A stretch of DNA of 64,000 bases from Chloroflexota bacterium. Lineage in GTDB: Bacteria > Chloroflexota > Anaerolineae > Promineifilales > Promineifilaceae. Each line of letters opens with the position of its first letter. Position 1 is the first letter of the stretch. A program made the translations under genes and the position numbers. Shown one piece after another: positions 1 to 64,000 of the stretch. The DNA lies in the NCBI GenBank assembly GCA_020628815.1, contig JAHDEN010000003.1:1-64000 (forward strand). Direction: 5' to 3'. The notes below the pieces were generated by a model, which worked only from the letters and a program-made list of their open reading frames with translations, did no database searches and had not been told where the DNA came from.

Positions 1-2
1 AA

Positions 3-2297
3 ATTCTCAATTACGAAAGTGGCAAAATGGCTGTGGCCGCTGTCCCCGGTAGCGGTAAAACGTTTACGCTTACCCGCCTTGCGGCAAAGTTGATCAGCGA
101 CGGCCGGATCGATCCTGCATCCAACCAGCAAATTCTCATAGTCACATACTTGAACGCTAGCGTTGACACCTTTCGCTCACGCATTCGTGAACTGCTGCTG
201 GCGCAGGGACTGCCGCCCGACGAGGGGTACGACGTGCGTACTCTGCACAGTTTGGGGTTAGAGATTGTCCGCTCAGCCCGCAGCAGCGAGCGAGGGAACG
301 ATCTGCTGGTGCTTGATGAGGCGCAGTCGGCCCATTTTCGGGGATTGGCGATCGACAATTGGAAGGCGAACCATCCTGATGAATGGCACAGCATGACACC
401 GGATGATTCGGTAAATGGGCAAAATAAATGGCGGCGCACGGTTGATAAAATGGTGAACACGTTTATTCGTGAAGCTAAAAACGGTCGCTATCGGCCGGCC
501 GACATTTTGACCCGCATCTATGACAAAAACAGCAGCCAGGTGGACGATGATGAGTTGGAGATTGAGTTTGATCCGGCTGAAAGCGCAGACTTATCAACCC
601 CGCTGGTTCACATGTGCGCCATGATTTATGCCGACTATCAGCGGATTGTAAAAGGCCAAGGGGCGTTAGATTTTAACGACTTGATTTGGCAAGCAACCGA
701 ACTGATCGAGTCTGCGCCTGAGGTGGTCCACGCATTGCGCCACCGCTGGCCCTATGTGCTGGAGGATGAGGCGCAAGACAGCGTGCCGCTGCAAGAAATT
801 TTGCTGGATGGGTTGACCAGTGCTGACGGGAACTGGGTCCGGGTGGGAGATCCGAATCAGGCGATTACAAGCACGTTTACGGCCGCGCATCCTCGTTTTT
901 TCAACGCCTTTTTAAAGCGAGACGACGTACTCGAACGGCCGTTGCCACACAGCAGCCGCTGTGCTCCCCGCATTTACGAGGCTGCCAACAAACTGATCCG
1001 CTGGACCATCGAGCATCACCCTGTGCTCGAAGTACGTGAAAGTGCTTTTCGCAATCAAAAAATGTTGCCGGCCCCCGAGGGGGATGCACGACCCAATCCC
1101 CCCGATGATTTGGCCGGACTAAACATTAAAGTGTTCGATCATCGGGAAGATCAAGAGATTCCCAAAATCGCATTTTTTGCACAAAAATATGTCGAAAAAT
1201 TCCCCGAGCGGACCATCGCCGTTCTGGTGCCAACCAATGATTTTGGCCACAAAATCGCTGAAATTTTCGATCAAAACGATGCGGTGTATGACAATTTACT
1301 GCGCGGTGGCACACGCGAGCGGGAAATTGCGCAGGGGCTACATGCCGCATTGGCCCTGCTGGCAGAACCGACCAAGCGGGCCAATATCGCTAATTTTTGG
1401 GAGGGGATGTTCAAACTCGATCATCCGTTTGCAGATGTCGATGATGATCGGGCCGACCATCTGATTACATTGCTCAACAGCGTTATTTTGCCGGAATCTC
1501 TGTTTTACCCAGATGGGCACGGGGGAGACGCGATTTTAGAGGCGCTACCGGCCGGGGTAACCAAACAAGAAGATCTGACCGATATCGCCAGATACGTGCA
1601 GTTTGCGCAGAAAATTTTTGAGCTTGGCCACCTGCCGATCGATGATCTGATCATTTCTGTGGCGGATGAGCTGTTGGCGTGGCACGAATCTGAATCAAAC
1701 GAGACAGACTTAGCCATCGCCTATCAAATCGCAAACCAGGTGCGGGCGTGGGCTGATTTGAACCCTGACTGGCGCTTGCCTCAGCTGGTTGAACAGCTTA
1801 AGCAAATCGCAGAGGGGCGTATCCGTATCGCCACCGTTTCGATGGACGATACCGGGTTTGAGCCAACGCCAGGCCGGATTACGCTCAACACGCAGCATGG
1901 TTCTAAAGGGATGGAATGGGACGCGGTGTTCTTGGTTGGGATTGATGGGGGGTGGATTCCGAGCAGTTTAGAGAGCCACTTTCAGGGGGTTGATTCAGAC
2001 TCCGGCATCGACCCTTCGGCCGAATTGGCGGCCGCGCTGCATGACCTGATGGATGGTGGCTACGGGCGCTATTTAGGACGGACGGCAACAGACGCCGCCC
2101 ATATCGAGCTGATCTCTGAGCGGTTGCGCCTGTTATACGTCGGTATCACCCGAGCCAAGCTGTATTTGCACATTAGCCGTAGCAAGAAAAAGCGGCAATA
2201 TCGGCAGGAGAAAGAGGCTGCGCCTGCGTCTGCGATTGGGGTGCTGTACGAGCATGTGATTGACTTGCGTGAGCGGGACAACAAGCTGAATGAATAG
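3..2297 (+). CDS. UvrD/Rep-type superfamily 1 DNA helicase, 5' end cut by window
   Basis: ATP-driven 3'-5' DNA unwinding enzyme, probably in repair or recombination. The reading frame is open to base 3 and the fragment begins ILNYESGKMAVAAVPGSGKT, which is the usual run-in to helicase motif I (Walker A), so the true start lies upstream of the window; the ATG at 27 is internal. Visible motifs in order: Walker A near residues 15-20 of the fragment, a Walker B of the form EDEAQDS near 252-258, QHGSKGMEWD (motif IV/V region) near 630, and LLYVGITRAK (motif VI) near 710. The arginine finger and the DNA-gripping motifs therefore look intact. No RecB-type nuclease domain is seen. It is followed after 72 bp by an ATPase gene on the same strand, with no obvious terminator. 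Which member of the UvrD/PcrA group it is cannot be settled from motifs. Confidence 0.9.
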   Translation: MLNYESGKMAVAAVPGSGKTFTLTRLAAKLISDGRIDPASNQQILIVTYLNASVDTFRSRIRELLLAQGLPPDEGYDVRTLHSLGLEIVRSARSSERGNDLLVLDEAQSAHFRGLAIDNWKANHPDEWHSMTPDDSVNGQNKWRRTVDKMVNTFIREAKNGRYRPADILTRIYDKNSSQVDDDELEIEFDPAESADLSTPLVHMCAMIYADYQRIVKGQGALDFNDLIWQATELIESAPEVVHALRHRWPYVLEDEAQDSVPLQEILLDGLTSADGNWVRVGDPNQAITSTFTAAHPRFFNAFLKRDDVLERPLPHSSRCAPRIYEAANKLIRWTIEHHPVLEVRESAFRNQKMLPAPEGDARPNPPDDLAGLNIKVFDHREDQEIPKIAFFAQKYVEKFPERTIAVLVPTNDFGHKIAEIFDQNDAVYDNLLRGGTREREIAQGLHAALALLAEPTKRANIANFWEGMFKLDHPFADVDDDRADHLITLLNSVILPESLFYPDGHGGDAILEALPAGVTKQEDLTDIARYVQFAQKIFELGHLPIDDLIISVADELLAWHESESNETDLAIAYQIANQVRAWADLNPDWRLPQLVEQLKQIAEGRIRIATVSMDDTGFEPTPGRITLNTQHGSKGMEWDAVFLVGIDGGWIPSSLESHFQGVDSDSGIDPSAELAAALHDLMDGGYGRYLGRTATDAAHIELISERLRLLYVGITRAKLYLHISRSKKKRQYRQEKEAAPASAIGVLYEHVIDLRERDNKLNE

Positions 2298-2369
2298 CTT
2301 TGCTGAATTTATATGCGGCCGATCATGAATTTCAATTAGCGAAAGTAGAGGTTTTACATAAAAACAGGT

Positions 2370-3749
2370 ATGATTGACCCATCGCTGATTAGCCAATTAG
2401 CTGATCGGCTAATTAGCCAAAGTATGGACAATCCTTTTTACCACCGTGGCGCGATCCGTGAGATCGAAAAATTTTACGGTCGCGAATCTGAAACAACACA
2501 AATTTTGGGGCTCCTGCGTAACGGGCAGAGCGTTTCTTTAACCGGCCCGCGACGAATCGGCAAAAGCTCTTTGCTATTCAATCTGTGCGAGGATAGCGTT
2601 CGGGAAGCCTATCAACTCGATACCCCCAATGCGCTGTTTATTTTGATCGACTGCCAAATGATTGGTGGCGCTCCGGCCGAAGAAGTCTACGAAGTTTTGC
2701 TAGACGAAATCGGGTTGGCGATTGAAAAAGCGGGACTCAAAATTGAGACAAAAGCACCGCAAGGGACTTGGCGGGCGCTTGACCGGATGTTGGGGGCTGT
2801 AAGCCGTTTGGGCGTGCCCATTGTCATCCTGCTAGATGAATTTGAGCTGTTGGCGGCCAATGAAAATTTAACCCCGTTCTTCTTTACCCGACTGCGTGGT
2901 TTAACCACCCGCTATGGGATCGCCTTTGTTACCGCTAGCCAGCGGCCGTTGTTCTCGATTACCGCATCTGAAGAAATTTTGAGTTCACCCTTTTTCAATA
3001 TTTTTGTCAGCCTGTCGCTTGGACTTTTTAGTCGCGAAGATGCGGAAGGGCTTTTGGCGGATCGATTAGAAGAGACAGCCGTTTCGTTCTCGGCCGAACT
3101 GGTTGAGCACATTATCTATCTCGTTGGTCCAAATCCGTTCTTTTTGCATGTGGCGGGGTACCATGCTTGGCAGACCTTGGTTGAAAATCATGGGATGGAG
3201 ATCGATTACAACGCGTTGGATCGTGAGATTGAACGGGAAGCGGAATCACATCTCAGCTACGTGTGGCACAATCTAACCGAACCGGAGCAATATGCGCTGG
3301 TGGTTGGAGAAGGGGCAACCGATGTGTTGCGCAGCTTGCATCAACAAACATTGATCTGGGAACGGGGTCGGCCGGGGCAAACGGGCTTGCTGAAGCCGAC
3401 GTTTAGCAGCGATATTATGCGCCGCTATGTTCGTCGCCAGCAGGTCGAAAGCGTGATCCAGGCTGATCCATTTGTGATCGATTTGAACCGCCACCGGGCT
3501 ACGGCCAAAGGGACCGAATTAACCTTGACAATCAGTCAGTTTGACCTGCTATCTCGCTTAGCCCGCACACCGGGTCAGGTGGTAGACGCTGATGATTTAG
3601 AGCAGGCGGTTTGGGGCGAAGCGCTGGTTGATGACCCTGATCGCTTAAAAACATTGATTAAGCGGTTGCGCAAAGCGATTGAACCTTGGCAAGGCTGGAT
3701 TGTGAGCGAGCGTGGCGTGGGCTATGTTCTGCGTGAACCGACCGACTAA
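2370..3749 (+). CDS. P-loop ATPase fused to C-terminal OmpR-type winged-helix DNA-binding domain
   Basis: Soluble, 459 aa, no signal peptide. The N-terminal part has the FYGRE lead-in (residue 35 on), Walker A GPRRIGKSS at 59-67, an LIDCQ strand, and Walker B VILLDEFELL near 151-160, followed by helical regions with GPNPFFLH. This is an AAA+/STAND-like ATPase of the GPRRxGKTSLL group. Residues from about 374 to 455 match a Trans_Reg_C winged helix (TISQFDLLSRLARTPGQVV, then LIKRLRKAIEP and a terminal VSERGVGYVL hairpin), the DNA-binding part of OmpR/PhoB regulators. There is no receiver domain, so the ATPase probably replaces the phospho-switch. The next gene, 33 bp downstream, carries a recognisably paralogous ATPase behind a transmembrane sensor, which suggests partnership. 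DNA binding and ATP control are inferred from the domains. Confidence 0.85.
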   Translation: MIDPSLISQLADRLISQSMDNPFYHRGAIREIEKFYGRESETTQILGLLRNGQSVSLTGPRRIGKSSLLFNLCEDSVREAYQLDTPNALFILIDCQMIGGAPAEEVYEVLLDEIGLAIEKAGLKIETKAPQGTWRALDRMLGAVSRLGVPIVILLDEFELLAANENLTPFFFTRLRGLTTRYGIAFVTASQRPLFSITASEEILSSPFFNIFVSLSLGLFSREDAEGLLADRLEETAVSFSAELVEHIIYLVGPNPFFLHVAGYHAWQTLVENHGMEIDYNALDREIEREAESHLSYVWHNLTEPEQYALVVGEGATDVLRSLHQQTLIWERGRPGQTGLLKPTFSSDIMRRYVRRQQVESVIQADPFVIDLNRHRATAKGTELTLTISQFDLLSRLARTPGQVVDADDLEQAVWGEALVDDPDRLKTLIKRLRKAIEPWQGWIVSERGVGYVLREPTD

Positions 3750-3782
3750 CGCCCGTTTTCTGTTTACAAAAGCGTTTTTGAC

Positions 3783-6700
3783 ATGACCTTATTATCACGA
3801 TTGAGTTCCAGCAAAATTTCTTGGCTTGTTTTGTTGGGTGTTGGGCTACTTGTTGCCCCATTTTTTGCAGATTTGGGCGGCACTGTATCGGCTCAGTCAG
3901 ACGTGTATTGGGAGTTTGAAACACAGGGGAGATTGCTACAAGCTCATCCGGCCGACTTAAATGCAGATGGCATTCAAGAAGTTCTGCTAGTTGATGACTC
4001 GCAAACCTTAACCCTTTTAGGGGCTGATGGTCAGTTTATTTGGGGGGTCGAACTGCCCGGTCTACAAGTACTCGACCTAATCGATTTAAATACCACGCGA
4101 AACACCAGCGAAGCGGCAATTGTGATGGCAACCCCCGGCCGGTTACAGTGGGTAGACACGAACGGAGAGCTCTCGATTCAATACGATATTAGTTCGTCGC
4201 CACTGCAAGTTGAACGTTTGCCGGGCATCAACTCCGATTCCATTTTGCTGGTGACCCGATCTGGCTTTCTAGAGCGGATTAATGGGGTGACAGGTGAGCG
4301 GATTTGGCGCTATGAAAGCAGCGCTCCGGTTAGCGTGCGTGGCTCTGAAGCTGTTTTTGCCATTTTGCCTAGAATCAATCCAGAAACAGGCCAGACCCAA
4401 CAAGAAATTTTGATGTCGTTCCGCACGGCAGATGGGGTTGGCCGTTTAACTTTGTTGAGCAGCAGCGGTCAGGTGATTTGGGAAAAATCGACCTCTGTTT
4501 ATCAAACCGCTATGACCGGCCTGCCGTTTTTGATCGACGGCCGATCTTATATCGCAACCGGCTCGCTAGACGGCCGCTTGGCTCTGCTGGATCGAGAAAC
4601 CGGAAATGAAGTTTGGTTTAGAACCCCAAACCGGCAGATTACATCGATGGCACCTGCGGTTATCGACCAGCAACCGGCCCTTTTGCTAGGGACCGATGCG
4701 GGAACCGTGCTGGCTTATACGCTAGATGGGGTTCGACTGTGGGACCGTGTCATGGGTGCTTCACCCGAACAAGGGATTGTTGAAATTCAGGTTGCCGAGA
4801 TCGCAACTGATTTAAGCCGTGACTCGGTTGTGATGATCGAGCTGGAGCCGCTGCAAACCGGCGCGCGAGCCGGGGTTGCTGAGATCGTGGTGCCAGGACC
4901 AGACGGCCGGCCGATATCCCGCATCACCGGTGTTTCTGAACTGGCCGGTGCGGAGCTTACCGATCTAAACCAAGACAGTTTTACCGAGCTACTGCTCACA
5001 AACTTTTCAACCGTATCGCTGCAAGATTCCGGTTTTGGTGGAGAAGCTACCGGCTTTGTGACCAATTGGTCGTGGCGTTTAGATGCCGCCCCATCTGCTA
5101 TGCGGGGGATTGTGGGAGCAAACGGGCAAACGGTTGCTCTGATGGTCGCTGGTGAAGACGGCCGCTTGCATAATGTCTCTCCGGTGGTGGGTTTGCCCGT
5201 TTGGCAACAAAGCGTTGACGGCACAATTGAATTTTTAGAAGCGGTGCCTCAGACCGGGCAGAATGAAGGAGGGCCGCCCGATGTATTGATCGGCTGGAAC
5301 CGACTTCCGATATCTAATGGGGCAGGGGATCCGATCACTCAATCGGCCGGACTCGACTTAAAACGGTTAGACGGCACAAGCGTTTGGGAATTGCCGGTCC
5401 AAATTGGCGGGTTGATTACCGTCATGCAGGTCGATCAGGATGCCACAGGGCAAACGCTCGGCGTGCGAAACACCAATCGAGCTGCGCAAATTTATGTTGG
5501 CACCACAGAAGGGGACCTGTTGGCGTTTAGCCATCAGGGTGAGGCGTTGTGGCAGCGCAATTTGGGAACCAGTATTTTAGATGTGGCGATCATCAATCAA
5601 ATTGAAACGAATGATGTGATTGCCGCCTCAACCTCGGCCGGAATGCTTGTTTTGCTATCGCCGTCTACCGGCAGCACCATTCGGCAAACCAATCGGCATG
5701 GGCGTATCGATCACTTGATTTCGCTCCCTGCAGTGGATGAAGGAGCTGGCCTAAACGAAATCGACTCTGGCGTGGGGCTGCTGGCATTTACGGCCGCCAA
5801 TCAGCTGTTGGGATTAAATCTAACGCTCAATCAGGTTCCCGGGTGGGACGTCACTTTTTCAGACCGACCGGAATCGATTAACCGACTTGAAAATTCGATG
5901 CTGCTGAGCTGGAATGACGGCCGAATCGTCCGCTTGAGTTTGTCCGCACTTACCCCTCTACGCCGCATCTGGACCATTAACGGAGATGTAAATCCGACCG
6001 CTTCAATTTGGGGAGACGTCGATGGAAACGGCCGTTCTGAACTGGTGATTAGCGGTGAAGATGGCTCGATTCAGCTATATACGGCGGATGGGCGGCCATC
6101 AGAAACGATTGAATCATCGAGCGATGTGTTTGATCTAGATGTTCTGACTCAGGCTGAATTAACTTCACTTATTTCACTAACCGAGAATGGGGTTGTAACC
6201 AGCCTTTCGGCCCGCCCCAATCGGCCGCCGTTTTTAGCAAACGCGGTTGCTGGCCCGACGGGTGAACAGTACACGATCAGCGTGAGCTCAAACGATATTG
6301 ATGGGGATACGGTTCAGGTGAACTTGCAAATATGGGAGCCAAACGATGCCGCTTGGGTCTCGATGGGTGAACGTGAAGCCCCGGCATCTGCCAACCGTTT
6401 GGTCTGGACATTTGATCCGATCACGTTTAATCAACCTGTCCGCTATCGTTTCATTTTTAACGATGGGACCTTTATCGGCGGCGTTGAGCCGACCCCAGGA
6501 CCAGAAGTTGTAGGGCAGCAATTTCCGTTTAACTATTTGGTGGGTGGTATTTTAGCGATGTCGTTGATCACGCTGTTCATTGTGATCCGACAGCTGATTC
6601 GGACCATTCCGTTCCGCAGCCGCCTGCGCTATAACGAACTAATTGCGGACGACACCCTTACGCTGTCGAAGCTCAATGAAATCTATCGACAATCGGCCGG

Positions 6701-8717
6701 ATCACCCGACCTGTTGCTGTACATGGCCGGGCGTGCGCGGCAACAGGGCAAAACCGCCTTGGCCGATTTGTGCGATGGGCTGTATCTGCTGCCCGACCGG
6801 CCGGGAACGGCGATTGAGATTTTGGCTCAAGGATTGAAAGAAGATGACGCGAATGCTTGGGAAGATATTGAGCTGTGGCAAGAGCTGTATGAAGTGGCTG
6901 ACGAACTGTACGCATCTCCATCGATTGTTGAGCTGGGTCTTTTCGCTGATCGGCTAAATGACTTTTTGCCCCATCTGCCCAGCATCGATATTGAGGGTGA
7001 ATCTTTTGTGGCGCTATCTGGCCCGATGGAGCCGCTTGAGGCGGTAGGCCGGTTAGAGATGGCGCGTGACCGCATCGCATTTTTGCAAGAAGGGTCGGTT
7101 ATGTTACAGCAAGAGGCTGGGGTGATGATGTGGCGGCCGCACACCATTTCAAATCAGTTAGCGATTGCGATTAATGGGCGCTGGCAGGCATTGATCAATG
7201 CGACAATCGAAGAGCTGCGCGGCCGGCCGTGGCTGATTCCATCCCTGAAAACCCGCCGTTTGATTGCGGCCGGTGAGTCTGTGGTGGCGTTGGAGCTACA
7301 CAACAACGGGCAAGCTGGGGCGGAGCAGGTTGTTGTGCGGCTTGAGGAAGATCCCGCTTATTCGATCTTTAACGCGGAACAGTCGATTCCGTTTTTGGCC
7401 GTGGGGCGCACCACCATGCTGGAGTTCAAGATTACGCCGCATGAACCGGCCGATTTGCGCCTGGCATTTGAGATCGGTTTCCAAGATGCTGCCCATCGTC
7501 AGCACGGGTTCGACTTTGCAGACATGGCCACAATGATTTCGCATGACACGCCGTTTACCCCGATTCGCAATCCGTATGCTCCGGGGACTCCGTTGCGGCG
7601 TCAGAGCCCGCTGTTTTACGGCCGTCGCGAAATTTTAAACTTTATTATGGAGACGATCCAGAGCACCAACCAGTCGAACGTGATTGTGTTGGTGGGGCAA
7701 CGGCGCACGGGTAAAACCTCAACGCTGCTGCACTTGTCAGATGTGGCCCCGCCGGATATTTTGCCCGTGTATATTGACTGTCAGTCGTTGGGTGTTTCGG
7801 CCGGAATGACCGGCTTTTTGTACGACTTGGCATGGTTCATTTCTGACGCCCTCATCGAACGAGAGCTAGAATTAGATGTGCCTGACCTGTTGGTGTGGGA
7901 GAAAGACCCGGCCCATTATTTCCAACGTCGTTTTCTGCCACGTGTGTATGAGCTGCTGCCATACAATGCCACACTGCTTTTGGTGTTTGACGAGTTTGAA
8001 GCGTTTGAAGAGATGATCGCGAACGGGACTTTGCCCGAGACGTTCTTCAGCTTTTTGCGCCATTTGATGCAGCACGGCGGCCGGTTGAACTTTGTGTTTG
8101 CGGGTACCCATCGTCTTGAAGAGATGGGTACCGACTATTGGTCGGTGCTATTTAATATCGCGCTATATCGTCAAATCGATTATCTAGATAAATCTTCGGC
8201 GAATAAGCTGATTACCCAGCCGGTAGATGGCAAAGTGATCTATGACGATTTGGCGTTAGACAAGATTTGGCGCGTGACGGCCGGGCATCCCTACTTTTTA
8301 CAGCTGGTCTGTTACACCCTGATCAACTATGCCAACAAACACAAAACCGGCTATATCACCATTGCAGATGTCAACGAAATGTTGCGTGAGATGTTGCGTT
8401 TAGGTGAGGTGCATTTCGCCTATTTGTGGCAATTTTCTACTTTTGCAGAGCGGGCGGTCTTGATTGCGATGGCTCATTTGCATGAGGGGGATGAGCCGGT
8501 GACGGCGGCCGACCTGCAACAGAGCCTGCGGCCGTTTGATTTAGACCTGCTCCCGGCCGATATTACGGGGGCGCTGCGCCGCTTGGTGAGCCGTGAAATT
8601 TTGAGCGAATACCGTGATCGCAGGCTGTCGTTTTACGATATGCGGGTGGGTCTTGTGAAGCTGTGGGTCGAAGAGAACCGAAACTTAAGCGCTCTCTTCG
8701 AACGGAAACCTGTATAG
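3783..8717 (+). CDS. Membrane protein: external PQQ-like propeller, one TM, cytoplasmic P-loop ATPase
   Basis: 1644 aa. Residues about 13-38 form a signal peptide or anchor ending near VSAQS. Residues 40-820 hold repeats of the PQQ/FG-GAP beta-propeller kind (DLNADGIQEVLL, DLNQDSFTELLL, DVDGNGRSELVI, LLDRETGNEVW), then a cadherin/FN3-like module (about 825-905). One TM helix lies at about 915-938 and is followed by basic residues, so the rest should be cytoplasmic. That part has a helical stretch (940-1150), an Ig-like stretch (about 1155-1240), FYGRREI, Walker A VGQRRTGKTS near 1304-1313, YIDCQ, Walker B LLLVFDEFE near 1398-1406 and GHPYFLQL. The ATPase matches the upstream 459-aa protein motif by motif. 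Likely role: outside ligand or matrix sensing coupled to an intracellular ATPase. The ligand is unknown. Confidence 0.85.
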   Translation: MTLLSRLSSSKISWLVLLGVGLLVAPFFADLGGTVSAQSDVYWEFETQGRLLQAHPADLNADGIQEVLLVDDSQTLTLLGADGQFIWGVELPGLQVLDLIDLNTTRNTSEAAIVMATPGRLQWVDTNGELSIQYDISSSPLQVERLPGINSDSILLVTRSGFLERINGVTGERIWRYESSAPVSVRGSEAVFAILPRINPETGQTQQEILMSFRTADGVGRLTLLSSSGQVIWEKSTSVYQTAMTGLPFLIDGRSYIATGSLDGRLALLDRETGNEVWFRTPNRQITSMAPAVIDQQPALLLGTDAGTVLAYTLDGVRLWDRVMGASPEQGIVEIQVAEIATDLSRDSVVMIELEPLQTGARAGVAEIVVPGPDGRPISRITGVSELAGAELTDLNQDSFTELLLTNFSTVSLQDSGFGGEATGFVTNWSWRLDAAPSAMRGIVGANGQTVALMVAGEDGRLHNVSPVVGLPVWQQSVDGTIEFLEAVPQTGQNEGGPPDVLIGWNRLPISNGAGDPITQSAGLDLKRLDGTSVWELPVQIGGLITVMQVDQDATGQTLGVRNTNRAAQIYVGTTEGDLLAFSHQGEALWQRNLGTSILDVAIINQIETNDVIAASTSAGMLVLLSPSTGSTIRQTNRHGRIDHLISLPAVDEGAGLNEIDSGVGLLAFTAANQLLGLNLTLNQVPGWDVTFSDRPESINRLENSMLLSWNDGRIVRLSLSALTPLRRIWTINGDVNPTASIWGDVDGNGRSELVISGEDGSIQLYTADGRPSETIESSSDVFDLDVLTQAELTSLISLTENGVVTSLSARPNRPPFLANAVAGPTGEQYTISVSSNDIDGDTVQVNLQIWEPNDAAWVSMGEREAPASANRLVWTFDPITFNQPVRYRFIFNDGTFIGGVEPTPGPEVVGQQFPFNYLVGGILAMSLITLFIVIRQLIRTIPFRSRLRYNELIADDTLTLSKLNEIYRQSAGSPDLLLYMAGRARQQGKTALADLCDGLYLLPDRPGTAIEILAQGLKEDDANAWEDIELWQELYEVADELYASPSIVELGLFADRLNDFLPHLPSIDIEGESFVALSGPMEPLEAVGRLEMARDRIAFLQEGSVMLQQEAGVMMWRPHTISNQLAIAINGRWQALINATIEELRGRPWLIPSLKTRRLIAAGESVVALELHNNGQAGAEQVVVRLEEDPAYSIFNAEQSIPFLAVGRTTMLEFKITPHEPADLRLAFEIGFQDAAHRQHGFDFADMATMISHDTPFTPIRNPYAPGTPLRRQSPLFYGRREILNFIMETIQSTNQSNVIVLVGQRRTGKTSTLLHLSDVAPPDILPVYIDCQSLGVSAGMTGFLYDLAWFISDALIERELELDVPDLLVWEKDPAHYFQRRFLPRVYELLPYNATLLLVFDEFEAFEEMIANGTLPETFFSFLRHLMQHGGRLNFVFAGTHRLEEMGTDYWSVLFNIALYRQIDYLDKSSANKLITQPVDGKVIYDDLALDKIWRVTAGHPYFLQLVCYTLINYANKHKTGYITIADVNEMLREMLRLGEVHFAYLWQFSTFAERAVLIAMAHLHEGDEPVTAADLQQSLRPFDLDLLPADITGALRRLVSREILSEYRDRRLSFYDMRVGLVKLWVEENRNLSALFERKPV

Positions 8718-8763
8718 TGATTTTGCGTAAAGCCTTAAAATTTATGATTAGGAGACTGAATCG

Positions 8764-9135
8764 ATGGGCATTTTAAGTGGATTAATGGGCAATGCGTCCC
8801 AAGTGGATGTGAACAAAGTACAGGGTGAACTGCAAGGCGTTTTAATTCCGGAAGAAAAGGTTGAGGCGGGCTTTCAAGTACTGCGCGATCAATTTATCTT
8901 CACCAGTAAACGGCTGATTTTGATTGATAAGCAGGGGATTTCTGGCAAGAAAGTTGAGTACAAGTCGATTCCCTATAGCTCGATTAAGTATTTTTCAGTT
9001 GAGACGGCCGGAACTTTTGAGCGTGATGCAGACTTGAAAATCCACCTGACAGGCACTGTGATTTCCAAAAATTTGAAAAAGGGGATCGATGTGGTTGGAT
9101 TGCAGAGGATGCTGGCTTACTACATTTTGAAATAG
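8764..9135 (+). CDS. Bacterial PH-domain protein (YvbH/DUF1696-like)
   Basis: 123 aa, small and soluble. The start is well supported by AGGAGA at 8750-8755, eight bases before the ATG. The chain has the seven-strand bacterial pleckstrin-homology pattern: LIPEEKVEAGFQVLRD, then FIFTSKRLILIDKQG, KVEYKSIPYSSIKYFSVETAG and a closing helix GLQRMLAYYIL. These PH proteins are common, mostly uncharacterised, and are thought to bind other proteins more often than lipids. It lies 46 bp after the propeller-ATPase gene on the same strand and could be its third partner or an independent gene, since a good ribosome site precedes it. The function is unknown. Confidence 0.8.
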   Translation: MGILSGLMGNASQVDVNKVQGELQGVLIPEEKVEAGFQVLRDQFIFTSKRLILIDKQGISGKKVEYKSIPYSSIKYFSVETAGTFERDADLKIHLTGTVISKNLKKGIDVVGLQRMLAYYILK

Positions 9136-9206
9136 TATTGAGTTAGTAGGTGCCAAGAGTTACATTAAAAAGCGTGTCGCGTATTACGTGAACGTTATAA
9201 CTTGCC

Positions 9207-9374
9207 TGAGATTTGCTTAAGCTCAGAACGTCTAAAATAGTCTTTACAACTTATTTGAGCCCAAATATCTAACTTGAAATCAACTAGAACGGTGTCATCG
9301 GGCCTTTAGGCCATAGATGACATCGTTCTTTTGGAAGACAACTTGCGTCTTGGTTTTTATCCAAAATTGAGGTT
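9207..9374 (+). repeat. 168-bp structured repeat, copy 1
   Basis: This unit is nearly identical by eye to bases 46735-46903, in the same orientation relative to the window. It starts around TGAGATTTGCTTAAGC and ends around CCAAAATTGAGGTT. It lies 71 bp downstream of the PH-domain gene and makes up most of the 312-bp gap between 9135 and 9448. A long hairpin sits in its middle. The rest of the gap shows no gene. Confidence 0.85.
9286..9333 (+). terminator. Long nested hairpin with U-rich tail inside repeat copy 1
   Basis: AGAACGGTGTCATC at 9286-9299 pairs with GATGACATCGTTCT at 9316-9329, with one G-U wobble, around an inner GGCC-TTTA-GGCC hairpin. The tail reads TTCTTTTGG. It could terminate transcription of the upstream + strand gene, or it could be the core of a repeated RNA element. 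Confidence 0.45.
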
Positions 9375-9447
9375 AACTTGATTGTTAGACCCTACGCAAC
9401 ACGTTTTAAACGGATGAATGAGAGACTCAATAGCTACTTGGAACAGA

Positions 9448-11154
9448 CTACTTAATTGTAAAACAGCCTCGGCCGGATTGGGCTAAAACAGTCCGGCCGT
9501 TGGGAGCCATATGCACAACCTGCCACTGAAATTCTTTTGTAACCCCATCCAGAAAATACCCTTGTGGGGTGATAAACCACTGGTAAACGTTGCCGTTTGG
9601 TTCGGCGAACACTTTGCCGATCGAACGCAAGTTGCCACCCCGTGGGCCTACCCGAATTTCAAGATACTCATTCCAATATAGATTGCCGTTCCAGCGCCAA
9701 TTGAGTTCAATTTGGCTGTTTTGAGCGTAGTTTTGCCATTCGGCCGCACAGTTTAGATTGAGCAAAACCGGCCGTGGAAAGACCCGTTGCACAGGGGCTA
9801 TTGTGGCGGTTGCCGCATCTGACACCGTAATCACCACGGTTGAGGTGATCGGCTCAATGGTTACCGTAAGCTGAGGCTCTTCGGTTGGGGGAGGGGTTTG
9901 CTCATCAGAATCTGAAGATTCTGTGGTTGCTGTGGGTTCATCTGTTTTGACAATTTGCGGTTTCGGTTTGACGGCCGATTGCTCTGTTGGGATGGGGGGG
10001 CTAGTTGGGAGAGTGGTGGGTGAGCTAGCGGCCGTAGCCGCTTTGGTCGGGGCTTGAGCCGTTGCATCTGCCCCGTTTGATTGGTCTGAATCTGCTGCCC
10101 CGATTTGAGCCAATTGGCTATCCTGCGGGGTGGGGGTTGAAAGCTTGGCTACCACAGAAGGCTGTGCCAGCTGATCAGAGCCGTTTGGCTGATTGCGTAG
10201 ATAGACAAAGGCGAAGAGGGCCACAACAACGACCGCTGCAACGGCCAGGCCGTTATAAAATTGCACAGGATTTTTGATCAGCTGATTGCGAATGGTTGTT
10301 GCGTAATCAAGCCGTGATCCCGGCCGTGCCTGTAACGTTGCGACTGAAAAACTCCCAGCAACGCCTGATTCAACCAGCTGCGGCAAAATTTCGACGATGA
10401 GGTCTTTCCCATCATACAGAGATAAAAGATCAAAAAGATTGATCGCTTCTCCCTGACGCTCAACAACCGTCTGAAAATTTTGGCTGCCCACAATCACAGA
10501 ATCCCCTTCTTTGATCGGCAAGCCGCTTATTCCTCTTGATTGAGCCCGTGCAAACTCTGCATCTGTCAGGTTTTGCCCAATATGGAAGCCTCGATCAACT
10601 TTGATTGAGTCATGTTTGCCAACGGCCGAATCCCAGCTTTCTGCATAGTGGGTTTCTGGATCTAAATGTGGTGCGGTTGAAGGGTTTGTTAAGGTTAACT
10701 GGGTCAACCGTTCGCCACGCACCAGATAAATCGGATTGGCACCTATGTTGGCGATAAACAGGGTTTCTTCGTTTTCAATGGCGGCTACGGCGATGTGGGC
10801 ATACACATCATCCATTTTCCTGGTTGTCCAATAAATTTCGTGGTTGGCGCTTCTGATTGCGTTTTCCAACAAAGTCGGAATGTCATAATCGTTGCCACGA
10901 TCAAACTGGACTAACATCGCGTCGATAGCCATTTGAGCAACACGTGCGGCCCAGCCATCCCCACCAAATCCTGTGGCGACGATGGCATAATCGATTAGGC
11001 TACCGTTGTTGATGGTAACGGAGCCTGATCGTGTGCGTTGAGTATAAGGTTTTGCGGATGCTTTGTGAAAGCCGTTTGCGTTGATGATGAGAGCCATTTG
11101 AAATGATGGGAGTAATTGCTTAGCAATCAAACTTGGATCGATCGTTCTGTCCAA
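9448..11154 (-). CDS. PP2C-like (probably catalytically dead) membrane protein with extracellular tail
   Basis: 568 aa. Residues about 20-280 follow the PPM/PP2C phosphatase layout: YAIVATGFGGDGW (56-68) sits where active enzymes have VADGMGG, and FIANIGANPIYLVRGERLT where they have NVGDSRAYL. The metal-binding Asp of the first motif is Thr (ATG for ADG), the GD of the second is GA, and no DNLT motif is visible, so catalysis is doubtful. A single TM helix follows at about 298-318, then a Thr/Pro/Ser-rich linker of roughly 140 residues and a C-terminal beta-rich domain of about 100 residues with two Cys. The PP2C part would be cytoplasmic and the tail outside. An alternative start is Met20. 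It is convergent with the ATPase/PH-domain genes across the structured repeat. Confidence 0.75.
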   Translation of the reverse strand: MDRTIDPSLIAKQLLPSFQMALIINANGFHKASAKPYTQRTRSGSVTINNGSLIDYAIVATGFGGDGWAARVAQMAIDAMLVQFDRGNDYDIPTLLENAIRSANHEIYWTTRKMDDVYAHIAVAAIENEETLFIANIGANPIYLVRGERLTQLTLTNPSTAPHLDPETHYAESWDSAVGKHDSIKVDRGFHIGQNLTDAEFARAQSRGISGLPIKEGDSVIVGSQNFQTVVERQGEAINLFDLLSLYDGKDLIVEILPQLVESGVAGSFSVATLQARPGSRLDYATTIRNQLIKNPVQFYNGLAVAAVVVVALFAFVYLRNQPNGSDQLAQPSVVAKLSTPTPQDSQLAQIGAADSDQSNGADATAQAPTKAATAASSPTTLPTSPPIPTEQSAVKPKPQIVKTDEPTATTESSDSDEQTPPPTEEPQLTVTIEPITSTVVITVSDAATATIAPVQRVFPRPVLLNLNCAAEWQNYAQNSQIELNWRWNGNLYWNEYLEIRVGPRGGNLRSIGKVFAEPNGNVYQWFITPQGYFLDGVTKEFQWQVVHMAPNGRTVLAQSGRGCFTIK

Positions 11155-11398
11155 GTGGTAGTTGCTGAGTAACTACAGAAGAAAAACGGTTGGTAATGGA
11201 TACTGTTCTATACGGCCGACTAGACCAAAGGTTGGCACAGGGGTTTCAAATAGATGAAATCCTTGCACCAAATTATGTGCCAGCTTGTTTGGGTCGTGGC
11301 TTTTCTTGCAATGATTAAGCATGAGCGAAAAAAGAAGATTTGGTGTCAATCTCTTCACTCATGCAGGGTATAGTCATTGCAGTTATAGCTTTAACTTG

Positions 11399-14209
11399 TT
11401 ATCCACCGATTAGCTTTTTTCGGCCGGAAGAAGTTATTCCTAAAGCCACACCGCCGTGTGATAGCTGTTTTTCCTCGATAAGGCGTTGTTGAGTCAACTG
11501 ACGAATCCCTAGCTGAATCGAACGTTCCCCTCGATCGCTTAGCGAACTCCACGCCTCAGATTGGTAGGCCCTATCATTGTCTCTCAACTCACCGGTTAAG
11601 AGCAACACTAAATTACGTTTTCCCCATCCATTTTCGGATAATGCTAACAAGATCGCCCGTTCGATGGTTGGATCGGCCGTTGCTTCTTCCCATTCTGGCA
11701 AAATATCTGGCTCACAATTGTCGCATCGGTCACATTTTTCGCGCACAGCACCACCCAAATAGTTGGCCAAATAGCCGTGCCTGCAATAGCGACTTTTGCC
11801 ATATTCGCCTATCTCTGCCACACGTTGCTTTTGGATCGAATCATGTTCATCAAGCAGTCGTACAATCCGTTCAGATGAGTCTTCGGGGGGCTGAAGCACC
11901 GTTACATTTGGGGTGCGATTCTGCCCATCGTAAAACAGATGGGCGGCCGTGGCCCATTCTGACAGGGTGGGCAAAACTTCGTTGGGGAAAACCCCAAGTA
12001 CGGCCGCCACATCAACCATGTTGCGTGTTACCGTAATCCCTTGCTCAAGCCCCATGTCGGCCGCAAACGCCTGTAGCTCAATCGGTCCTGGGCTCAGCCA
12101 TTTTAAACTCAGCGAGAGCGGTACATCATAATCCCGCACCAGCAGCTCCGCATTTTCGAGCATGTTGACCGCCACCCGCAAATTGGTGCTGTCTGTATTT
12201 AAACGCTGGGCGATCACATCAAAGTTCACCGGCCCAGAACGGCCGACCGGCACCTGTTTTCTAATCTGCCCGTACACATCGCGCAAAAACTCAACTTTGA
12301 GCGCGTCGCTGTTAACCAAGCGGGTTAAAAACCCTTTATCGGCCGTGCTGTGTACCAAAACACAATAGCTTTCTTTCCCATCTCGTCCCGCACGCCCCGC
12401 TTCTTGATAATAAGATTCAATTGAATTGGGCAAACCGTAGTGCAAAATAAAGCGGATGTCCGCCTTGTCGATCCCCATCCCAAAGGCAACAGTGGCCACA
12501 ATAATGTCAGTTTCACCGCTCATAAAGCGATTTTGTACCTGGGCCCGATTGCTGATGCGGGCGTGATAATGCTCCGCTTTTAGCCCCTGATTACGTAGGA
12601 TGAGGGCGATCTCTTCACAGTTTTTGCGTGACCGGGCGTAAATAATGCCAGGGCCAGGGAGCCGCTGGGCCAAACCGATCACATCGCTTAATTTGTTGTC
12701 TGCGTTGCTGGCTGTAATCGCTGCCAGTTTCAAATTGTCTCTAAACGTGTCTAGGGCGATAAATTGGAACTTCCGCTGAGTCTCGCTGGGGGTGAGGGTT
12801 TTTAAAGGCTCGAACAGCCGCCGTTCAATATCTTGCCGCACCAAAAGCGGTGCTGTGGCGGTTAAGGCAAGGATGGGTGGCGCACCCAAGTCACGATGTG
12901 CTTGGTTAAGCCACAAATAGTCCGGCCGGAAATCGTGCCCCCATGTTGACAAACAGTGGGCCTCATCGATTACCAGACGGCCGATGCCAGCCCGCTTAAT
13001 CGCCTGCACAAAGCGCCACTGTCGCAACCGCTCGGGTGCTACAAACACCATTTTGTATTTGCCCAGCGCCACCGCCCGAATGGCAGCTTTTAGTTCAGAT
13101 TCGCTCAGGCTGCTGTTGATGGCGAGCGCTTGCCCACGTATTTCTTCTGGCAGCCCGTCCACTTGATCCTTCATCAGGGCGATCAGGGGAGAAATGATGA
13201 GGGTGACCCCTTCGGTCAAAAGGGCTGGCAGTTGGTAGGTCAGCGATTTTCCGGCCCCGGTTGGCAAGATGGCAAGCACATCTTCCCCCCGTAAGGCACA
13301 GGCCATAATTTGTAGTTGAGCGTCGCGCAACGCATCAAACCCAAAGTGGGTTTTGGCGGCCGTTTCAATTTGCTCTTTCTCTTCGGCCGAAACTTGAACC
13401 AAACTTAGATCGGGCAACGGGGCCGGTTTTTGTTTTTTCGGCAGGCGAGCGGGCAAGATGCGTTTAGACCGTTTGGCCCGCTGTGCCGCATCCCCTTTGC
13501 CCCCTTCAGCGATTTCTCCCAGAATGGTTGAAAGCTCGGTTGAAAAGCGGCCGTTCAACATTTCGTCGATTAAGATCAGCCGGTTTGTATCTCCTAGCTC
13601 TTCAAACAGGTCTCGCAAATCACGCAGCAGATTGGTGTAGATGGCGCTTTCACCTTCGTTAACTGTAAATGCGTTAACCGCAAAGGCTTGGGCCTGCACT
13701 TTGTCATCTTTGGCTAAATAGATTTTTGCTAATCTGAGGGTGGCGGTGCGGCTGCGTGGCGCCATTTCTAGCTGTTTGCGGGTCGCCCGCTCCGCTTCAT
13801 CTAGCTTGTTTTCGGCCAGCTCAATATCGGCCAGCAGTGCCCAAGCTTGGATCACCGCTTCGTTTTGTTGGATCAGGGTGTCGGCCGTTTTGCGTGCCAG
13901 AGGCAAGTTGTTGTCTTCTAGATAGTAACGTGCCAGCTGAGACATGGCGGTGGGGGAAAACTTTGTTTCAAGCCGCTCAACCATCACTTTGATGGCAGAT
14001 GGGGTGCGCCCCATGCCCGCATAGGCGCGAGCTTTCCGGTCGGCCATTGAAACCAAATCCGGCCGGTTGACCGCATCCACCACGTCGATGACCTCTTGGT
14101 AGCTCTCCCAGTGGGTTAGAAAAGTCAGAATACGGTTGCGGACTTTACCCGCTAAAGCGGCGCAGTCGGCTGGAGTGAGTTCGAGTTGTGATAAAAGTGT
14201 TTCCTTCAT
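11399..14209 (-). CDS. recQ: ATP-dependent DNA helicase RecQ with N-terminal TPR-type extension
   Basis: 936 aa, much longer than standard RecQ (about 600). Residues 1-250 are helical repeats in the TPR style (LARYYLEDNNLPLARKTADTL, LADIELAENKLDEAERATRK). The helicase core starts near 285 with FGFDALRDAQ. LPTGAGKS (Walker A) is near 313, VIDEAHCLSTWGHDFRPDY (motif II and aromatic loop) near 415, and GMGIDKADIR and YYQEAGRAGRDG follow. The RQC zinc cluster CRHGYLAN...CDRCDNC lies near 806-830. A short winged-helix-like tail follows and no HRDC domain is apparent. It unwinds DNA 3'-5' in recombination and fork repair. The TPR front suggests a protein partner. The 244-bp gap to the downstream PP2C-like gene argues against tight coupling. 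Confidence 0.93.
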   Translation of the reverse strand: MKETLLSQLELTPADCAALAGKVRNRILTFLTHWESYQEVIDVVDAVNRPDLVSMADRKARAYAGMGRTPSAIKVMVERLETKFSPTAMSQLARYYLEDNNLPLARKTADTLIQQNEAVIQAWALLADIELAENKLDEAERATRKQLEMAPRSRTATLRLAKIYLAKDDKVQAQAFAVNAFTVNEGESAIYTNLLRDLRDLFEELGDTNRLILIDEMLNGRFSTELSTILGEIAEGGKGDAAQRAKRSKRILPARLPKKQKPAPLPDLSLVQVSAEEKEQIETAAKTHFGFDALRDAQLQIMACALRGEDVLAILPTGAGKSLTYQLPALLTEGVTLIISPLIALMKDQVDGLPEEIRGQALAINSSLSESELKAAIRAVALGKYKMVFVAPERLRQWRFVQAIKRAGIGRLVIDEAHCLSTWGHDFRPDYLWLNQAHRDLGAPPILALTATAPLLVRQDIERRLFEPLKTLTPSETQRKFQFIALDTFRDNLKLAAITASNADNKLSDVIGLAQRLPGPGIIYARSRKNCEEIALILRNQGLKAEHYHARISNRAQVQNRFMSGETDIIVATVAFGMGIDKADIRFILHYGLPNSIESYYQEAGRAGRDGKESYCVLVHSTADKGFLTRLVNSDALKVEFLRDVYGQIRKQVPVGRSGPVNFDVIAQRLNTDSTNLRVAVNMLENAELLVRDYDVPLSLSLKWLSPGPIELQAFAADMGLEQGITVTRNMVDVAAVLGVFPNEVLPTLSEWATAAHLFYDGQNRTPNVTVLQPPEDSSERIVRLLDEHDSIQKQRVAEIGEYGKSRYCRHGYLANYLGGAVREKCDRCDNCEPDILPEWEEATADPTIERAILLALSENGWGKRNLVLLLTGELRDNDRAYQSEAWSSLSDRGERSIQLGIRQLTQQRLIEEKQLSHGGVALGITSSGRKKLIGG

Positions 14210-14366
14210 GTTTTCCCTGTGTGAATGGTATCTGCTTTCGGGTAGGTTTCAAATACCAATGTATGAACAGGCATTTACGTTTTAAAATCCGGTTTGATGG
14301 GGGGCAACAATCAAAATCCTGTTATTGATTTCGGAATCTTTTGCTCTCTCCGGTACATTCTTAGGC

Positions 14367-15059
14367 ATGAAGCGTTTCCTTTTTCTTGTCATTCTTTTGC
14401 TTGTTGGATGTGGTGGAGCGGTCCAACCAGAAGCCGAGACACAACCGGCTGCTGAACCGGCCGTCCGTGAGTATCCGGCCGAGGCGACTGTGTTTACCGT
14501 TTATCGCCCCGACTCTGGCGTGCGCTACCGCATCACCGAAACATTTTTAGAGGGTGTAAGCCGAGAAGTGCCCAACCGAGAGCCCGGCCGGGTTGAAGCG
14601 GTGGGGAACAGCCCCAGTTTGATCGGCGAGCTTGCGCTTGACCTGTCAACCAATCCCCCCAAATTGCTGGGTGGCTATTTTGAGGCGGACTTAACCCTGT
14701 TGCGGACCAATCAAGAAAAGCGTGACGAGCGATTACGCGGCCGTTGGTTACAAACGTATACCTATCCAACCGCCCATTTTGTGCTGGAAGAGCAGGATAT
14801 TTTGGCGCAGCCATATACGGCCGGGGATGAAGCTACATTTTCGATGATTGGACAACTCACGGTGCGAGATGTCACAATTCCCATTTTGTTCTTGGCCAAA
14901 GCGACATTAAACGAGGATATGACTGAAATTGTAGGTGTGGCAGATGCGCAGCTTTTGATTTCAGATTTAGGCATTGAGCCGCCCAGCTTGGCAAAAATAG
15001 TTGAAGTTGACGACCCGTTTGAAATCGGGGCGATCATTGTGGCCCGCACAGATTCCTAA
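14367..15059 (+). CDS. YceI-family lipoprotein
   Basis: The start is taken at ATG 14367 because it gives a clean lipoprotein signal, MKRFLFLVILLLVGC, with Cys15 as the lipidation site. An in-frame TTG at 14325 would only add residues in front of the signal. The mature chain of about 215 aa has the YceI pattern: YRITETFLEG, AVGNSPSLIGELALDL, GYFEADLTLLRTNQEKRD, TYPTAHFVL, GQLTVRDVTIPI and a final FLAKATL strand. YceI proteins are lipocalin-like barrels that bind isoprenoid or other amphiphilic molecules. The ligand here is unknown. It stands alone between divergent recQ and the rpe gene. Confidence 0.85.
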   Translation: MKRFLFLVILLLVGCGGAVQPEAETQPAAEPAVREYPAEATVFTVYRPDSGVRYRITETFLEGVSREVPNREPGRVEAVGNSPSLIGELALDLSTNPPKLLGGYFEADLTLLRTNQEKRDERLRGRWLQTYTYPTAHFVLEEQDILAQPYTAGDEATFSMIGQLTVRDVTIPILFLAKATLNEDMTEIVGVADAQLLISDLGIEPPSLAKIVEVDDPFEIGAIIVARTDS

Positions 15060-15072
15060 AACCTACAAGGAT

Positions 15073-15104
15073 TTGAAACATCTGTGTATCTAGGGTGATA
15101 TACT
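15073..15104 (+). promoter_or_regulatory. Candidate promoter for rpe
   Basis: TTGAAA at 15073-15078 and an extended -10, TGATATACT, at 15096-15104. The spacing of 20 bp is wider than ideal, but the TG extension can compensate. It lies 46 bp upstream of the proposed rpe start. Confidence 0.35.
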
Positions 15105-15149
15105 ATGGCGTCTACAAAATATTGTTTGTATTTTTATTAGAGGTAACTT

Positions 15150-15854
15150 CTGAAGGCACTACCAAAAAACAATCAAATCGCACCATCTATTTTGGCGTGT
15201 GATTTTGCCCGACTGGGGGAGCAGGTTATTGAATCGGCCGAAGCTGGTGCAAGGGTCATTCATATCGATGTGATGGACGGCCGATTTGTGCCGAACATCA
15301 GTATCGGACTCCCTGTTGTGGCCGCTTTAAAACCGATTGCGGATCAATATAATCTGATTCTTGATGTTCATTTGATGATTGTTGAACCGGAACGATATTT
15401 GGCAGATTTTGCAGCGGCCGGTGCTGATGTACTGACGGTGCATGTCGAAGCCAGCCCCCATTTACATCGAACCATCCAAGCGATTCATGGGCTAGATGTG
15501 GCGGCCGGGGTTGCTTTAAACCCGGGAACTCCGCTTAGCTCAATTGAAGAAGTGCTGCCGATGGTCGATTTAGCGTTGATCATGTCGGTCAATCCAGGTT
15601 TTGGTGGCCAGTCGTACATCGACTCTGCATCAAACAAAATTCGCCGCTTAGCCAGCATGATTCGTGACTGCGGCAGTTCAGCCGTGATCGAAGTTGATGG
15701 TGGTATTAAGAGCCACAATGTGGCTGATGTGGCTGCGGCCGGGGCCAGCCTGCTTGTCAGCGGGAGCGGTGTTTTCTCAAAGACAGCACCCGTCGCCCAG
15801 AAAATGAACGAACTAAATCAGGCACTGACTTTAGGGTCAGCCCGCCTTGTTTAA
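15150..15854 (+). CDS. rpe: Ribulose-phosphate 3-epimerase, probable CTG start
   Basis: It interconverts ribulose-5-phosphate and xylulose-5-phosphate in the pentose phosphate pathway. The first usual start codon (TTG 15192) would fall inside the conserved first strand APSILACDFARL and remove its PSI part. Between the in-frame stop at 15144 and that TTG there is no ATG or GTG, but a CTG at 15150 sits five bases after AGAGGT (15139-15144), so CTG is chosen, giving 234 aa. Conserved blocks: HIDVMDGRFVPNISIGLPVV, LDVHLMI, VNPGFGGQSYI and IEVDGGI, which supply the metal-binding His/Asp and the phosphate loop of the TIM barrel. The aldolase gene follows 56 bp later, which makes a small central-carbon group. 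Confidence 0.92.
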   Translation: MKALPKNNQIAPSILACDFARLGEQVIESAEAGARVIHIDVMDGRFVPNISIGLPVVAALKPIADQYNLILDVHLMIVEPERYLADFAAAGADVLTVHVEASPHLHRTIQAIHGLDVAAGVALNPGTPLSSIEEVLPMVDLALIMSVNPGFGGQSYIDSASNKIRRLASMIRDCGSSAVIEVDGGIKSHNVADVAAAGASLLVSGSGVFSKTAPVAQKMNELNQALTLGSARLV

Positions 15855-15910
15855 AACCAAATCGCTACTCTCAAACCCTTTAAGAATTCCATTTATTTGC
15901 AGGAGGCATA

Positions 15911-16993
15911 ATGTCCAATCTTAGTGAAAAATTCCCAGCAGGTGTCATTACCGGAGATGCTGTACAAGAGCTGTTTGAGCTTGCCAAAACGAAAAACTTC
16001 GCCATGCCCGCCCCCAACTGTGTGGGCACAAATTCAGTCAATTCGGTGATGGAGATCGCCGCAAAAGTAAATTCCCCCGTTGTTTTGACCTTTTCAAACG
16101 GTGGCGCTAGCTTCTTCGCTGGCAAGGGACTTAGCAACGATGGCCAAAAAGCGGCTATCGCAGGCGCAACGTCTGGTGCGATGCACGTACACCACATGGC
16201 AGAAATTTATGGTGCCCGTGTGTTGTTGCACACCGACCATGCGGCTAAAAAGCTTCTCCCTTGGATCGATGGGCTTTTGGATGCAGGTGAAGCGTTTTAT
16301 GCCGTTCATGGCAAACCGCTTTTCAGCTCGCACATGCTTGATCTTTCTGAAGAGCCGATTGAAGAAAATATTGAAATTTGTAAGCAATATTTAGAGCGCA
16401 TGAGCAAAATGGGGATGACGCTTGAGATCGAATTGGGTGTAACTGGTGGTGAGGAAGACGGTGTAGATAACACCGATATCGACTCAGCTCGTTTGTACAC
16501 ACAACCGTCTGAAGTCGCTTACGCCTACGAAGAGCTGATGAAAGTGAGCGATAAGTTCACCGTTGCGGCCGCATTTGGCAACGTGCACGGTGTTTACAAA
16601 CCGGGCAATGTTGAATTGCGCCCTGTGATCCTCAAAAATTCACAAGATCATATTCGTGAAAAATTTGGCCTAGAATCAGACGAGCCGATTAACTTTGTCT
16701 TCCATGGTGGATCAGGATCAAGCCCGGCCGAAATTGAAGAAGCGATCTCTTATGGCGCGGTTAAAATGAATATCGACACCGACTTGCAGTGGGCATTTTG
16801 GGACGGTATTCGTGGCTATTCGGCCGATAACTTTGGCTACTTGCAAGGGCAGATCGGTAATCCAGACGGAGACGATAAACCAAACAAGAAATTCTACGAT
16901 CCACGCAAATGGTTGCGGGTTGCAGAGCAAAGCATGGCTACTCGTTTGCAAAAAGCATTTGAGGACCTAAACTGCATCGGCGTTTTAGATTAG
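15911..16993 (+). CDS. fba: Class II fructose-bisphosphate aldolase
   Basis: Zinc-dependent cleavage of fructose-1,6-bisphosphate into DHAP and glyceraldehyde-3-phosphate. 360 aa, the length of the class IIA (E. coli FbaA-like) branch. AGGAGG at 15901-15906 precedes the ATG and is among the strongest ribosome sites in the window. Key blocks: VLTFSNGGASFFAGKG near the front, LHTDHAAKK (catalytic Asp and zinc His), ELGVTGGEEDGVDN (the loop typical of class IIA), FGNVHGVYKPGN, VFHGGSGSS (phosphate loop) and KMNIDTDLQWAFW. It follows rpe on the same strand and ends 25 bp before a strong terminator, so rpe-fba may be one unit. Confidence 0.96.
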   Translation: MSNLSEKFPAGVITGDAVQELFELAKTKNFAMPAPNCVGTNSVNSVMEIAAKVNSPVVLTFSNGGASFFAGKGLSNDGQKAAIAGATSGAMHVHHMAEIYGARVLLHTDHAAKKLLPWIDGLLDAGEAFYAVHGKPLFSSHMLDLSEEPIEENIEICKQYLERMSKMGMTLEIELGVTGGEEDGVDNTDIDSARLYTQPSEVAYAYEELMKVSDKFTVAAAFGNVHGVYKPGNVELRPVILKNSQDHIREKFGLESDEPINFVFHGGSGSSPAEIEEAISYGAVKMNIDTDLQWAFWDGIRGYSADNFGYLQGQIGNPDGDDKPNKKFYDPRKWLRVAEQSMATRLQKAFEDLNCIGVLD

Positions 16994-17017
16994 CCACTCG
17001 CGGTATAACATGTTCCC

Positions 17018-17053
17018 AAAAGGGGCTTGGTCAGCTTTGATCAAGCCCCTTTT
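17018..17053 (+). terminator. Rho-independent terminator after fba
   Basis: AAAAGGGGCTTGGTCA at 17018-17033 pairs with TGATCAAGCCCCTTTT, with one G-U pair, around a short loop, and the T-rich end supplies the tail. It is placed just after the aldolase stop codon. Confidence 0.85.
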
Positions 17054-17197
17054 CTGTTACTAGATCATTACCCCCAAATTAAGGTGTAGTTGATATATTT
17101 AGAGGACCTAAATTCCGTCACTCGACGGAGTTAGACTGCAGTTAGAGATAGTTGGTTAACCCGGCAAATCGATTCAATTTTGCTAGAATCCTAGCAA

Positions 17198-18130
17198 GTG
17201 AAAGAGAAAACTATGTCAGTCACCCAGATTCCTAATCAACATAAAACCGGTTTTTTCCAGGCTCCAGCCAGAGACGTTTTTAAATCGCTTGCGGTTTTAT
17301 TTAAGCTGCGCGTGGTTTCTCTGTTGGTTTTGTCCGCCATTGGTGGTGCGTTTTTGGGTGCCCGGGGCTGGCCCGGCTGGGCTGAATTTGGGCTGATCAC
17401 GCTCACCGGTTTGCTAACTGCGGCCGGGGCGTCTGCGATTAACCAATTTTGGGAACGGGAAAAGGACCGGTTGATGAAGCGGACGGCTGATCGGCCGCTG
17501 GCAAGCGGGCAGATCGAAAACCCAAACATGGTTTTGCTGATCTCTATTTTGCTCATTATTGTCCCCTCACTGGCCGTTTTGCCATTCAACCCATGGCTCA
17601 CTTTTTACCTGCTGCTCGGCGCGTTTATCTATGTGGTTATCTATACCATTTGGCTTAAACCGCGCACACAGCTCAATATTGTGATCGGCGGTGCGGCTGG
17701 TAGTGCGGCCGTTTTAGCCGGTGGCGCTGTTGTTGGTATGCATCATGATCCGGCCGTGTTGGCACTGGCGGCCGTTATGTTTGTGTGGACCCCGGCCCAT
17801 TTTTGGAGCTTGGCCATCATGATGAAAGATGACTACACAGCGGCCGACACACCGATGTTGCCGAGCCAATCGGGAACACGCATCGCCGCATGGATGGTCT
17901 TTGCTCACGCCGTTCCAACGATTATGGGCTCGGTTATGCTGGCCGCTATTCCCGAACTGGGGGTGTGGTACCTGCTCCCGGTCGCCCTGTTTAGCATTGA
18001 CTTGTTGCGCCGGAACTTTGCGCTCATTCGGGTGCCTAATATTCCCAACGCCAAAAGCCTTTTCATTGCATCAAACTTTTATCTGATGGTTGTTCTTCTG
18101 GCCATTATGATTGTTACCCCGTTTGGCTAA
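17198..18130 (+). CDS. ctaB: Protoheme IX farnesyltransferase (heme O synthase)
   Basis: Transfers a farnesyl group to heme B, making heme O for haem-copper oxidases. It is an integral membrane protein with about nine TM helices. The UbiA-family signature NQFWEREKDRLMKRTADRPL holds the NxxxD-type metal/diphosphate site (first Asp of the usual motif shifted, as in many CtaB), with second-site residues around YTIWLKPRT, and WTPAHFWSLA is typical of the family. Start: GTG 17198 is given, but ATG 17213 (MSVTQIPNQ) is equally possible; neither has a clear ribosome site. A perfect palindrome, TTGCTAG-AATC-CTAGCAA, ends one base before the GTG. Oxidase genes are not in the window. A thioredoxin-fold gene follows after 18 bp. 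Confidence 0.93.
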   Translation: MKEKTMSVTQIPNQHKTGFFQAPARDVFKSLAVLFKLRVVSLLVLSAIGGAFLGARGWPGWAEFGLITLTGLLTAAGASAINQFWEREKDRLMKRTADRPLASGQIENPNMVLLISILLIIVPSLAVLPFNPWLTFYLLLGAFIYVVIYTIWLKPRTQLNIVIGGAAGSAAVLAGGAVVGMHHDPAVLALAAVMFVWTPAHFWSLAIMMKDDYTAADTPMLPSQSGTRIAAWMVFAHAVPTIMGSVMLAAIPELGVWYLLPVALFSIDLLRRNFALIRVPNIPNAKSLFIASNFYLMVVLLAIMIVTPFG

Positions 18131-18148
18131 CCCTCACCTCACTGCGTT

Positions 18149-18388
18149 GTGCTAGAAATTACGCTATACACCAAAGACCCTTGCCCATTGTGTGACGATG
18201 TGAAAGCGTTGTTAGCCACACTTGAAGGAACCTATCCACATACCCTGACTGAAGTTGATATTACCGAAGACGCCGATTTAAACGCCCGCTACCGGTTTGA
18301 AATCCCCGTATTGCAAGTGGGGCAGACGCGGCTTAAAGCGCCGATCGGGCTGCTCGATTTGACACAATTTTTGCGAGAGGCTGTATGA
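18149..18388 (+). CDS. Glutaredoxin-like (DUF836) thiol protein
   Basis: 79 aa with a GTG start. The fold begins ITLYTKDPCPLCDDVKALL, with a CPLC active site, and continues to the cis-proline strand FEIPVLQVGQTRLKAPIGLLDLTQFL. This is the short glutaredoxin-like family often annotated DUF836 or YbbN-fragment-like. It probably performs thiol-disulfide exchange in the cytoplasm. It lies 18 bp after ctaB and its stop overlaps the next start (ATGA), so the three genes are likely translated together. A link to haem or oxidase assembly is suggested only by position. Confidence 0.8.
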   Translation: MLEITLYTKDPCPLCDDVKALLATLEGTYPHTLTEVDITEDADLNARYRFEIPVLQVGQTRLKAPIGLLDLTQFLREAV

Positions 18389-18924
18389 AGCTGAAGATTC
18401 CAGCCCTGCGTATTTGGGGCAAAGTTCTTGAAGAAGAGATTGACGGCCGGACTAACCGAACGGTGCGGGTTGACCATGTGCTACCCGGCCGTGATCAAGC
18501 CATCCCGCCGGGAAGTGATTTGCTTTGGCTCCGCTTTGGCTTTGTCTTTTTGGGAACTGAAAAGCCGTTAATCCCGAGCTTTGCGATGGATGATCGAGGG
18601 AATGAATTCCGGACATTGCGGTTGATGGAGTGGGTGTATGAAAAGGGGGACATCTACCCAAGAGGTGAAATTTTTGGGTATGAGCTTGACCGCAACAAAG
18701 AGTGGATTGAAACCCAGGTCTTTGTGCGGGAGATCGAGCTATCTTTGCCATTTTTCACATGGGTGATTGATGATTTGAAAGCCCCTCCGGCCGGTTTAAC
18801 CGTTCATAAGTTAGCCAGTTTTGGTGATGGTGTGTCTGCTCCGCAAAAGTCTACCCGGCCGGATGATTGGCTGTTGCCCCTCAAGCGCTCCCGTGCCAGT
18901 TTTTGGCTGCTCCCCAAAGAATAA
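18385..18924 (+). CDS. Hypothetical protein coupled to ctaB operon
   Basis: 179 aa, not recognised. It begins at an ATGA overlap with the thioredoxin-fold gene, so translation is coupled. There is no signal peptide or TM helix. The composition is rich in Trp, Arg and Pro, with beta-strand-like stretches (GSDLLWLRFGFVFLG, EIELSLPFFTWVIDDL), and the tail ends in a basic segment LLPLKRSRASFWLLPKE. A globular cytoplasmic protein is likely. It is convergent with the receiver gene, only five bases away. Confidence 0.7.
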   Translation: MKLKIPALRIWGKVLEEEIDGRTNRTVRVDHVLPGRDQAIPPGSDLLWLRFGFVFLGTEKPLIPSFAMDDRGNEFRTLRLMEWVYEKGDIYPRGEIFGYELDRNKEWIETQVFVREIELSLPFFTWVIDDLKAPPAGLTVHKLASFGDGVSAPQKSTRPDDWLLPLKRSRASFWLLPKE

Positions 18925-18929
18925 GAAAC

Positions 18930-19298
18930 CTACCCGCTAGCCCGCTCACCAGTCACTGTTTCCGCAATAATGTCACGCAGTGCAAATGGTTCGACCCCTT
19001 TTTCCAACAGTCTAACCCCTAATTCATCCGCCTTACGCCTAGAGGCAAAAGAAGCATCGGCTGAAATTAAGATAACAGGGACCTCAGAAATCTCGCTGTG
19101 TTTTTCGTAGAACCCCCAGCCATCCATGCCCGGCATCATAATATCGAGCAAAATTAGCTCAGGTTCAAACGATTGAACTTTCTGGATGCCTTCGGTGCCA
19201 GAATGGGCGATTTCAGCTTCGTGACCGAAAATCGAAACCATCTCTCGCAACAGGTGCGACATCTGGGCCGAGTCATCTATGATTAAAATTTTACTCAT
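18930..19298 (-). CDS. Single-domain response regulator (receiver only)
   Basis: 122 aa when started at ATG 19298, which gives the standard front MSKILIIDDSAQM; the longer frame upstream adds residues unlike the family. Acid pocket Asp8/Asp9, phospho-acceptor Asp52 in LILLDIMMPGMDGW, the switch Ser/Thr in VILISADAS and the conserved Lys in LLEKGVEPFAL are all present, so it should be phosphorylatable. There is no output domain, so it acts like CheY/Spo0F through protein contacts. No histidine kinase gene lies in the window. It is divergent from the phospholipase-like gene across a 189-bp gap. Confidence 0.9.
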   Translation of the reverse strand: MSKILIIDDSAQMSHLLREMVSIFGHEAEIAHSGTEGIQKVQSFEPELILLDIMMPGMDGWGFYEKHSEISEVPVILISADASFASRRKADELGVRLLEKGVEPFALRDIIAETVTGERASG

Positions 19299-19474
19299 TT
19301 GTGTGCTGCTACTTGGTGGTGTCTTTCTGATCAGGTGTTGAAAGAACTTTATTTTTAGCGGAAGTTGGTTCCTAAAACATATTTTATTCACATTTTGTTT
19401 ACGAACCATCTTTCATACTGGTAACTGCTCATAAAGGGGGCGTACTTTGGTCATGCTAATAGGGTAAGCTCCTG

Positions 19475-19480
19475 TATAAT
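19475..19480 (+). promoter_or_regulatory. Candidate -10 box, possible leaderless start
   Basis: TATAAT lies only seven bases before the ATG at 19488, so transcription would begin at or next to the start codon. No clear -35 is visible at 17 bp, and no ribosome site precedes the ATG. Confidence 0.35.
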
Positions 19481-19487
19481 TAAAGAT

Positions 19488-20249
19488 ATGCCAACTCCTT
19501 TTATGCATTTGAATATGGCTCAAGAAATGCTGACTCGGCCGGAACTTTCTGCGCAGACGGCCGATCTGTTGCGTGCCAATTGGGGAGCTTTTTGTTTGGG
19601 TCAAATTGCAGCCGATTATCAGCAGCTTTGCGACACACTGCGCCGTACAACCCATTTCTACAAAACACCACCGGAACCGGGCGATTATGGGGCATTTGAG
19701 CGGATGTTGGCGCAGAATAAGCAGATGACTGACTGGAACGAGCTTAAACCGGCCGAAGCGGTGTTTATTGCCGGTTATGGGTCTCATCTTTACTATGATT
19801 TAGATTGGTTTCACCACATCGTTATAGCCTTTGTTGTGGGGGATTGGGGTGACCGAAAAAGCAGGTTCGTAGACCACAACACCTTGTTGGCGCATGAAGA
19901 TCAGCAAAGTTTGCCAGTTATTGGGCCCGATACTGGGGCAGCGATTTTGGCGGTGGATGCGGCCGGATGGCTTCCGTTTGATCCAGACTATAATTTAAAA
20001 GCTTGGCAAGAGTTGGTCGGCCGTCAATTATTGCCTGGTGCCGAAATTGAAACGCTCAACATTTTTGCCGGCCGGATGGATATTAGCGCGGCCGAATTGG
20101 CCCGACGAGTGTCTGCACCAGAGTGGATGCAGGAAAACATTTTTGCCCATGTGCCCAGAGAACTGGTGGATCAAGTGTTTGAAAATTCGCTGGTCGCTGG
20201 AATCGCTTTGATTGAGGATTATTTGGATCCTATATTGAAGACCCTCTAA
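19488..20249 (+). CDS. Zinc-dependent phospholipase C-like protein
   Basis: 253 aa, soluble, with no signal peptide. The front MPTPFMHLNMAQEML and the block WGAFCLGQIAADY...TTHFYKTPP resemble the Zn_dep_PLPC family (FLLGSIAPD...THF), where Asp and His residues build a zinc site. A second block, GYGSHLYYDLDWFHHI, supplies more His/Asp ligands. The C-terminal half is helical and ends in LVAGIALIEDYL. Members of this family in Chloroflexota and Firmicutes are mostly uncharacterised intracellular proteins, so phospholipase activity is not assured. It may be transcribed leaderless from a TATAAT seven bases before the ATG. It is followed by an array of small hairpins. Confidence 0.65.
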   Translation: MPTPFMHLNMAQEMLTRPELSAQTADLLRANWGAFCLGQIAADYQQLCDTLRRTTHFYKTPPEPGDYGAFERMLAQNKQMTDWNELKPAEAVFIAGYGSHLYYDLDWFHHIVIAFVVGDWGDRKSRFVDHNTLLAHEDQQSLPVIGPDTGAAILAVDAAGWLPFDPDYNLKAWQELVGRQLLPGAEIETLNIFAGRMDISAAELARRVSAPEWMQENIFAHVPRELVDQVFENSLVAGIALIEDYLDPILKTL

Positions 20250-20278
20250 AGTAAATACTAGCTACTGTTCACTGTTTG

Positions 20279-20400
20279 GTGGATTGAAATCCACTGCTAC
20301 ACAACGAAGCCTGTTGGAAACAGGCTGAAGTCAAAAGAAAAAAGTTGAATTCAACATGATTTATCATGTTTCTTGTTAGCAGCAGAATTCATTCTGTGCT
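20279..20400. repeat. Array of small palindromes (REP-like)
   Basis: Successive short hairpins: GTGGATT-GA-AATCCAC (20279-20294), AGCCTGTT-GGA-AACAGGCT (20308-20326), GTTGAATTCAAC (20344-20355), CATGAT-TT-ATCATG (20355-20368) and a weaker one around 20381-20400. They sit between convergent genes. The arrangement resembles REP/REPIN-type palindromic repeats; no transposase is nearby. Confidence 0.7.
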
Positions 20401-20410
20401 AAACGAAACA

Positions 20411-21049
20411 TTATTCAATCACAATCGGCTGTCCCATGATGGGTGCTGGATTGTTTCGAATTAAATCAACCGGCGCCTGCAGTGTGGCTCCTATTTCTCG
20501 CAGTTGGAACCAGCGGATACGCACATAATTTTGCTGATCAGACGTCACTCCGGCCGCATCGATCCCCATCCAACGGCACAAAAACAGCGCACGAGACATG
20601 TGAAACTGCTGTGTGACTAAAATCGCTTCGTCTAGACCAAATATGTGCTTGGCCCGATAGCAGGAGTCATAGGTGCGTCGGCCGCCGTAATCGGGCTGAA
20701 CATGCTCAAAGGGAACCCCATTGTCACGCGCATAGTTAAGCATCACTCCCGGCTCGTTGTAGTTTTCAAAGCTGTTGTCACCTGATAGTAAAAGCCGCTC
20801 TACCTTGCCCGATTTATACAACTCAATCGCCACATCAAGCCTGTCGCGCAACACGTCGCTTGGTTGCCCATTGCCGTGAATGCCACCCCCAAACACCACG
20901 GCCACACGTGCCGGAGAAACTTGGTCCGGCGTGGCCGTATGACGGCCGTAAGTCAGCACGATGAGAAAGCGCCAAACAAAGGGGAGCAGACAACCGATAA
21001 TCCCTAAGAAAAATAGCCAGCGCACAATTTTTAGGACTTTGCTGAGCAT
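20411..21049 (-). CDS. SanA/YdcF-like DUF218 membrane protein
   Basis: 212 aa. One N-terminal TM helix (about residues 5-30, IVRWLFFLGIIGCLLPFVWRF) and then a DUF218 domain facing outside: VAVVFGGGIHGNGQPSDVL, RLLLSGDNSFENYNEPGVM, a Tyr/Arg turn RRTYDSCYRAKHIFG, and ILVTQQFHMSRALFLCRWMG. SanA and YdcF relatives affect envelope permeability and wall synthesis, possibly by binding nucleotide-like or lipid-linked ligands. The conserved motifs are intact. It is single, convergent with the phospholipase-like gene and divergent from the cyclodeaminase-like gene. Confidence 0.85.
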   Translation of the reverse strand: MLSKVLKIVRWLFFLGIIGCLLPFVWRFLIVLTYGRHTATPDQVSPARVAVVFGGGIHGNGQPSDVLRDRLDVAIELYKSGKVERLLLSGDNSFENYNEPGVMLNYARDNGVPFEHVQPDYGGRRTYDSCYRAKHIFGLDEAILVTQQFHMSRALFLCRWMGIDAAGVTSDQQNYVRIRWFQLREIGATLQAPVDLIRNNPAPIMGQPIVIE

Positions 21050-21154
21050 GTGGTTGATTTTAACCAGACTAACTTGATGGAGGTTTTCAAATAAGAGGCA
21101 TTTTAGGTGCAGATCGGTTATGATTTTGGAACACAGTGCTTAAGGACTAAATAG

Positions 21155-22111
21155 ATGAAATTATTTCAATTGGATGAGATAAAAAGGGTGATGCCGCAGA
21201 TCGATTTGATGGCAGAAATCGGGGCGGGGTTTAAGGCGTATTCGGCCGGAAAATCGGTGGTTCCGCCGGTGGGTGAGCTGATCATGGATGAGCCGCCGGG
21301 AGAAGTGCACATTAAGTATGGCTACATCAAAAACGATGATTTTTATGTGATCAAAATCGCTTCGGGCTTTTTCGACAATCATAAATTGGGGTTGCCAACC
21401 AGCGCAGGTATGATGCTGGTTTTTAGCCAAAAAACCGGCCAGCCGGTCGCTATTTTGGCTGATGAGGGGTATCTGACTGACGTGCGTACGGCCGTGGCAG
21501 GGGCGATTGCGGCCAAATATTTGGCTCCCAAACGGGTTGAGCGGATCGGGATTGTGGGGACTGGGATTCAGGCCAGAATGCAGCTGCAACATTTAATAGG
21601 GATCATCGATTGCACCGATGTGTTGGTCTGGGGACGCTCGGCCGACAAATTGGCCCAGTATCAGGCGGAGATGGAGGCCGATGGCTTTTCGGTACGCACA
21701 ACGCTAAATGTTGATGATGTCGCAGGCTCATGCAATTTGATTGTGACGACAACCCCGGCCGTTGAGCCGTTGATCAAACTCGCTGCCTTTAAAAAGGACG
21801 GGGTCCACATTACTGCGATGGGGTCTGATACCCCGCATAAGCAGGAGGTCGAGGCAAGTGTGCTGGGTGCGGCTGATTTGGTTGTGGCGGACAGCATTCC
21901 GCAATGTTTGGTGCGGGGAGAGATTTCGAAGGCGCTGGCGGCAAACGCAATCGAACAAAATAGCGTGGTTGAACTGGGCACGATAATTGCTGGCCAACAC
22001 CCCGGTCGGACGTCTGGCAGTCAGCTGACTGTGGCTGATTTAACCGGCGTGGCTGTGCAGGATATTCAAATTTCAAAAGCTGTTTTTGAGGCGTTAAAAA
22101 GGGATAAGTAG
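21155..22111 (+). CDS. Ornithine cyclodeaminase / mu-crystallin family protein
   Basis: 318 aa, near the family norm of 310-350. The Rossmann motif GIVGTGIQARMQLQHL lies in the middle. Front-half residues VHIKYGYIKNDD and AILADEGYLTDVRTAVAGAIAAKYLAP match the substrate/NAD pocket of the OCD family, and the back half has ITAMGSDTPHKQEV. Members include ornithine cyclodeaminase, delta-1-pyrroline-2-carboxylate reductase and alanine dehydrogenase, and the substrate cannot be read from the motifs. It heads a same-strand run with a carbamoylase-like hydrolase, mtnA and an MFS carrier, so an amino-acid or opine-type catabolic role is plausible. Confidence 0.88.
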   Translation: MKLFQLDEIKRVMPQIDLMAEIGAGFKAYSAGKSVVPPVGELIMDEPPGEVHIKYGYIKNDDFYVIKIASGFFDNHKLGLPTSAGMMLVFSQKTGQPVAILADEGYLTDVRTAVAGAIAAKYLAPKRVERIGIVGTGIQARMQLQHLIGIIDCTDVLVWGRSADKLAQYQAEMEADGFSVRTTLNVDDVAGSCNLIVTTTPAVEPLIKLAAFKKDGVHITAMGSDTPHKQEVEASVLGAADLVVADSIPQCLVRGEISKALAANAIEQNSVVELGTIIAGQHPGRTSGSQLTVADLTGVAVQDIQISKAVFEALKRDK

Positions 22112-22112
22112 A

Positions 22113-22171
22113 AAGTGATTCGGGTAGGGGGTTACGCAGTCGGTGTGGGCAATTGGATTAGCGAATCACTT
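22113..22171. repeat. Inverted repeat between cyclodeaminase-like and carbamoylase-like genes
   Basis: AAGTGATTCG at 22113-22122 and CGAATCACTT at 22162-22171 are exact inverted copies with a 39-bp loop, starting one base after the stop of the upstream gene. It could be an attenuating hairpin or mRNA-stabilising structure; there is no U-tail. Confidence 0.55.
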
Positions 22172-22215
22172 ATGCCCCGACAGCGTAGACCCCACGAAGA
22201 CTTTCCCGCAAAGAA

Positions 22216-23442
22216 ATGATTAAAATCAACGAAAAACAATTTTTTGCCGACTTTGAAAATCTGCGCCAATTCGGATTGCAGGGGGAAGGTGGAGCTGTCC
22301 ATCGTGTCGCTTATTCGCCCGCTGATATGGAAGCGCGTGAGTGGCTGATTGCCCGCTTTCGAGAAATGGGGCTTGATACGTATTCAGATGGGGTCGGAAA
22401 TTCGTTTGCCTTTTATAGGGGGCATGAACGGTTAAATCCAATCGGGATTGGGTCGCATAGTGACACTGTGCCGTATGGTGGGGCTTATGATGGCGCTTTG
22501 GGCGTTGTGGCGGCTTTGGCGGTGATTCGGGCGTTTCATGATGCAGGTGAACGGCTGGCCCATCCGTTGCAGTGGGTCAACTTTGCGGCCGAAGAAGCGA
22601 CGATGGGCGGGGGCACAACCGGTAGCCAAGCGATGACCGGCATTTTTAACATGCAAATGCTCAACAAGGCGGCGTGGGACGGCCGGCCGGTTCGTGAACA
22701 CATGATTGGTGCTGGACTTGATCCCGACAAAATTTTGGACGCACGTTTGCCAAAACGGGGCGGATATGCAGCTTTTCTAGAGCTGCATATCGAGCAGAGC
22801 GACCGGCTTGAAAAAGCCAATCTGCCGATCGCCATTGTGGATGGCTTTGTTGGCATTCGCCGCTATGCGGTGCGGTTTGATGGGATGGCCAACCATGCCG
22901 GAACAACCCCGATGGCTAGCCGAGAGGACGCGCTGGTTGCGGCCGCGCCGATGATTCAGTTTGTGCGCGATTTGGCGGTTGAATTGGGCATTGTTGGTAC
23001 GATTGGTGACTTTAAGGTCTATCCAGGTGCGCCCAACGTGATCCCTGAAAGGGTTGAAATGATTGTGGAGATTCGAGGATTAGATGCTGCCATTTTGGAC
23101 GATGCGCAAGACCTGATTCGCGGTGAGGCCCAATCCTTTGGTGGTGAATTTGATCCGGTGGTGATTAAACCGCCGGTAGAAGCGGACATGATCGTGCGGG
23201 ATTCGATTTCGGCCGCCTGTGCTAAGTTAAATTTAGAAACGCTAACGATGCCAAGCGGGGCCGGGCATGATGCGATGAACATGGCGCTGATTTGTCCACA
23301 AGGGATGTTTTTTGTTCCCAGTAAGGATGGGATCAGCCATTCTAAAGATGAATACACATCACCCGAAGATTGCCTGAACGGGGCACAGGTGATGCTTGAA
23401 ACGGTGATTGAACTAGATAAAAAGCTGTCAGCCAAAAGCTAA
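22216..23442 (+). CDS. M20-family Zn hydrolase, N-carbamoyl-L-amino acid hydrolase / allantoate amidohydrolase type
   Basis: 408 aa, the usual size. Two-metal amidohydrolase motifs: GIGSHSDTVPYGGAYDGALGV (first metal His and bridging Asp), AAEEATMGGGTTGSQAMTG (Glu-Glu pair), FLELHIEQSDRLE, the lid-domain HAGTTPMASREDA and the C-terminal PSGAGHDAMNMA (metal His). This set marks the HyuC/AllC/beta-ureidopropionase branch, which removes carbamoyl groups from N-carbamoyl amino acids or ureides. The exact substrate is open. The last few codons run into a CAGCT-rich repeat tract, so the C-terminus (KKLSAKS) may have been reshaped by it. Confidence 0.88.
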   Translation: MIKINEKQFFADFENLRQFGLQGEGGAVHRVAYSPADMEAREWLIARFREMGLDTYSDGVGNSFAFYRGHERLNPIGIGSHSDTVPYGGAYDGALGVVAALAVIRAFHDAGERLAHPLQWVNFAAEEATMGGGTTGSQAMTGIFNMQMLNKAAWDGRPVREHMIGAGLDPDKILDARLPKRGGYAAFLELHIEQSDRLEKANLPIAIVDGFVGIRRYAVRFDGMANHAGTTPMASREDALVAAAPMIQFVRDLAVELGIVGTIGDFKVYPGAPNVIPERVEMIVEIRGLDAAILDDAQDLIRGEAQSFGGEFDPVVIKPPVEADMIVRDSISAACAKLNLETLTMPSGAGHDAMNMALICPQGMFFVPSKDGISHSKDEYTSPEDCLNGAQVMLETVIELDKKLSAKS

Positions 23443-23501
23443 CAGCAATCAGCTTAAGGAGAAGCAAGCTGACGGCTAAAAGCTGACAGCTGACGGCTTA
23501 T
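23422..23501. repeat. AGCTGAC/AGCCAAAAGCT repeat tract across the end of the carbamoylase-like gene
   Basis: The units AGCTGTCAGC, AAAGCTAACAGC, AAGCTGACGGC, AAAGCTGACAGC and TGACGGC follow one another for about 80 bp. The tract starts in the last codons of the carbamoylase-like gene and ends three bases before the mtnA start. Forward and inverted units can pair. Confidence 0.7.
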
Positions 23502-23503
23502 TA

Positions 23504-24628
23504 ATGAACGTAGACGGAAAACATTTTAGAACAATTTGGATGAACGAAGCCGATGAGAGCATCATCGAAATTATTGACCAGAGACATTTGCCGCATGAGT
23601 TTGTGATTGAGCAACTGACTACGGTTGATCAAGTAGCTGTGGCGATTAAGGACATGCATGTGCGTGGGGCGGGCTTGATCGGCGCCACGGCCGGATACGG
23701 GATGTATGTCGCTGTCGCTTCGCTTGCACCTGATTCGTACATATCAGGGGATGAAATCATGCGGCAAATGGTGACTGATGGAGAAAAGCTGAAAGCGACC
23801 CGGCCGACGGCGGTAAACTTGCAGTGGGCGGTTGAACGGCAGATTGCAGCGATGGCTGCGGCCGGAGACGACCTATCTGCCAAAATAGCTGTTGCCAAAC
23901 AGACGGCGATAGACATCGCAGATGAAGATTCTGACTGGTGCCGTCGGATCGGTGAGCATGGGGTAGACATCATCGAAAAAATAAGCCAGGTAAAAAACGG
24001 TGAGACGGTTAACATTTTGACCCACTGCAATGCTGGCTGGCTGGCGTTTGTCGATTACGGCAGTGCGACCGCCCCGATGTATGCGGCCCATGATAAGGGG
24101 ATCAAAATCCATGTGTGGGTAGACGAAACCCGACCACGTAATCAGGGTGCCAGGCTCACCGCTTGGGAGTTGGGGCAACACGGCGTGCCGCACACTGTCA
24201 TTGCGGATAATGTGGGAGGTCACTTGATGCAGCACGGGCAAGTTGATATGGTGATTACCGGCACCGACCGCACCACCTACACGGGTGACGTGGGGAACAA
24301 AATCGGGACCTATTTGAAAGCGTTGGCCGCCAACGATAACGGGGTGCCATTTTACACCGCTTTGCCATCGTCAACGTTTGATTGGACGATGCGTGATGGG
24401 GTTAAAGAGGTTCCCATCGAACAGCGGGACGCAACCGAAGTGCGCATGATCCAGGGGCTACACGACGGTGAAATCAAGCAGGTGTTGCTGACTCCGCAAG
24501 ACAGCCCGGCCGCCAATTATGCGTTTGACATTACTCCGGCCCGCCTAGTGACCGGCCTAATCACCGAACGTGGTGTTTGTGATGCGTCTGAAGAGGGCAT
24601 TTTGGGGTTATACCCAGAGAAGAAATAA
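23504..24628 (+). CDS. mtnA: S-methyl-5-thioribose-1-phosphate isomerase
   Basis: Isomerises methylthioribose-1-phosphate to methylthioribulose-1-phosphate in methionine salvage. It belongs to the eIF2B-alpha-like fold. 374 aa, slightly longer than the typical 345. Blocks: DMHVRGAGLIGATAGYGMYVA, RPTAVNLQWAVERQ, ILTHCNAGWLAFVDYGSATAP (catalytic Cys), VWVDETRPRNQGARLTAWEL and MVITGTDRTTYTGDVGNKIGTY (catalytic Asp region, usually GADRI). The last block has GTDRTT in place of GADRIA, which is common to an MtnA-like subgroup that may use other pentose phosphates. No ribosome site is visible because the repeat tract abuts the start. The MFS gene follows five bases after the stop. Confidence 0.82.
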   Translation: MNVDGKHFRTIWMNEADESIIEIIDQRHLPHEFVIEQLTTVDQVAVAIKDMHVRGAGLIGATAGYGMYVAVASLAPDSYISGDEIMRQMVTDGEKLKATRPTAVNLQWAVERQIAAMAAAGDDLSAKIAVAKQTAIDIADEDSDWCRRIGEHGVDIIEKISQVKNGETVNILTHCNAGWLAFVDYGSATAPMYAAHDKGIKIHVWVDETRPRNQGARLTAWELGQHGVPHTVIADNVGGHLMQHGQVDMVITGTDRTTYTGDVGNKIGTYLKALAANDNGVPFYTALPSSTFDWTMRDGVKEVPIEQRDATEVRMIQGLHDGEIKQVLLTPQDSPAANYAFDITPARLVTGLITERGVCDASEEGILGLYPEKK

Positions 24629-24633
24629 TTTAA

Positions 24634-25845
24634 TTGAAACAAGAAAATAATAATTATGACAGCCCATACCGTTGGGTTATTTTGGCTTTGACCACAGCCA
24701 CAGCCTTGGCAGTAATCTCGATGCCGATGATTTCGCTGTCGGTTTTGTTTGATGAGATTCGAACAGACCTTGGTCTTTCTTTGGTGCAAATCGGGGTCAT
24801 CTGGGCCAGCATTTCAGCCACCGGGCTGATTATGGCGATTCCGGGCGGACTGTTGTCTGACCGATTTGGTGCCCGCTGGATGCTGGCGATTATTTTTGTT
24901 GGCAGTGGGATTTTTGGGTTATCCCGAGCGTTTACCGTTAACTACACCTCGTTTTTAATTGTCAGCTTTTTGTTTGGGCTAAATATCGGCTCGGCCGGAA
25001 TTAATCTAGCAAAAGTGATCGGAAACTGGTTTAAACCGGCCGAGCGTGGCTTTGCTAATGGGGTCTTTGGTGCGGGGTTTGCATCCGGCTTTTTGTTGGG
25101 ATCATTTGCATCCGCCACGTATTTGTCGCCGTGGCTGGGTGGTTGGCGGCCGGTACTGATTTTGTTTGGGGTGATTAGTATCGCCGTAGGCATTAGCTGG
25201 TTTTTTGTTCATCCGAAAGACGAGATTAAGCGCGAGTCAAAATCATTTCGAGAGATATTTGAGCCACTCTTGACCGTTTCAAAGTTGCCAAACCTATGGC
25301 TGATTGGATTGGGTAAAATCGGTGTTTGGGGGGCGATTCGGGGTTTTACTGGATATCTACCACTTTATTTGCGCGGTATTGGCTGGGAACCATTTTGGGC
25401 TGATTCGGCCGTTTCGATCTTCTTTTTTGTGAGTTTGGTGTTTGTTGTGCCACTTTCAATTTTGTCGGATCGAATCGGTAAGCGTCGGCCGTTTTTCTTG
25501 CTGACAGCTGTTGTTGCCGGGATATCAATTTTGATCATTGGCATTGTGCCTGACTCCTTCCTGATGTTGATCGTCCTAATCGCATTAACCGGTTTTTCTT
25601 TTGACGCATTTATGAGCTTGTCTGTGGCCGCCACGACCGAAGTGAAAGGTGTCAGCGGAGCGTTGGTCGGCACCAGTGTTGGGCTTGTCTTTATGATCCA
25701 AGAGATTGGGGGAATGGTGTCTCCCATCATTGGGAACAGTTTGGAACAGATTAGTCCGCAAACTCCCTTTTTCTTTTGGGGCCTGATCGCTTTAGCCGGT
25801 GTGATTGCGTTTTGGTTTTTTGATGAACAGCCGATTTCCGACTAG
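24634..25845 (+). CDS. Major facilitator superfamily transporter
   Basis: 403 aa, TTG start, with about twelve TM helices. The loop 2-3 signature GGLLSDRFGARWMLAI is the MFS motif A, and a second version, LSILSDRIGKRRPFFLL, marks the second half. The family is closest in pattern to nitrate/cyanate or oxalate/formate-type (CynX/NarK, OFA) carriers. The substrate cannot be inferred directly. It begins five bases after mtnA, with AGAAG in the end of mtnA as a possible ribosome site, so it is probably co-transcribed and may import the compound handled by the three upstream enzymes. Confidence 0.88.
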   Translation: MKQENNNYDSPYRWVILALTTATALAVISMPMISLSVLFDEIRTDLGLSLVQIGVIWASISATGLIMAIPGGLLSDRFGARWMLAIIFVGSGIFGLSRAFTVNYTSFLIVSFLFGLNIGSAGINLAKVIGNWFKPAERGFANGVFGAGFASGFLLGSFASATYLSPWLGGWRPVLILFGVISIAVGISWFFVHPKDEIKRESKSFREIFEPLLTVSKLPNLWLIGLGKIGVWGAIRGFTGYLPLYLRGIGWEPFWADSAVSIFFFVSLVFVVPLSILSDRIGKRRPFFLLTAVVAGISILIIGIVPDSFLMLIVLIALTGFSFDAFMSLSVAATTEVKGVSGALVGTSVGLVFMIQEIGGMVSPIIGNSLEQISPQTPFFFWGLIALAGVIAFWFFDEQPISD

Positions 25846-25878
25846 TTGAAACATTCCAAAGCAGAATAACCCGACTGA

Positions 25879-26208
25879 TTAAGCTGATTCATCCGGGGGA
25901 ACTTCAATCTCGAGCAGGTTTGCGCCCTCTTCCCCATTTTCTTCATCAAATGACTGTTTAAAGGCCAAGTACTCTTCGGCCGTACATTCTTCGGTGTTGT
26001 AAACCGAAACTGGGCAGTCGCAAATATCGAAAAAAGATTTCATGATTTCCGGCTTTACTGTGTAGAAAATAAAGTCAAAACTTTCATAGTCAACATGGTG
26101 TAGCTGACAAATACTCATCGGGTAATTGCCCAGGATATAATCAAATTCAGATTGGTAGGCTTTGTGATCCCGATCTAGTAAGGCTTTGATCTTGGTGATA
26201 GTGTTCAT
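25879..26208 (-). CDS. Hypothetical small acidic protein
   Basis: 109 aa, not recognised. There is no signal or TM segment. The sequence is acidic, especially the tail (FDEENGEEGANLLEIEVPPDES). Two Cys lie close together in FDICDCPVSV. It lies 17 bp downstream of the HExxH gene on the same strand and ends close to the convergent MFS gene. The small size and pairing with a putative peptidase allow a substrate, inhibitor or antitoxin-like role, but nothing in the sequence proves one. Confidence 0.6.
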   Translation of the reverse strand: MNTITKIKALLDRDHKAYQSEFDYILGNYPMSICQLHHVDYESFDFIFYTVKPEIMKSFFDICDCPVSVYNTEECTAEEYLAFKQSFDEENGEEGANLLEIEVPPDESA

Positions 26209-26225
26209 TTTATTTTCACAAATTG

Positions 26226-26777
26226 TTAGGTACCAAAGGTGGTAACTAATTTCTGAAGAAGATGATTGTCTGCGGATGGAAATAGAGGTTGGAGCGTTTC
26301 TTTCTTAGCTAACGAGAGCGCCCCAATTGCCTCTCGAATTTTTCGAGCCACTGTAAAGTAAGGTTCCTCAAATCTTTGAATAAGTTTGTATGCGTTTTGG
26401 TATTTTGGGTCAGTTATAGGCATTGAAACATGAACTAAGTCCTCTGTCATGTGGACTGAGAATGCAACTGCGATGCCCTCTTCAATCCAATTTGTTGGTC
26501 CATCAACTGGATTTAACAGGTGGACTGTTTCATGTGCTAGCTCATAAATTGTGCAAGGCCATGACTCTTTCGCACTTGAGCTTAAAGCTACAAATGCTCC
26601 ACTTAAATCGGGAGTGTTGATTATGTATGGTCCATTCTCTTTAAAAACAGGTTGGTAGATCTTTTTTGAGACATCACGAGCCCCGAGCAAGTCTTCCGCT
26701 CTTGCAAGAAGCAAGAGCTGCGCTGACCATAAATCGGCTGCAGATTGAACTGGGAGAGTTAAAGGGAGCTTTAGCAT
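26226..26777 (-). CDS. Small HExxH zinc-metallopeptidase-like protein
   Basis: 183 aa, no signal peptide. ELAHETVHLLNP holds a HExxH zinc site (His82, Glu83, His86), and NWIEEGIAVAFS about 13 residues later supplies Glu99/Glu100 as a third ligand, the gluzincin arrangement. The front has a helix (SAQLLLLARAEDLLG), then strand-like segments running up to the zinc helix. The family is not recognised; it resembles compact intracellular peptidase domains found next to small unknown genes. No CGGCCG occurs in it, unlike most neighbours, and it is more AT-rich by eye, so it may be a newcomer. Catalysis is inferred from the motif only. Confidence 0.7.
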   Translation of the reverse strand: MLKLPLTLPVQSAADLWSAQLLLLARAEDLLGARDVSKKIYQPVFKENGPYIINTPDLSGAFVALSSSAKESWPCTIYELAHETVHLLNPVDGPTNWIEEGIAVAFSVHMTEDLVHVSMPITDPKYQNAYKLIQRFEEPYFTVARKIREAIGALSLAKKETLQPLFPSADNHLLQKLVTTFGT

Positions 26778-26837
26778 TTTAGTTAAAATTGAAATTGATT
26801 GTTTCGCTTATGAACCCTTAGCCTGTAAGTTCAGTAT

Positions 26838-27590
26838 CTAGCTTCTGTTCAAAAACGCCGCAAAAATCGCCCGAGCCTCTTCACCCATCACACGTTCATG
26901 AAAAATCTTGCCTTCAACCAGTTGCTGTTCAGCGATAATTTGCTCGTGTGCGCGGCGCATCAGCATTTTTGTGTCTTTCATCGCACCGGCCGGTTTTTTG
27001 GCTAAAACTTCCGCTTTGTGCCATGCAAAATCTTGTAGCTCCGTGGCAGGCAAAACTTGGTTAACCAGCCCCATCTTAGCCGCTTCTACCCCGCTGATGC
27101 GCTCATTGAGCATAAACAGCTCGGCCGCACGGCGTGGCCCCACCGTTTGCGCGAGCAAATAGCTCGAAGATGCCTCGGGCACAACGCCCAGATCGATAAA
27201 CGCATAGTTGACCATCGCCTGCTCAGATACGTAGACGAGATCAAAATGGAGCAGCATGGTTGCTCCGACTCCCACGGCCACACCAGGAACCGCCGCCACA
27301 ATTGGCGTTTCGGTTATCGAAATCTGTTTGATAAACCGGCCGGCTGCACCCGCTTTAACCGGATCATCCCCACGAGCCATAAAATCTTCCAGATCGTTTC
27401 CGGCCGAAAATGAGTTGCCCGCCCCGGTCAAGTAGACCACGTTGACAGTTGGGTCCCCATCCGCCTGCTTAAATGCGGCTGTGAGGGTGTCATACATGCT
27501 GAATGTCAGCGCATTTTTTTTGTTCGGCCGATTCATTTCGATCCGCATGATCGACCCTTTTTGTTCAACTATAATTTCGTTTGTGCTCAT
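26838..27590 (-). CDS. Enoyl-CoA hydratase/isomerase family protein
   Basis: 250 aa crotonase fold. MRIEMNRPNKKNALT opens the fold, GAGNSFSAGNDLEDF is the first oxyanion-hole segment, and AVPGVAVGVGATMLLHFDLVY the second. FIDLGVVPEASSSYLLAQTVG carries the Glu position seen in delta3,delta2-enoyl-CoA isomerases. It probably acts on fatty acyl-CoA in beta-oxidation, as hydratase or isomerase. It starts three bases after the acyl-CoA dehydrogenase stop, so the two are one operon under the TetR gene. Confidence 0.9.
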   Translation of the reverse strand: MSTNEIIVEQKGSIMRIEMNRPNKKNALTFSMYDTLTAAFKQADGDPTVNVVYLTGAGNSFSAGNDLEDFMARGDDPVKAGAAGRFIKQISITETPIVAAVPGVAVGVGATMLLHFDLVYVSEQAMVNYAFIDLGVVPEASSSYLLAQTVGPRRAAELFMLNERISGVEAAKMGLVNQVLPATELQDFAWHKAEVLAKKPAGAMKDTKMLMRRAHEQIIAEQQLVEGKIFHERVMGEEARAIFAAFLNRS

Positions 27591-27593
27591 GAT

Positions 27594-28844
27594 TTATGCT
27601 AGCTCCCGTCGTGAATAGCCCAAAATAGATCGGGCGATAATGAGTAAATTAATTTGGCGCGTCCCTTCGTAAATATCGTTGATTTTCGCATCGCGCATAA
27701 ATTTTTCCGCCAAAAGCTCTCGGCTGTACCCCATGGGGCCAAGCAGATCAACCGCTTTTTGGGTGATCCATGTGACCGCTTCACCCGCTCTGTATTTGCA
27801 CTGGCTCGCCTCTAATCGGTTGTTGTCTCCATAAACCATCATGGCTACCGCTTTCATCGTTAGATGGTGTGCGCCGCGATAACGGGCCTCCATCTCGATC
27901 AGGTCACGCTCAACGGCCGTTAGCTGGTGTTTGGGTTTGGAATAGTCAACCACGATCCCTTCGGCCGCTAACGTCTCTTGGCAAAATTCAAGCGCCGCGC
28001 GGGCCACCCCGATCGCTCCGGCCGCAACTGACGGCCGTGACGCATTGAACGTTTTCATCGCCCCTTTAAACCCTTTGTTGCCGGTGCTTTTTGTAGCGAT
28101 GTCGGTTGTGCCTAACAGATTTTCGTACGGAATCCGGCAATCTTGAAATACCAGCGAAACGGTATCACTGGCCCGAATCCCCAGTTTGTGCTCCTGCTTG
28201 GCGATTGTCACACCGGGGTTTTGCCCTTCAACCACAAACGACTTTATCCCCGCACGCCCCGCTTGTGGATCGATGGTGGCCCACACCACTGACAGCCCGT
28301 GCGATTCGTCTAGAGCCAACTTGCCGTTGGTAATAAACACTTTTTCGCCGTTTAAGATCCACTCGTTTGTCTCTTCATCCAGCACGGCCGTGGTTCGCAT
28401 CGAGCTGTTGTCAGAGCCTGCTCCTGGCTCTGTAATCGCCATACAGCCCCATTTGGGTGGATCATGGGTCCAGCGTTCATACAGGCGCAGTTTCTGCTCG
28501 TCGGTTCCTATTGCGTCGATGGCGGCTCCACCTAAGCTAGGTGTCGGCCGGCCGAGATATTGCCCCGCATCTCCCCAAGATAGCGCTTCGATCATCAGAA
28601 TATTTTCGAGCAAGGTCCAGTTGGGGCCGTCAGGGGCCGCGCTGTCTGTCCCGTTGTTGATCGCTTCAATCCGGTCAGCATACTGCTTTTTGACCAAGGG
28701 CCACATGGCGTTGGTGTAGTCAACGGCTCGCTCATGCTCATGCTCGTCTAGCTGGCGCGCAACCGGCCGCATCACCTCGATGGCGATTTGGTGAAATCTA
28801 TCTATTTTTTCAACTATTTCGGGTGGGATGGTGAAGTCAATCAT
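27594..28844 (-). CDS. Acyl-CoA dehydrogenase
   Basis: 416 aa flavoprotein that introduces the alpha-beta double bond in acyl-CoA. Signature 1, CMAITEPGAGSDNSSMRT, signature 2 in LLGPMGYSRELLAEKFMRDAK, and the catalytic Glu in INDIYEGTRQINLLIIAR are all present. NGEKVFITNG and the FAD-contact segment VVWATID are also seen. It lies between a TetR regulator (30 bp upstream) and the enoyl-CoA hydratase gene (3 bp downstream). Chain length preference cannot be read. Confidence 0.94.
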   Translation of the reverse strand: MIDFTIPPEIVEKIDRFHQIAIEVMRPVARQLDEHEHERAVDYTNAMWPLVKKQYADRIEAINNGTDSAAPDGPNWTLLENILMIEALSWGDAGQYLGRPTPSLGGAAIDAIGTDEQKLRLYERWTHDPPKWGCMAITEPGAGSDNSSMRTTAVLDEETNEWILNGEKVFITNGKLALDESHGLSVVWATIDPQAGRAGIKSFVVEGQNPGVTIAKQEHKLGIRASDTVSLVFQDCRIPYENLLGTTDIATKSTGNKGFKGAMKTFNASRPSVAAGAIGVARAALEFCQETLAAEGIVVDYSKPKHQLTAVERDLIEMEARYRGAHHLTMKAVAMMVYGDNNRLEASQCKYRAGEAVTWITQKAVDLLGPMGYSRELLAEKFMRDAKINDIYEGTRQINLLIIARSILGYSRRELA

Positions 28845-28874
28845 CCCAAGATTATAGCGGTAAAACGGGGAAGG

Positions 28875-29486
28875 CTAAAACCCATTTTCAAAGAGCTTGA
28901 ACATATCATCTGCCACCGTTTCAGGGGGGACGCGCTCTTCGCGTTGGTGCCAATAAACCGTTTCATTGATTGCACCTAGCATGGCGGCAACCAGTAGGCG
29001 ATTGTTGCGAGCCGTGATTGACCCATCTTCGATTGCAAGGTCTACAAATTGCCCCATGGCGCGGCTAATTTCTTCGGCCGTTTTGCGATACTGTTCCTGA
29101 AACTCCCCATCAGTTACCGCTCCCCGTGCTAAAACCAAGCAGGCCCCAAAATCGTCTGAACTCATTTGGGCAAAGCGCAAAAACATTTTTCGCAATTGAT
29201 CCCGGCCGTTTAATGTGCTTGTTTTTCGCTCTGTTTCTAGCTCATCAATCGCTTCATGAATTTCAGCCATCGCAATATCTAAGCACTGGCGCAAAATATC
29301 CTGCTTGCCAGACACATAACGGTACAGGGCCGGTTTGGTAACACCCAAAGACTCAGCCAAATCATTGAGATTGGTTTGGTGGTATCCGATGGTATTAAAC
29401 GATTGTGCGGCGGCTCGCAAGATGGCTAGGCGTTTGAGCTCCCGTTGTTCAGCTCGGCTTTGTACGTTGTTTCCCCATGTTGTCAT
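28875..29486 (-). CDS. TetR-family transcriptional regulator
   Basis: About 203 aa from ATG 29486 (MTTWGNNVQSRAEQREL); an ATG at 29519 would add 11 residues that overlap an inverted repeat, so the shorter form is preferred. The N-terminal helix-turn-helix is classic: ILRAAAQSFNTIGYHQTNLNDLAESLGVTKPALYRYVSGKQDILRQC. The ligand domain is helical and divergent. It leads the acyl-CoA dehydrogenase/enoyl-CoA hydratase genes on the same strand, so it probably controls them and itself in response to an acyl-CoA or fatty acid, as with FadR/PsrA-type TetR proteins. Confidence 0.9.
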   Translation of the reverse strand: MTTWGNNVQSRAEQRELKRLAILRAAAQSFNTIGYHQTNLNDLAESLGVTKPALYRYVSGKQDILRQCLDIAMAEIHEAIDELETERKTSTLNGRDQLRKMFLRFAQMSSDDFGACLVLARGAVTDGEFQEQYRKTAEEISRAMGQFVDLAIEDGSITARNNRLLVAAMLGAINETVYWHQREERVPPETVADDMFKLFENGF

Positions 29487-29511
29487 ATCGTATGTCCTGT
29501 CGGCAACATGG
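29475..29511. promoter_or_regulatory. Inverted repeat at TetR gene start, possible operator
   Basis: CCATGTTG (29475-29482) and CAACATGG (29504-29511) are exact inverted copies 21 bp apart around the TetR start. A smaller CATA-TCG-TATG palindrome lies between them. The position fits autoregulation. Confidence 0.4.
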
Positions 29512-29545
29512 TATGTCATTCACTGTTGCGGGGCAAATTTTAGCG

Positions 29546-30532
29546 TTATGACTTTTCTTGCCGGTTTTGGAAGACGAGGGTTCCAATGCCAAACAGCACC
29601 AGCAAAATACCAACAATGATTGGCCAACTAAAGCCGGATGAACTTGTTGCTTCCGCTTGTCCCCCAATTATGGCAGAAGGAGATTCAGGTTTTTGAGTCG
29701 ATTCCCGGTCTGAAATAACTGCAGGCTCGATCGGTGATTCATCTGTTTGAGGCAGTGCAGAAATGGCGCTAGGATCAATTGTTACGGTGACCGCAAGTGC
29801 CGCAGCTGTTGTCTCACTATCTTCTTCATCATTTTTTGCAGGGACAGTTTTCTGTGCGGCGGTCGGCCGAGGGGTTTGTGTAGGGGGTGGCTCTGCCGTT
29901 GCAGTTGCGGTTGGTTCTTCAGTTGGTACAGCTGTTGGTGTCAGGGTTGGGCACTGAAGGTCTGGGGTCGGATTCCATGTTGGCTCAGACCCGGGCTTAC
30001 CATCAGCATCAACAATAGGGACTATTTCCATGACACCCACCATGCTGCCTGTCTCGTCATAAACCCAGCCGGATGAGGTATCAGGTTGTAAGATCAGCCA
30101 CCATGCGCCACCTTCCCAGCGGCCGAGCACTTGGCGTGCCTCTAAATAGACCATTTTTGACAAGATTTCGCTTTCTGTTGTGGGGGCGCTACGTACATTA
30201 ATCGAGCCTAAGGTGGCTACAAAAAATGGTTCTCCACATCGAGTGGGACTCACAAATCCGTTAATAGGCGTGGGTGCGATAATGACCGGTTCTGGAGTCG
30301 CTGTTGGCGGTACGGCCGTGGGGGCAGGATCATTGCTCGGGGGATTTGGATTAGAAGGTTCTTCTTTTTGTGGTTGAGTCGGTTCTGGGGGTGGAGGTAC
30401 CGGTGTGCGGGTTGGAACCGTATTCCCAACCAAAGAATCATCGAGGTTGGCTGAAGCTGCACTAAAACCAAAAAAGGCACAAAGTGTAAGCAGTAATAGT
30501 GATGTCAGCAGTTTTTTCGACGAATATGTCAT
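29546..30532 (-). CDS. Secreted/anchored SH3b-domain protein
   Basis: 328 aa. Signal peptide of about 28 residues (LLTSLLLLTLCAFFGFSAASA), a Pro/Thr-rich spacer, then a bacterial SH3 domain: LGSINVRSAPTTESEILSKM...RQVLGRWEGGAWWLIL...SGWVYDETGSM. A second Thr/Pro/Ala-rich spacer leads to a C-terminal TM helix (FSWPIIVGILLVLFGIGTLVF) and a short basic tail. It is probably anchored in the membrane with the SH3b domain outside, where such domains bind wall or extracellular ligands. It sits at the 3' end of the DUF4012/DUF2723/GT2 envelope block, separated from it by 320 bp. Confidence 0.82.
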   Translation of the reverse strand: MTYSSKKLLTSLLLLTLCAFFGFSAASANLDDSLVGNTVPTRTPVPPPPEPTQPQKEEPSNPNPPSNDPAPTAVPPTATPEPVIIAPTPINGFVSPTRCGEPFFVATLGSINVRSAPTTESEILSKMVYLEARQVLGRWEGGAWWLILQPDTSSGWVYDETGSMVGVMEIVPIVDADGKPGSEPTWNPTPDLQCPTLTPTAVPTEEPTATATAEPPPTQTPRPTAAQKTVPAKNDEEDSETTAAALAVTVTIDPSAISALPQTDESPIEPAVISDRESTQKPESPSAIIGGQAEATSSSGFSWPIIVGILLVLFGIGTLVFQNRQEKS

Positions 30533-30852
30533 TAACTAGTTAGTCCGTGTTGAGAGGTTTGATTCAATAGCGAATATCTCGGCCGTTACAAACTATAACA
30601 AATAGTGGCACCTGAGACTTAAACTTTAATCTTCAGCCCTTGGCGCAAATCGGCAGATATGAGTTGGAAAATTGTGGGTTGGTGGACATCTAAAGCAAAA
30701 GCTTACAAATAGCAGTCGGACTTGAGGCTATTTTGTTACCTATTTGCAAATTTTTGTTAGATGATGCGGCAATTTTGATAAGGATGTAAATAGCGTTTCC
30801 GCAGGAGCGATACTTGTCTGATGAAATTTAGCCCACTTAATTTACAGAGCGC
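30533..30852. other. Intergenic stretch without a gene
   Basis: 320 bp between the DUF4012 gene and the SH3b gene. It contains one CGGCCG (near 30579) and a GCAGGAGCGATACT motif at 30801-30814 that recurs in other gaps. No convincing ORF, promoter or terminator was seen. Confidence 0.6.
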
Positions 30853-32904
30853 TTAATTTGTATTTGTGCCTGAATCAAACACAATTTCAAGTAGCTGATT
30901 TTCCCTCAAAACGGTTGAAAATGAAATAGTATCCCCTGAAATATTTACAGGTTCGATAGATGATGTGACCAATCTACTTCCTTGCGGGAGAGTAATGTTG
31001 ATGGTTGTGGGGGGATATGGGTAAACGCCTGACTGCCGAATTAGATTTAAGCGATAGATATGTTCACCGTTTGAAATAGGGGTGACAACCTGTGGCAGAT
31101 CATACTCGGCCGAAAATGATTTTGTTTCTCCAATCGGGATCAGCATCAAATTTTCAAAGACGGAAAATCCAGGTAGATCATTATCAAGCTGGCGAGTTTC
31201 TCCATCCCATGCCGTTTCTGATCTCATTTCTGCCGCACCTACCGGATAGCTGCCAGATCGGGTCAAACTCGCATTTTGAGGGGCGTATAAACGGATGTGA
31301 TTCCAATTGCACGCCAATGTCATTGTGGCATATTGTGAGCCTGGTTTGTACGAAAAATCGTCTGTGGAGCAGAACGAAGTCTCCTCGGCCGGAGGTGGCC
31401 CTAAATGACGCCACGTTGAGACAACTTCGGCCGTTGCCGTGTTATCGTCATGCAGTTCAACCGAATAGCCCAGTTCCGACTCAACCCATCGATTAGATTT
31501 GTTGACACCCACATTGTTTGCCAGAAGCAGCAGGATATCTTCACCTTGCCCATAAGTGATACGGCCGTTCACCCCCATTTTCGCAAACGCTTCTTTCTCT
31601 TCTGGGGAATCAATAAAAACCTGAAGCGACTTGTCCCGCACAGACTCATCCAAAATAAACGCCAGTTCCCCAATGTTTGGCTCAAACGAATCGCTCTGAA
31701 GATGATTGATCAAACCGGCCGCAATATTGCCTAAAAAGTCTTTGCGGCTCACTCCGCCAATATCCAGCCCTTGTGACCAAGCCTGCTCCAAAATGTCCAA
31801 CGTATTGTCATTGGTCAGCACAATGTCTGACTCTGGTACTTGGATCGGGCCAATCGCACCGATAAGACGGCTGATAAACCGAATGTCGATTGCAAAAATA
31901 CCGTCGAGTTCAACACCTGTACCGTAGGTGTAAAAATCCATCATTTTGCGGCCAGAGGTGGGGAAGTCGGGCCAGTAGTTTGAGTCGCGGAAGAGAAACA
32001 GATCGATGCCGATAAACTCACGCATCGCAATTGGTGGATCTCCATACGGCTTTTCTAGAAAGTTGTCGATTACATTAGCATCAGAAATATAGTTGCCCCG
32101 CAGGCGGCCGTTTTCAACCCCAACCGCCATTGTCATCGACAAAAAGCCACCCGTTGCCCGCAACTCATCGCTGTTTTGCCCCACAATCAAATAAGATCGA
32201 CGGCCGTCAAGCGCAGCCACTTCTGGCAAGATGCGAACCGTCTCAATCCCTTGGCTGACCAGAGGGAGCAGTGGCTCAAGTGTTGGCAATTGTTGACGCA
32301 ACTGCCATGGCAACGCATCACGTGCGGCCGGATTGTTGAGAACCGTATTTAAGTCTGCATACATGCTGGGCCAGAGCAAAGCTGTTGTTTCAAGACTGGG
32401 ATCAGCTTGGTCGATGACGGCTAAGATTTGGGGAGATTTGTCGATTAGTTCAACCGAATCATCTTGCAAGATTGGGAGGACAGGGAGCATTTCCACCCCT
32501 AAATCGGCCGCTATCGCCGTTCCAGAGTCGAGCAAACGCAATAGTTCCGGCAAGACGGGAATAAGCTCTCCGGCACGGGGAACCCAAGTTAGCCAGTTTA
32601 GATAGGGGAGTAAAGGGGTGATTTCTTGGTTGAGATTAACCGCATCGGCCCGCATGCCGATAATTTCCCCTTCAATGTACTCTGCATTAAGCCCTGAAAG
32701 CCCATTTTCAGCATGTCCCTGCAAAGATTCGATTCGGGTTTGTAGCGATGTTGCAGCTTGATAGACACGCCATCCTTTAATTGCAGGTGCGCTTAAAACA
32801 ACCAAAATACCGATCCACATGATCGCTTTGGGCCAAGAGATATTCTGTTTGATTCTTTCAACAAACTGGTTCATTCTCTTCTTCTCAGGGGCGATACTAC
32901 CCAT
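30853..32904 (-). CDS. DUF4012 domain membrane-anchored protein
   Basis: 683 aa. One N-terminal TM helix (AIMWIGILVVLSAPAIKGWRVY, about residues 25-46) and then a large outside region. The DUF4012 hallmark is SDELRATGGFLSMTMAVGVENGRLRG, followed by a region with FRDSNYWPDFPTSGRKM. The C-terminal third is beta-rich. DUF4012 proteins are common in Actinobacteria and Chloroflexota beside glycosyltransferases and are thought to act in wall or glycan assembly, resembling LytR-CpsA-Psr systems in context; the chemistry is unknown. Its ATG overlaps the stop region of the upstream DUF2723 gene by eight bases, so translation is coupled. Confidence 0.87.
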   Translation of the reverse strand: MGSIAPEKKRMNQFVERIKQNISWPKAIMWIGILVVLSAPAIKGWRVYQAATSLQTRIESLQGHAENGLSGLNAEYIEGEIIGMRADAVNLNQEITPLLPYLNWLTWVPRAGELIPVLPELLRLLDSGTAIAADLGVEMLPVLPILQDDSVELIDKSPQILAVIDQADPSLETTALLWPSMYADLNTVLNNPAARDALPWQLRQQLPTLEPLLPLVSQGIETVRILPEVAALDGRRSYLIVGQNSDELRATGGFLSMTMAVGVENGRLRGNYISDANVIDNFLEKPYGDPPIAMREFIGIDLFLFRDSNYWPDFPTSGRKMMDFYTYGTGVELDGIFAIDIRFISRLIGAIGPIQVPESDIVLTNDNTLDILEQAWSQGLDIGGVSRKDFLGNIAAGLINHLQSDSFEPNIGELAFILDESVRDKSLQVFIDSPEEKEAFAKMGVNGRITYGQGEDILLLLANNVGVNKSNRWVESELGYSVELHDDNTATAEVVSTWRHLGPPPAEETSFCSTDDFSYKPGSQYATMTLACNWNHIRLYAPQNASLTRSGSYPVGAAEMRSETAWDGETRQLDNDLPGFSVFENLMLIPIGETKSFSAEYDLPQVVTPISNGEHIYRLNLIRQSGVYPYPPTTINITLPQGSRLVTSSIEPVNISGDTISFSTVLRENQLLEIVFDSGTNTN

Positions 32905-34330
32905 CGGTACAGCTTAACGCAAAAGGCTGTAGAGAAATTTCACAAATCGGGTAGGCTGGATCGTTAAGCGCCTTAAACGCTTCTAAATCATCCCGCTCTA
33001 ATCCCAACAAATCGGGGTTTTGCTGGCTTAACCGGCTACGATACCAATCAAACGCCAACAGATTGTAGTCAACCACAACGGTGTCCGGCCGCATATTTTC
33101 AGCGTATCTAAAATACCAAATCGGGAACAGCGTTCTGTCACGGCCGTCTGTGATCAAAATCGCGTCGGCCGGAGCCTGCTCAAACAGTTGGATCGCGTCG
33201 GGCCGTACCGTATCAGCTTGCGCTTCTCGCATAATCGGGAAATTGACAAAAACAAAGAGCAGCGGCACCAACAGGCTCACCGCATCAAACTGACTAAGCC
33301 CATAGGCCAAGGGGAGCGCCATGAACAAGTTGAACGGCAGCAAAAATACCCGCCAGTCCCCTGTGTCGTAGCTGAGCGCATAAATCGCGTATAAGAGCGA
33401 TGTCGCCAGCAATCCGGTTGGGAAAATAAGCCGTTTGCGCTCTGGCTGTTCAACCCACGCGAGTCCTAACCCCATCAGCCCACCAATCGGGATAAGAAAA
33501 CTTGGCTCTAACTGGGACAGCTGGAAAAACGGTTTGACCCGCTCCAGAACATCGGCCGGTGGCAGGGCCAAAACATTTGCTCGGTAGATCTCTCCGCTCA
33601 CGAGCCACCACCAGCCACTCAACGTTTCTGGCTGACCCCACACGATGGGGCTGTCTGGTGCGCCACCCAAAAACAGCAGCCCAAAGGGGAGCAGGCCAAC
33701 TACAAAGCCGCATCCCACCAAAGGCGAAAGGAGAATCCGTTTGCGTAAAACCAAAGCTGAAAGTGGCAATAAAAACAGCGAAGTGAGATGGGTTGTGGCG
33801 GCTAAACCGATCAGTAGCCCCGCCCCAAAAACTAATTTGGCAGAAATTTCATCGTACTCCAGCTTGCACAAGACAAATATCGCCAGCGAAAGCAGCAAAC
33901 TGTTGAGTGCATACACTTCGGTGATAACCGCTTGGCTCCAGACGGTGAGCACAAATGCGGCCGAAAAAACGGCCGCTAGGGCTGGAATTGTGTGTTTGTT
34001 GTTGAGCGCTTTTTGAATGGTTAGAAACAAAAAGAGCATGGCGACCGACATGCAGACAACTGAAAACAGGTTGAAGCGGTGGGCCAAGGTTTGTCCGATG
34101 GGGAGCAGGCTAAAAGTGCGGGTTGCCACCAGCCACGTGGGGTAGCCGGGGGGATGGGGGATGCCACCGGTCACGGCCGCAGTGATCAGCTCACCGTTGT
34201 CTGATCCAAATAACCCGTCGCTTAAATCGGTTGGGGTGGTGGCCAAATAGGTAAAAAACGGAACGCAAAAGGCGATGATAGGCGCAATACGTTTGAGTTG
34301 GGTGGGGTGTGTATCCTCTTCCGAAGGCAT
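32897..34330 (-). CDS. DUF2723 polytopic membrane glycosyltransferase-like protein
   Basis: 477 aa, with about eleven TM helices. The N-terminal DUF2723 pattern is clear: TDLSDGLFGSDNGELITAAV followed by GGIPHPPGYPTWLV, where the Asp-containing first loop corresponds to the catalytic loop of GT-C enzymes such as protein O-mannosyltransferases. A soluble tail carries ILITDGRDRTLFPIWYFRY. It probably transfers a sugar from a polyprenyl-phosphate donor outside the membrane. It lies 16 bp downstream of a GT2 gene and overlaps the DUF4012 gene, so the three form one unit. Confidence 0.87.
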   Translation of the reverse strand: MPSEEDTHPTQLKRIAPIIAFCVPFFTYLATTPTDLSDGLFGSDNGELITAAVTGGIPHPPGYPTWLVATRTFSLLPIGQTLAHRFNLFSVVCMSVAMLFLFLTIQKALNNKHTIPALAAVFSAAFVLTVWSQAVITEVYALNSLLLSLAIFVLCKLEYDEISAKLVFGAGLLIGLAATTHLTSLFLLPLSALVLRKRILLSPLVGCGFVVGLLPFGLLFLGGAPDSPIVWGQPETLSGWWWLVSGEIYRANVLALPPADVLERVKPFFQLSQLEPSFLIPIGGLMGLGLAWVEQPERKRLIFPTGLLATSLLYAIYALSYDTGDWRVFLLPFNLFMALPLAYGLSQFDAVSLLVPLLFVFVNFPIMREAQADTVRPDAIQLFEQAPADAILITDGRDRTLFPIWYFRYAENMRPDTVVVDYNLLAFDWYRSRLSQQNPDLLGLERDDLEAFKALNDPAYPICEISLQPFALSCTDG

Positions 34331-34346
34331 AAACAGCGTCTTGGTG

Positions 34347-35507
34347 CTAAAGCTTTTTTAAATCGGCCGATGTCGGTTGTTCGGCCGGGAGATCGTCAGA
34401 TTTTGGCAGCTTTTTGCGGAACGGCGATAAAACGCTGGCAACAAACAGCCCAATGGTTGACCGAAACGGATTCGACTTTTTCTCTGGGACAGAATCGGCC
34501 AAGTCAAGCGCAGAGGGTTGGAGAACGCCCCAGACATAGCCAAGGCTGAGCGCGATGCCGCGAACGGCCAAAAGCGGAATGGAAGCCAGTGCAACCCCCT
34601 TGTCTTTTTTCCACGCTTTGCGCACAAACGGAACACAGCTAACCACAAAGGCCAGCAGCAAAACATCTGTCAGTATGGCTAGCCCAATCGATAAAAATAG
34701 AGGCAGCACGGCCGAGAGCGCTAAGAAAAACAGCGAGCCCAAAGCCGAAGCGACAAAAAGAAGCATAAGCCCCATTTGAATTTTTAAAACTTGGGGGGTA
34801 TGGGAATCTTTAACCCCACGTTGCGGAAAGCGGCGGACCGTTTGGGCGGTCCAGTAGCCGATAAACAGCTTTTTCTTGAAATATTTGATCAGTGTGTTGC
34901 TGTGCAGGTGGTAAACCACGGCGTCTGGCTGGAACGCCATTTTGTACCCACGTGAGGCGATCCGATAGGCTAACTCACGGTCTTCGGCAAAGAATATCGC
35001 TTCATCAAACCCGCCGTCGTTTGCGAGTAAAATATCCCGCCAATAGACGGCCGAATAGGTGTCGACAAAGTTGATGTATTTTTCCGGCCGCAGCAGATCA
35101 TATTTGTCTTCGTATTCGATTTGGACAAAGCGGGCCACAACCTCTTTTTGGTTGGTGAGATAAGTCCCCTTCATCCCCACAACCTCTTTTTTGAGCAAAA
35201 TCGGCAGACAAAGCGCCTCGACCCAGTTCTCGGTTGGCACGCAATCTGCATCTGTAAAGCAGATAATATCGCCAGATGCGGCAGCGATCCCCATATTGCG
35301 TGATGCGGCCGCCCCTTTTTTCGGCTGGATGAGAACGGTCACATTCTCAAACGTGCGGGCAATTTCGGACGTTCGATCATTCGAATCATTATCAACCAAA
35401 ATAATTTCGCTGATTTTGTCGGCATATGTTTGGTTTTGTAATGCGGTTAAGCAATCTGCAACGCAGTGTTCAGCGTTATAAGCGGGGATTACAACAGAGA
35501 TTTTCAT
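34347..35507 (-). CDS. Family 2 glycosyltransferase with C-terminal TM helices
   Basis: 386 aa from ATG 35507 (MKISVVIPAYNAEHC); the frame extends to a TTG at 35522, but the ATG fits the family. GT-A fold markers: SVVIPAYNAEHCVADCLTAL, ILVDNDSNDRTSEI, CFTDADCVPTENWVE (DxD) and FFAEDRELAYR (acceptor-side ED). Three to four hydrophobic helices fill the region around residues 240-330. It probably adds sugar to a lipid-linked acceptor at the inner face of the membrane. It is first in the GT2-DUF2723-DUF4012 unit. Confidence 0.9.
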   Translation of the reverse strand: MKISVVIPAYNAEHCVADCLTALQNQTYADKISEIILVDNDSNDRTSEIARTFENVTVLIQPKKGAAASRNMGIAAASGDIICFTDADCVPTENWVEALCLPILLKKEVVGMKGTYLTNQKEVVARFVQIEYEDKYDLLRPEKYINFVDTYSAVYWRDILLANDGGFDEAIFFAEDRELAYRIASRGYKMAFQPDAVVYHLHSNTLIKYFKKKLFIGYWTAQTVRRFPQRGVKDSHTPQVLKIQMGLMLLFVASALGSLFFLALSAVLPLFLSIGLAILTDVLLLAFVVSCVPFVRKAWKKDKGVALASIPLLAVRGIALSLGYVWGVLQPSALDLADSVPEKKSNPFRSTIGLFVASVLSPFRKKLPKSDDLPAEQPTSADLKKL

Positions 35508-35597
35508 AGCGGATTTACCCAAGGTTTTGGCAAGATTTTGGATTGTAGCACACCGGTTAGTACTAGGACCTGTTTTACTTTACATTTCTTGCTTGTG

Positions 35598-35846
35598 GCA
35601 GGGGCAATGGTCCTAATTTACATAAATATCAACTTGAGCGAAAGCTCACCCCTCATCCGCCCCTAGCGGGGCACCTTCTCCCCATGGGAGAAGGGAACTT
35701 AGGTCTGCCGAAGAATAAAAAAATATCGAAACGGCAGAAGTTGCTATCCCTCTCATCATGGGAGAGGGTCCCTGCGAAGCAGGGGGGTGAGGGAATTTCG
35801 TTAACATGACGCTTAATTGGATACGCAGGGGCAATAGTCCTAATTT
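35598..35846. repeat. MITE-like palindromic element between 22-bp direct repeats
   Basis: GCAGGGGCAATGGTCCTAATTT (35598-35619) recurs with one change at 35825-35846. Between them are two opposed modules of about 45 bp each: one with GCCCCTAGCGGGGC and CCTTCTCCCCATGGGAGAAGG hairpins, the other with CCCTCTCATCATGGGAGAGGG and CCCTGCGAAGCAGGG. A central TCTGCCG...CGGCAGA stem lies between the modules. No transposase is encoded. It fills most of the 345-bp gap between the GT2 gene and the C25 peptidase gene. Confidence 0.8.
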
Positions 35847-35852
35847 GTGAAA

Positions 35853-38015
35853 TCAGGGGCGGACAATCAGTGCGCTGGGGTCTCCCAAAAGATTAAAGGT
35901 GTCGTAGACTTCTTTGACGCTGGGGTTGGTCAGATCAAGATTTTGGCGGGCGTGTTCAACCACATCCCCGATTCGTTCAAAAGCCGGGTTGGTCAAGCCG
36001 GTCAAAATTTCTTCTGCAAACGGTTCCTGGCTGGATGAGTAGGTCAGGCTCGACGCACTTACCGTGATGACCGGCCCGTTTTCGTTCAAAAGCATTTCTT
36101 GCGAAATTGAAGGTTGGCTGGGGTGAGCAAAAAAGCCGCTCAGGCAGGTAAATTGCAAAACGATAGGGGGAGCAATGTCGGCCGGATTGGTTAGTCCCGG
36201 AACTCGCTCGTTAGACAAAACCTCATCTGATCCCCATAGATCAACTGAGCCGTGCCCTACATAGGTGACAATCCAATTGCCCCCATTCCACAGATCCGTT
36301 ACCTCTTCCCAACTAGCCCCATACGCCCGGCTCGGTTCATAAGCGGCCAAATTGCTCACTTCTATCAGCCGGTCTGATGTAAAGCTAAATTCTCCACTGC
36401 TGCCGTCGGCCGTGAATAACAGCGAGTCGGCCGCCGCAGATTGTTCATAGGCCAACGTGCGGGCGACCAGAGAGGCGATCTCTGTCACCGTGCTAACGGG
36501 CCAGCGGCCGACTGCGAAATCAGCTTGTTGATCCCCATCGACATCTGCAAGCTGCGTGTCGCTTACCGTTTCACCACTGTGCTCAACCGGCACCATCATC
36601 GATGGAATGCGATTTTGCTCTGTCGTTGTTTGGTTGTTGCGGAAGTCGTAAGTGGTGCCACCGGCCAGCAGCAGGTAGCGTGGCGCTGGTTTGGGCCAAT
36701 TTTCGTGCGCATCGGCTAAAAATGTTTGAATCGCTGTGGGAGATGGCTGCCCATATCCATACTGATCGTAGATTCGGTCAGTGGTTGCCACATGGACGGC
36801 TAACCCCTGCTTTTGTCGTGCTTCCACCAGCGGATCAAGCTCGGCGGTAAAATCTGGGCTGGTGATAATAATTAGATCAGCTTGCTGTTGAGATAGGGCT
36901 TGCTCGTTTGTAGCTGAACTTAACGTGATTTGGCTTGGTTTTTGCCATCCACCCGATCCGGCCGCAAAAATTTCGGCCGCAGAGTTCAGGGTAAACGTGG
37001 TGCTACTGCGCTCAACCAGACTGTTTTGCAACAATATCGGCCGTTGGGATTGGTCCAGAGCAAACAGAACCGCATCTGCAGAGAGCTGTTTGAGCTCAAC
37101 CGTTCCCGGCTCCATTCTAAAGTGGATGGCATCATCTTCTGCCACCGGGTCAGAGGCATAGGCCAGCTCGACCCAATCGACCTCAGAAATATCGATAAAC
37201 GCATTCCCTTCCGGCCGATTGTCGAAACGGATCAAATTAACACCGGTTTCGACACTGTCTGCTGGAAGCGAAAGCTCAATCACGACGTGTTGATTACCAT
37301 CAAACAAAATCTGGCTGACCGGTTTTTCGTTGATAACAACGTCTAGATCATGATCGTTTTCAGTTTTATAGTCGTGAGAAACACCAAAAAGATGACTGCT
37401 GAGAATCAGAGAACCGTCTGCAACGTGGGGCAGGTCCGCTTCAAATTCAAAATAATCGCTCACATGGATCTGGTCCCAAAACCATGTGTCGGGCCAATCA
37501 GGGTCGCGGGCTACGCTGACATACCGTTCATCTTGCTCATAGGTTTTTATTCGTGTGACGGTTTCTTGGGCCGGATCATCTCCCGCAGGGGCAGCATCTA
37601 AAGTTGGGAATTGCAGGGTGAGATTTTCAGCCGCAGTCCCAAAACGTAGTTGGTAAACCTGTTCTCGTTGGTAAACCGTGTCTGGCTCAACCCCAAAAAA
37701 GATGAGATGGTTGTCTTGAATAAGAAATGGGACCGGCTCTCCGTTAAGCGTTAAGGCTACATTTTGCTGTTTCCAATCTCCAACCAGCAGGTCTGATTGG
37801 GTTTCAACATCGGCCGGACTGATCGCATAGATCCCATTGTTTTCGACAGGCACGTTTAGAATGGCGTTTGGGATTTGGGGGACCGGGACTGCCGTTTCGC
37901 TGCTGGCTCCGAACAGCTGGCTGGCAAACCAAGCGATACCGCCCACAGCCAAGACAAAAAGGGCTGAGAGCGCAATAGAAACTTTAGAAAATTTCGGGTT
38001 TGATTGATCAACCAC
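35853..38015 (-). CDS. C25 (gingipain-like) cysteine peptidase, membrane-anchored
   Basis: About 720 aa from GTG 38015, which overlaps the stop of the upstream gene (GTGGTTGA). A longer frame starts at 38156 but would overlap that gene by about 150 bp. An N-terminal TM helix (VSIALSALFVLAVGGIAWFASQLF) is followed by a PorU/gingipain-type front domain (NNGIYAISPADVE, LTLNGEPVPFLI). The caspase-like C25 core has YLLLAGGTTYDFRNN, catalytic His588 in YVGHGSVDLWG and catalytic Cys624 in QFTCLSGFF. The tail FNLLGDPSALIV is the usual C25 ending. It would act outside the cell, tethered to the membrane. It is last in the C25/FN3/PqqD run. Confidence 0.87.
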   Translation of the reverse strand: MVDQSNPKFSKVSIALSALFVLAVGGIAWFASQLFGASSETAVPVPQIPNAILNVPVENNGIYAISPADVETQSDLLVGDWKQQNVALTLNGEPVPFLIQDNHLIFFGVEPDTVYQREQVYQLRFGTAAENLTLQFPTLDAAPAGDDPAQETVTRIKTYEQDERYVSVARDPDWPDTWFWDQIHVSDYFEFEADLPHVADGSLILSSHLFGVSHDYKTENDHDLDVVINEKPVSQILFDGNQHVVIELSLPADSVETGVNLIRFDNRPEGNAFIDISEVDWVELAYASDPVAEDDAIHFRMEPGTVELKQLSADAVLFALDQSQRPILLQNSLVERSSTTFTLNSAAEIFAAGSGGWQKPSQITLSSATNEQALSQQQADLIIITSPDFTAELDPLVEARQKQGLAVHVATTDRIYDQYGYGQPSPTAIQTFLADAHENWPKPAPRYLLLAGGTTYDFRNNQTTTEQNRIPSMMVPVEHSGETVSDTQLADVDGDQQADFAVGRWPVSTVTEIASLVARTLAYEQSAAADSLLFTADGSSGEFSFTSDRLIEVSNLAAYEPSRAYGASWEEVTDLWNGGNWIVTYVGHGSVDLWGSDEVLSNERVPGLTNPADIAPPIVLQFTCLSGFFAHPSQPSISQEMLLNENGPVITVSASSLTYSSSQEPFAEEILTGLTNPAFERIGDVVEHARQNLDLTNPSVKEVYDTFNLLGDPSALIVRP

Positions 38016-39210
38016 CAGAGTTTCTTTGACGGTACATAAACAGGGTTGCCACGACAACCGCAAAAAACAGGACGAGTGAACTAATAAATCCACCCCATAA
38101 AATAAAGCGACTGCGCGAAATTTCTTCCGGTGTGGCTTGCTGTACCGCTTGCGCATTGACTAGATTATTTTGGCCGCTGTCACTGTCGGCTGAGTCGCTG
38201 TCGGTTCCGCTACCGATTTGCTGAACATCGTTTGTGTCGATCGGCATGGGGGTCGGAGTGGGTTCGGGTGGCACATAGTTTTCCCCGTTTTCCCCTTCCG
38301 GTTCTGGATATGTATCTTCTTGTGGCAGCTCTCCAGCTTCGGCTACACCGTCATTTTGCTGGGTGGTTTCAGGTTCTTCTTGAACAATTGAAACGGTTGG
38401 AGAGGTGGCCGGTTCAGGTTCTGATTGGATCGGGACTTCTGTTGGTTCAGGGGGCAAGGTTGGGTCCGAGGATTGACTGTTCGGGTCTGTTGTTGCGATT
38501 GGGGTGGTTGTAGGTTGAGCTGAACCGCTTGTATCAGCCTGATTTTCTTCCTCGTCGTTGTTGTCAGCTTCTTGAGTTTCGACTGGAGGGGTAGCTGTCG
38601 CTTGGGTTGGATCAGGTGTTGCACCGTCACCAATGGGGGTTGACGTGGCTGGAATGCCAGAGTCGGCCGTAGGTGTGCTGGTGCCGCTTTGACCATCGCT
38701 TTGGGTGGTGGGTGTTACGGTTGGGATCAGGGTCGCGGTTGGTTTTGCGATATCGGATGATTGTTGCTGCGGGGCGGCCAAAATCTCAAATGATTCTTCC
38801 GGCTCTGACGGTTCGCTGTTGTTAAATTCCCGCTCCCACAGCGAGTATTCGTAGGTCGCGCCTTCTACAATGTTGGGGTCGGCAACGGTGTATTCTCCAC
38901 CAGTAATACCGTTCTGCGCGGCCGGGATCCGCTGTACGCTTTGGTCATCCAGAATGACCGAAATGATTTGGGGTTCATCTGCGCTGTCTTTGATTTTGCG
39001 CGTAATAAAATATTCGGCCGTCCTTTGCTCGTAAGACGTCTTCCATGTAATTTCAACTTCAAACTGTTCGTTAGACACATTCCCACGAAAATAAACCAGT
39101 TCAACCGCAGCTTGAGCGGGCTGACTAATCAGCATCAGGGATAGGACTGATAGGAAGGCGATGATTGATTGAATTCGACCGGTTTGAGCTGAAAAAATTG
39201 GTTGTTTCAT
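38008..39210 (-). CDS. Secreted FN3-like protein with low-complexity stalk and C-terminal TM
   Basis: 400 aa. Signal peptide ending SQPAQAA (about residue 35). Residues 36-150 form a fibronectin-III-like domain (FEVEITWKTSYEQRTAEYFI ... GATYEYSLWEREFNNSEP) that is recognisably related to the FN3 domain of the 160-aa protein at 42699-43181. About 200 residues of Thr/Pro/Gln/Glu/Ser-rich stalk follow, then a TM helix (FILWGGFISSLVLFFAVVVATLFMY) and a short RQRNSGG tail. It lies between two C25 peptidases and overlaps the start of the downstream one, which suggests a surface scaffold or substrate for them. Confidence 0.8.
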   Translation of the reverse strand: MKQPIFSAQTGRIQSIIAFLSVLSLMLISQPAQAAVELVYFRGNVSNEQFEVEITWKTSYEQRTAEYFITRKIKDSADEPQIISVILDDQSVQRIPAAQNGITGGEYTVADPNIVEGATYEYSLWEREFNNSEPSEPEESFEILAAPQQQSSDIAKPTATLIPTVTPTTQSDGQSGTSTPTADSGIPATSTPIGDGATPDPTQATATPPVETQEADNNDEEENQADTSGSAQPTTTPIATTDPNSQSSDPTLPPEPTEVPIQSEPEPATSPTVSIVQEEPETTQQNDGVAEAGELPQEDTYPEPEGENGENYVPPEPTPTPMPIDTNDVQQIGSGTDSDSADSDSGQNNLVNAQAVQQATPEEISRSRFILWGGFISSLVLFFAVVVATLFMYRQRNSGG

Positions 39211-39322
39211 TAAGAAAAGGGAATGTTCCGAAGCGGGTTTAATTTAAGTTCTTGTGATTATAGCTGAACATAATCATTTTGAAGAAGTAACTTAAAAGAT
39301 TAAAACACTCAATTCATCTCCA

Positions 39323-42259
39323 TTACTTGATTACGAATGGCAAAAAGACCGATTTTGCCCCGCCAAGGTCAATGACCAAGCTGCCAGATTGGGCGACGCC
39401 ACCCGGTGCCGTAAACGTGTAAGGCAGGGTCCAAAATGATTTAGACGGTTGCTCAACCACCCGGCCGTATATCCGAATCTTGATCGCACCTTCGGCCGGA
39501 ATACCACCATAGCTTAACTTTTCATCTTCAAAAAGCTTTTTGAGCGATATGCTAACTTCGGTGTTTCCGTTGGTTTGAGCCGTTTCCGCCAATGTGTTCG
39601 GTTCTAATCCGGGTGAATTGGGGAAATCGAAATCGTCGCTGTTTGGCCCGGTGTAATCAACCAGAGTGCCTAAATAAGTAAAATCTTTCGGCAAAACAAA
39701 GTTGAGTTCTCCGTTTGCAGAGGAAGTGAATTCTGACAAGTTGGATAGTTCAAAGGTAAATTCCGCATCATCACCCGGTTCATAGCTTGAAAGTGATGAG
39801 TCGCCGGTGATCGAGGTCAACTCTGCGTTGAAAACCTCCATTGCGGGGTCACCCAGCAAGTTGTAATTGTAAAGCTGAGCAATTGATACGTTTGGATCGC
39901 TGGGCACTGCGCTCAGGTATTTGACCTTGGCGTAGTTAATCGCATCTCCAAATGTGGTTAACCCTTTGTCAAACAGCGCTTCAAACAGATAGTCTGCGAT
40001 CACTTCATGTTCTTCGATGTAGCCTAAGCCGGTCGCACTAAAATGGGCGGCCGAGCCAGCATGACGATTAATTGCAGCCCCGGTCGAGTTCTCGCCGAGA
40101 TTAACCAGCGTTTCTCCCAATCCTTCCCAGCCGGGATAGGCAAAGTTGCCGTCAAGGCAGTTGTGGGTAATGCTGATAAACGGTTTGTCTAAATTGGGGA
40201 GCAGCTGATTGTTTAGAATCTTTTCTGTAGACATCACATCGCCGCCCGACCAGTTATTAATCGAGCCGTGTCCGCGCCAGACAAGCAGGGAGATGCCTTC
40301 GGCTGCGGCTTCTGAAATCGTTTGTCGCAGTGCGATTGCGGCCGGGTCATCGACATCGGCCGGTTTTGTGTTTAGCCCCGCAACTGTGGGTGAAAAGCCG
40401 TGGCTACGGGCTTTGTCTTGGGCTCGTTCACTTTCAACTCTGAAAAAATTAGATGGAACCCGGTCGGGCCAATCATGCGCAAATAGCATGTTTTCTGCCC
40501 AATCCAAATCTTGCAGCAGGTTGTCTTCATAAGCGATGATTTTGCCCACCGCATCCTGCACCTGTTGTGGAGTCTCGGCCGTAATGCGCCCAATCCCGAT
40601 TTCTGAAATCAGATCGTCGCCGGTTAAAAGTGAATATCGATAGTCAGATGGGATCAACCCCTGATTAGGGTCGGTATACGAGTGATGGATGGGGATCAAA
40701 CTGTCGGCCGTGGTTTGGAAATTGGCACCACCGGCCGAACAGGTCGAGCAGGCTAAATGGCGCGGATTATAATGTCCGTCACCCACCAGCAGCACATATC
40801 GGACCGGCTGGTCCCAGTCCTGATACGCATGCGTGATGAACGCTTTTACGGCGTGAGAGGTTGGGAAGCCAAATCCATATTGATTAACCACATCTTCGAT
40901 ATCAACGACTTGGGTGGTTAAATTGCTGTAGTTGGCCCGATGAGCCGCCAGCCCATTCACATCATCTGTCGTTGACCCGATATCAATAAAACCTCCATAA
41001 GAGATCGCCAGCCAATCGGCATATCCGGCCGCTGGCTCAAGATTTTTAACGGTATAGGCGCTCACCGCACTAGTGGCAACCGTTTTAATCCCGCTGGATG
41101 ATGCGATGGCAAAATCAGTTACCCCGTTCCCGGTTTCGTTAAAGCGATACGCCCCGCTACCGGCCGAACTTGCCGTCAAAGCGGTCGGGTTATGCCGGTC
41201 TGAAATATTCCAAATCGTTAGATCATTGGCCGCCGATGCGCTAAATCCAGATAGTTCAAACGTTGTTGCACCTGTGCTGCTGTGGCTAAAGCTCAAAAAA
41301 TTGTCAGTTGCTTTTAAATCTTGCTGATAAGTGACGTTGAGGTAGTTAACGTAGAAGTTCCCGGCCGAGTCAGAATCACCCAGCTGGCTGTGCTGGAATG
41401 TTATCGTGTTGGCCCCGTTGCTCAACATGTTGTTGGGGAGCGAATCGGTTAGTGAAAAGATGTCGCCTAAATAGAAATCGTAATCAACCTGACCGCCATC
41501 TGGCAAAATCATGCTCGCCCGCCCGGGGGTGTTCCCGGCCGCACGTGCGGCTGAGACCGCTTCAATCGTGGCGGGGGTGGCGCTGTTGGTCGGGTGTGGC
41601 AGATCGATTGCAATTGTTTTGGTTACAACTTCGTCCCCAAACGAACGGCTAATGGTGGTCCAGAAATAGTGATCCGGCTCAGCACCTTCGTTCGCCCAGT
41701 CGCTTTCAACCATAAACATCGAGCTAAAGTGATCATCTATTTCAAGCTGTGTTGTGGTCGTGACCGATTTTACAACAGGGGTAGACGGGGGGCCCCCGGC
41801 GGCCGGTTCAACAGACTCAGCTGGAACGCCGGGCACAATCCAAAAAATGTTGCTGTTCACAAACAAGCGTTCAGCACGTGATTCATCAAACGGCCAGCCG
41901 TAAAACCTGATTTTGTCGTTTTGGTCAAACACGGCCGCTTGCCCACTACTGTCGCTAACCAACTCCCAAGCGATGGGATTTCCGTTGTGCAGCACCTGAA
42001 TGTTCGCAGGGTTCAATGATGGGCTCATTCCCAGATTGCGTAATGTCGAAGCGCTGACTTCATAAATCCCCTCTTCATCAATTTCTATTTTGAAGACGGT
42101 TTCCCCAACAGGCAGCTGTGTATCACCGGCCGAATGTGTATCGGCGTACACGCTGTTGGTGTGGTTAGGGATGGGGCCAGCCATGAAGGCAAGCATAAGA
42201 CCAAACATAAGGCTCATTGGCAGGATGGGATGGAATCGATTGGAACGAAGATGAGTCAT
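39323..42259 (-). CDS. Secreted C25 (gingipain-like) cysteine peptidase
   Basis: 978 aa. The signal peptide covers roughly the first 40 residues. The front domain shows GIYEVSASTLRNLGMSP and KIRFYGWPFDES, as in PorU/gingipain-type proteins, then a beta-sandwich region. The C25 core has YVLLVGDGHYNPRH, catalytic His664 in VWRGHGSINNWSGG and catalytic Cys701 in ITHNCLDGNFAYPG. FNYAK/LLGDPAMEVFN closes the core. A C-terminal beta domain follows, ending in GGAKSVFLPFVIK, a tail type I associate with secreted Chloroflexota proteins. It would be released or surface-sorted, unlike its TM-anchored paralogue downstream. A PqqD-like gene lies 148 bp upstream. Confidence 0.88.
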   Translation of the reverse strand: MTHLRSNRFHPILPMSLMFGLMLAFMAGPIPNHTNSVYADTHSAGDTQLPVGETVFKIEIDEEGIYEVSASTLRNLGMSPSLNPANIQVLHNGNPIAWELVSDSSGQAAVFDQNDKIRFYGWPFDESRAERLFVNSNIFWIVPGVPAESVEPAAGGPPSTPVVKSVTTTTQLEIDDHFSSMFMVESDWANEGAEPDHYFWTTISRSFGDEVVTKTIAIDLPHPTNSATPATIEAVSAARAAGNTPGRASMILPDGGQVDYDFYLGDIFSLTDSLPNNMLSNGANTITFQHSQLGDSDSAGNFYVNYLNVTYQQDLKATDNFLSFSHSSTGATTFELSGFSASAANDLTIWNISDRHNPTALTASSAGSGAYRFNETGNGVTDFAIASSSGIKTVATSAVSAYTVKNLEPAAGYADWLAISYGGFIDIGSTTDDVNGLAAHRANYSNLTTQVVDIEDVVNQYGFGFPTSHAVKAFITHAYQDWDQPVRYVLLVGDGHYNPRHLACSTCSAGGANFQTTADSLIPIHHSYTDPNQGLIPSDYRYSLLTGDDLISEIGIGRITAETPQQVQDAVGKIIAYEDNLLQDLDWAENMLFAHDWPDRVPSNFFRVESERAQDKARSHGFSPTVAGLNTKPADVDDPAAIALRQTISEAAAEGISLLVWRGHGSINNWSGGDVMSTEKILNNQLLPNLDKPFISITHNCLDGNFAYPGWEGLGETLVNLGENSTGAAINRHAGSAAHFSATGLGYIEEHEVIADYLFEALFDKGLTTFGDAINYAKVKYLSAVPSDPNVSIAQLYNYNLLGDPAMEVFNAELTSITGDSSLSSYEPGDDAEFTFELSNLSEFTSSANGELNFVLPKDFTYLGTLVDYTGPNSDDFDFPNSPGLEPNTLAETAQTNGNTEVSISLKKLFEDEKLSYGGIPAEGAIKIRIYGRVVEQPSKSFWTLPYTFTAPGGVAQSGSLVIDLGGAKSVFLPFVIK

Positions 42260-42407
42260 AAATAAAGTTGACTGAGGCCAGAATTTGATTCTGGGGATCA
42301 GATAAAGTGTCCGAACATATTTATTTTAATCGGTCGCTTAATTTTCTAAATGAGAATTTTGTTAGGCAAGCAGGCAGGCTGAACGTTAATCTTTCATTTT
42401 TTGCTAA

Positions 42408-42689
42408 TTAATTGTCTGAAATTAGCATTTCACGCACTAGAAGGCTGTTTATGAACTCATTCAGATCGTTTTTTAGCTGGTCTTCTGGTACTTGTGGATA
42501 CTCCAAAATGAGCTCTGACAGAATTTCTCCGGACGATTTGGTCCCGTCGAGCTTTGCCCAAATAGAGCTCCCGAGCTGGTTCAGGGCTCTAACCTCGCCA
42601 CCGGCCGGGGAGACAATAACCACCCCATCCTCTACTTCGCGCCAGACAAGGGTTGGTTTGTGTTTTAATGTTTGATCTAAATCGAGCAT
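42408..42689 (-). CDS. PqqD-like (RRE-type) protein
   Basis: 93 aa, the standard PqqD length. LVWREVEDGVVIVSPAGGEV forms the three-stranded sheet and RALNQLGSSIWAKLDGTKSSGEILSELI the winged helix bundle, with LNEFINSLL at the end. PqqD-type domains bind leader peptides for radical SAM or other RiPP enzymes, but stand-alone copies also occur beside surface polysaccharide genes. Here the neighbours are an FN3 membrane protein (nine bases upstream) and a C25 peptidase, with no obvious precursor peptide or maturase. Confidence 0.85.
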   Translation of the reverse strand: MLDLDQTLKHKPTLVWREVEDGVVIVSPAGGEVRALNQLGSSIWAKLDGTKSSGEILSELILEYPQVPEDQLKNDLNEFINSLLVREMLISDN

Positions 42690-42698
42690 GCGGTAATT

Positions 42699-43181
42699 TT
42701 ATGTTGTGATGATGCTAGATTGCAACCGGTTTTTCTTGCGCAACTCGATCCGGCCGTAAAAGATGAGTGCAATTCCAAAGATTAGGGCGCTAAATGCGAC
42801 AATAAGTTTGATGGGGGACGCAGCTGCTGATGTGTGTGAAAACGGTTCGTGTCGGGTGCGTGCATTGTTGTACTCCACATCCTCTAACCTGTAAAAGTAT
42901 GTTTTACCCGCTTCTGCTTGGGTGTCCTCCCAAGTATAAGTTGCCCCTGCGGCCGCATCTGCCTGTGCCGGAATCAGCTGAACATTGACTTGTTCATACT
43001 CCCCATCAATTTGATCACTGCGATAAATGTTGAACCCGGCCGTTTCAAATTCTGTTTCTGTTGACCATTGAATCAGCACTGGCGGAGGTTGGAAAAAGTC
43101 ACCCATGAGGATCCACGATCCAAAGAAAATCCAGATCGCCCCTAATCCGATTAAAGCGTATTCAGAAATAAGTTGCTTCAT
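42699..43181 (-). CDS. FN3-like protein with two TM helices
   Basis: 160 aa. TM helix at about residues 10-28 (IGLGAIWIFFGSWILMGDFF), an outside FN3-type domain (VLIQWSTETEFETAGFNIYR ... GKTYFYRLEDVEYNNARTRH), a second TM helix (IKLIVAFSALIFGIALIFYG) and a basic tail. The FN3 part is paralogous to the domain in the 400-aa protein downstream (shared W-T-x-x-E and G-x-x-Y-x-Y-x-L patterns, and an NN after the last strand). It lies nine bases from both neighbours, inside the C25 run. It may anchor or present the peptidases. Confidence 0.78.
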   Translation of the reverse strand: MKQLISEYALIGLGAIWIFFGSWILMGDFFQPPPVLIQWSTETEFETAGFNIYRSDQIDGEYEQVNVQLIPAQADAAAGATYTWEDTQAEAGKTYFYRLEDVEYNNARTRHEPFSHTSAAASPIKLIVAFSALIFGIALIFYGRIELRKKNRLQSSIITT

Positions 43182-43190
43182 AAATGTGGG

Positions 43191-43508
43191 TCAAACACTT
43201 GATTCTCGCAGTTTGCGAAAAGGCTCGACCGCCTGAAACAAGGTTGATGCGGCCAAAATGGCCCAAATAATCTGTTCCCAGCGGCTGTTTGAAATGCCTG
43301 CAAAGCCAATTGATACTAGGGTTAAACCGATCCAAAGCACTATTTGAAATGAAGGCTTTTTTAGTTGCTCACGAAACGGGATATTCTGTAATTGGGCGTT
43401 GTAATGTTGAATGGATAAGGCTGACAATATCATTGCGAACCCGATAATCCACAAAATGCTAAATAGGATAGCAGGGATGTCTACAAGTTGAGAAAATTGA
43501 TCTGCCAT
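43191..43508 (-). CDS. Small three-TM membrane protein, unknown
   Basis: 105 aa, not recognised. Three hydrophobic helices: AILFSILWIIGFAMILSAL, FQIVLWIGLTLVSIGFAGI and IIWAILAASTLFQAV, with a basic loop (PFREQLKKP) between the first two and a basic tail. It is the first gene of the run leading to the FN3, PqqD and C25 genes, with nine bases to the next. It is divergent from radA, and the 225-bp gap between them should hold both promoters. Confidence 0.65.
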   Translation of the reverse strand: MADQFSQLVDIPAILFSILWIIGFAMILSALSIQHYNAQLQNIPFREQLKKPSFQIVLWIGLTLVSIGFAGISNSRWEQIIWAILAASTLFQAVEPFRKLRESSV

Positions 43509-43733
43509 GTGAATCGATACCGGAGTGACCTGCGTAGTGGCGCAAAGAAGAAAGCAACGGCGAAATGTTGACTTGCCGCATTATCGCGCTTGATATGTAC
43601 CATCAGAAGCCAGACGAAACAGTTCGTTAGCTAATTTGTAAATTATAGCGGTAAGTGGAGAATATAACCTTGGGAATTGTGGTGCAACTATCCACCAAAA
43701 CGTTTAGAAACCTTTTAACGACACACTCAAATA

Positions 43734-45116
43734 ATGGCAAAATTAAGAACCCGTTTCGTCTGTCAAGAATGCGGCCGAATTTCACCTAAACAGATGGGGA
43801 AATGCCCATCCTGCCAGCAGTTTGGCACTTTTGTAGAAGAGGTGCTGGAAAAAGAACCGGCCGCTGGCAACAATCGTCGGCCGGCGTTGACCGTGCGCCC
43901 GCCTGTAAAATTGGCCGAGGTTGAAAAAGAAAACTACCAGCGGATGAAGTTGCCGATTGGGGAGCTTTCACGCGTGTTAGGTGGCGGGATTGTTCCCAGC
44001 TCGCTGGTTTTACTGGGTGGAGATCCTGGTATTGGCAAATCAACCTTGTTGCTACAAATGGCGGCGATGGTGGCCAAAGAGCACGGCAAAGTATTGTATG
44101 TGTCGGGGGAAGAAAGCACGCAGCAAATCCGTATGCGTGCGGACAGAATGAAGGTGACGGCCGATGATCTGTATTTGGTGACTGAAACCCGTTTAGACGC
44201 GATTATGTCCCATATCCAAACCGAGAAGCCGATTATGGTGATCATCGACAGTATCCAAACCACATGGACCGATCAGTTAAAATCGGCTGCCGGAAGTGTG
44301 AGCCAAGTACGTGAGTGCGCAACCCGTCTGCAAGAGCTAGCCAAAAATAGTGCGATCACCATCTTTTTAGTGGGCCACGTTACCAAAGAAGGGACGATTG
44401 CAGGGCCACGTGTGCTGGAACATATTGTCGACACCGTTTTACAGCTTCAGGGTGATCCGTTCCATCGGTATCGCCTGTTACGCAGTATAAAAAATCGCTT
44501 TGGCGCAACGAGCGAGGTCGGTGTTTTTGAAATGATCGAGACCGGCTTAGAAGAGGTTCCCAACCCGTCTGAAGCGTTTTTGGCGGAGCGGCAGATTAAC
44601 GCCTCTGGCTCAGCCATTGCGGTGACGATGGAAGGAACGAGGCCACTGCTGGTCGAGATTCAAGCCCTTGCCAGTGCCACAACTTTTGCGAACCCCCGCC
44701 GTACGGCCAACGGGATCGAATATAACCGCTTGCTGCTGTTAACGGCCGTTTTGTCCCGCCGCGTCCGCCTGTCATTGGCTGATCGGGATGTGTTTGTGAA
44801 CGTGATCGGTGGCCTTGATATTGATGAACCGGCCAGCGACCTGTCGGTTGCCATGGCGATCGCCAGCAGTGTGCGTGATCGGCCGGTCCATGCCGACATG
44901 GCTTTTGTTGGCGAGATCGGCCTGAGCGGTGAGCTACGCACTGTGAGCCAACCTGAGCTTCGCCTGCGTGAAGCCTTTAAGCTCGGTTTTAAACGTTGTG
45001 TGGTACCTGTAGCGGTCGGCCGCCAAAAACCAAATTATCCTAAAGGGCTGAAAGTGATTGAATGCCGCACGCTTAAAGATGCGCTTCAAGTCGGCTTGAT
45101 GCCTCCCTCTGCATGA
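43734..45116 (+). CDS. radA: DNA repair protein RadA
   Basis: 460 aa, the normal length. RecA-like branch-migration helper in recombination repair. The zinc finger Cys10, Cys13, Cys25, Cys28 (CQECG...CPSCQ), Walker A GGDPGIGKS near residue 95, the RadA-specific SIKNRFGATSEVGVF motif near 251, and the Lon-like C-terminal domain (GGLDIDEPASDLSVAMAIAS, VGEIGLSGELRTV) are all present. No ribosome site precedes the ATG. Its stop overlaps the start of the next gene (ATGA), an odd partnership with a secreted hydrolase. Confidence 0.96.
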   Translation: MAKLRTRFVCQECGRISPKQMGKCPSCQQFGTFVEEVLEKEPAAGNNRRPALTVRPPVKLAEVEKENYQRMKLPIGELSRVLGGGIVPSSLVLLGGDPGIGKSTLLLQMAAMVAKEHGKVLYVSGEESTQQIRMRADRMKVTADDLYLVTETRLDAIMSHIQTEKPIMVIIDSIQTTWTDQLKSAAGSVSQVRECATRLQELAKNSAITIFLVGHVTKEGTIAGPRVLEHIVDTVLQLQGDPFHRYRLLRSIKNRFGATSEVGVFEMIETGLEEVPNPSEAFLAERQINASGSAIAVTMEGTRPLLVEIQALASATTFANPRRTANGIEYNRLLLLTAVLSRRVRLSLADRDVFVNVIGGLDIDEPASDLSVAMAIASSVRDRPVHADMAFVGEIGLSGELRTVSQPELRLREAFKLGFKRCVVPVAVGRQKPNYPKGLKVIECRTLKDALQVGLMPPSA

Positions 45117-46732
45117 TTGAAAACGAAACTCCAAAACCAAAAAGAAGACGCTGGTTCCTCATTATCGGGGGGATTGTTAGCGTGCTATTCATGTGCATCG
45201 TTGTTGTGGCGATTGGACTTTTCCTTTACCAAGACACCCTTGCTCCGCTAGAAGTTGAAAATCCGGCCGGTGAAGTTGATCCTGATCTGCTCGCCCAATT
45301 TGACCCCAGCGCCCCGCCTGAATTTGTGGTTCAGGATTGCCCCGTTCGCACACCGGACGAGGCGACGGTTGAATGCGGCACAATTTTGGTGCCTCAAGAT
45401 TGGAACGATCCGCAGCCGGGCGAAGCGGTTGCGCTGGCGGTCGCCGTTTACCGCTCAACCAATCCCAACCCTAAACCGGACCCGGTTATTTATTTAGACG
45501 GGGGGCCAGGCGGATTTACGCTTGAGCTGCTCCCGTTTGTGTTTGAAGACAATATTCAGCCCTTTTTGGCGGAACGGGATTACATCACCTTTGACCAGCG
45601 TGGCATCGGTTATTCAGAACCGGCCTTGGACTGCCCAAATTTAAAAGAGTTGGAGCTAAGCTATCTTGATTCGCGAGCTGAATGGGAAGATGTGAAGCCG
45701 GAGTTTTTGGCCGCAACCGCAGCCTGCAGTGAGAATTTGACCAGCCAGGGGATTGATTTGTCTACATACGGCAGTGCTGCCAGCGCGGCCGATGTCGATG
45801 CAATACGGCAAGCTTTGGGGATTGAGCAGTGGAATCTGTTTGGGGTTTCATACGGCACACGCTTGGCTCAAACGGTGATGCGGGATCACCCGGCCGGGGT
45901 GCGTAGTGTGATTTTAGACTCTGCCTATCCCGTTGAAGCGGATTTGTACGAAAATGTTCCCCGCAGCATGAACGAAGCCTTTCGAGTGTTTTTTGACAGC
46001 TGTGCGGCCGACCCTGCGTGTAGTCAACAATATCCAGATCTAGAAAATCGCTTTTATGCATTAGTTGAAGAGCTGAACGAGAATCCGCTTGAAATCGAGA
46101 TTCAGCACTGGCTAAACGGCTCACGGTATGATGCGCTTTTCTGGGGCGATGACCTAATCGGCATGCTGTTCCAAACCCTCTATTCAGAAACGATGTTTAT
46201 TGACATGCCGGACATTATCGACGACATTGAAAATGGGGAGTTGGATGATGTAATCCAGATGCGAGAACTGTTTTTTGTAAACGATGATTTCTTTAGCGGG
46301 GCGGTGTACACCACGATTCAGTGCCGTGAAGAGTATCCATTTTCGATTCCAGAAAATGCCCAAGACGAAATTGAAAAAAACCCTCGGCTAGCTGAATATT
46401 TTGACGGATACGATTATTCGCTCGAATCATGTTCAAGTTGGGGTGCCGGGCAGGCCAATCCGATTGAAAATGAGCCAGTTGTTTCTGACATCCCTACGTT
46501 GATTTTGGCGGGCGGGTTTGACCCTGTGACGCCACCGTGGTGGGGACAATCGCTTCAAAGCAATCTGTCAAACAGCTATTTTGTCGAGATCCCTCAGTTG
46601 GCACACGGAATCTTTTCTGCAAATGACTGTACCAATCAAATCGGATTAGACTTTATCGATCAGCCAGGCCAAGAGCCAAATTCTGCATGCAAAACAGGCT
46701 TTGCAGAACCTGAGTTTAGTGAACCTGATTAA
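45113..46732 (+). CDS. Membrane-anchored alpha/beta hydrolase, TAP/proline iminopeptidase type
   Basis: 539 aa. N-terminal TM helix (residues about 15-37) preceded by a basic stretch (KPKRRR), so the enzyme is outside. The alpha/beta hydrolase core shows YLDGGPGGF (oxyanion loop), DQRGIGYSEPAL, nucleophile Ser246 in LFGVSYGTRLA, the Asp region GGFDPVTPPWW and a His in QLAHGIFS. Cys pairs in the mature part suggest disulfides. This is the TAP-like group (tripeptidyl aminopeptidase/proline iminopeptidase relatives), which clips short peptides. It overlaps radA by four bases. Copy 2 of the structured repeat starts three bases after the stop. Confidence 0.88.
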   Translation: MIENETPKPKRRRWFLIIGGIVSVLFMCIVVVAIGLFLYQDTLAPLEVENPAGEVDPDLLAQFDPSAPPEFVVQDCPVRTPDEATVECGTILVPQDWNDPQPGEAVALAVAVYRSTNPNPKPDPVIYLDGGPGGFTLELLPFVFEDNIQPFLAERDYITFDQRGIGYSEPALDCPNLKELELSYLDSRAEWEDVKPEFLAATAACSENLTSQGIDLSTYGSAASAADVDAIRQALGIEQWNLFGVSYGTRLAQTVMRDHPAGVRSVILDSAYPVEADLYENVPRSMNEAFRVFFDSCAADPACSQQYPDLENRFYALVEELNENPLEIEIQHWLNGSRYDALFWGDDLIGMLFQTLYSETMFIDMPDIIDDIENGELDDVIQMRELFFVNDDFFSGAVYTTIQCREEYPFSIPENAQDEIEKNPRLAEYFDGYDYSLESCSSWGAGQANPIENEPVVSDIPTLILAGGFDPVTPPWWGQSLQSNLSNSYFVEIPQLAHGIFSANDCTNQIGLDFIDQPGQEPNSACKTGFAEPEFSEPD

Positions 46733-46734
46733 CT

Positions 46735-46903
46735 TGAGTTTTGCTTAAGCTCGGAACTTCTGAAAATAGTCTTTACAAATTATTTGAGCTCAAATATCTA
46801 ACTTGAAATCAACTAGAACGGTGTCATCGGGCCTTTAGGCCTTAGATGACACCGTTCTTTTGGAAGACAATCTGCGTCTTGGTTCTTATCCAAAACTGAG
46901 GTT
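46735..46903 (+). repeat. 168-bp structured repeat, copy 2
   Basis: It matches 9207-9374 over its whole length by eye, with scattered substitutions and one single-base length difference. It begins immediately after the hydrolase stop codon, again downstream of a + strand gene. Together with the next repeat block it fills the 448-bp gap before the Rieske gene. Confidence 0.85.
46815..46862 (+). terminator. Nested hairpin of repeat copy 2
   Basis: AGAACGGTGTCATC (46815-46828) pairs perfectly with GATGACACCGTTCT (46845-46858), enclosing GGCC-TTTA-GGCC. The tail TTTTGG follows. The pair that is G-U in copy 1 is G-C here, so the stem is preserved despite a base change. Confidence 0.5.
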
Positions 46904-46966
46904 GATTAACACAGGTACTCTGCAACAAAACTGATTTCAAATTACTTGTCAGGTCGTCACCCCTGT

Positions 46967-47141
46967 CCCTGCCTACGCAGGGATGACGCGCAGGGATGAC
47001 GTATCTCTAGCGAACCTGAGAAAACTTCTGGGACAAAGTACTATGGCATTGTCCCAGAGGTAATAGAAGTTTTCGAATGCGAGATCACCCTTCGACAAGC
47101 TCAGGGTTCCGCCGTTAAAGGGTAGACTGAGCTTGTCGAAG
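46967..47141. repeat. Composite palindromic intergenic repeat
   Basis: In order: CCCTGC-CTAC-GCAGGG (46967-46982) with CAGGGATGACG repeated directly after it; a two-tier hairpin GAAAACTTCT/AGAAGTTTTC enclosing CTGGGACAA/TTGTCCCAG (47020-47074); and CTTCGACAAGCTCAG / CTGAGCTTGTCGAAG (47090-47104, 47127-47141). The last is a palindrome type seen in the gaps of many bacterial genomes. Short frames here are not genes. Confidence 0.75.
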
Positions 47142-47180
47142 TCGAGGTTCCAATCTTTGAAAACTACTGGCACCCAGATT

Positions 47181-47483
47181 ATGGTTCAAACAGAATTTAA
47201 TCCAGAATCAATAGATGAAAACGGCTCCGTGTCTCTTGAACTGCCTAGCGGCGGTGGGGCGATTATCACTCGAGTGAACGGAGATTTAATCGCTTTTTCT
47301 GCAAAATGCCCGCATGCGGCCGGTGATTTTCGAGAAGGCGAAATCCATCGCGGCCGGGCCTACTGCCCTGTGCATCAATGGAAATTTGATCTGGTAACCG
47401 GCCGTTGCATGGGGGATGAGAACTATCGCATCAAAAAATATCCCATCCAAATTGTGAACGGCTTTATAGTTTTAGACATCTAG
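47181..47483 (+). CDS. Rieske [2Fe-2S] ferredoxin-like protein
   Basis: 100 aa from ATG 47181; an upstream in-frame TTG at 47133 lies in the palindromic repeat and is rejected. The two cluster motifs are complete: CPHAAGDF (Cys43, His45) and CPVHQW (Cys62, His65). There is no signal or TM segment, so this is a small soluble Rieske protein of the kind that feeds electrons to ring-hydroxylating or nitrite reductase-type enzymes. No partner oxygenase lies nearby. It is convergent with the sorbosone dehydrogenase-like gene. Confidence 0.92.
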   Translation: MVQTEFNPESIDENGSVSLELPSGGGAIITRVNGDLIAFSAKCPHAAGDFREGEIHRGRAYCPVHQWKFDLVTGRCMGDENYRIKKYPIQIVNGFIVLDI

Positions 47484-47506
47484 TAGCCGTTCACCGGCTA
47501 GAAAAC

Positions 47507-49132
47507 CTACTGCGCCGCAACAATTTTGTATACCTCGCCACCCACTTGATTAACTAGATACACATCCCCGTTCGCCCCTTCACCAAAGCTAGAGATGAAA
47601 AAGCCCGGCCGACTGAGTGCTGCCACTGAATAGCTCCCATCTTCGGCTGTAAACAAGCGCCAAATCTGGCTTGAGCAGTAGTCGGCGAAAAAGTAGTTGC
47701 CGTAAAGCGCGGGTTGCTGCACCCCACGGTGCATGTATCCACCGGTCACCGAGCAGTGACCGCCGCTGGCATGGTCATATTGGGCGATGGCAGGGATCAG
47801 GTTGGGGGTTGAACAATCATCCAAATAGCAATTGTTTCCCTCAAATATGCGCCAGCCAAAGTTTAGTCCACCTACTCCGGCCGGGTTTAGGCTGATTTCT
47901 TCGATCTCATTTTGACCCACATCACCAATAAGCATGTCGCCTGTGGTCTGATCAAAACTAAACCGCCACGGGTTCCGCCAGCCCAGCGACCAAATTTCGT
48001 TGCGAGCCAAGGCATCATTAACAAACGGATTGTCGGCCGGAATGCCATAAGGCTCTCCATTATCGACGTCGATGCGCAGGATTTTGCCGAGCAATGATTC
48101 AAGATTTTGGGCGTGATTTTCAGGGTCATTTTGTGAACCGCCATCCCCCATGCCGATGTACAGATAGCCGTCTGGGCCAAAGGCGATCATACCGCCATTG
48201 TGGTTCGCATACGGTTGCCCAATCGTCATAAGCTGTCGCTCGCTACCGGCATCTGCCACATTCGGGTCAGCTGTCACTTGGAATTCTGAAATGACCGTAT
48301 TGCCGTTCGCTTGAATGTAATTGACAAAAAAGCGGCCGTTTTCTTGATAGTTTGGGTGGAAGGCTAATCCCAAAAGCCCTTGTTCATTTCGGCCAGAATT
48401 GGTCCGATCAATGATGTTCAAAAACGGTGTGTTTCCTACTGTGCCATCGGCCGCAACTGTCCGAATTGTCCCTTGCTGTTCAACAACAAAAAGACGATCG
48501 TCGGCCGCATGGGTCACAAACAGCGGCTTAGCAAAGCCACCGGCCGTCCATTCTAAATCAATCGCATCAACCGGAGCGGCCAAAGGAGTTGGTTCGGCCG
48601 TTGGTTCGCACATGGGCAACGGGGTCGGCACGGGAATCATTTGCTCAAAAACATTGTTGCTTTCATCGCTTTCTTCGATTTGGTTAGCAGAGTCAACGAT
48701 GATTTGGGGTTCATTTGAATTAACTTCAACCCAAATTTCAGTGCTATCTCCCGGGATCAGCTGCCCATCAAATGGTACGGAGGCTCCGTTAATCGAGATT
48801 TCAAAAGAACCGGCCGGTTGACTGCCTATGTTGGCAATAACCACTTGAGTACCTAAGGGAGTTGTTTCAGTTCGGCAGGTTAAATCTGTTTCGGCCGTGA
48901 TGCTGACGTTGGCAACGGTTAAGTCGGCCAGCAACTGCTCTGGTTGCTCTTCGGCCGGTTCAGGTTCGGCGACCGTTGGCACCGGTGTGAGTGTCGGAGG
49001 AGTTGAGGTGTCTGTAGGGACCTGCACGATTTCAGGCGTAATTTCCGCCACGGGCTCGTCGGCAAGTAGCGAACAGCCGATAAGAAATAGTCCAAAAAGT
49101 AGAATTGTGCCTCTAGAAAATAATTGTTTCAT
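47507..49132 (-). CDS. Lipoprotein with CARDB domain and sorbosone/glucose dehydrogenase (PQQ-type) propeller
   Basis: 541 aa. Lipoprotein signal with LFGLFLIGC (Cys20), a Thr/Pro-rich linker, and a CARDB-type adhesion fold at about residues 68-165 (ADLTVANVSITAET, VVIANIGSQPAGSFEISING, ESDESNN). The six-bladed GSDH propeller follows: FVTHAADDRLFVVEQQGTI, GLLGLAFHPNYQENGRFFVNY, MIAFGPDGYLYIGMGDGG, GKILRIDVDNG, LGWRNPWRFSFD, IGDVGQNEIEE. Related enzymes oxidise aldoses or sorbosone with PQQ outside the cell. The CARDB module probably positions it on the surface. It is single, on the minus strand. Confidence 0.9.
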   Translation of the reverse strand: MKQLFSRGTILLFGLFLIGCSLLADEPVAEITPEIVQVPTDTSTPPTLTPVPTVAEPEPAEEQPEQLLADLTVANVSITAETDLTCRTETTPLGTQVVIANIGSQPAGSFEISINGASVPFDGQLIPGDSTEIWVEVNSNEPQIIVDSANQIEESDESNNVFEQMIPVPTPLPMCEPTAEPTPLAAPVDAIDLEWTAGGFAKPLFVTHAADDRLFVVEQQGTIRTVAADGTVGNTPFLNIIDRTNSGRNEQGLLGLAFHPNYQENGRFFVNYIQANGNTVISEFQVTADPNVADAGSERQLMTIGQPYANHNGGMIAFGPDGYLYIGMGDGGSQNDPENHAQNLESLLGKILRIDVDNGEPYGIPADNPFVNDALARNEIWSLGWRNPWRFSFDQTTGDMLIGDVGQNEIEEISLNPAGVGGLNFGWRIFEGNNCYLDDCSTPNLIPAIAQYDHASGGHCSVTGGYMHRGVQQPALYGNYFFADYCSSQIWRLFTAEDGSYSVAALSRPGFFISSFGEGANGDVYLVNQVGGEVYKIVAAQ

Positions 49133-49252
49133 CTCAAACCTCCAGATAATCGGTTTATCTTTTTAGTGATTATTCCTTTTCTGCAGGGGCGATACCACTA
49201 ACCCAAGAAAATATTTACTTTGGTCTAAAAAACGTGATGATATTGTCTTTAG

Positions 49253-49289
49253 AAAACAAAAAAGCGACAGTGAAGAATTCCACTGTCGC
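49253..49289 (-). terminator. Rho-independent terminator of galT
   Basis: On the minus strand GCGACAGTG-GAATTCTT-CACTGTCGC (49289-49264) is followed by TTTTTTGTTTT. It lies 30 bp after the galT stop codon. Confidence 0.88.
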
Positions 49290-49318
49290 CTGACCAATTT
49301 TTCTAGAATAAACGATTC

Positions 49319-50359
49319 TTACTTTTGTAGGTAATGAACTGTGGGTAGTGAACGTAGCTTTTCGGCCGCTTGTTCTGCTGTGAGGTCACGTTGAATCTCA
49401 CCCAGCATCTCGTATCCCACCATGAATTTTTTAACGGTGGCTGAGCGCAATAGTGGCGGATAAAAATGTGCGTGCAGTTGCCAGTGTGACTGATTCCCCT
49501 CTGTAAACGGCATCCCATGAAAACCGGCCGAATATGGGAACGATGTTTCAAACAGGTTGTCGTAGCAGATCAACAGCTGACTCATAATTGTGGCCAGATT
49601 TTTCTTCTCTGCACCAGAGATTTCATTGAGGTGGCTGATGTGTCGTTTCGGCAACAGCATCAACTCATAAGGCCATGCTGCCCAATAAGGGACTACGACG
49701 ATCCAATCATAGTTTTCAAAGATGGTCCGTTCACCATTCGCGGATTCTTGGTTGGCATAGTCGACTAAAAGCGGCGTCCCATTTTTTGCCATGTACGCCC
49801 GTTGTGATTCATCTTCACGTAGCGCCTGTGTTGGCAAGTTGTTTTGTCCCCAGATCTGACAATGCGGATGCGGGTTTGAACAACCCATCATCGCCCCTTT
49901 GTTTTCAAACACTTGAACCCATTTATAGGTTTTGCTTAGCTCGTTGATTTGATCGATCCACATGTCGATGACTTTTTCGATCCCATTTGGATCCATTTCT
50001 GCCAAAGTCAGGTCATGTCGGCCGGAAAAGCACGCCACCCGACAGACACCGTCTAATCCCGATGAAACAAATAGATCATTGTCCGCTTTGGCCGGGGCCG
50101 GTGGCTCTGACAATAAAACAGGAAAATCGTTTTTAAAGACATAGGTGTCTTCATAATCAGGATTTTGGGTCCCGTTTGATCTGTCATTGCCGGGGCACAA
50201 ATAGCATTTGGGATCATGTTTGGGCAAATCTACCCGGGCTGGGGTTTCAACTTTGCCTAGCCAAGGTCTCTTTAAACGCTGTGCAGAAACAATAACCCAT
50301 TCTTGTGTTAGGGGGTTAAAGCGGCGATGGGGGTGTTCAGTTGGATCAAAAACAGTCAT
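49319..50359 (-). CDS. galT: Galactose-1-phosphate uridylyltransferase
   Basis: Exchanges UMP between UDP-glucose and galactose-1-phosphate in the Leloir pathway. 346 aa, the class I length. Zinc site CYLCPGN near residue 50, the UMP-carrying His in NPHPHCQIWG near 160 (HPH motif), and the second-half motifs HISHLNEISGAEK and WQLHAHFYPPLLRS are intact. galK and galE are not adjacent. It ends at a good terminator. It may supply nucleotide sugars to the glycan genes that follow, though the 454-bp gap and a terminator from the upstream gene separate them. Confidence 0.94.
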   Translation of the reverse strand: MTVFDPTEHPHRRFNPLTQEWVIVSAQRLKRPWLGKVETPARVDLPKHDPKCYLCPGNDRSNGTQNPDYEDTYVFKNDFPVLLSEPPAPAKADNDLFVSSGLDGVCRVACFSGRHDLTLAEMDPNGIEKVIDMWIDQINELSKTYKWVQVFENKGAMMGCSNPHPHCQIWGQNNLPTQALREDESQRAYMAKNGTPLLVDYANQESANGERTIFENYDWIVVVPYWAAWPYELMLLPKRHISHLNEISGAEKKNLATIMSQLLICYDNLFETSFPYSAGFHGMPFTEGNQSHWQLHAHFYPPLLRSATVKKFMVGYEMLGEIQRDLTAEQAAEKLRSLPTVHYLQK

Positions 50360-50523
50360 GATTTTTTTGGATTGAATATTAATTGGAGATTGTTTTGGTA
50401 GGAGATTAAGGGGTATGGGTTAAGAGGAATGATAACTCAATAAACCAAAGTTAATAAATCCCTTTTAGAAATTTGCTCACCTAATAGGATTTGAATCAGC
50501 AGATTCGCTATCGTATTTTAGTT

Positions 50524-50553
50524 GACAAAAACTTGGCCCTTAGGGGGGCCAAG
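50524..50553 (-). terminator. Rho-independent terminator downstream of the NRPS-like gene
   Basis: Minus-strand CTTGGCCCCCCTAAGGGCCAAG is followed by TTTTTGTC. It lies about 260 bp after the NRPS-like stop codon. Confidence 0.7.
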
Positions 50554-50583
50554 CTGAATCGCAAAGTATAAAAATATGTGGGT

Positions 50584-50780
50584 GTAACCAAAATGGTTAC
50601 AGATGTAATGTGCATAGGGCTGAACATTAAATGCTCAAAAGGGACATTGTCCTAAGTCTAATGGTCAGCTGGATAGGAATGGAATTTGTTCTGAGAAAGT
50701 TACTTGAAACCCGTTCCTTTGAAAGCAGCATTTACTGGAGAAGTAAGTGTTTGAATAAACGATTTTAGGTGATGTCACCT
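50584..50780. other. Two short palindromes in the 454-bp galT/NRPS-like gap
   Basis: GTAACCA-AAA-TGGTTAC (50584-50600) and AGGTGA-TG-TCACCT (50767-50780) are exact palindromes of operator-like size. The rest of the gap from 50360 to 50813 shows only the terminator above and the galT upstream region; no gene was seen. Confidence 0.5.
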
Positions 50781-50813
50781 GTGAGCCCATTATGAATTAA
50801 TTCAGGTGGGAAC

Positions 50814-53800
50814 TCAAGCCGTTTGAGCTACTTTTTTACCCTTTGTTTTTTTTGAAACCGATTTCACATATGCGGTCAAGGCTTGAACAACCTTTTTTGA
50901 ATTCGGCTCTTTCAGCAATGATTCCCGGTCCCCTTGAATCTCGTGGATTTTGAGAGACAGTGCATACCCTTTCCAGCCACGATCAATCGATGCATGACTT
51001 AGGGCAGCTGCGCTTTCGGTTGATGTGATCAACAAAATTGAGCCGGTATATGGTTTGATTTTGTATTTACGAATCAAATCATTTAGCTTTTCTTCGTACA
51101 TCACCTTGCGGAAATTCGGAGAAATTAGCGTTTGGGTTGCATCAACCTCGCTGTTATACAGTCCTTTCCCAAAGTTTTGTTCAGCCAATTTTTTGAATAG
51201 GGATCGGTTGAAATAAGCGGCCGGGGCTGCTGCCAAATTCTCAAAACGGTTGCGCAGAGTTGGCCCTGCATGGCTCAAGACCGGGTTTAGGGTGTCAACC
51301 AAGATTAAGGCTGAAATTGTTTCGCCCAAACGGTTTAACTGCTGCGCCATTTCATAGGCGATCAATCCGCCGACTGAATAGCCGCCCAAGAAGTAGGGGC
51401 CTCTTGGCTGTAACTTCTGCATTTCTTTGATGTAGTCGGTTGCAATCTCTTCAATCGATTTAAAATCTTCTTTCTTGCCGTTGGCAATACTGCTTGGCTG
51501 GAAAGAATAGAATGGCTGTTCGCCCAGATGTTTGAGCCAATATCTGAGATATGCGATATCTCCGTCTTCCCCATGAACACAGAAGAATTTTGGCCGATCT
51601 GGTAGCCCTAGCTGAATCTCAAGGACTTTGTTTTTGTCCATGACAGCTTCTTTGCTCAACACCTTGATTTTTTGTGTAAATGACTCCACAAAGTCATCGT
51701 TCGATACGGCCGCTTCTTTTTCTTTGAACCGGATCGACTCTCTTAGTAGATTCGCCAAGTCTGAAATGGTTGAATTCCGATAGACGATGTCAGAATTTAC
51801 TGAAATATCGAAGGTTGAATGAATGCTGTTTTTTAACCGATACGTTTGAATATAGTTCCCACCGACTTCAAAGAAGTCGTCGTTAACGCTAATGTCAGTT
51901 CGATTAAGAAGTTTTTGCCATATTTCGGTCAGTTGCTTTTCAATCTCATCACGGGCGGGAGCTTTGCTGCGCTCAAGCTGAGCCTCTTTAATGTCGGCCG
52001 CAAACAGCTGCATCGTCTCTTCGTTTAAGTTCGACTTTGACCCACGCTCTGTTGATTTAACCTGATAGATTTGAACCGGAACCATGTATTCAGGCATCTG
52101 TTTGAGCAAGTATTTGCGCCAGTTTTGTACAGAATAGGTTTGATCATTAACCAATAAATAGGATGTGATGACCAATTGACCGACATCGTTGTAGATCGGT
52201 GAAATGACAGCTTCATTCACCTCATTTTGCTTCATCAAAACTTTGGAAATATCGTTCAAGTCGATTTTATTTCCGTAGTATTTGATCTGATCATCTTTTC
52301 TGCCCAGATATTCTAAATAGCCATCGGCCGTTAGTCGGCCGTAGTCACCTGTTAAGAACAAGGTCCGACTGCCTTCCAGCCCTTTGGTCAGCGTATCTTC
52401 CGCATAATATCCTTTTGTCAGGATCGGGTTTTTCAGATATCCAGTTTCGGTGCCAAAGCTACTGACCGCAATTTGTCCCGCTTGCCCCGGATTAACCCGA
52501 CGCCCTTCTTCATCAAGCAAATAGACTTTTACATTGTCGATGGGTAGCCCCAAACAAATTCCTTTTGAATCAGTTTTGATGTTTGATTCGAAGCTCGCGA
52601 CAATTCCGCCACTTTCAGTCACGTTATAAAGATTGATGATCTTCTTGCCCGGAATGGTTTCTTTAAATTGAGCAATGAGTTCACTGTGGAGAATCTCACC
52701 TCTCAAAAACCACGTTTCAATCTGATCCAGTTTGTCACCCATATCAGGGACCGTATTCATCATCATCGCCAAAACCGATGGGGGGAGCTGGATGCGTGAG
52801 ACATGGACTTCGTTCAAGAAATCAACAAATTTCTCTGGATCTAAAACGACCTCTTCGGCCACCATAATATTGGTGATCCCTTTAAGCAACGGGGCCCAAA
52901 TCTCAGTTGTGAACTCTATTCTGCTTGGGGAAGCGATTTGGCAGGCGATTTCGCGCAGAGAATAGGGGTAGTTGTTCCACAGCCAATTAAGCTCGTTGAG
53001 CACCGTCTTTGAATAAAAAGGGACTCCCACAGGCTTGATTGGGCTAGAAGAGTAGAGGATGTGTATTGGAGTGATCGGTGAAAAGAGCACATCAAGATTG
53101 CTCGCTTCCATCTCCGACATTTCCCCTTTTTCTTTATCCAAATTGATGACCTTCAATTTAGAATTGCCTAGAGCCGTATACTTTTTGCTCTGATCGCTTA
53201 AAGTAATAATCGCTTGAACATCGGCATTAAACGTAATGAACTTAAGCCGTTTGTTTGTCTCTTTTGGATCGATCAGGATGTAGGTGCACCCGCTTTTTAA
53301 GATAGCAATCATCGCCACAACAAGATCAATCGAGTGAGGGATTGCGATACCGATTGTTTCTCCCTGATGTACTCCGCGGGCGCGAAGATACCTTGCCATT
53401 TGATTTGCTTGCTGGTTAAGTTCTTCAAATGTCAAAAATTGGTTTTTGTAAACGAGGGCCGGCAAGTCCGCATGTTTTTTGGCGGTTTCTTCAAAAATCT
53501 TGTGCAGTAACAAAGACTCGGTAACTGCAAAGTCAGTATCGTTGAACTCGTTTAAGACCGCCTTCGTATCTCCGGGAGAAAGCTGATACGACTCATATTC
53601 TTTCTCAGCCAAATATTTTAGGTTGAAGGGTAAGTTCGTAATTTTCTTTGCAGGCGCTAACGGTGTGCTTAAGGCTTCCTCATCCTCTTCTTCAACATCA
53701 ACGTGTTCAACGTCTGCATCTGCTATTTCAGAGACACTTTCAGCTTCGGGAGTTGATTCTTCGACTTGCTCATCGTTTTTAATGGTAGCCAGATCTAGTA

Positions 53801-54056
53801 ATTGAGCAGAAATCGGCTCAACCGCTTGGCTTATGGGTTGATCAACTACCTGAATAGTTTGGTTAAATTCGGCATTCTCGATGAGCAACCCTATTTCTGC
53901 TTTTAATGCATCATTCTCAGCAAGAGCTGATTTTAACAGGTCGTTTTGATGATCAATCTTTGAAAGTAATTGCACTAGATCAGCTTTTAAAATCGTGCAA
54001 GAAATTTCGTTTTCCGACAGATCGGACTTTGGTGATTTGATATTTTTTGAAGACAT
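50814..54056 (-). CDS. NRPS-like A-T-TE protein with eroded catalytic motifs
   Basis: About 1080 aa from ATG 54056; the frame runs on to a TTG at 54170 but the ATG is preferred. A coiled coil (LVQLLSKIDHQNDLLKSALA) and an acidic linker come first. The adenylation domain (about 175-640) keeps FEELNQQANQMARYLRARGV and LTGDYGRLTADGYLEYLGRK, but the ATP loop is YSSSPIKPVG where active enzymes have YTSGTTGxPKG, and NVTES replaces GPTE. The carrier domain has GGNYIQTYRL, with Tyr735 at the phosphopantetheine Ser. The thioesterase has Ser894 in GYSVGGLIAY, but GDRES puts Arg1044 at the catalytic His. It may be structural, regulatory or a decaying gene. The neighbours are surface-glycan genes. Confidence 0.82.
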   Translation of the reverse strand: MSSKNIKSPKSDLSENEISCTILKADLVQLLSKIDHQNDLLKSALAENDALKAEIGLLIENAEFNQTIQVVDQPISQAVEPISAQLLDLATIKNDEQVEESTPEAESVSEIADADVEHVDVEEEDEEALSTPLAPAKKITNLPFNLKYLAEKEYESYQLSPGDTKAVLNEFNDTDFAVTESLLLHKIFEETAKKHADLPALVYKNQFLTFEELNQQANQMARYLRARGVHQGETIGIAIPHSIDLVVAMIAILKSGCTYILIDPKETNKRLKFITFNADVQAIITLSDQSKKYTALGNSKLKVINLDKEKGEMSEMEASNLDVLFSPITPIHILYSSSPIKPVGVPFYSKTVLNELNWLWNNYPYSLREIACQIASPSRIEFTTEIWAPLLKGITNIMVAEEVVLDPEKFVDFLNEVHVSRIQLPPSVLAMMMNTVPDMGDKLDQIETWFLRGEILHSELIAQFKETIPGKKIINLYNVTESGGIVASFESNIKTDSKGICLGLPIDNVKVYLLDEEGRRVNPGQAGQIAVSSFGTETGYLKNPILTKGYYAEDTLTKGLEGSRTLFLTGDYGRLTADGYLEYLGRKDDQIKYYGNKIDLNDISKVLMKQNEVNEAVISPIYNDVGQLVITSYLLVNDQTYSVQNWRKYLLKQMPEYMVPVQIYQVKSTERGSKSNLNEETMQLFAADIKEAQLERSKAPARDEIEKQLTEIWQKLLNRTDISVNDDFFEVGGNYIQTYRLKNSIHSTFDISVNSDIVYRNSTISDLANLLRESIRFKEKEAAVSNDDFVESFTQKIKVLSKEAVMDKNKVLEIQLGLPDRPKFFCVHGEDGDIAYLRYWLKHLGEQPFYSFQPSSIANGKKEDFKSIEEIATDYIKEMQKLQPRGPYFLGGYSVGGLIAYEMAQQLNRLGETISALILVDTLNPVLSHAGPTLRNRFENLAAAPAAYFNRSLFKKLAEQNFGKGLYNSEVDATQTLISPNFRKVMYEEKLNDLIRKYKIKPYTGSILLITSTESAAALSHASIDRGWKGYALSLKIHEIQGDRESLLKEPNSKKVVQALTAYVKSVSKKTKGKKVAQTA

Positions 54057-54406
54057 AGCAAGTATTGCGGCAAAGGGCACAATCTTTGGATTGATGATGG
54101 TTGTTTCAGTGAAACGATCAATATTCAAATTTGATCGTGTGTCTATGGTGAACAGCAGGATAAAATTCAAAAAAAATTGTTTGATTTGAATTTAGCATCA
54201 GGTCAGTTGATAGGCTTTTGAGTATCAATTTGCCCGATTGATCCTATAACCTTACATTATTTCTCACAGTTTTCAGCCTCCCCGGCCCAAAAGTTTAGTT
54301 AAAAATTTTGATTTTTGTTGAGATATATATCCTAAATGAAAGATTTGTTAGGGGAAATCAGCTTTTTTGCCCTGTTTTTCAGAAAAACCGGCCGCAGCCA
54401 TAACAT
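54057..54406. other. AT-rich gap upstream of the NRPS-like gene
   Basis: 350 bp. It should hold the promoter of the NRPS-like gene. No convincing -35/-10 pair or gene was identified; a TATATAT run lies near 54325. Confidence 0.5.
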
Positions 54407-56140
54407 TTACCGATTAATCCACTCTGGGTCATTTTTAAGTTCATTTGCCAATTTAGAAAGCTCCTGCTCGCCTTGTTCTCCCCACCACCAAACATACGCA
54501 TCAATTTCTCCATCGACCCCCGGAACATCCTTGAGCAACTTAATCGCCTGTGCTTGATCGCCGGTCCAAAGCAGTGCTAAACCGAGATTCTTTTTAATGC
54601 CAAGATGATCGGGTGCAAGAGTGTAGCTTCGTTCAAAATTTTCTTTCGCCTGATTAAAATTCTTGGCCTCGGCCGTAATTAGCCCCAAATGGTAGAAATT
54701 GGGAGCATACTCAGGGTAGGCTGCGATAAGTGCTTGGTATTCAGAGCCAACCTGGGCAAGCTGAGAATTATTTTCTCCACTACTCCATTCATTGGTTGGC
54801 CACTGGCTCAACTGGATTTTTGCCATCTTGATTGATACGAGATTTGATCGTGCCGCAGCACCAAAGCTTCCGAAGACTATGACAGCGAGCAACAGTATGG
54901 CAGTTGAAATGTGAATGGGTAGCAGATCGGTTTTAGCAGCTGGTTTGCTTTTGCTAAACAAAATGGCCGCACCCATGAACAGAAAAGGGGAGCCAAAATC
55001 ACCATAAATCGCATCATCTATAAATCCGTGTAATAGCAAAATGATGACAGATGCGATCGCTGCACCTACTAGATGGTGATCTTCCTCATCCTTTTGAATC
55101 TGCTTGAAACCGATAAATAGTGAGCCAAATAGAAGACCTATTACAGCCAAAAGCCCAAATATGCCCTGCTCTAGCAGTAAATTTAAGTACAGGTTGTGCC
55201 CATAAGTAAAAAGAAGAAACGGAACGGAGACTATATATTGGGAATATAAGCCACCAAATGAGTTTAGCCCGCCACCCATCACCCAAAAGTCGCTAACCAG
55301 GTGCTGGGAGTTTGCATACAGTTCAATGCGAGAGTCTGCGCCGGGAATATTTGCTAAAGGGGAATTGTGAATCCCATCTATAAAATAAATGCAGGAGAAG
55401 CCAATGACAATTGCAGCATAAAAAACGAGTTGCCCTAAAAGCTGTCTGTTTTTGCCGAATAAATTTTGATTTGTGAGCAGGTACCAAATTAATAGGCTCA
55501 CAAAAATGGCTCCAATCGCTCCGCGCGACCCTGAGAGGATTAATCCTGCGCTGACTATAAGCCCGGCCGCGACAATGGCGGTTCGGATGATGGTGCTACT
55601 ACTTTTTTGCCAAGCCAAGACGAGGAATGGGACAAAAATAGCTGAAAGACCAGCCAGTCGGTTTGGTGTGAGCAAGATAGCGGGTTCTAGAATGTTTAGC
55701 TTTGTGAGGGCAAAAACGGCCGTAAAGAATAGTGAGCCTGAGGCCAGACTCCAAATCTCCCAACTTTTTAAGGAGCTGACTTTGCTGAAATAGACAGCAA
55801 TGAGTAACCCTAATGCAAGGTTCAAAAACTTGGGCAAGGCATTTGTGGTCTGGTATGCGGCCCATAACCCTATACTGGCCGTGATCAAAACAATGCCTGA
55901 CCAGAAAATAACCGAGAATCGAATGTCAGAAAGCACTTTGGGTGTGTTAAAGAGAATAAGCGCAATTAGGACCGTCCCCAAACCATAAGCAAGAAGTGGG
56001 TTGGGCCAGACTGACAAAACACAAGCAGTAAGGATTAGAGCTAATGTGAGTAGCCCCTCTAAGATGCTGCTATTTATTCCTTCTTGTTTCAAACTTTTCC
56101 TCGGTGTGATTTTTAATTTAGATCGGCTGGCCTTACCCAT
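54407..56140 (-). CDS. O-antigen ligase-family membrane protein with C-terminal TPR
   Basis: 577 aa, about twelve TM helices in the first 430 residues. The Wzy_C signature is visible: LSGSRGAIGAIFVSLLIWYL, then the large outer loop and YGHNLYLNLLLEQGIFGLLA, whose His and Arg are the residues expected for ligase/polymerase activity. The last 120 residues form TPR-like helices (FYHLGLITAEAKNFNQAKEN, HLGIKKNLGLALLWTGDQAQ). It probably joins or polymerises lipid-linked glycans at the outer face. It lies upstream of the NRPS-like gene on the same strand and is divergent from the GmhB-like gene. Confidence 0.87.
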   Translation of the reverse strand: MGKASRSKLKITPRKSLKQEGINSSILEGLLTLALILTACVLSVWPNPLLAYGLGTVLIALILFNTPKVLSDIRFSVIFWSGIVLITASIGLWAAYQTTNALPKFLNLALGLLIAVYFSKVSSLKSWEIWSLASGSLFFTAVFALTKLNILEPAILLTPNRLAGLSAIFVPFLVLAWQKSSSTIIRTAIVAAGLIVSAGLILSGSRGAIGAIFVSLLIWYLLTNQNLFGKNRQLLGQLVFYAAIVIGFSCIYFIDGIHNSPLANIPGADSRIELYANSQHLVSDFWVMGGGLNSFGGLYSQYIVSVPFLLFTYGHNLYLNLLLEQGIFGLLAVIGLLFGSLFIGFKQIQKDEEDHHLVGAAIASVIILLLHGFIDDAIYGDFGSPFLFMGAAILFSKSKPAAKTDLLPIHISTAILLLAVIVFGSFGAAARSNLVSIKMAKIQLSQWPTNEWSSGENNSQLAQVGSEYQALIAAYPEYAPNFYHLGLITAEAKNFNQAKENFERSYTLAPDHLGIKKNLGLALLWTGDQAQAIKLLKDVPGVDGEIDAYVWWWGEQGEQELSKLANELKNDPEWINR

Positions 56141-56409
56141 ACCCTATTCTGTTATCTTTCTTATTTGCTTACACAAAAGCCAATATGGATACAAAATAGT
56201 ACAGCGGTGCGTATGGTCAAGTAGTATTGAAAACAATTAAACGTTATCCGTTTGGTGTTGTAGGTGGGTCGATGGTACTAAAAATCCCTTAAGTTGAAAC
56301 TTAATAGGTATTGAGCCATCATTCCTAATGTGCTTGACTTGTTATCTATGAGTAAATCACAGGGACTTAGCTGCAAAAACAATCTCTCATTTTAAACTTC
56401 AAAAAATTT

Positions 56410-56973
56410 ATGAAAAGACCTGCCATATTTTTAGATCGGGATGGTGTGATAATTGAAAACAGAGCTGACTATATCCTTTCTTGGGATGATGTTGAAGTTT
56501 TTGATTTTTCCGTTCAGGCTTTAGCCAACTGTGCAGATTCTGAATATTTGTTTGTGATTGTTACAAATCAATCACCTGTGGGGCGTGGCTTGCTTGCGCT
56601 TGAAGACGCCCAATCGATAAATAACCGAGTTGTCCAAATTGTACGAGAGAACGGCGGCCGCATTGATGGAGCATATATTTGCCCACATGCACCAATAGAC
56701 GCCTGTGATTGTCGTAAACCTAACCCGGGCATGTTGCTTCAAGCAGCGGCCGAACATGACATTGATTTAAACCAATCCATAATGATTGGAGATGCCTTAT
56801 CTGATTTAGAGGCTGGTAAGCGAGCCGGTGTTGCACATTGCTTGATGTTGCTGACCGGCCGAGGTGCTGAGCAAGCAAAATTACCAGAGGCAGAATCATA
56901 TAAAGACGTTTTAAAATTTAAAAACCTTCCAGAAGCTTTAAACTGGATTTTCTCTGGGAAATTGAGCAAATAA
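56410..56973 (+). CDS. gmhB: D-glycero-D-manno-heptose-1,7-bisphosphate phosphatase-like HAD protein
   Basis: 187 aa, HAD subfamily IIIA. Nucleophile and acid Asp9/Asp11 in IFLDRDGVI, VTNQSPVGRG (motif II with the heptose-specific NQ/GR loop), the zinc loop Cys91, His93, Cys99, Cys101 (CPHAPIDACDCRKP) and MIGDALSDLEAG (motif III/IV). This zinc loop is diagnostic of GmhB and histidinol-phosphatase relatives. It removes the 7-phosphate during nucleotide-activated heptose synthesis, for glycoprotein or surface glycan use. GmhA/HldE/HldD partners are not in the window. There is no visible ribosome site before the ATG. Confidence 0.85.
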   Translation: MKRPAIFLDRDGVIIENRADYILSWDDVEVFDFSVQALANCADSEYLFVIVTNQSPVGRGLLALEDAQSINNRVVQIVRENGGRIDGAYICPHAPIDACDCRKPNPGMLLQAAAEHDIDLNQSIMIGDALSDLEAGKRAGVAHCLMLLTGRGAEQAKLPEAESYKDVLKFKNLPEALNWIFSGKLSK

Positions 56974-57371
56974 ACACAAATTACGTGAAAAGTCATACCG
57001 TACCACCACTCATGTGTTCATGAAAGAGCGGTTGTAAGGTTGCTATTTTACTTTGATGACGATTTGGTACGGCACTCCCAGATTCCCCCAATCACTTCCC
57101 TAGCTATCAATTAACATAATAGACTCAATGAAAACGAAGCTGATAGCTTCACCACTTCTTTTTAAAGTGCTAAACAAGATTTAAATTCCACATCAAAATT
57201 CCAGCCTTAGCCTTTCAAACCGGTTCAATTTAATTCAAACGTTTAATGTTGAACACACTGGAATGGGATTATTTTCCCTAGTCAATTCAGGCATAGTTGA
57301 TCACACTAGTAAGTGAGAAAAGCTAGCTTGGGAGAAAACTTGTTTAGAATTTGAAAAGCTCGCACCAATAG
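56974..57371. other. 398-bp gap without a gene
   Basis: It contains a GAAGCT-GAT-AGCTTC hairpin (57136-57150) and a weak long-range pair CCGTACCA (56998-57005) / TGGTACGG (57065-57072). It is AT-rich and probably carries the promoter of the acyltransferase gene; no clear box was identified. Confidence 0.5.
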
Positions 57372-58115
57372 ATGAACGAAAATTCCGCAATAAGCCAAAT
57401 CATGCTTTACATGAGCCGCCAGGCGTCTGGTTTCGGCCGGTATGTTTTAGAGCAGACTTTCTTTATCCTTTTCGGATGGATCCCTACCGTTGTTGGTGTT
57501 GGCGTTCGTGGAATCCTATACAAAGCGATTTTAAAAATGGATGGCGTCGCTGCCATCGAAAATAAAGTAAGGCTCCGATTTGCTAGCAACATTACGCTCG
57601 GCAATGGTGTGTATCTTGACCAAAACACCTATCTGCACGCTTGTGCGCACGGGATTTCGATTGGTTCAGAATCAATTGTTATGCACGGGGCGGTTTTGCA
57701 CGTATACAACTTTAGAGATTTACCTAATTCAAAAATTACAATCGGTGAAAACAGCTTGATTGGCGAATACTCAGTGATTCGCGGTCAGGGTGGGGTAGAA
57801 ATTGGTGACCGAGTTTTTACTTCGCCTTTTTCACAGATTATTGCCGTAAATCACATCTTCGATGACCCAAAGCTGTCATTTGTTGAACAGGGGATTACGG
57901 CCGAGGGGATTATCATCGAAGATGATGTCTGGATTGGGGCCAGCGCCATCATTACCGATGGGGTGAAAATTGGGAAGGGATCGGTTGTGGCCGCAGGTGC
58001 TGTCGTTACAAAAGACGTACCACCTTTTACTGTAGTGGCAGGCGTACCTGCTAAAGAAATCAAGAAAATCGATGGGACCTCCCATCCTGTACAAGATAAA
58101 ACTATCTATTACTAA
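57372..58115 (+). CDS. Left-handed beta-helix (hexapeptide) acyltransferase
   Basis: 247 aa. After an N-terminal amphipathic/hydrophobic region ([20 protein letters not shown]) comes a hexapeptide-repeat beta-helix: [56 protein letters not shown] and [39 protein letters not shown], with [14 protein letters not shown] as the closing turn. This is the WcaF/NodL/CysE-like acetyltransferase layout; AVNH contributes the catalytic His. It probably acetylates a surface sugar or its lipid-linked precursor, given the glycan genes on both sides. Confidence 0.88.
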
Positions 58116-58192
58116 ATAAATATTCGGTTTAGCTTGGTCTAGAAGTAAATCAAGCATGAGAATGAAACATTCCAGACCGGAGGAAATCATAA

Positions 58193-59392
58193 ATGACAAC
58201 TCTATCAATTGTAATTCCCGCATATAACGAAGAAGACGGCATCGAAACAATAGCTACTCGGGTTTTGGCTGTAAAACCAGAACTTGAAAAAGTTGGGGTT
58301 GATGGTCTTGAACTATTAGTAGTCGATGATGGCTCTTCTGATGGTACCGCTAAAATCGCTGACTCGATTAACGGAGTCACACTAATTAAGCACAAAACCA
58401 ATAAAGGGTATGGTGCTGCATTAAAAACCGGCTTTAGCAGTGCAAAAGGGGAATTGGTTGGATTTTTGGATGCTGATGGAACGTATCCTCCAGAATACTT
58501 TCCAACACTTTGTACAGCGGCAATGAACGGCAGTGATCTGGTGATCGGCTCACGTATGGCCGGCGCTGAGACCCAAATGCCAAAAACCCGCCGTGTAGGG
58601 AACATCTTCTTTGCAGGGTTGTTGAGCTTTATCTCAAAACAAAAAGTAACCGACTCAGCTAGTGGGATGCGTGTTTTCAAGAAACAAATCTTGGAGCAAA
58701 TTTACCCACTTCCTGATGGATTGAACCTGACCCCAGTAATGAGCACCCGCGCTATCCATGAAGGGATTCGCATGAAAGAGCTTCCGATTCCTTATAGCGA
58801 ACGATTGGGTGCATCTAAACTAAGCGTTGTTCACGACGGCCGGTTGTTCCTTGAGTCTATGATTTGGACCGCCCTGACCTACAATCCAGTGCGCATTTTA
58901 GGACTTGTGGGGATGCTCGGAATTGTGATCGCACTTGCGATTTTTGGAACCTTGACCGCATTTAGAATGAATGGTGTTACGGAACTGAGTGCTCGCGGTG
59001 TTACAGCAGTAATGGGTGGGATGGTCGCACTGGTTGCCGGAGTAAGTCTCTTCTCCCTAGGTGCAACATTTAACTACTTGACCTCTCTATTCCACAAACG
59101 ACCCATCCGCCAAGGTTTGTTCGGCCGCCCGATGTTGCGCGCGCCACTTGAATCTTACTTCGGCTGGTTAGGCCCAATCACTTTGATTGCTGGACTAGTT
59201 TTGGGTGGGGTTGTCTCATTCTTGACCGCTTCTGGTTCTTGGGATGTTAGCCGCCTCTGGCTCTACCTAGTTGCTAGCGCAATGGCTATCTTGATGGGAG
59301 TTCAGTTTATCGTTTACTGGATCTTGCTCAACGTTCTTTCTGAATTGAGCCAACGCGAAAGTCACATTCAAGACGACCTAACCGTCGACTAA
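58193..59392 (+). CDS. Family 2 glycosyltransferase (dolichol-phosphate mannosyltransferase-like) with TM tail
   Basis: 399 aa. GGAGG at 58178-58182 supports the start. GT-A core: LSIVIPAYNEEDGIETIA, LLVVDDGSSDGTAKI, GYGAALKTGFSSAKGELVGF, DADGTYPPEYF (DxD), VIGSRMAG, DSASGMRVFKK. Four hydrophobic segments follow (around residues 240-265, 270-300, 325-350 and 355-385). DPM1/GtrB-like enzymes load a sugar onto polyprenyl phosphate for later transfer outside; the TM tail suits that. It is co-oriented with the acyltransferase and radical SAM genes. Confidence 0.92.
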   Translation: MTTLSIVIPAYNEEDGIETIATRVLAVKPELEKVGVDGLELLVVDDGSSDGTAKIADSINGVTLIKHKTNKGYGAALKTGFSSAKGELVGFLDADGTYPPEYFPTLCTAAMNGSDLVIGSRMAGAETQMPKTRRVGNIFFAGLLSFISKQKVTDSASGMRVFKKQILEQIYPLPDGLNLTPVMSTRAIHEGIRMKELPIPYSERLGASKLSVVHDGRLFLESMIWTALTYNPVRILGLVGMLGIVIALAIFGTLTAFRMNGVTELSARGVTAVMGGMVALVAGVSLFSLGATFNYLTSLFHKRPIRQGLFGRPMLRAPLESYFGWLGPITLIAGLVLGGVVSFLTASGSWDVSRLWLYLVASAMAILMGVQFIVYWILLNVLSELSQRESHIQDDLTVD

Positions 59393-59415
59393 AACGAAAT
59401 TACTTGAAAATTAAC

Positions 59416-59449
59416 GTTAGAGGGCTAGTTTCTAGACCCTCTAACAATT
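59416..59449 (+). terminator. Hairpin after the GT2 gene
   Basis: GTTAGAGGG (59416-59424) pairs with CCCTCTAAC (59437-59445), with inner CTAG/CTAG. The tail AATTT is only weakly T-rich, so it could be a weak terminator or processing site. Confidence 0.45.
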
Positions 59450-59517
59450 TACTATAGGCACATGCACTGGTGGAATCTGTTCAACCAGTTTTGACTTGAA
59501 ACACAACGGGATTAATT

Positions 59518-61200
59518 ATGACCGAAAAGAAAGATGAAAAACCATTCGATCCGATCAAAGCAAATTTAGGAACACGTAGAGTTCCTAAGCTCCGAATGGC
59601 AAACTTCCCTAACGCGGATGATATTGTCCAACAAGGGTTGCTCGAGGAAGAAAAACGTACCGACAAAATGGTAGACATTATGTTGGTTAACCCACCTACT
59701 CCAGACGGAGAATTGTGGATTCGTACCCAGCACAGAGTCGGCCGTAAAACACGCGAAAACATGGTGTGGCCACAGGTATCATTGGCTCAAATGGCAGCAA
59801 TGTTACACCCAGCTTTCACTGTTAAAGTTGTGGATGCTAATGCTGAGCGTATGGGCTGGCCTGAATTTACGGAGATCCTTGACGAATACAAACCTAAGTA
59901 TTACATGACTCAAGTGACCGCTCCGACCCTTGAAAATGACATGTATGGTTGTTTTCTGGCTAAATCACGTGGAGCGCAAACAATCGCATTTGGAACTCAT
60001 GTAACTCCGATTCCAAAAGAAACGCTGCGACCTTATCCAGCGCTCGATTATGTGATTGTGGGTGAACCTGACCTAACCATTCGCGATTTGTTGGACAATT
60101 TGGAAAACCGTATTGAATTGCGTTCTCCAGAAATCTTAAACTTATTTGAGAAACATGATCCTCAATATGAACCGGCTGTACAAGAAGATGGCACCGTTGA
60201 CATGTTCCGGATTAAAGGTATCGCATGGCGGAAACAAGACGAGATCGTTCTCAATCTAACACGGCCGTTTATCCCTGATTTGGATGATATGCCGATGCCG
60301 ATGCATGAGCTATTGCCACTGCAAAGCTACCGTATGCCGCTGATCAAAGGGCCATTTACGTTTATCGTAACAAGTCGTGGCTGCCCAGCTGGCTGCACCT
60401 ATTGCATTAAGCATGTTAGCTATCAGTTTAGCACCCGCTTACGCTCTCCCAAACTAATCATGGAAGAGCTTTGGGAGCTCAAACGTCAAGGCATCCACAA
60501 TATCCATATGTATGCTGACTTGTTCACCGTAAACCGGGACCAAGTTCTTGAGCTCTGTAATTTGATGATCGAAGAAAAAATCAATATCAAATGGACTTGC
60601 AACAGCCGCGTTGACTATGTTGACGAAGAAATGTTGCAGTTGATGGGTAAAGCTGGAAACTGGCTGATTTCTTGGGGAATTGAAAGCGGTAACGAGCAAA
60701 TTTTACGCAAAGCGCGTAAAGGTGCTTATCCAGACAAAGCTGCACGCGCTCTACAATGGGCTCGCAACGCTGGTATTAAAAACTGGGGTTACTTCATTAT
60801 CGGTTTACCTGGCGAAACAGAAGAGACGATCCAAGATACGATTAAGTTCTCTAAAAAACTTCCACTTGATATCGCACTATTCCATGTAGCGGCACCATAT
60901 CCTGGAACTCCATTCTTCTTCGAGGTGGTGAAGAACGGTTGGTTCAGGGCTGGTACCAAATGGGAACAAGTGGATATGGATAAGGGGACCGTTTTGGATT
61001 ATCCTGAACTCACGGCCGAGCAGCTGCTTTATTGGCAGAAGCGCGCGTTCCGCGAGTGGGCGTTTAGACCAGGACCAATCTTCACCTATCTCAAGATGTT
61101 GATGTCTGACTGGTCAACACTCCGTTCAGCTTGGGAAGTTGGTATTTCTCACTTGAATTGGTCATCAACCGACAGCGGAATGCCCATTTCGAATAACTAA
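59518..61200 (+). CDS. B12-binding-type radical SAM protein
   Basis: 560 aa. Residues about 50-200 form the Rossmann front typical of B12-binding radical SAM enzymes (VDIMLVNPPTPDG, VWPQVSLAQMAAMLHP, VKVVDANAERMG, DYVIVGEPDLTIRDLL); no DxHxxG is seen, as in many members of this class. The [4Fe-4S] motif is SRGCPAGCTYC with Cys289, Cys293 and Cys296. The radical SAM barrel continues with WGIESGNEQILRKARKG and WGYFIIGLPGETEETI. Related enzymes methylate or rearrange lipids, hopanoids, antibiotics or glycan parts. The substrate is unknown; the GT2 and acyltransferase context points to a surface lipid or sugar. Confidence 0.9.
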   Translation: MTEKKDEKPFDPIKANLGTRRVPKLRMANFPNADDIVQQGLLEEEKRTDKMVDIMLVNPPTPDGELWIRTQHRVGRKTRENMVWPQVSLAQMAAMLHPAFTVKVVDANAERMGWPEFTEILDEYKPKYYMTQVTAPTLENDMYGCFLAKSRGAQTIAFGTHVTPIPKETLRPYPALDYVIVGEPDLTIRDLLDNLENRIELRSPEILNLFEKHDPQYEPAVQEDGTVDMFRIKGIAWRKQDEIVLNLTRPFIPDLDDMPMPMHELLPLQSYRMPLIKGPFTFIVTSRGCPAGCTYCIKHVSYQFSTRLRSPKLIMEELWELKRQGIHNIHMYADLFTVNRDQVLELCNLMIEEKINIKWTCNSRVDYVDEEMLQLMGKAGNWLISWGIESGNEQILRKARKGAYPDKAARALQWARNAGIKNWGYFIIGLPGETEETIQDTIKFSKKLPLDIALFHVAAPYPGTPFFFEVVKNGWFRAGTKWEQVDMDKGTVLDYPELTAEQLLYWQKRAFREWAFRPGPIFTYLKMLMSDWSTLRSAWEVGISHLNWSSTDSGMPISNN

Positions 61201-61223
61201 TACCGATAGCTAGATCAAAACAA

Positions 61224-61268
61224 AATGGCAGGTGAGACATTATTTTATAGTGCTCATCTGCCATTATT
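61224..61268 (+). terminator. Terminator-like hairpin after the radical SAM gene
   Basis: AATGGCAGGTGAG (61224-61236) pairs with CTCATCTGCCATT (61253-61265), with one G-U pair, around a 16-base loop, followed by ATTA. The T-tract is short. Confidence 0.6.
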
Positions 61269-61410
61269 AGCTTAATTAGGTTGGAACAATTCTAAAAATC
61301 AATTGAATTTGCACCGGTTAAGGTGTAAAACCACAAGCTTGGGGCGAGTACAACTATTTCCATCTTTCTTTCCATCATCTTCTGACACCAAAATACCTAT
61401 TGAGGTTGAC

Positions 61411-64000
61411 TTGTCTCAAAAAAATAAGCTATTAAACAAAAATATTAGATTTTCGATCCTAATTCTTTTAGGCCTGCTGTTTAGCGCACAATTATCAAGC
61501 GCTCAATCAATTGAAGGTTGGGATCAAGCGGTCAATTTATCTAAGTCTGGAGCCACATCAAACCCTATCTTGATTTCTAGCCCTTCTGGGCCGTTGTTTG
61601 CCTTTTGGAAAAACTCGGCCGATGGGTACTACTATGCAGAGAATCAAAATAGCGAATGGGGTAACCCTGTTCGTGGAGATTTTCCGTTTGCGACCCGAGC
61701 TTACACGGTTGATTTGCCCCCTAATGCACCAACACCTTTGTATGATCCAGCCATTACAGCGGACCAAAATCAAGGGTTTCATGCCTTTTGGGTCAACGAA
61801 GACGAAGAGCTTGAATATAGCCGCTATACCCAAGGGGATATTAGCCGCTTAGATTCGTGGTCGTTTCCGGCCGACATGGACCGATCTGTGGCTGAGGCAA
61901 CAGCTTTCACCACAACCGATAACGAAATCCACTTGGCCTATGTCAAAAAAGATAGAGGGGCAAGCGCTGGTATTTATCACAGATTTTCTGCAGATGGTGG
62001 GGCAAGCTGGAGTAATGCCATCCAGATTTACTCATCATCATTTTTTGGGCAAGCTACGCTAGATTCGGCCGACATGCAGTTCTTTGAGAATGGACAAGAC
62101 GTTTATTTTGTCTGGAACGACGCCTTCACAGAACAAGTATTTTTGTCCGAATTTGGGACCGGCTCATGGTCAACGGCTCAAATCATCGATAGCCGGAAAC
62201 AAGTAGATTCTGCTAACGTCGCCGGGCCACAAAACATTAAAGGTGTTTCACTCGCTGGTGAGCTCCACGTATTTTGGGTATCGGGTCATGACGATGACAA
62301 ATGTTCACTGTTTACCCGCCGTTCAGAAGATTCTGGCGAATCTTGGACCTTTCCTAGCAAACTTGTTGTAGAAACAGATGTTTGTGTTGATAACTACAAC
62401 ATCGAAAAAAATGGCTCAGGGTTGATCCTGCACACTTTCTCACCTAATAAAGCTGAAGTACGCAACTTTGAAGAAGGAGCTTGGAGCAAAGCTGCACCTC
62501 AAACAGATTTGCTTGGATTTGTTGATCCGGTAAATTTCCGGTCGGTCCGGGCTACTTGTAAACATCAATTTGAAATTTTTGAAGGCGAGTTGTTTAGCCT
62601 TGTGTGTGGTGTCGGTGGAACGGAAGACATTTGGTCTACCGCGATTCTGCTTGATGATTTAGCCACTCCTGACTTGGTTCCGTCTAAATGGACCGACAGC
62701 ATTCAAATCGGGACTGAGGATGCACAAATTTTTACTCCGGAAATTGTGGCTGATCCCAATGGGGAGTTGCATGCATTCTGGGTGCAAAATGGACAAGGGT
62801 ACTCTGATAAGCCGCTGATCCAAGAGCAAGGCGATGGTGTCTACTACTCAAAAGGGTTAAGTAATAATTGGTCTACCCCAATCAACATTCTGAGCACAGA
62901 TGGGGGAAATTCCAACCCGTCGGCCGGGTATCATGCCCCAACTAAAAATTTAATGGTTGCTTGGGAAGATAGTATCAATCAACAGCTGCTGTTTAGCAAA
63001 GTATCAGCAACTAGCGCCGTTAATTGGCAAGATTGGTCTGATCCTGTTGCACTGCCTGCGCCATTCCCAAATCCATCCCACCCGGCACTTTCAATTACCG
63101 ATGATGGAACGCTCATCGTGACTTATTCTGTTCCTTATAACGAGGGGCAAGGACTTTATCTTGTTGTTTCAGAAGACAATGGTGAGTCATGGTCAGACCC
63201 GATTTCGCTTTTAGATATTGAAGGTGCTTGGGACATTTTGATCGAGCCGCGCGTAATCGCTACTGATTTGAACAATTTGCACATCGCTTTTGTCAATCAA
63301 ATAGGGACGTCTGATCCGATTAGAAACGAGCTGTATTACATGTTTGCGAACTTGGTTAACTTCACGTCAGGTGAAGTTGAAGTGTCCGTGCCAAGCTTGG
63401 TGCAGAACCAGCTGCTCGAATCAAACAACGTCCTTTCTTATGAGCTTGAAAAAGACGAACGAAACAACGTTGTTCACCTGATTTGGCAAGAATGGAATGG
63501 AACTCAACCTAACCTATGGGGAATAACCTTTAGACAAAACGGGACAGTCTCATCAGATCCAGCCCAGATTTCTGGATTCGGATTCCCAGTGGGCAACCTT
63601 TCCACCGCGTATGACTCTCGGAATGGCTTGCATTTGGCTCAAATGTTTTTAGAGACAGTTGACGGAGAAGATGAATTAGCCACCTATAGCTGGTTCTATG
63701 ATTCATCTACGGAAAGCTGGGAGCTAGAAGGATCAACAACGTTGCCAGATGTTTCTTATTCAGAATTTAATACGCAAATGGCGTTGGGAATAAATTCGTC
63801 TGATAGCAAAAATGTTTTGTTTTCTGGCTACATCGTTGAAGAAGGGCGACCCGAGCAAGGGGTGTTCTTTGTATCAAAAGATGTTGAGAAACTTGCACCT
63901 GCTATTGCCGGTTCAGATACGACAAGCGGCGCTGACGTTAATAGCGACACCGCTGTTAACCCAGAGCTAGAATCGACTGAAGTTGAAGAAGAAGCCGAAG
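61411..64000 (+). CDS. Secreted BNR-repeat (sialidase-like) surface protein, 3' end beyond window
   Basis: Open frame of 863 codons running off the window. Start at TTG 61411, chosen because GAGG at 61402-61405 sits five bases upstream and the product opens with a signal peptide (IRFSILILLGLLFSAQLSSA). The mature part is a beta-propeller-like chain with BNR/Asp-box repeats: SADGGASWSNA, SEDSGESWTFP, SEDNGESWSDP, with repeated short blocks such as HAFWVNE and HAFWVQN. Near the window end it turns acidic and Ser/Thr-rich (VEEEAEE), which looks like the start of a stalk. Asp-box proteins include sialidases and glycan-binding proteins; the catalytic Arg triad could not be assigned. It lies after the radical SAM gene and a terminator-like hairpin. 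Confidence 0.85.
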   Translation, partial: MSQKNKLLNKNIRFSILILLGLLFSAQLSSAQSIEGWDQAVNLSKSGATSNPILISSPSGPLFAFWKNSADGYYYAENQNSEWGNPVRGDFPFATRAYTVDLPPNAPTPLYDPAITADQNQGFHAFWVNEDEELEYSRYTQGDISRLDSWSFPADMDRSVAEATAFTTTDNEIHLAYVKKDRGASAGIYHRFSADGGASWSNAIQIYSSSFFGQATLDSADMQFFENGQDVYFVWNDAFTEQVFLSEFGTGSWSTAQIIDSRKQVDSANVAGPQNIKGVSLAGELHVFWVSGHDDDKCSLFTRRSEDSGESWTFPSKLVVETDVCVDNYNIEKNGSGLILHTFSPNKAEVRNFEEGAWSKAAPQTDLLGFVDPVNFRSVRATCKHQFEIFEGELFSLVCGVGGTEDIWSTAILLDDLATPDLVPSKWTDSIQIGTEDAQIFTPEIVADPNGELHAFWVQNGQGYSDKPLIQEQGDGVYYSKGLSNNWSTPINILSTDGGNSNPSAGYHAPTKNLMVAWEDSINQQLLFSKVSATSAVNWQDWSDPVALPAPFPNPSHPALSITDDGTLIVTYSVPYNEGQGLYLVVSEDNGESWSDPISLLDIEGAWDILIEPRVIATDLNNLHIAFVNQIGTSDPIRNELYYMFANLVNFTSGEVEVSVPSLVQNQLLESNNVLSYELEKDERNNVVHLIWQEWNGTQPNLWGITFRQNGTVSSDPAQISGFGFPVGNLSTAYDSRNGLHLAQMFLETVDGEDELATYSWFYDSSTESWELEGSTTLPDVSYSEFNTQMALGINSSDSKNVLFSGYIVEEGRPEQGVFFVSKDVEKLAPAIAGSDTTSGADVNSDTAVNPELESTEVEEEAE

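Follow-up and report, generated by a model that had tools for sequence, protein, structure and literature searches.

A conserved pair of STAND ATPases, one predicted to span the membrane and one bearing a predicted DNA-binding domain, as a probable signalling system in Chloroflexota

The known routes by which an outside signal reaches bacterial DNA are histidine kinases, anti-sigma factors, Ser/Thr kinases and one-component membrane regulators. STAND proteins, a class of NTPases characterised by oligomerisation that depends on inducer and ATP, are known from immunity and from MalT. MalT is a STAND ATPase with a C-terminal HTH that controls transcription (PMC4381067, PMC10427625), and AfsR and other SARP-NOD regulators join an OmpR-like wHTH to a STAND (NOD) ATPase (PMC10936776). 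Kaur et al. 2021 (PMC8195603, Fig. 6C) predicted operons of two genes, each encoding an nSTAND2 ATPase, whose products would form a hetero-multimer; one of the ATPases is eroded, and the effector on the inactive partner varies, GT4 and HEPN being the most common.

Here we describe two adjacent genes, G1 and G2, in a window of Chloroflexota DNA (the whole stretch analysed, 64,000 nucleotides). Their features are as follows.

2427..3749, forward strand: G1, the putative output protein, an nSTAND2 ATPase with a C-terminal OmpR-type wHTH (Pfam, family alignment, AF2; the frame is also open from the ATG at 2370)
2469..3293, forward strand: STAND ATPase domain of G1 (Walker A GPRRIGKS, Walker B LLDEFE)
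3510..3731, forward strand: predicted Trans_reg_C (OmpR/PhoB-type) DNA-binding domain of G1 (PF00486; fold match 2d1v)
3783..8717, forward strand: G2, the putative sensor protein, with signal peptide, extracellular propellers, transmembrane (TM) helix, cytoplasmic linker and STAND ATPase (Pfam, hydropathy, AF2)
3825..3881, forward strand: hydrophobic N-terminal segment of G2, a probable signal peptide (aa 15-33), then ...VSAQS (hydropathy, sequence)
3909..6152, forward strand: extracytoplasmic PQQ/BamB-like beta-propeller region of G2 (Pfam, AF2, Foldseek)
6192..6485, forward strand: all-beta juxtamembrane domain of G2, Ig/FN3-like by eye (AF2 strands, aa 804-901)
6528..6602, forward strand: single TM helix of G2, aa 916-940 (hydropathy scan, AF2)
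6606..7577, forward strand: cytoplasmic linker of G2, a helical repeat region (aa 942-1146) followed by a beta domain (AF2)
7614..8303, forward strand: STAND ATPase domain of G2 (AAA_22; Walker A GQRRTGKT, Walker B VFDEFE)

A preliminary description of this DNA had given the two open reading frames, their order and the gaps of 33 and 46 bp that precede G2 and a PH-domain gene, all of which inspection of the frames bore out, and every ATPase motif that it quoted is present. The start that it gave for G1 (2370), where the frame is indeed open, is probably too early; in the family alignment the majority of members begin at the codon matching 2427 (M-x-NPFYHRG), which is the likelier true start, and a tandem octamer repeat occupies 2384-2423, between the two codons. 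G1 matches nSTAND2 (E 1.9e-17, 63.9 bits) and Trans_reg_C (PF00486; E 2.9e-15, 60.5 bits, aa 381-454) in Pfam, where neither BTAD nor TPR was found in it. In its AF2 model (pLDDT 87.7) structure comparison gave 2qen, 2fna and Orc/Cdc6 as the nearest solved folds of the ATPase domain, and the DNA-binding domain of B. subtilis YycF (2d1v, TMt 0.82) as a match of the wHTH.

The propeller region of G2 matches PQQ_2/BamB (E 2.8e-15, Pfam), and the model, in which Foldseek returned tandem WD-propeller proteins as the top matches, is consistent with two tandem propellers. The hydropathy scan, which placed the TM helix at aa 917-935, also detected it in the G2 of most family members. Outside the family, the linker has a near-full-length match only in a few loci and partial matches elsewhere. 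The STAND assignment of G2 comes only from AAA_22, which scores over its cut-off (E 1e-8, aa 1297-1448, Pfam), and from homology to G1; nSTAND2 gave no Pfam match in G2 at E 0.01, and in G2 relatives nSTAND1 scores above its threshold. G2 itself carries no domain recognisable as an output. Every family member that covers them has intact Walker A and B motifs in G1 and in G2. In both families the segment from Walker B to sensor 1 contains an Arg that never varies (Arg176 in G1; within FLRHL in G2), a candidate counterpart of the arginine finger that the two-gene nSTAND2 system has in each partner.

The pair resembles the two-gene nSTAND2 operon (Kaur et al. 2021, PMC8195603) in its adjacent genes, in the STAND core of each and in the variable domain on one partner. 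It differs in that both NTP-binding motifs are intact throughout the family, that nSTAND2 is matched in G1 only, that the output is a Trans_reg_C wHTH and not GT4 or HEPN, and that G2 has a signal peptide, propellers and a TM helix. G1 shares with MalT and the LuxR-type STAND regulators a STAND ATPase followed by a C-terminal HTH, but its HTH is OmpR-type rather than LuxR-type, it lacks the in-chain TPR, and sensing would fall to a second, membrane-spanning protein that has a STAND ATPase too, whereas MalT uses an in-chain sensor domain. Like AfsR and the SARP-NOD regulators it joins an OmpR-type wHTH to a STAND ATPase, but AfsR has an N-terminal wHTH, BTAD and TPR, and G1 a C-terminal wHTH without these. 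As in two-component and ToxR/CadC-type regulators, a predicted external sensor is linked to an OmpR-type wHTH; unlike in the latter, the wHTH lies outside the membrane protein, on G1, and unlike in the former, histidine kinase and receiver are absent. The preliminary description had proposed signalling without a histidine kinase, and HisKA, HATPase_c and Response_reg indeed gave no Pfam match in the three genes. Its remark that no system of this make-up had been described holds for the sensors and outputs, but not for the two-gene nSTAND2 system, which was already predicted in 2021; judged from predicted domains, the intact ATPases, the membrane sensor and the DNA-binding-type output would set this pair apart from it. 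In our literature search, conducted mostly outside subscription journals, no paper was found that pairs a membrane propeller-STAND protein with a STAND-HTH protein.

Co-occurrence in related genomes had been suggested as a check on the two-gene system, and the result was strongly in its favor. Both genes are present in 22 of the 24 genomes of the bacterial family, the other two being cut by contig ends. Wherever a contig spans both, the genes are adjacent, in the same order and often overlapping, with the sole exception of G001, which keeps both genes unlinked. This pair subtype is single-copy and near-universal in its family, where G1 and G2, as far as genome comparison can tell, share a long history of joint inheritance. 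A scan of genome contigs yielded only two close relatives, both Chloroflexi bacterium. Across the class, at least 57 of 70 G1-type ATPases have a G2-type ATPase within 6.5 kb, and no G2-G1 fusion was seen among the relatives examined. The G1-wHTH of L113 has no G2 within 10 kb (it lies at 10.8 kb), and G1-like ATPase-wHTH proteins that lack a G2 partner (L097-L100, L107-L109) form a separate clade.

The trees of the two ATPases mirror each other without exchange of partners. Distances among G1 and among G2 proteins were correlated in Mantel tests (r 0.88 for all pairs, 0.91 within type A and 0.80 outside it), with 0 of 10,000 permutations as high; with one representative per subtype, where distances are saturated, the correlation was weak (r 0.37; 246 of 10,000), and the mirroring partly reflects shared genomes. 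G1 and G2 ATPases fall in two deeply separated clades (support 100/100) with the same subtypes in each, a split that is partly by construction since sequences were first sorted into G1 and G2 by best hit before tree building. The mirrored order inside each clade is no product of that sorting, and HMMs set G1 and G2 apart by at least 90 bits for every later Chloroflexi partner. The shared motifs from which the ATPases had been taken as paralogs are real, but those motifs (FYGR, Walker A, DEFE and xPxFL) occur in STAND-type ATPases generally. The identity between G1 and G2 is only ~26%, and given this together with the deep separation of the clades they are not recent duplicates. On sequence grounds, the two ATPases belong to two ancient lineages whose members are found side by side again and again across the class.

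Around these ATPases, inputs and outputs vary. G1-type partners carry an OmpR wHTH, a LuxR HTH, a Ser/Thr kinase with intact catalytic motifs, EAD7 or CHAT, and the inputs of G2-type partners include propeller-TM, FG-GAP propeller-TM and TM-PD40 propeller arrangements, polytopic TM regions with GAF, TPR, WD40 and HEAT. The output of the partner is predicted by the phylogeny of the G2 ATPase (10 changes vs 26.2 in shuffles), and kinase and wHTH outputs swap inside one clade. Membrane propeller and HTH output are combined in two layouts, whose HTH types are unrelated (L111/L112 vs L119-L122), the latter relatives carrying a LuxR HTH. Relatives of the pair also carry TCAD9 and FGE/FGS-type domains. 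EAD7 and CHAT are domains of conflict systems, and since related pairs bear one or the other, transcription may not be the general purpose of such pairs.

Because of this long joint inheritance, and of the wider set of pairs with interchangeable sensors and outputs, G1 and G2 probably make up a system that signals across the membrane with no histidine kinase involved. The pairing itself is well supported; physical co-assembly, the direction of the signal, ATP-driven oligomerisation, a ligand and target genes are what we infer. We lean, by no great measure, towards a relay in which two different STAND ATPases link the sensor to transcription. G2 would be the receptor, its extracellular propellers binding a ligand or sensing the state of the envelope, and the signal would pass through the one TM helix and the helical/beta linker to the cytoplasmic STAND ATPase. 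G1, a soluble STAND ATPase bearing the OmpR-type wHTH, would be the output. The activated G2 ATPase would nucleate or license an ATP-driven mixed assembly with G1 via trans Arg-finger contacts, and this assembly may cluster the wHTH domains of G1 on direct-repeat DNA and so change transcription.

Other readings have to be weighed against this relay. MalT, itself a transcription factor of the STAND type, is sequestered by inhibitory proteins, MalY among them (PMC10427625); by analogy, membrane G2 might hold G1 back and release it on a stimulus. One TM helix fits such tethering. MalY, however, is not a STAND ATPase, and the conservation of both catalytic sites in G1 and G2 suits an active partner, so that we regard sequestration as unlikely. 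The two proteins could also act separately, G1 as a MalT/AfsR-like one-component regulator of a cytoplasmic ligand and G2 as a receptor with its own output, merely co-transcribed. The partnerless G1-like proteins, L113 and the unlinked genes of G001 would fit, but the former form their own clade, G2 has no recognisable output domain, and the class-wide adjacency, mirrored subtypes, unexchanged partners and partner-dependent outputs all argue against independence, which we consider the least probable of the readings.

The pair may instead be a counter-invader system, akin to the two-gene nSTAND2 operons predicted by Kaur et al. 2021 (PMC8195603), in which the propellers would detect a rival cell or an invader and the ATPases would set off a protective response, here a transcriptional one. 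The conflict-type domains of the relatives point this way, as does the fast evolution of the propeller region, the fastest-evolving part of G2 (mean 26% identity in the family vs 57-58% for the ATPases). In a search of plasmids, the G1 ATPase had no match and the G2 ATPase matched only three Acinetobacter plasmids; in one, the G2-type ATPase is fused to an N6-methylase/specificity protein of a type I restriction locus and is followed by a probable G1-type gene, which scores 32 bits higher on the G1 model than on the G2 model; this arrangement also favors a role in conflict. However, the near-universal, single-copy occurrence of this subtype is unlike that of patchy, mobile defence loci, the output of G1 is predicted to bind DNA and is not a toxic one, and PADLOC families gave no match for G2 and only weak partial matches for G1 (E above 1e-4). 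We therefore think a conflict role improbable for this pair.

More tentatively, and with the balance tipping slightly against it, the relay could be one case of a class-wide modular signalling scheme that parallels two-component systems. The junction between a sensor STAND ATPase and an output STAND ATPase would be conserved in it, and the receptors and the outputs (DNA-binding domains of two kinds, Ser/Thr kinase, EAD7, CHAT) would be interchangeable. If so, a widespread STAND ATPase pair would be another route from an outside signal to DNA, and STAND proteins would be linked to ordinary transmembrane sensing; the interface between the ATPases should then be constant, with sensors and outputs as plug-ins.

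The neighbors of the pair do not appear to belong to it. The PH-domain gene (8764-9132; bPH_1, E 1.4e-43, Pfam), which the preliminary description had listed behind the pair, lies next to G2 in the window and, of the genomes examined, otherwise only in G004, and was ruled out as a third component. The UvrD-like helicase upstream (27-2297) is a conserved neighbor in about half of the family and was rejected as a core component because it is absent beside the pair in other members. A palindromic tandem octamer repeat at 2384-2423, of which five units are also found in G004, was considered as an operator and rejected; a genome-wide pattern search located similar runs beside unrelated genes, including a probable valS, and a dispersed repeat is therefore the likelier explanation.

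Our results support a real and conserved pair of ATPase genes that is more general than the preliminary description had seen. The window corresponds to contig 224 in a draft assembly totalling 6.5 Mb. Among named relatives, the closest are "Chloroflexi bacterium" MAGs, whose G1 is 94 and 86% identical. The domain make-up first described for the three genes was recovered in each of them, with the reported spacings of 33 and 46 bp:

2427..3749, + strand: G1, nSTAND2 ATPase with a C-terminal winged helix (wHTH) of OmpR type, putative output protein
3783..8717, + strand: G2, probable signal peptide, PQQ/BamB-like propeller region, predicted TM helix, linker and C-terminal STAND ATPase, putative sensor protein
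8764-9132: bPH_1 protein

The G1 reading frame is also open from 2370, but 2427 is the likelier start, because most orthologues begin there.

Co-occurrence in relatives had been proposed as a check, and both genes were present in 22 of the 24 family genomes searched; in the other two (G006 and G014) one gene runs out at a contig edge. Where a contig spans both, G1 precedes G2, adjacent and on the same strand, frequently with overlap, except in G001, which has both genes but lacks G2 in the downstream flank of G1. Both partners retain intact Walker A (GPRRIGK[ST] in G1, GQRRTGKT in G2) and Walker B (DEFE) motifs wherever these are covered. Mean identity to the window's copies within the family was 57-58% for the ATPases and 61% for the wHTH, as opposed to 26% for the propellers, and by these sequence comparisons the pair is a constant engine (ATPases, wHTH) with a variable receptor. 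The PH protein does follow G2 in the window, but its gene is not conserved at the locus in relatives. Upstream, a UvrD-like helicase (27-2297), which the window start may truncate, adjoins the pair as a conserved neighbour in roughly half the family. On the opposite strand, 9448-11154 encodes a PP2C-like protein (568 aa) weakly matching Stp1-type phosphatases; this gene was not found adjoining the pair in relatives. At 11399-14209, one 936-aa protein carries both a RecQ-type helicase and, at its N terminus, a TPR region.

An outward search turned up further loci where the two ATPase lineages occur side by side but carry other attachments, and inputs and outputs are swapped among loci.

Table. 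Domains attached to paired ATPases, by locus
G1-type partner, OmpR wHTH: also L111, L112, L114, L117, L128, L129
G1-type partner, LuxR/GerE HTH: L119-L122
G1-type partner, Ser/Thr kinase (HRD and DFG both intact in the members checked): L079, L080, L082, L084, L085, L115
G1-type partner, EAD7: Pfam matches in L083, L086, L105; others assigned by homology
G1-type partner, CHAT: L130
G2-type partner, FG-GAP propellers: L111, L112
G2-type partner, TM then PD40 propeller: L119-L122
G2-type partner, polytopic TM with or without GAF: L079, L080, L082, L114, L117
G2-type partner, TCAD9: L086
G2-type partner, further inputs: TPR, WD40 and HEAT repeats

Of 70 G1-type hits in the class (298 genomes searched), at least 57 lay within 6.5 kb of a G2-type ATPase; given that a genome of several Mb carries one to six G2-type hits, we calculate a chance expectation of about 1%. 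Among the 13 others, at least six begin no more than 1 kb from where their contig starts.

A tree of 92 ATPase domains of both types split the G1 from the G2 type at 100/100 support. The subtypes that formed clades matched on the two sides: A (wHTH/propeller, adjoined by L079 on both sides), B (kinase/polytopic TM) and C (EAD7/TCAD9). No partner exchange between subtypes was seen, though several genomes carry two or three. G1 and G2 distances correlated at r 0.88 overall, 0.91 within subtype A and 0.80 for the remainder plus one A, values not reached in any of 10,000 permutations; with a single representative per subtype r was only 0.37, weak because distances saturate. A separate G2-ATPase tree predicted the partner's output (10 changes versus 26.2 in shuffles), with wHTH (L114) and kinase (L079, L115) exchanged inside one clade. 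Furthermore, HMMs built from the first set separated the partners by at least 90 bits in later Chloroflexi loci. The motifs from which the two ATPases had been called paralogous are present; however, they are general to STAND-type ATPases, and the two proteins share about 26% identity and fall in separate, strongly supported clades.

The predicted G1 structure is confident (pLDDT 87.7), with the archaeal ATPases 2qen and 2fna and the Orc/Cdc6 group as nearest solved folds and a wHTH matching YycF. For G2 (aa 1-1200; pLDDT 79.5, pTM 0.52) the model has an all-beta ectodomain, a single long helix (aa 916-940) and helical repeats thereafter to aa 1146. The best Foldseek matches are tandem-propeller proteins at low TM-scores, and we therefore limit the claim to an ectodomain that is probably two propellers.

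OmpR-type wHTHs act as dimers on direct repeats. STAND ATPases pass from a closed ADP-bound monomer to an ATP-bound assembly (PMC4381067, PMC6468293). We infer that a ligand at the G2 propellers would signal via the TM helix and helical linker; the G2 ATPase at the receiving end would assemble with that of G1 and so gather G1 wHTH domains at promoters. Each of the two ATPases retains an arginine located between its Walker B and sensor 1 motifs, which is compatible with trans contacts but no proof of them. A physical alternative is that G1 is held by sequestration at the membrane, for which the deletion phenotype would be opposite to that under co-assembly.

The preliminary description knew of no such system. 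Paired STAND genes have been described by Kaur et al. 2021 (PMC8195603), and pairing as such is therefore less novel. Their mobile two-gene operon, the closest precedent, has STAND modules in both proteins; one of the two is inactive and most often carries GT4 or HEPN, and the pair is predicted to act against invaders as a hetero-multimer. In contrast, the window's pair has two partners predicted to be active, carries no GT4/HEPN effector, and its G2 falls outside the nSTAND2 profile. What the present system adds is a predicted transmembrane extracellular sensor and predicted DNA-binding or kinase outputs, although the supplementary table of that study may already list some of these pairs.

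Several loci depart from the common arrangement. In L095 (4881-8789) the OmpR wHTH is borne by the G2-type partner (ATPase-TPR-wHTH) and not by the G1-type partner. A separate ATPase-wHTH clade (L097, L098, L099, L100, L107, L108, L109), with a P-loop mostly GxSNxGKS, had no G2 partner nearby; some of its loci lie near MutL-type, RecJ, FHA or MacB/FtsX-type genes. On an Acinetobacter ursingii plasmid (L131, 5286-10809), a type I restriction locus encodes an N6-methylase/specificity protein fused to a G2-type ATPase and, after it, a probable G1-type ATPase.

Directly before the probable G1 start codon lie five tandem octamers (2384-2423: GCTGATTA GCCAATTA GCTGATCG GCTAATTA GCCAAAGT). The array has five units in the related genome G004 too, and similar runs elsewhere in the genome adjoin unrelated genes, including a probable valS. 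In L068, L071, L073, L076 and L077, TACAAT-like -10 elements were recognized by eye about 5-12 bases before the G1 start codon, close enough to it to suggest that transcripts in these loci are leaderless and that G1 has its own promoter there.
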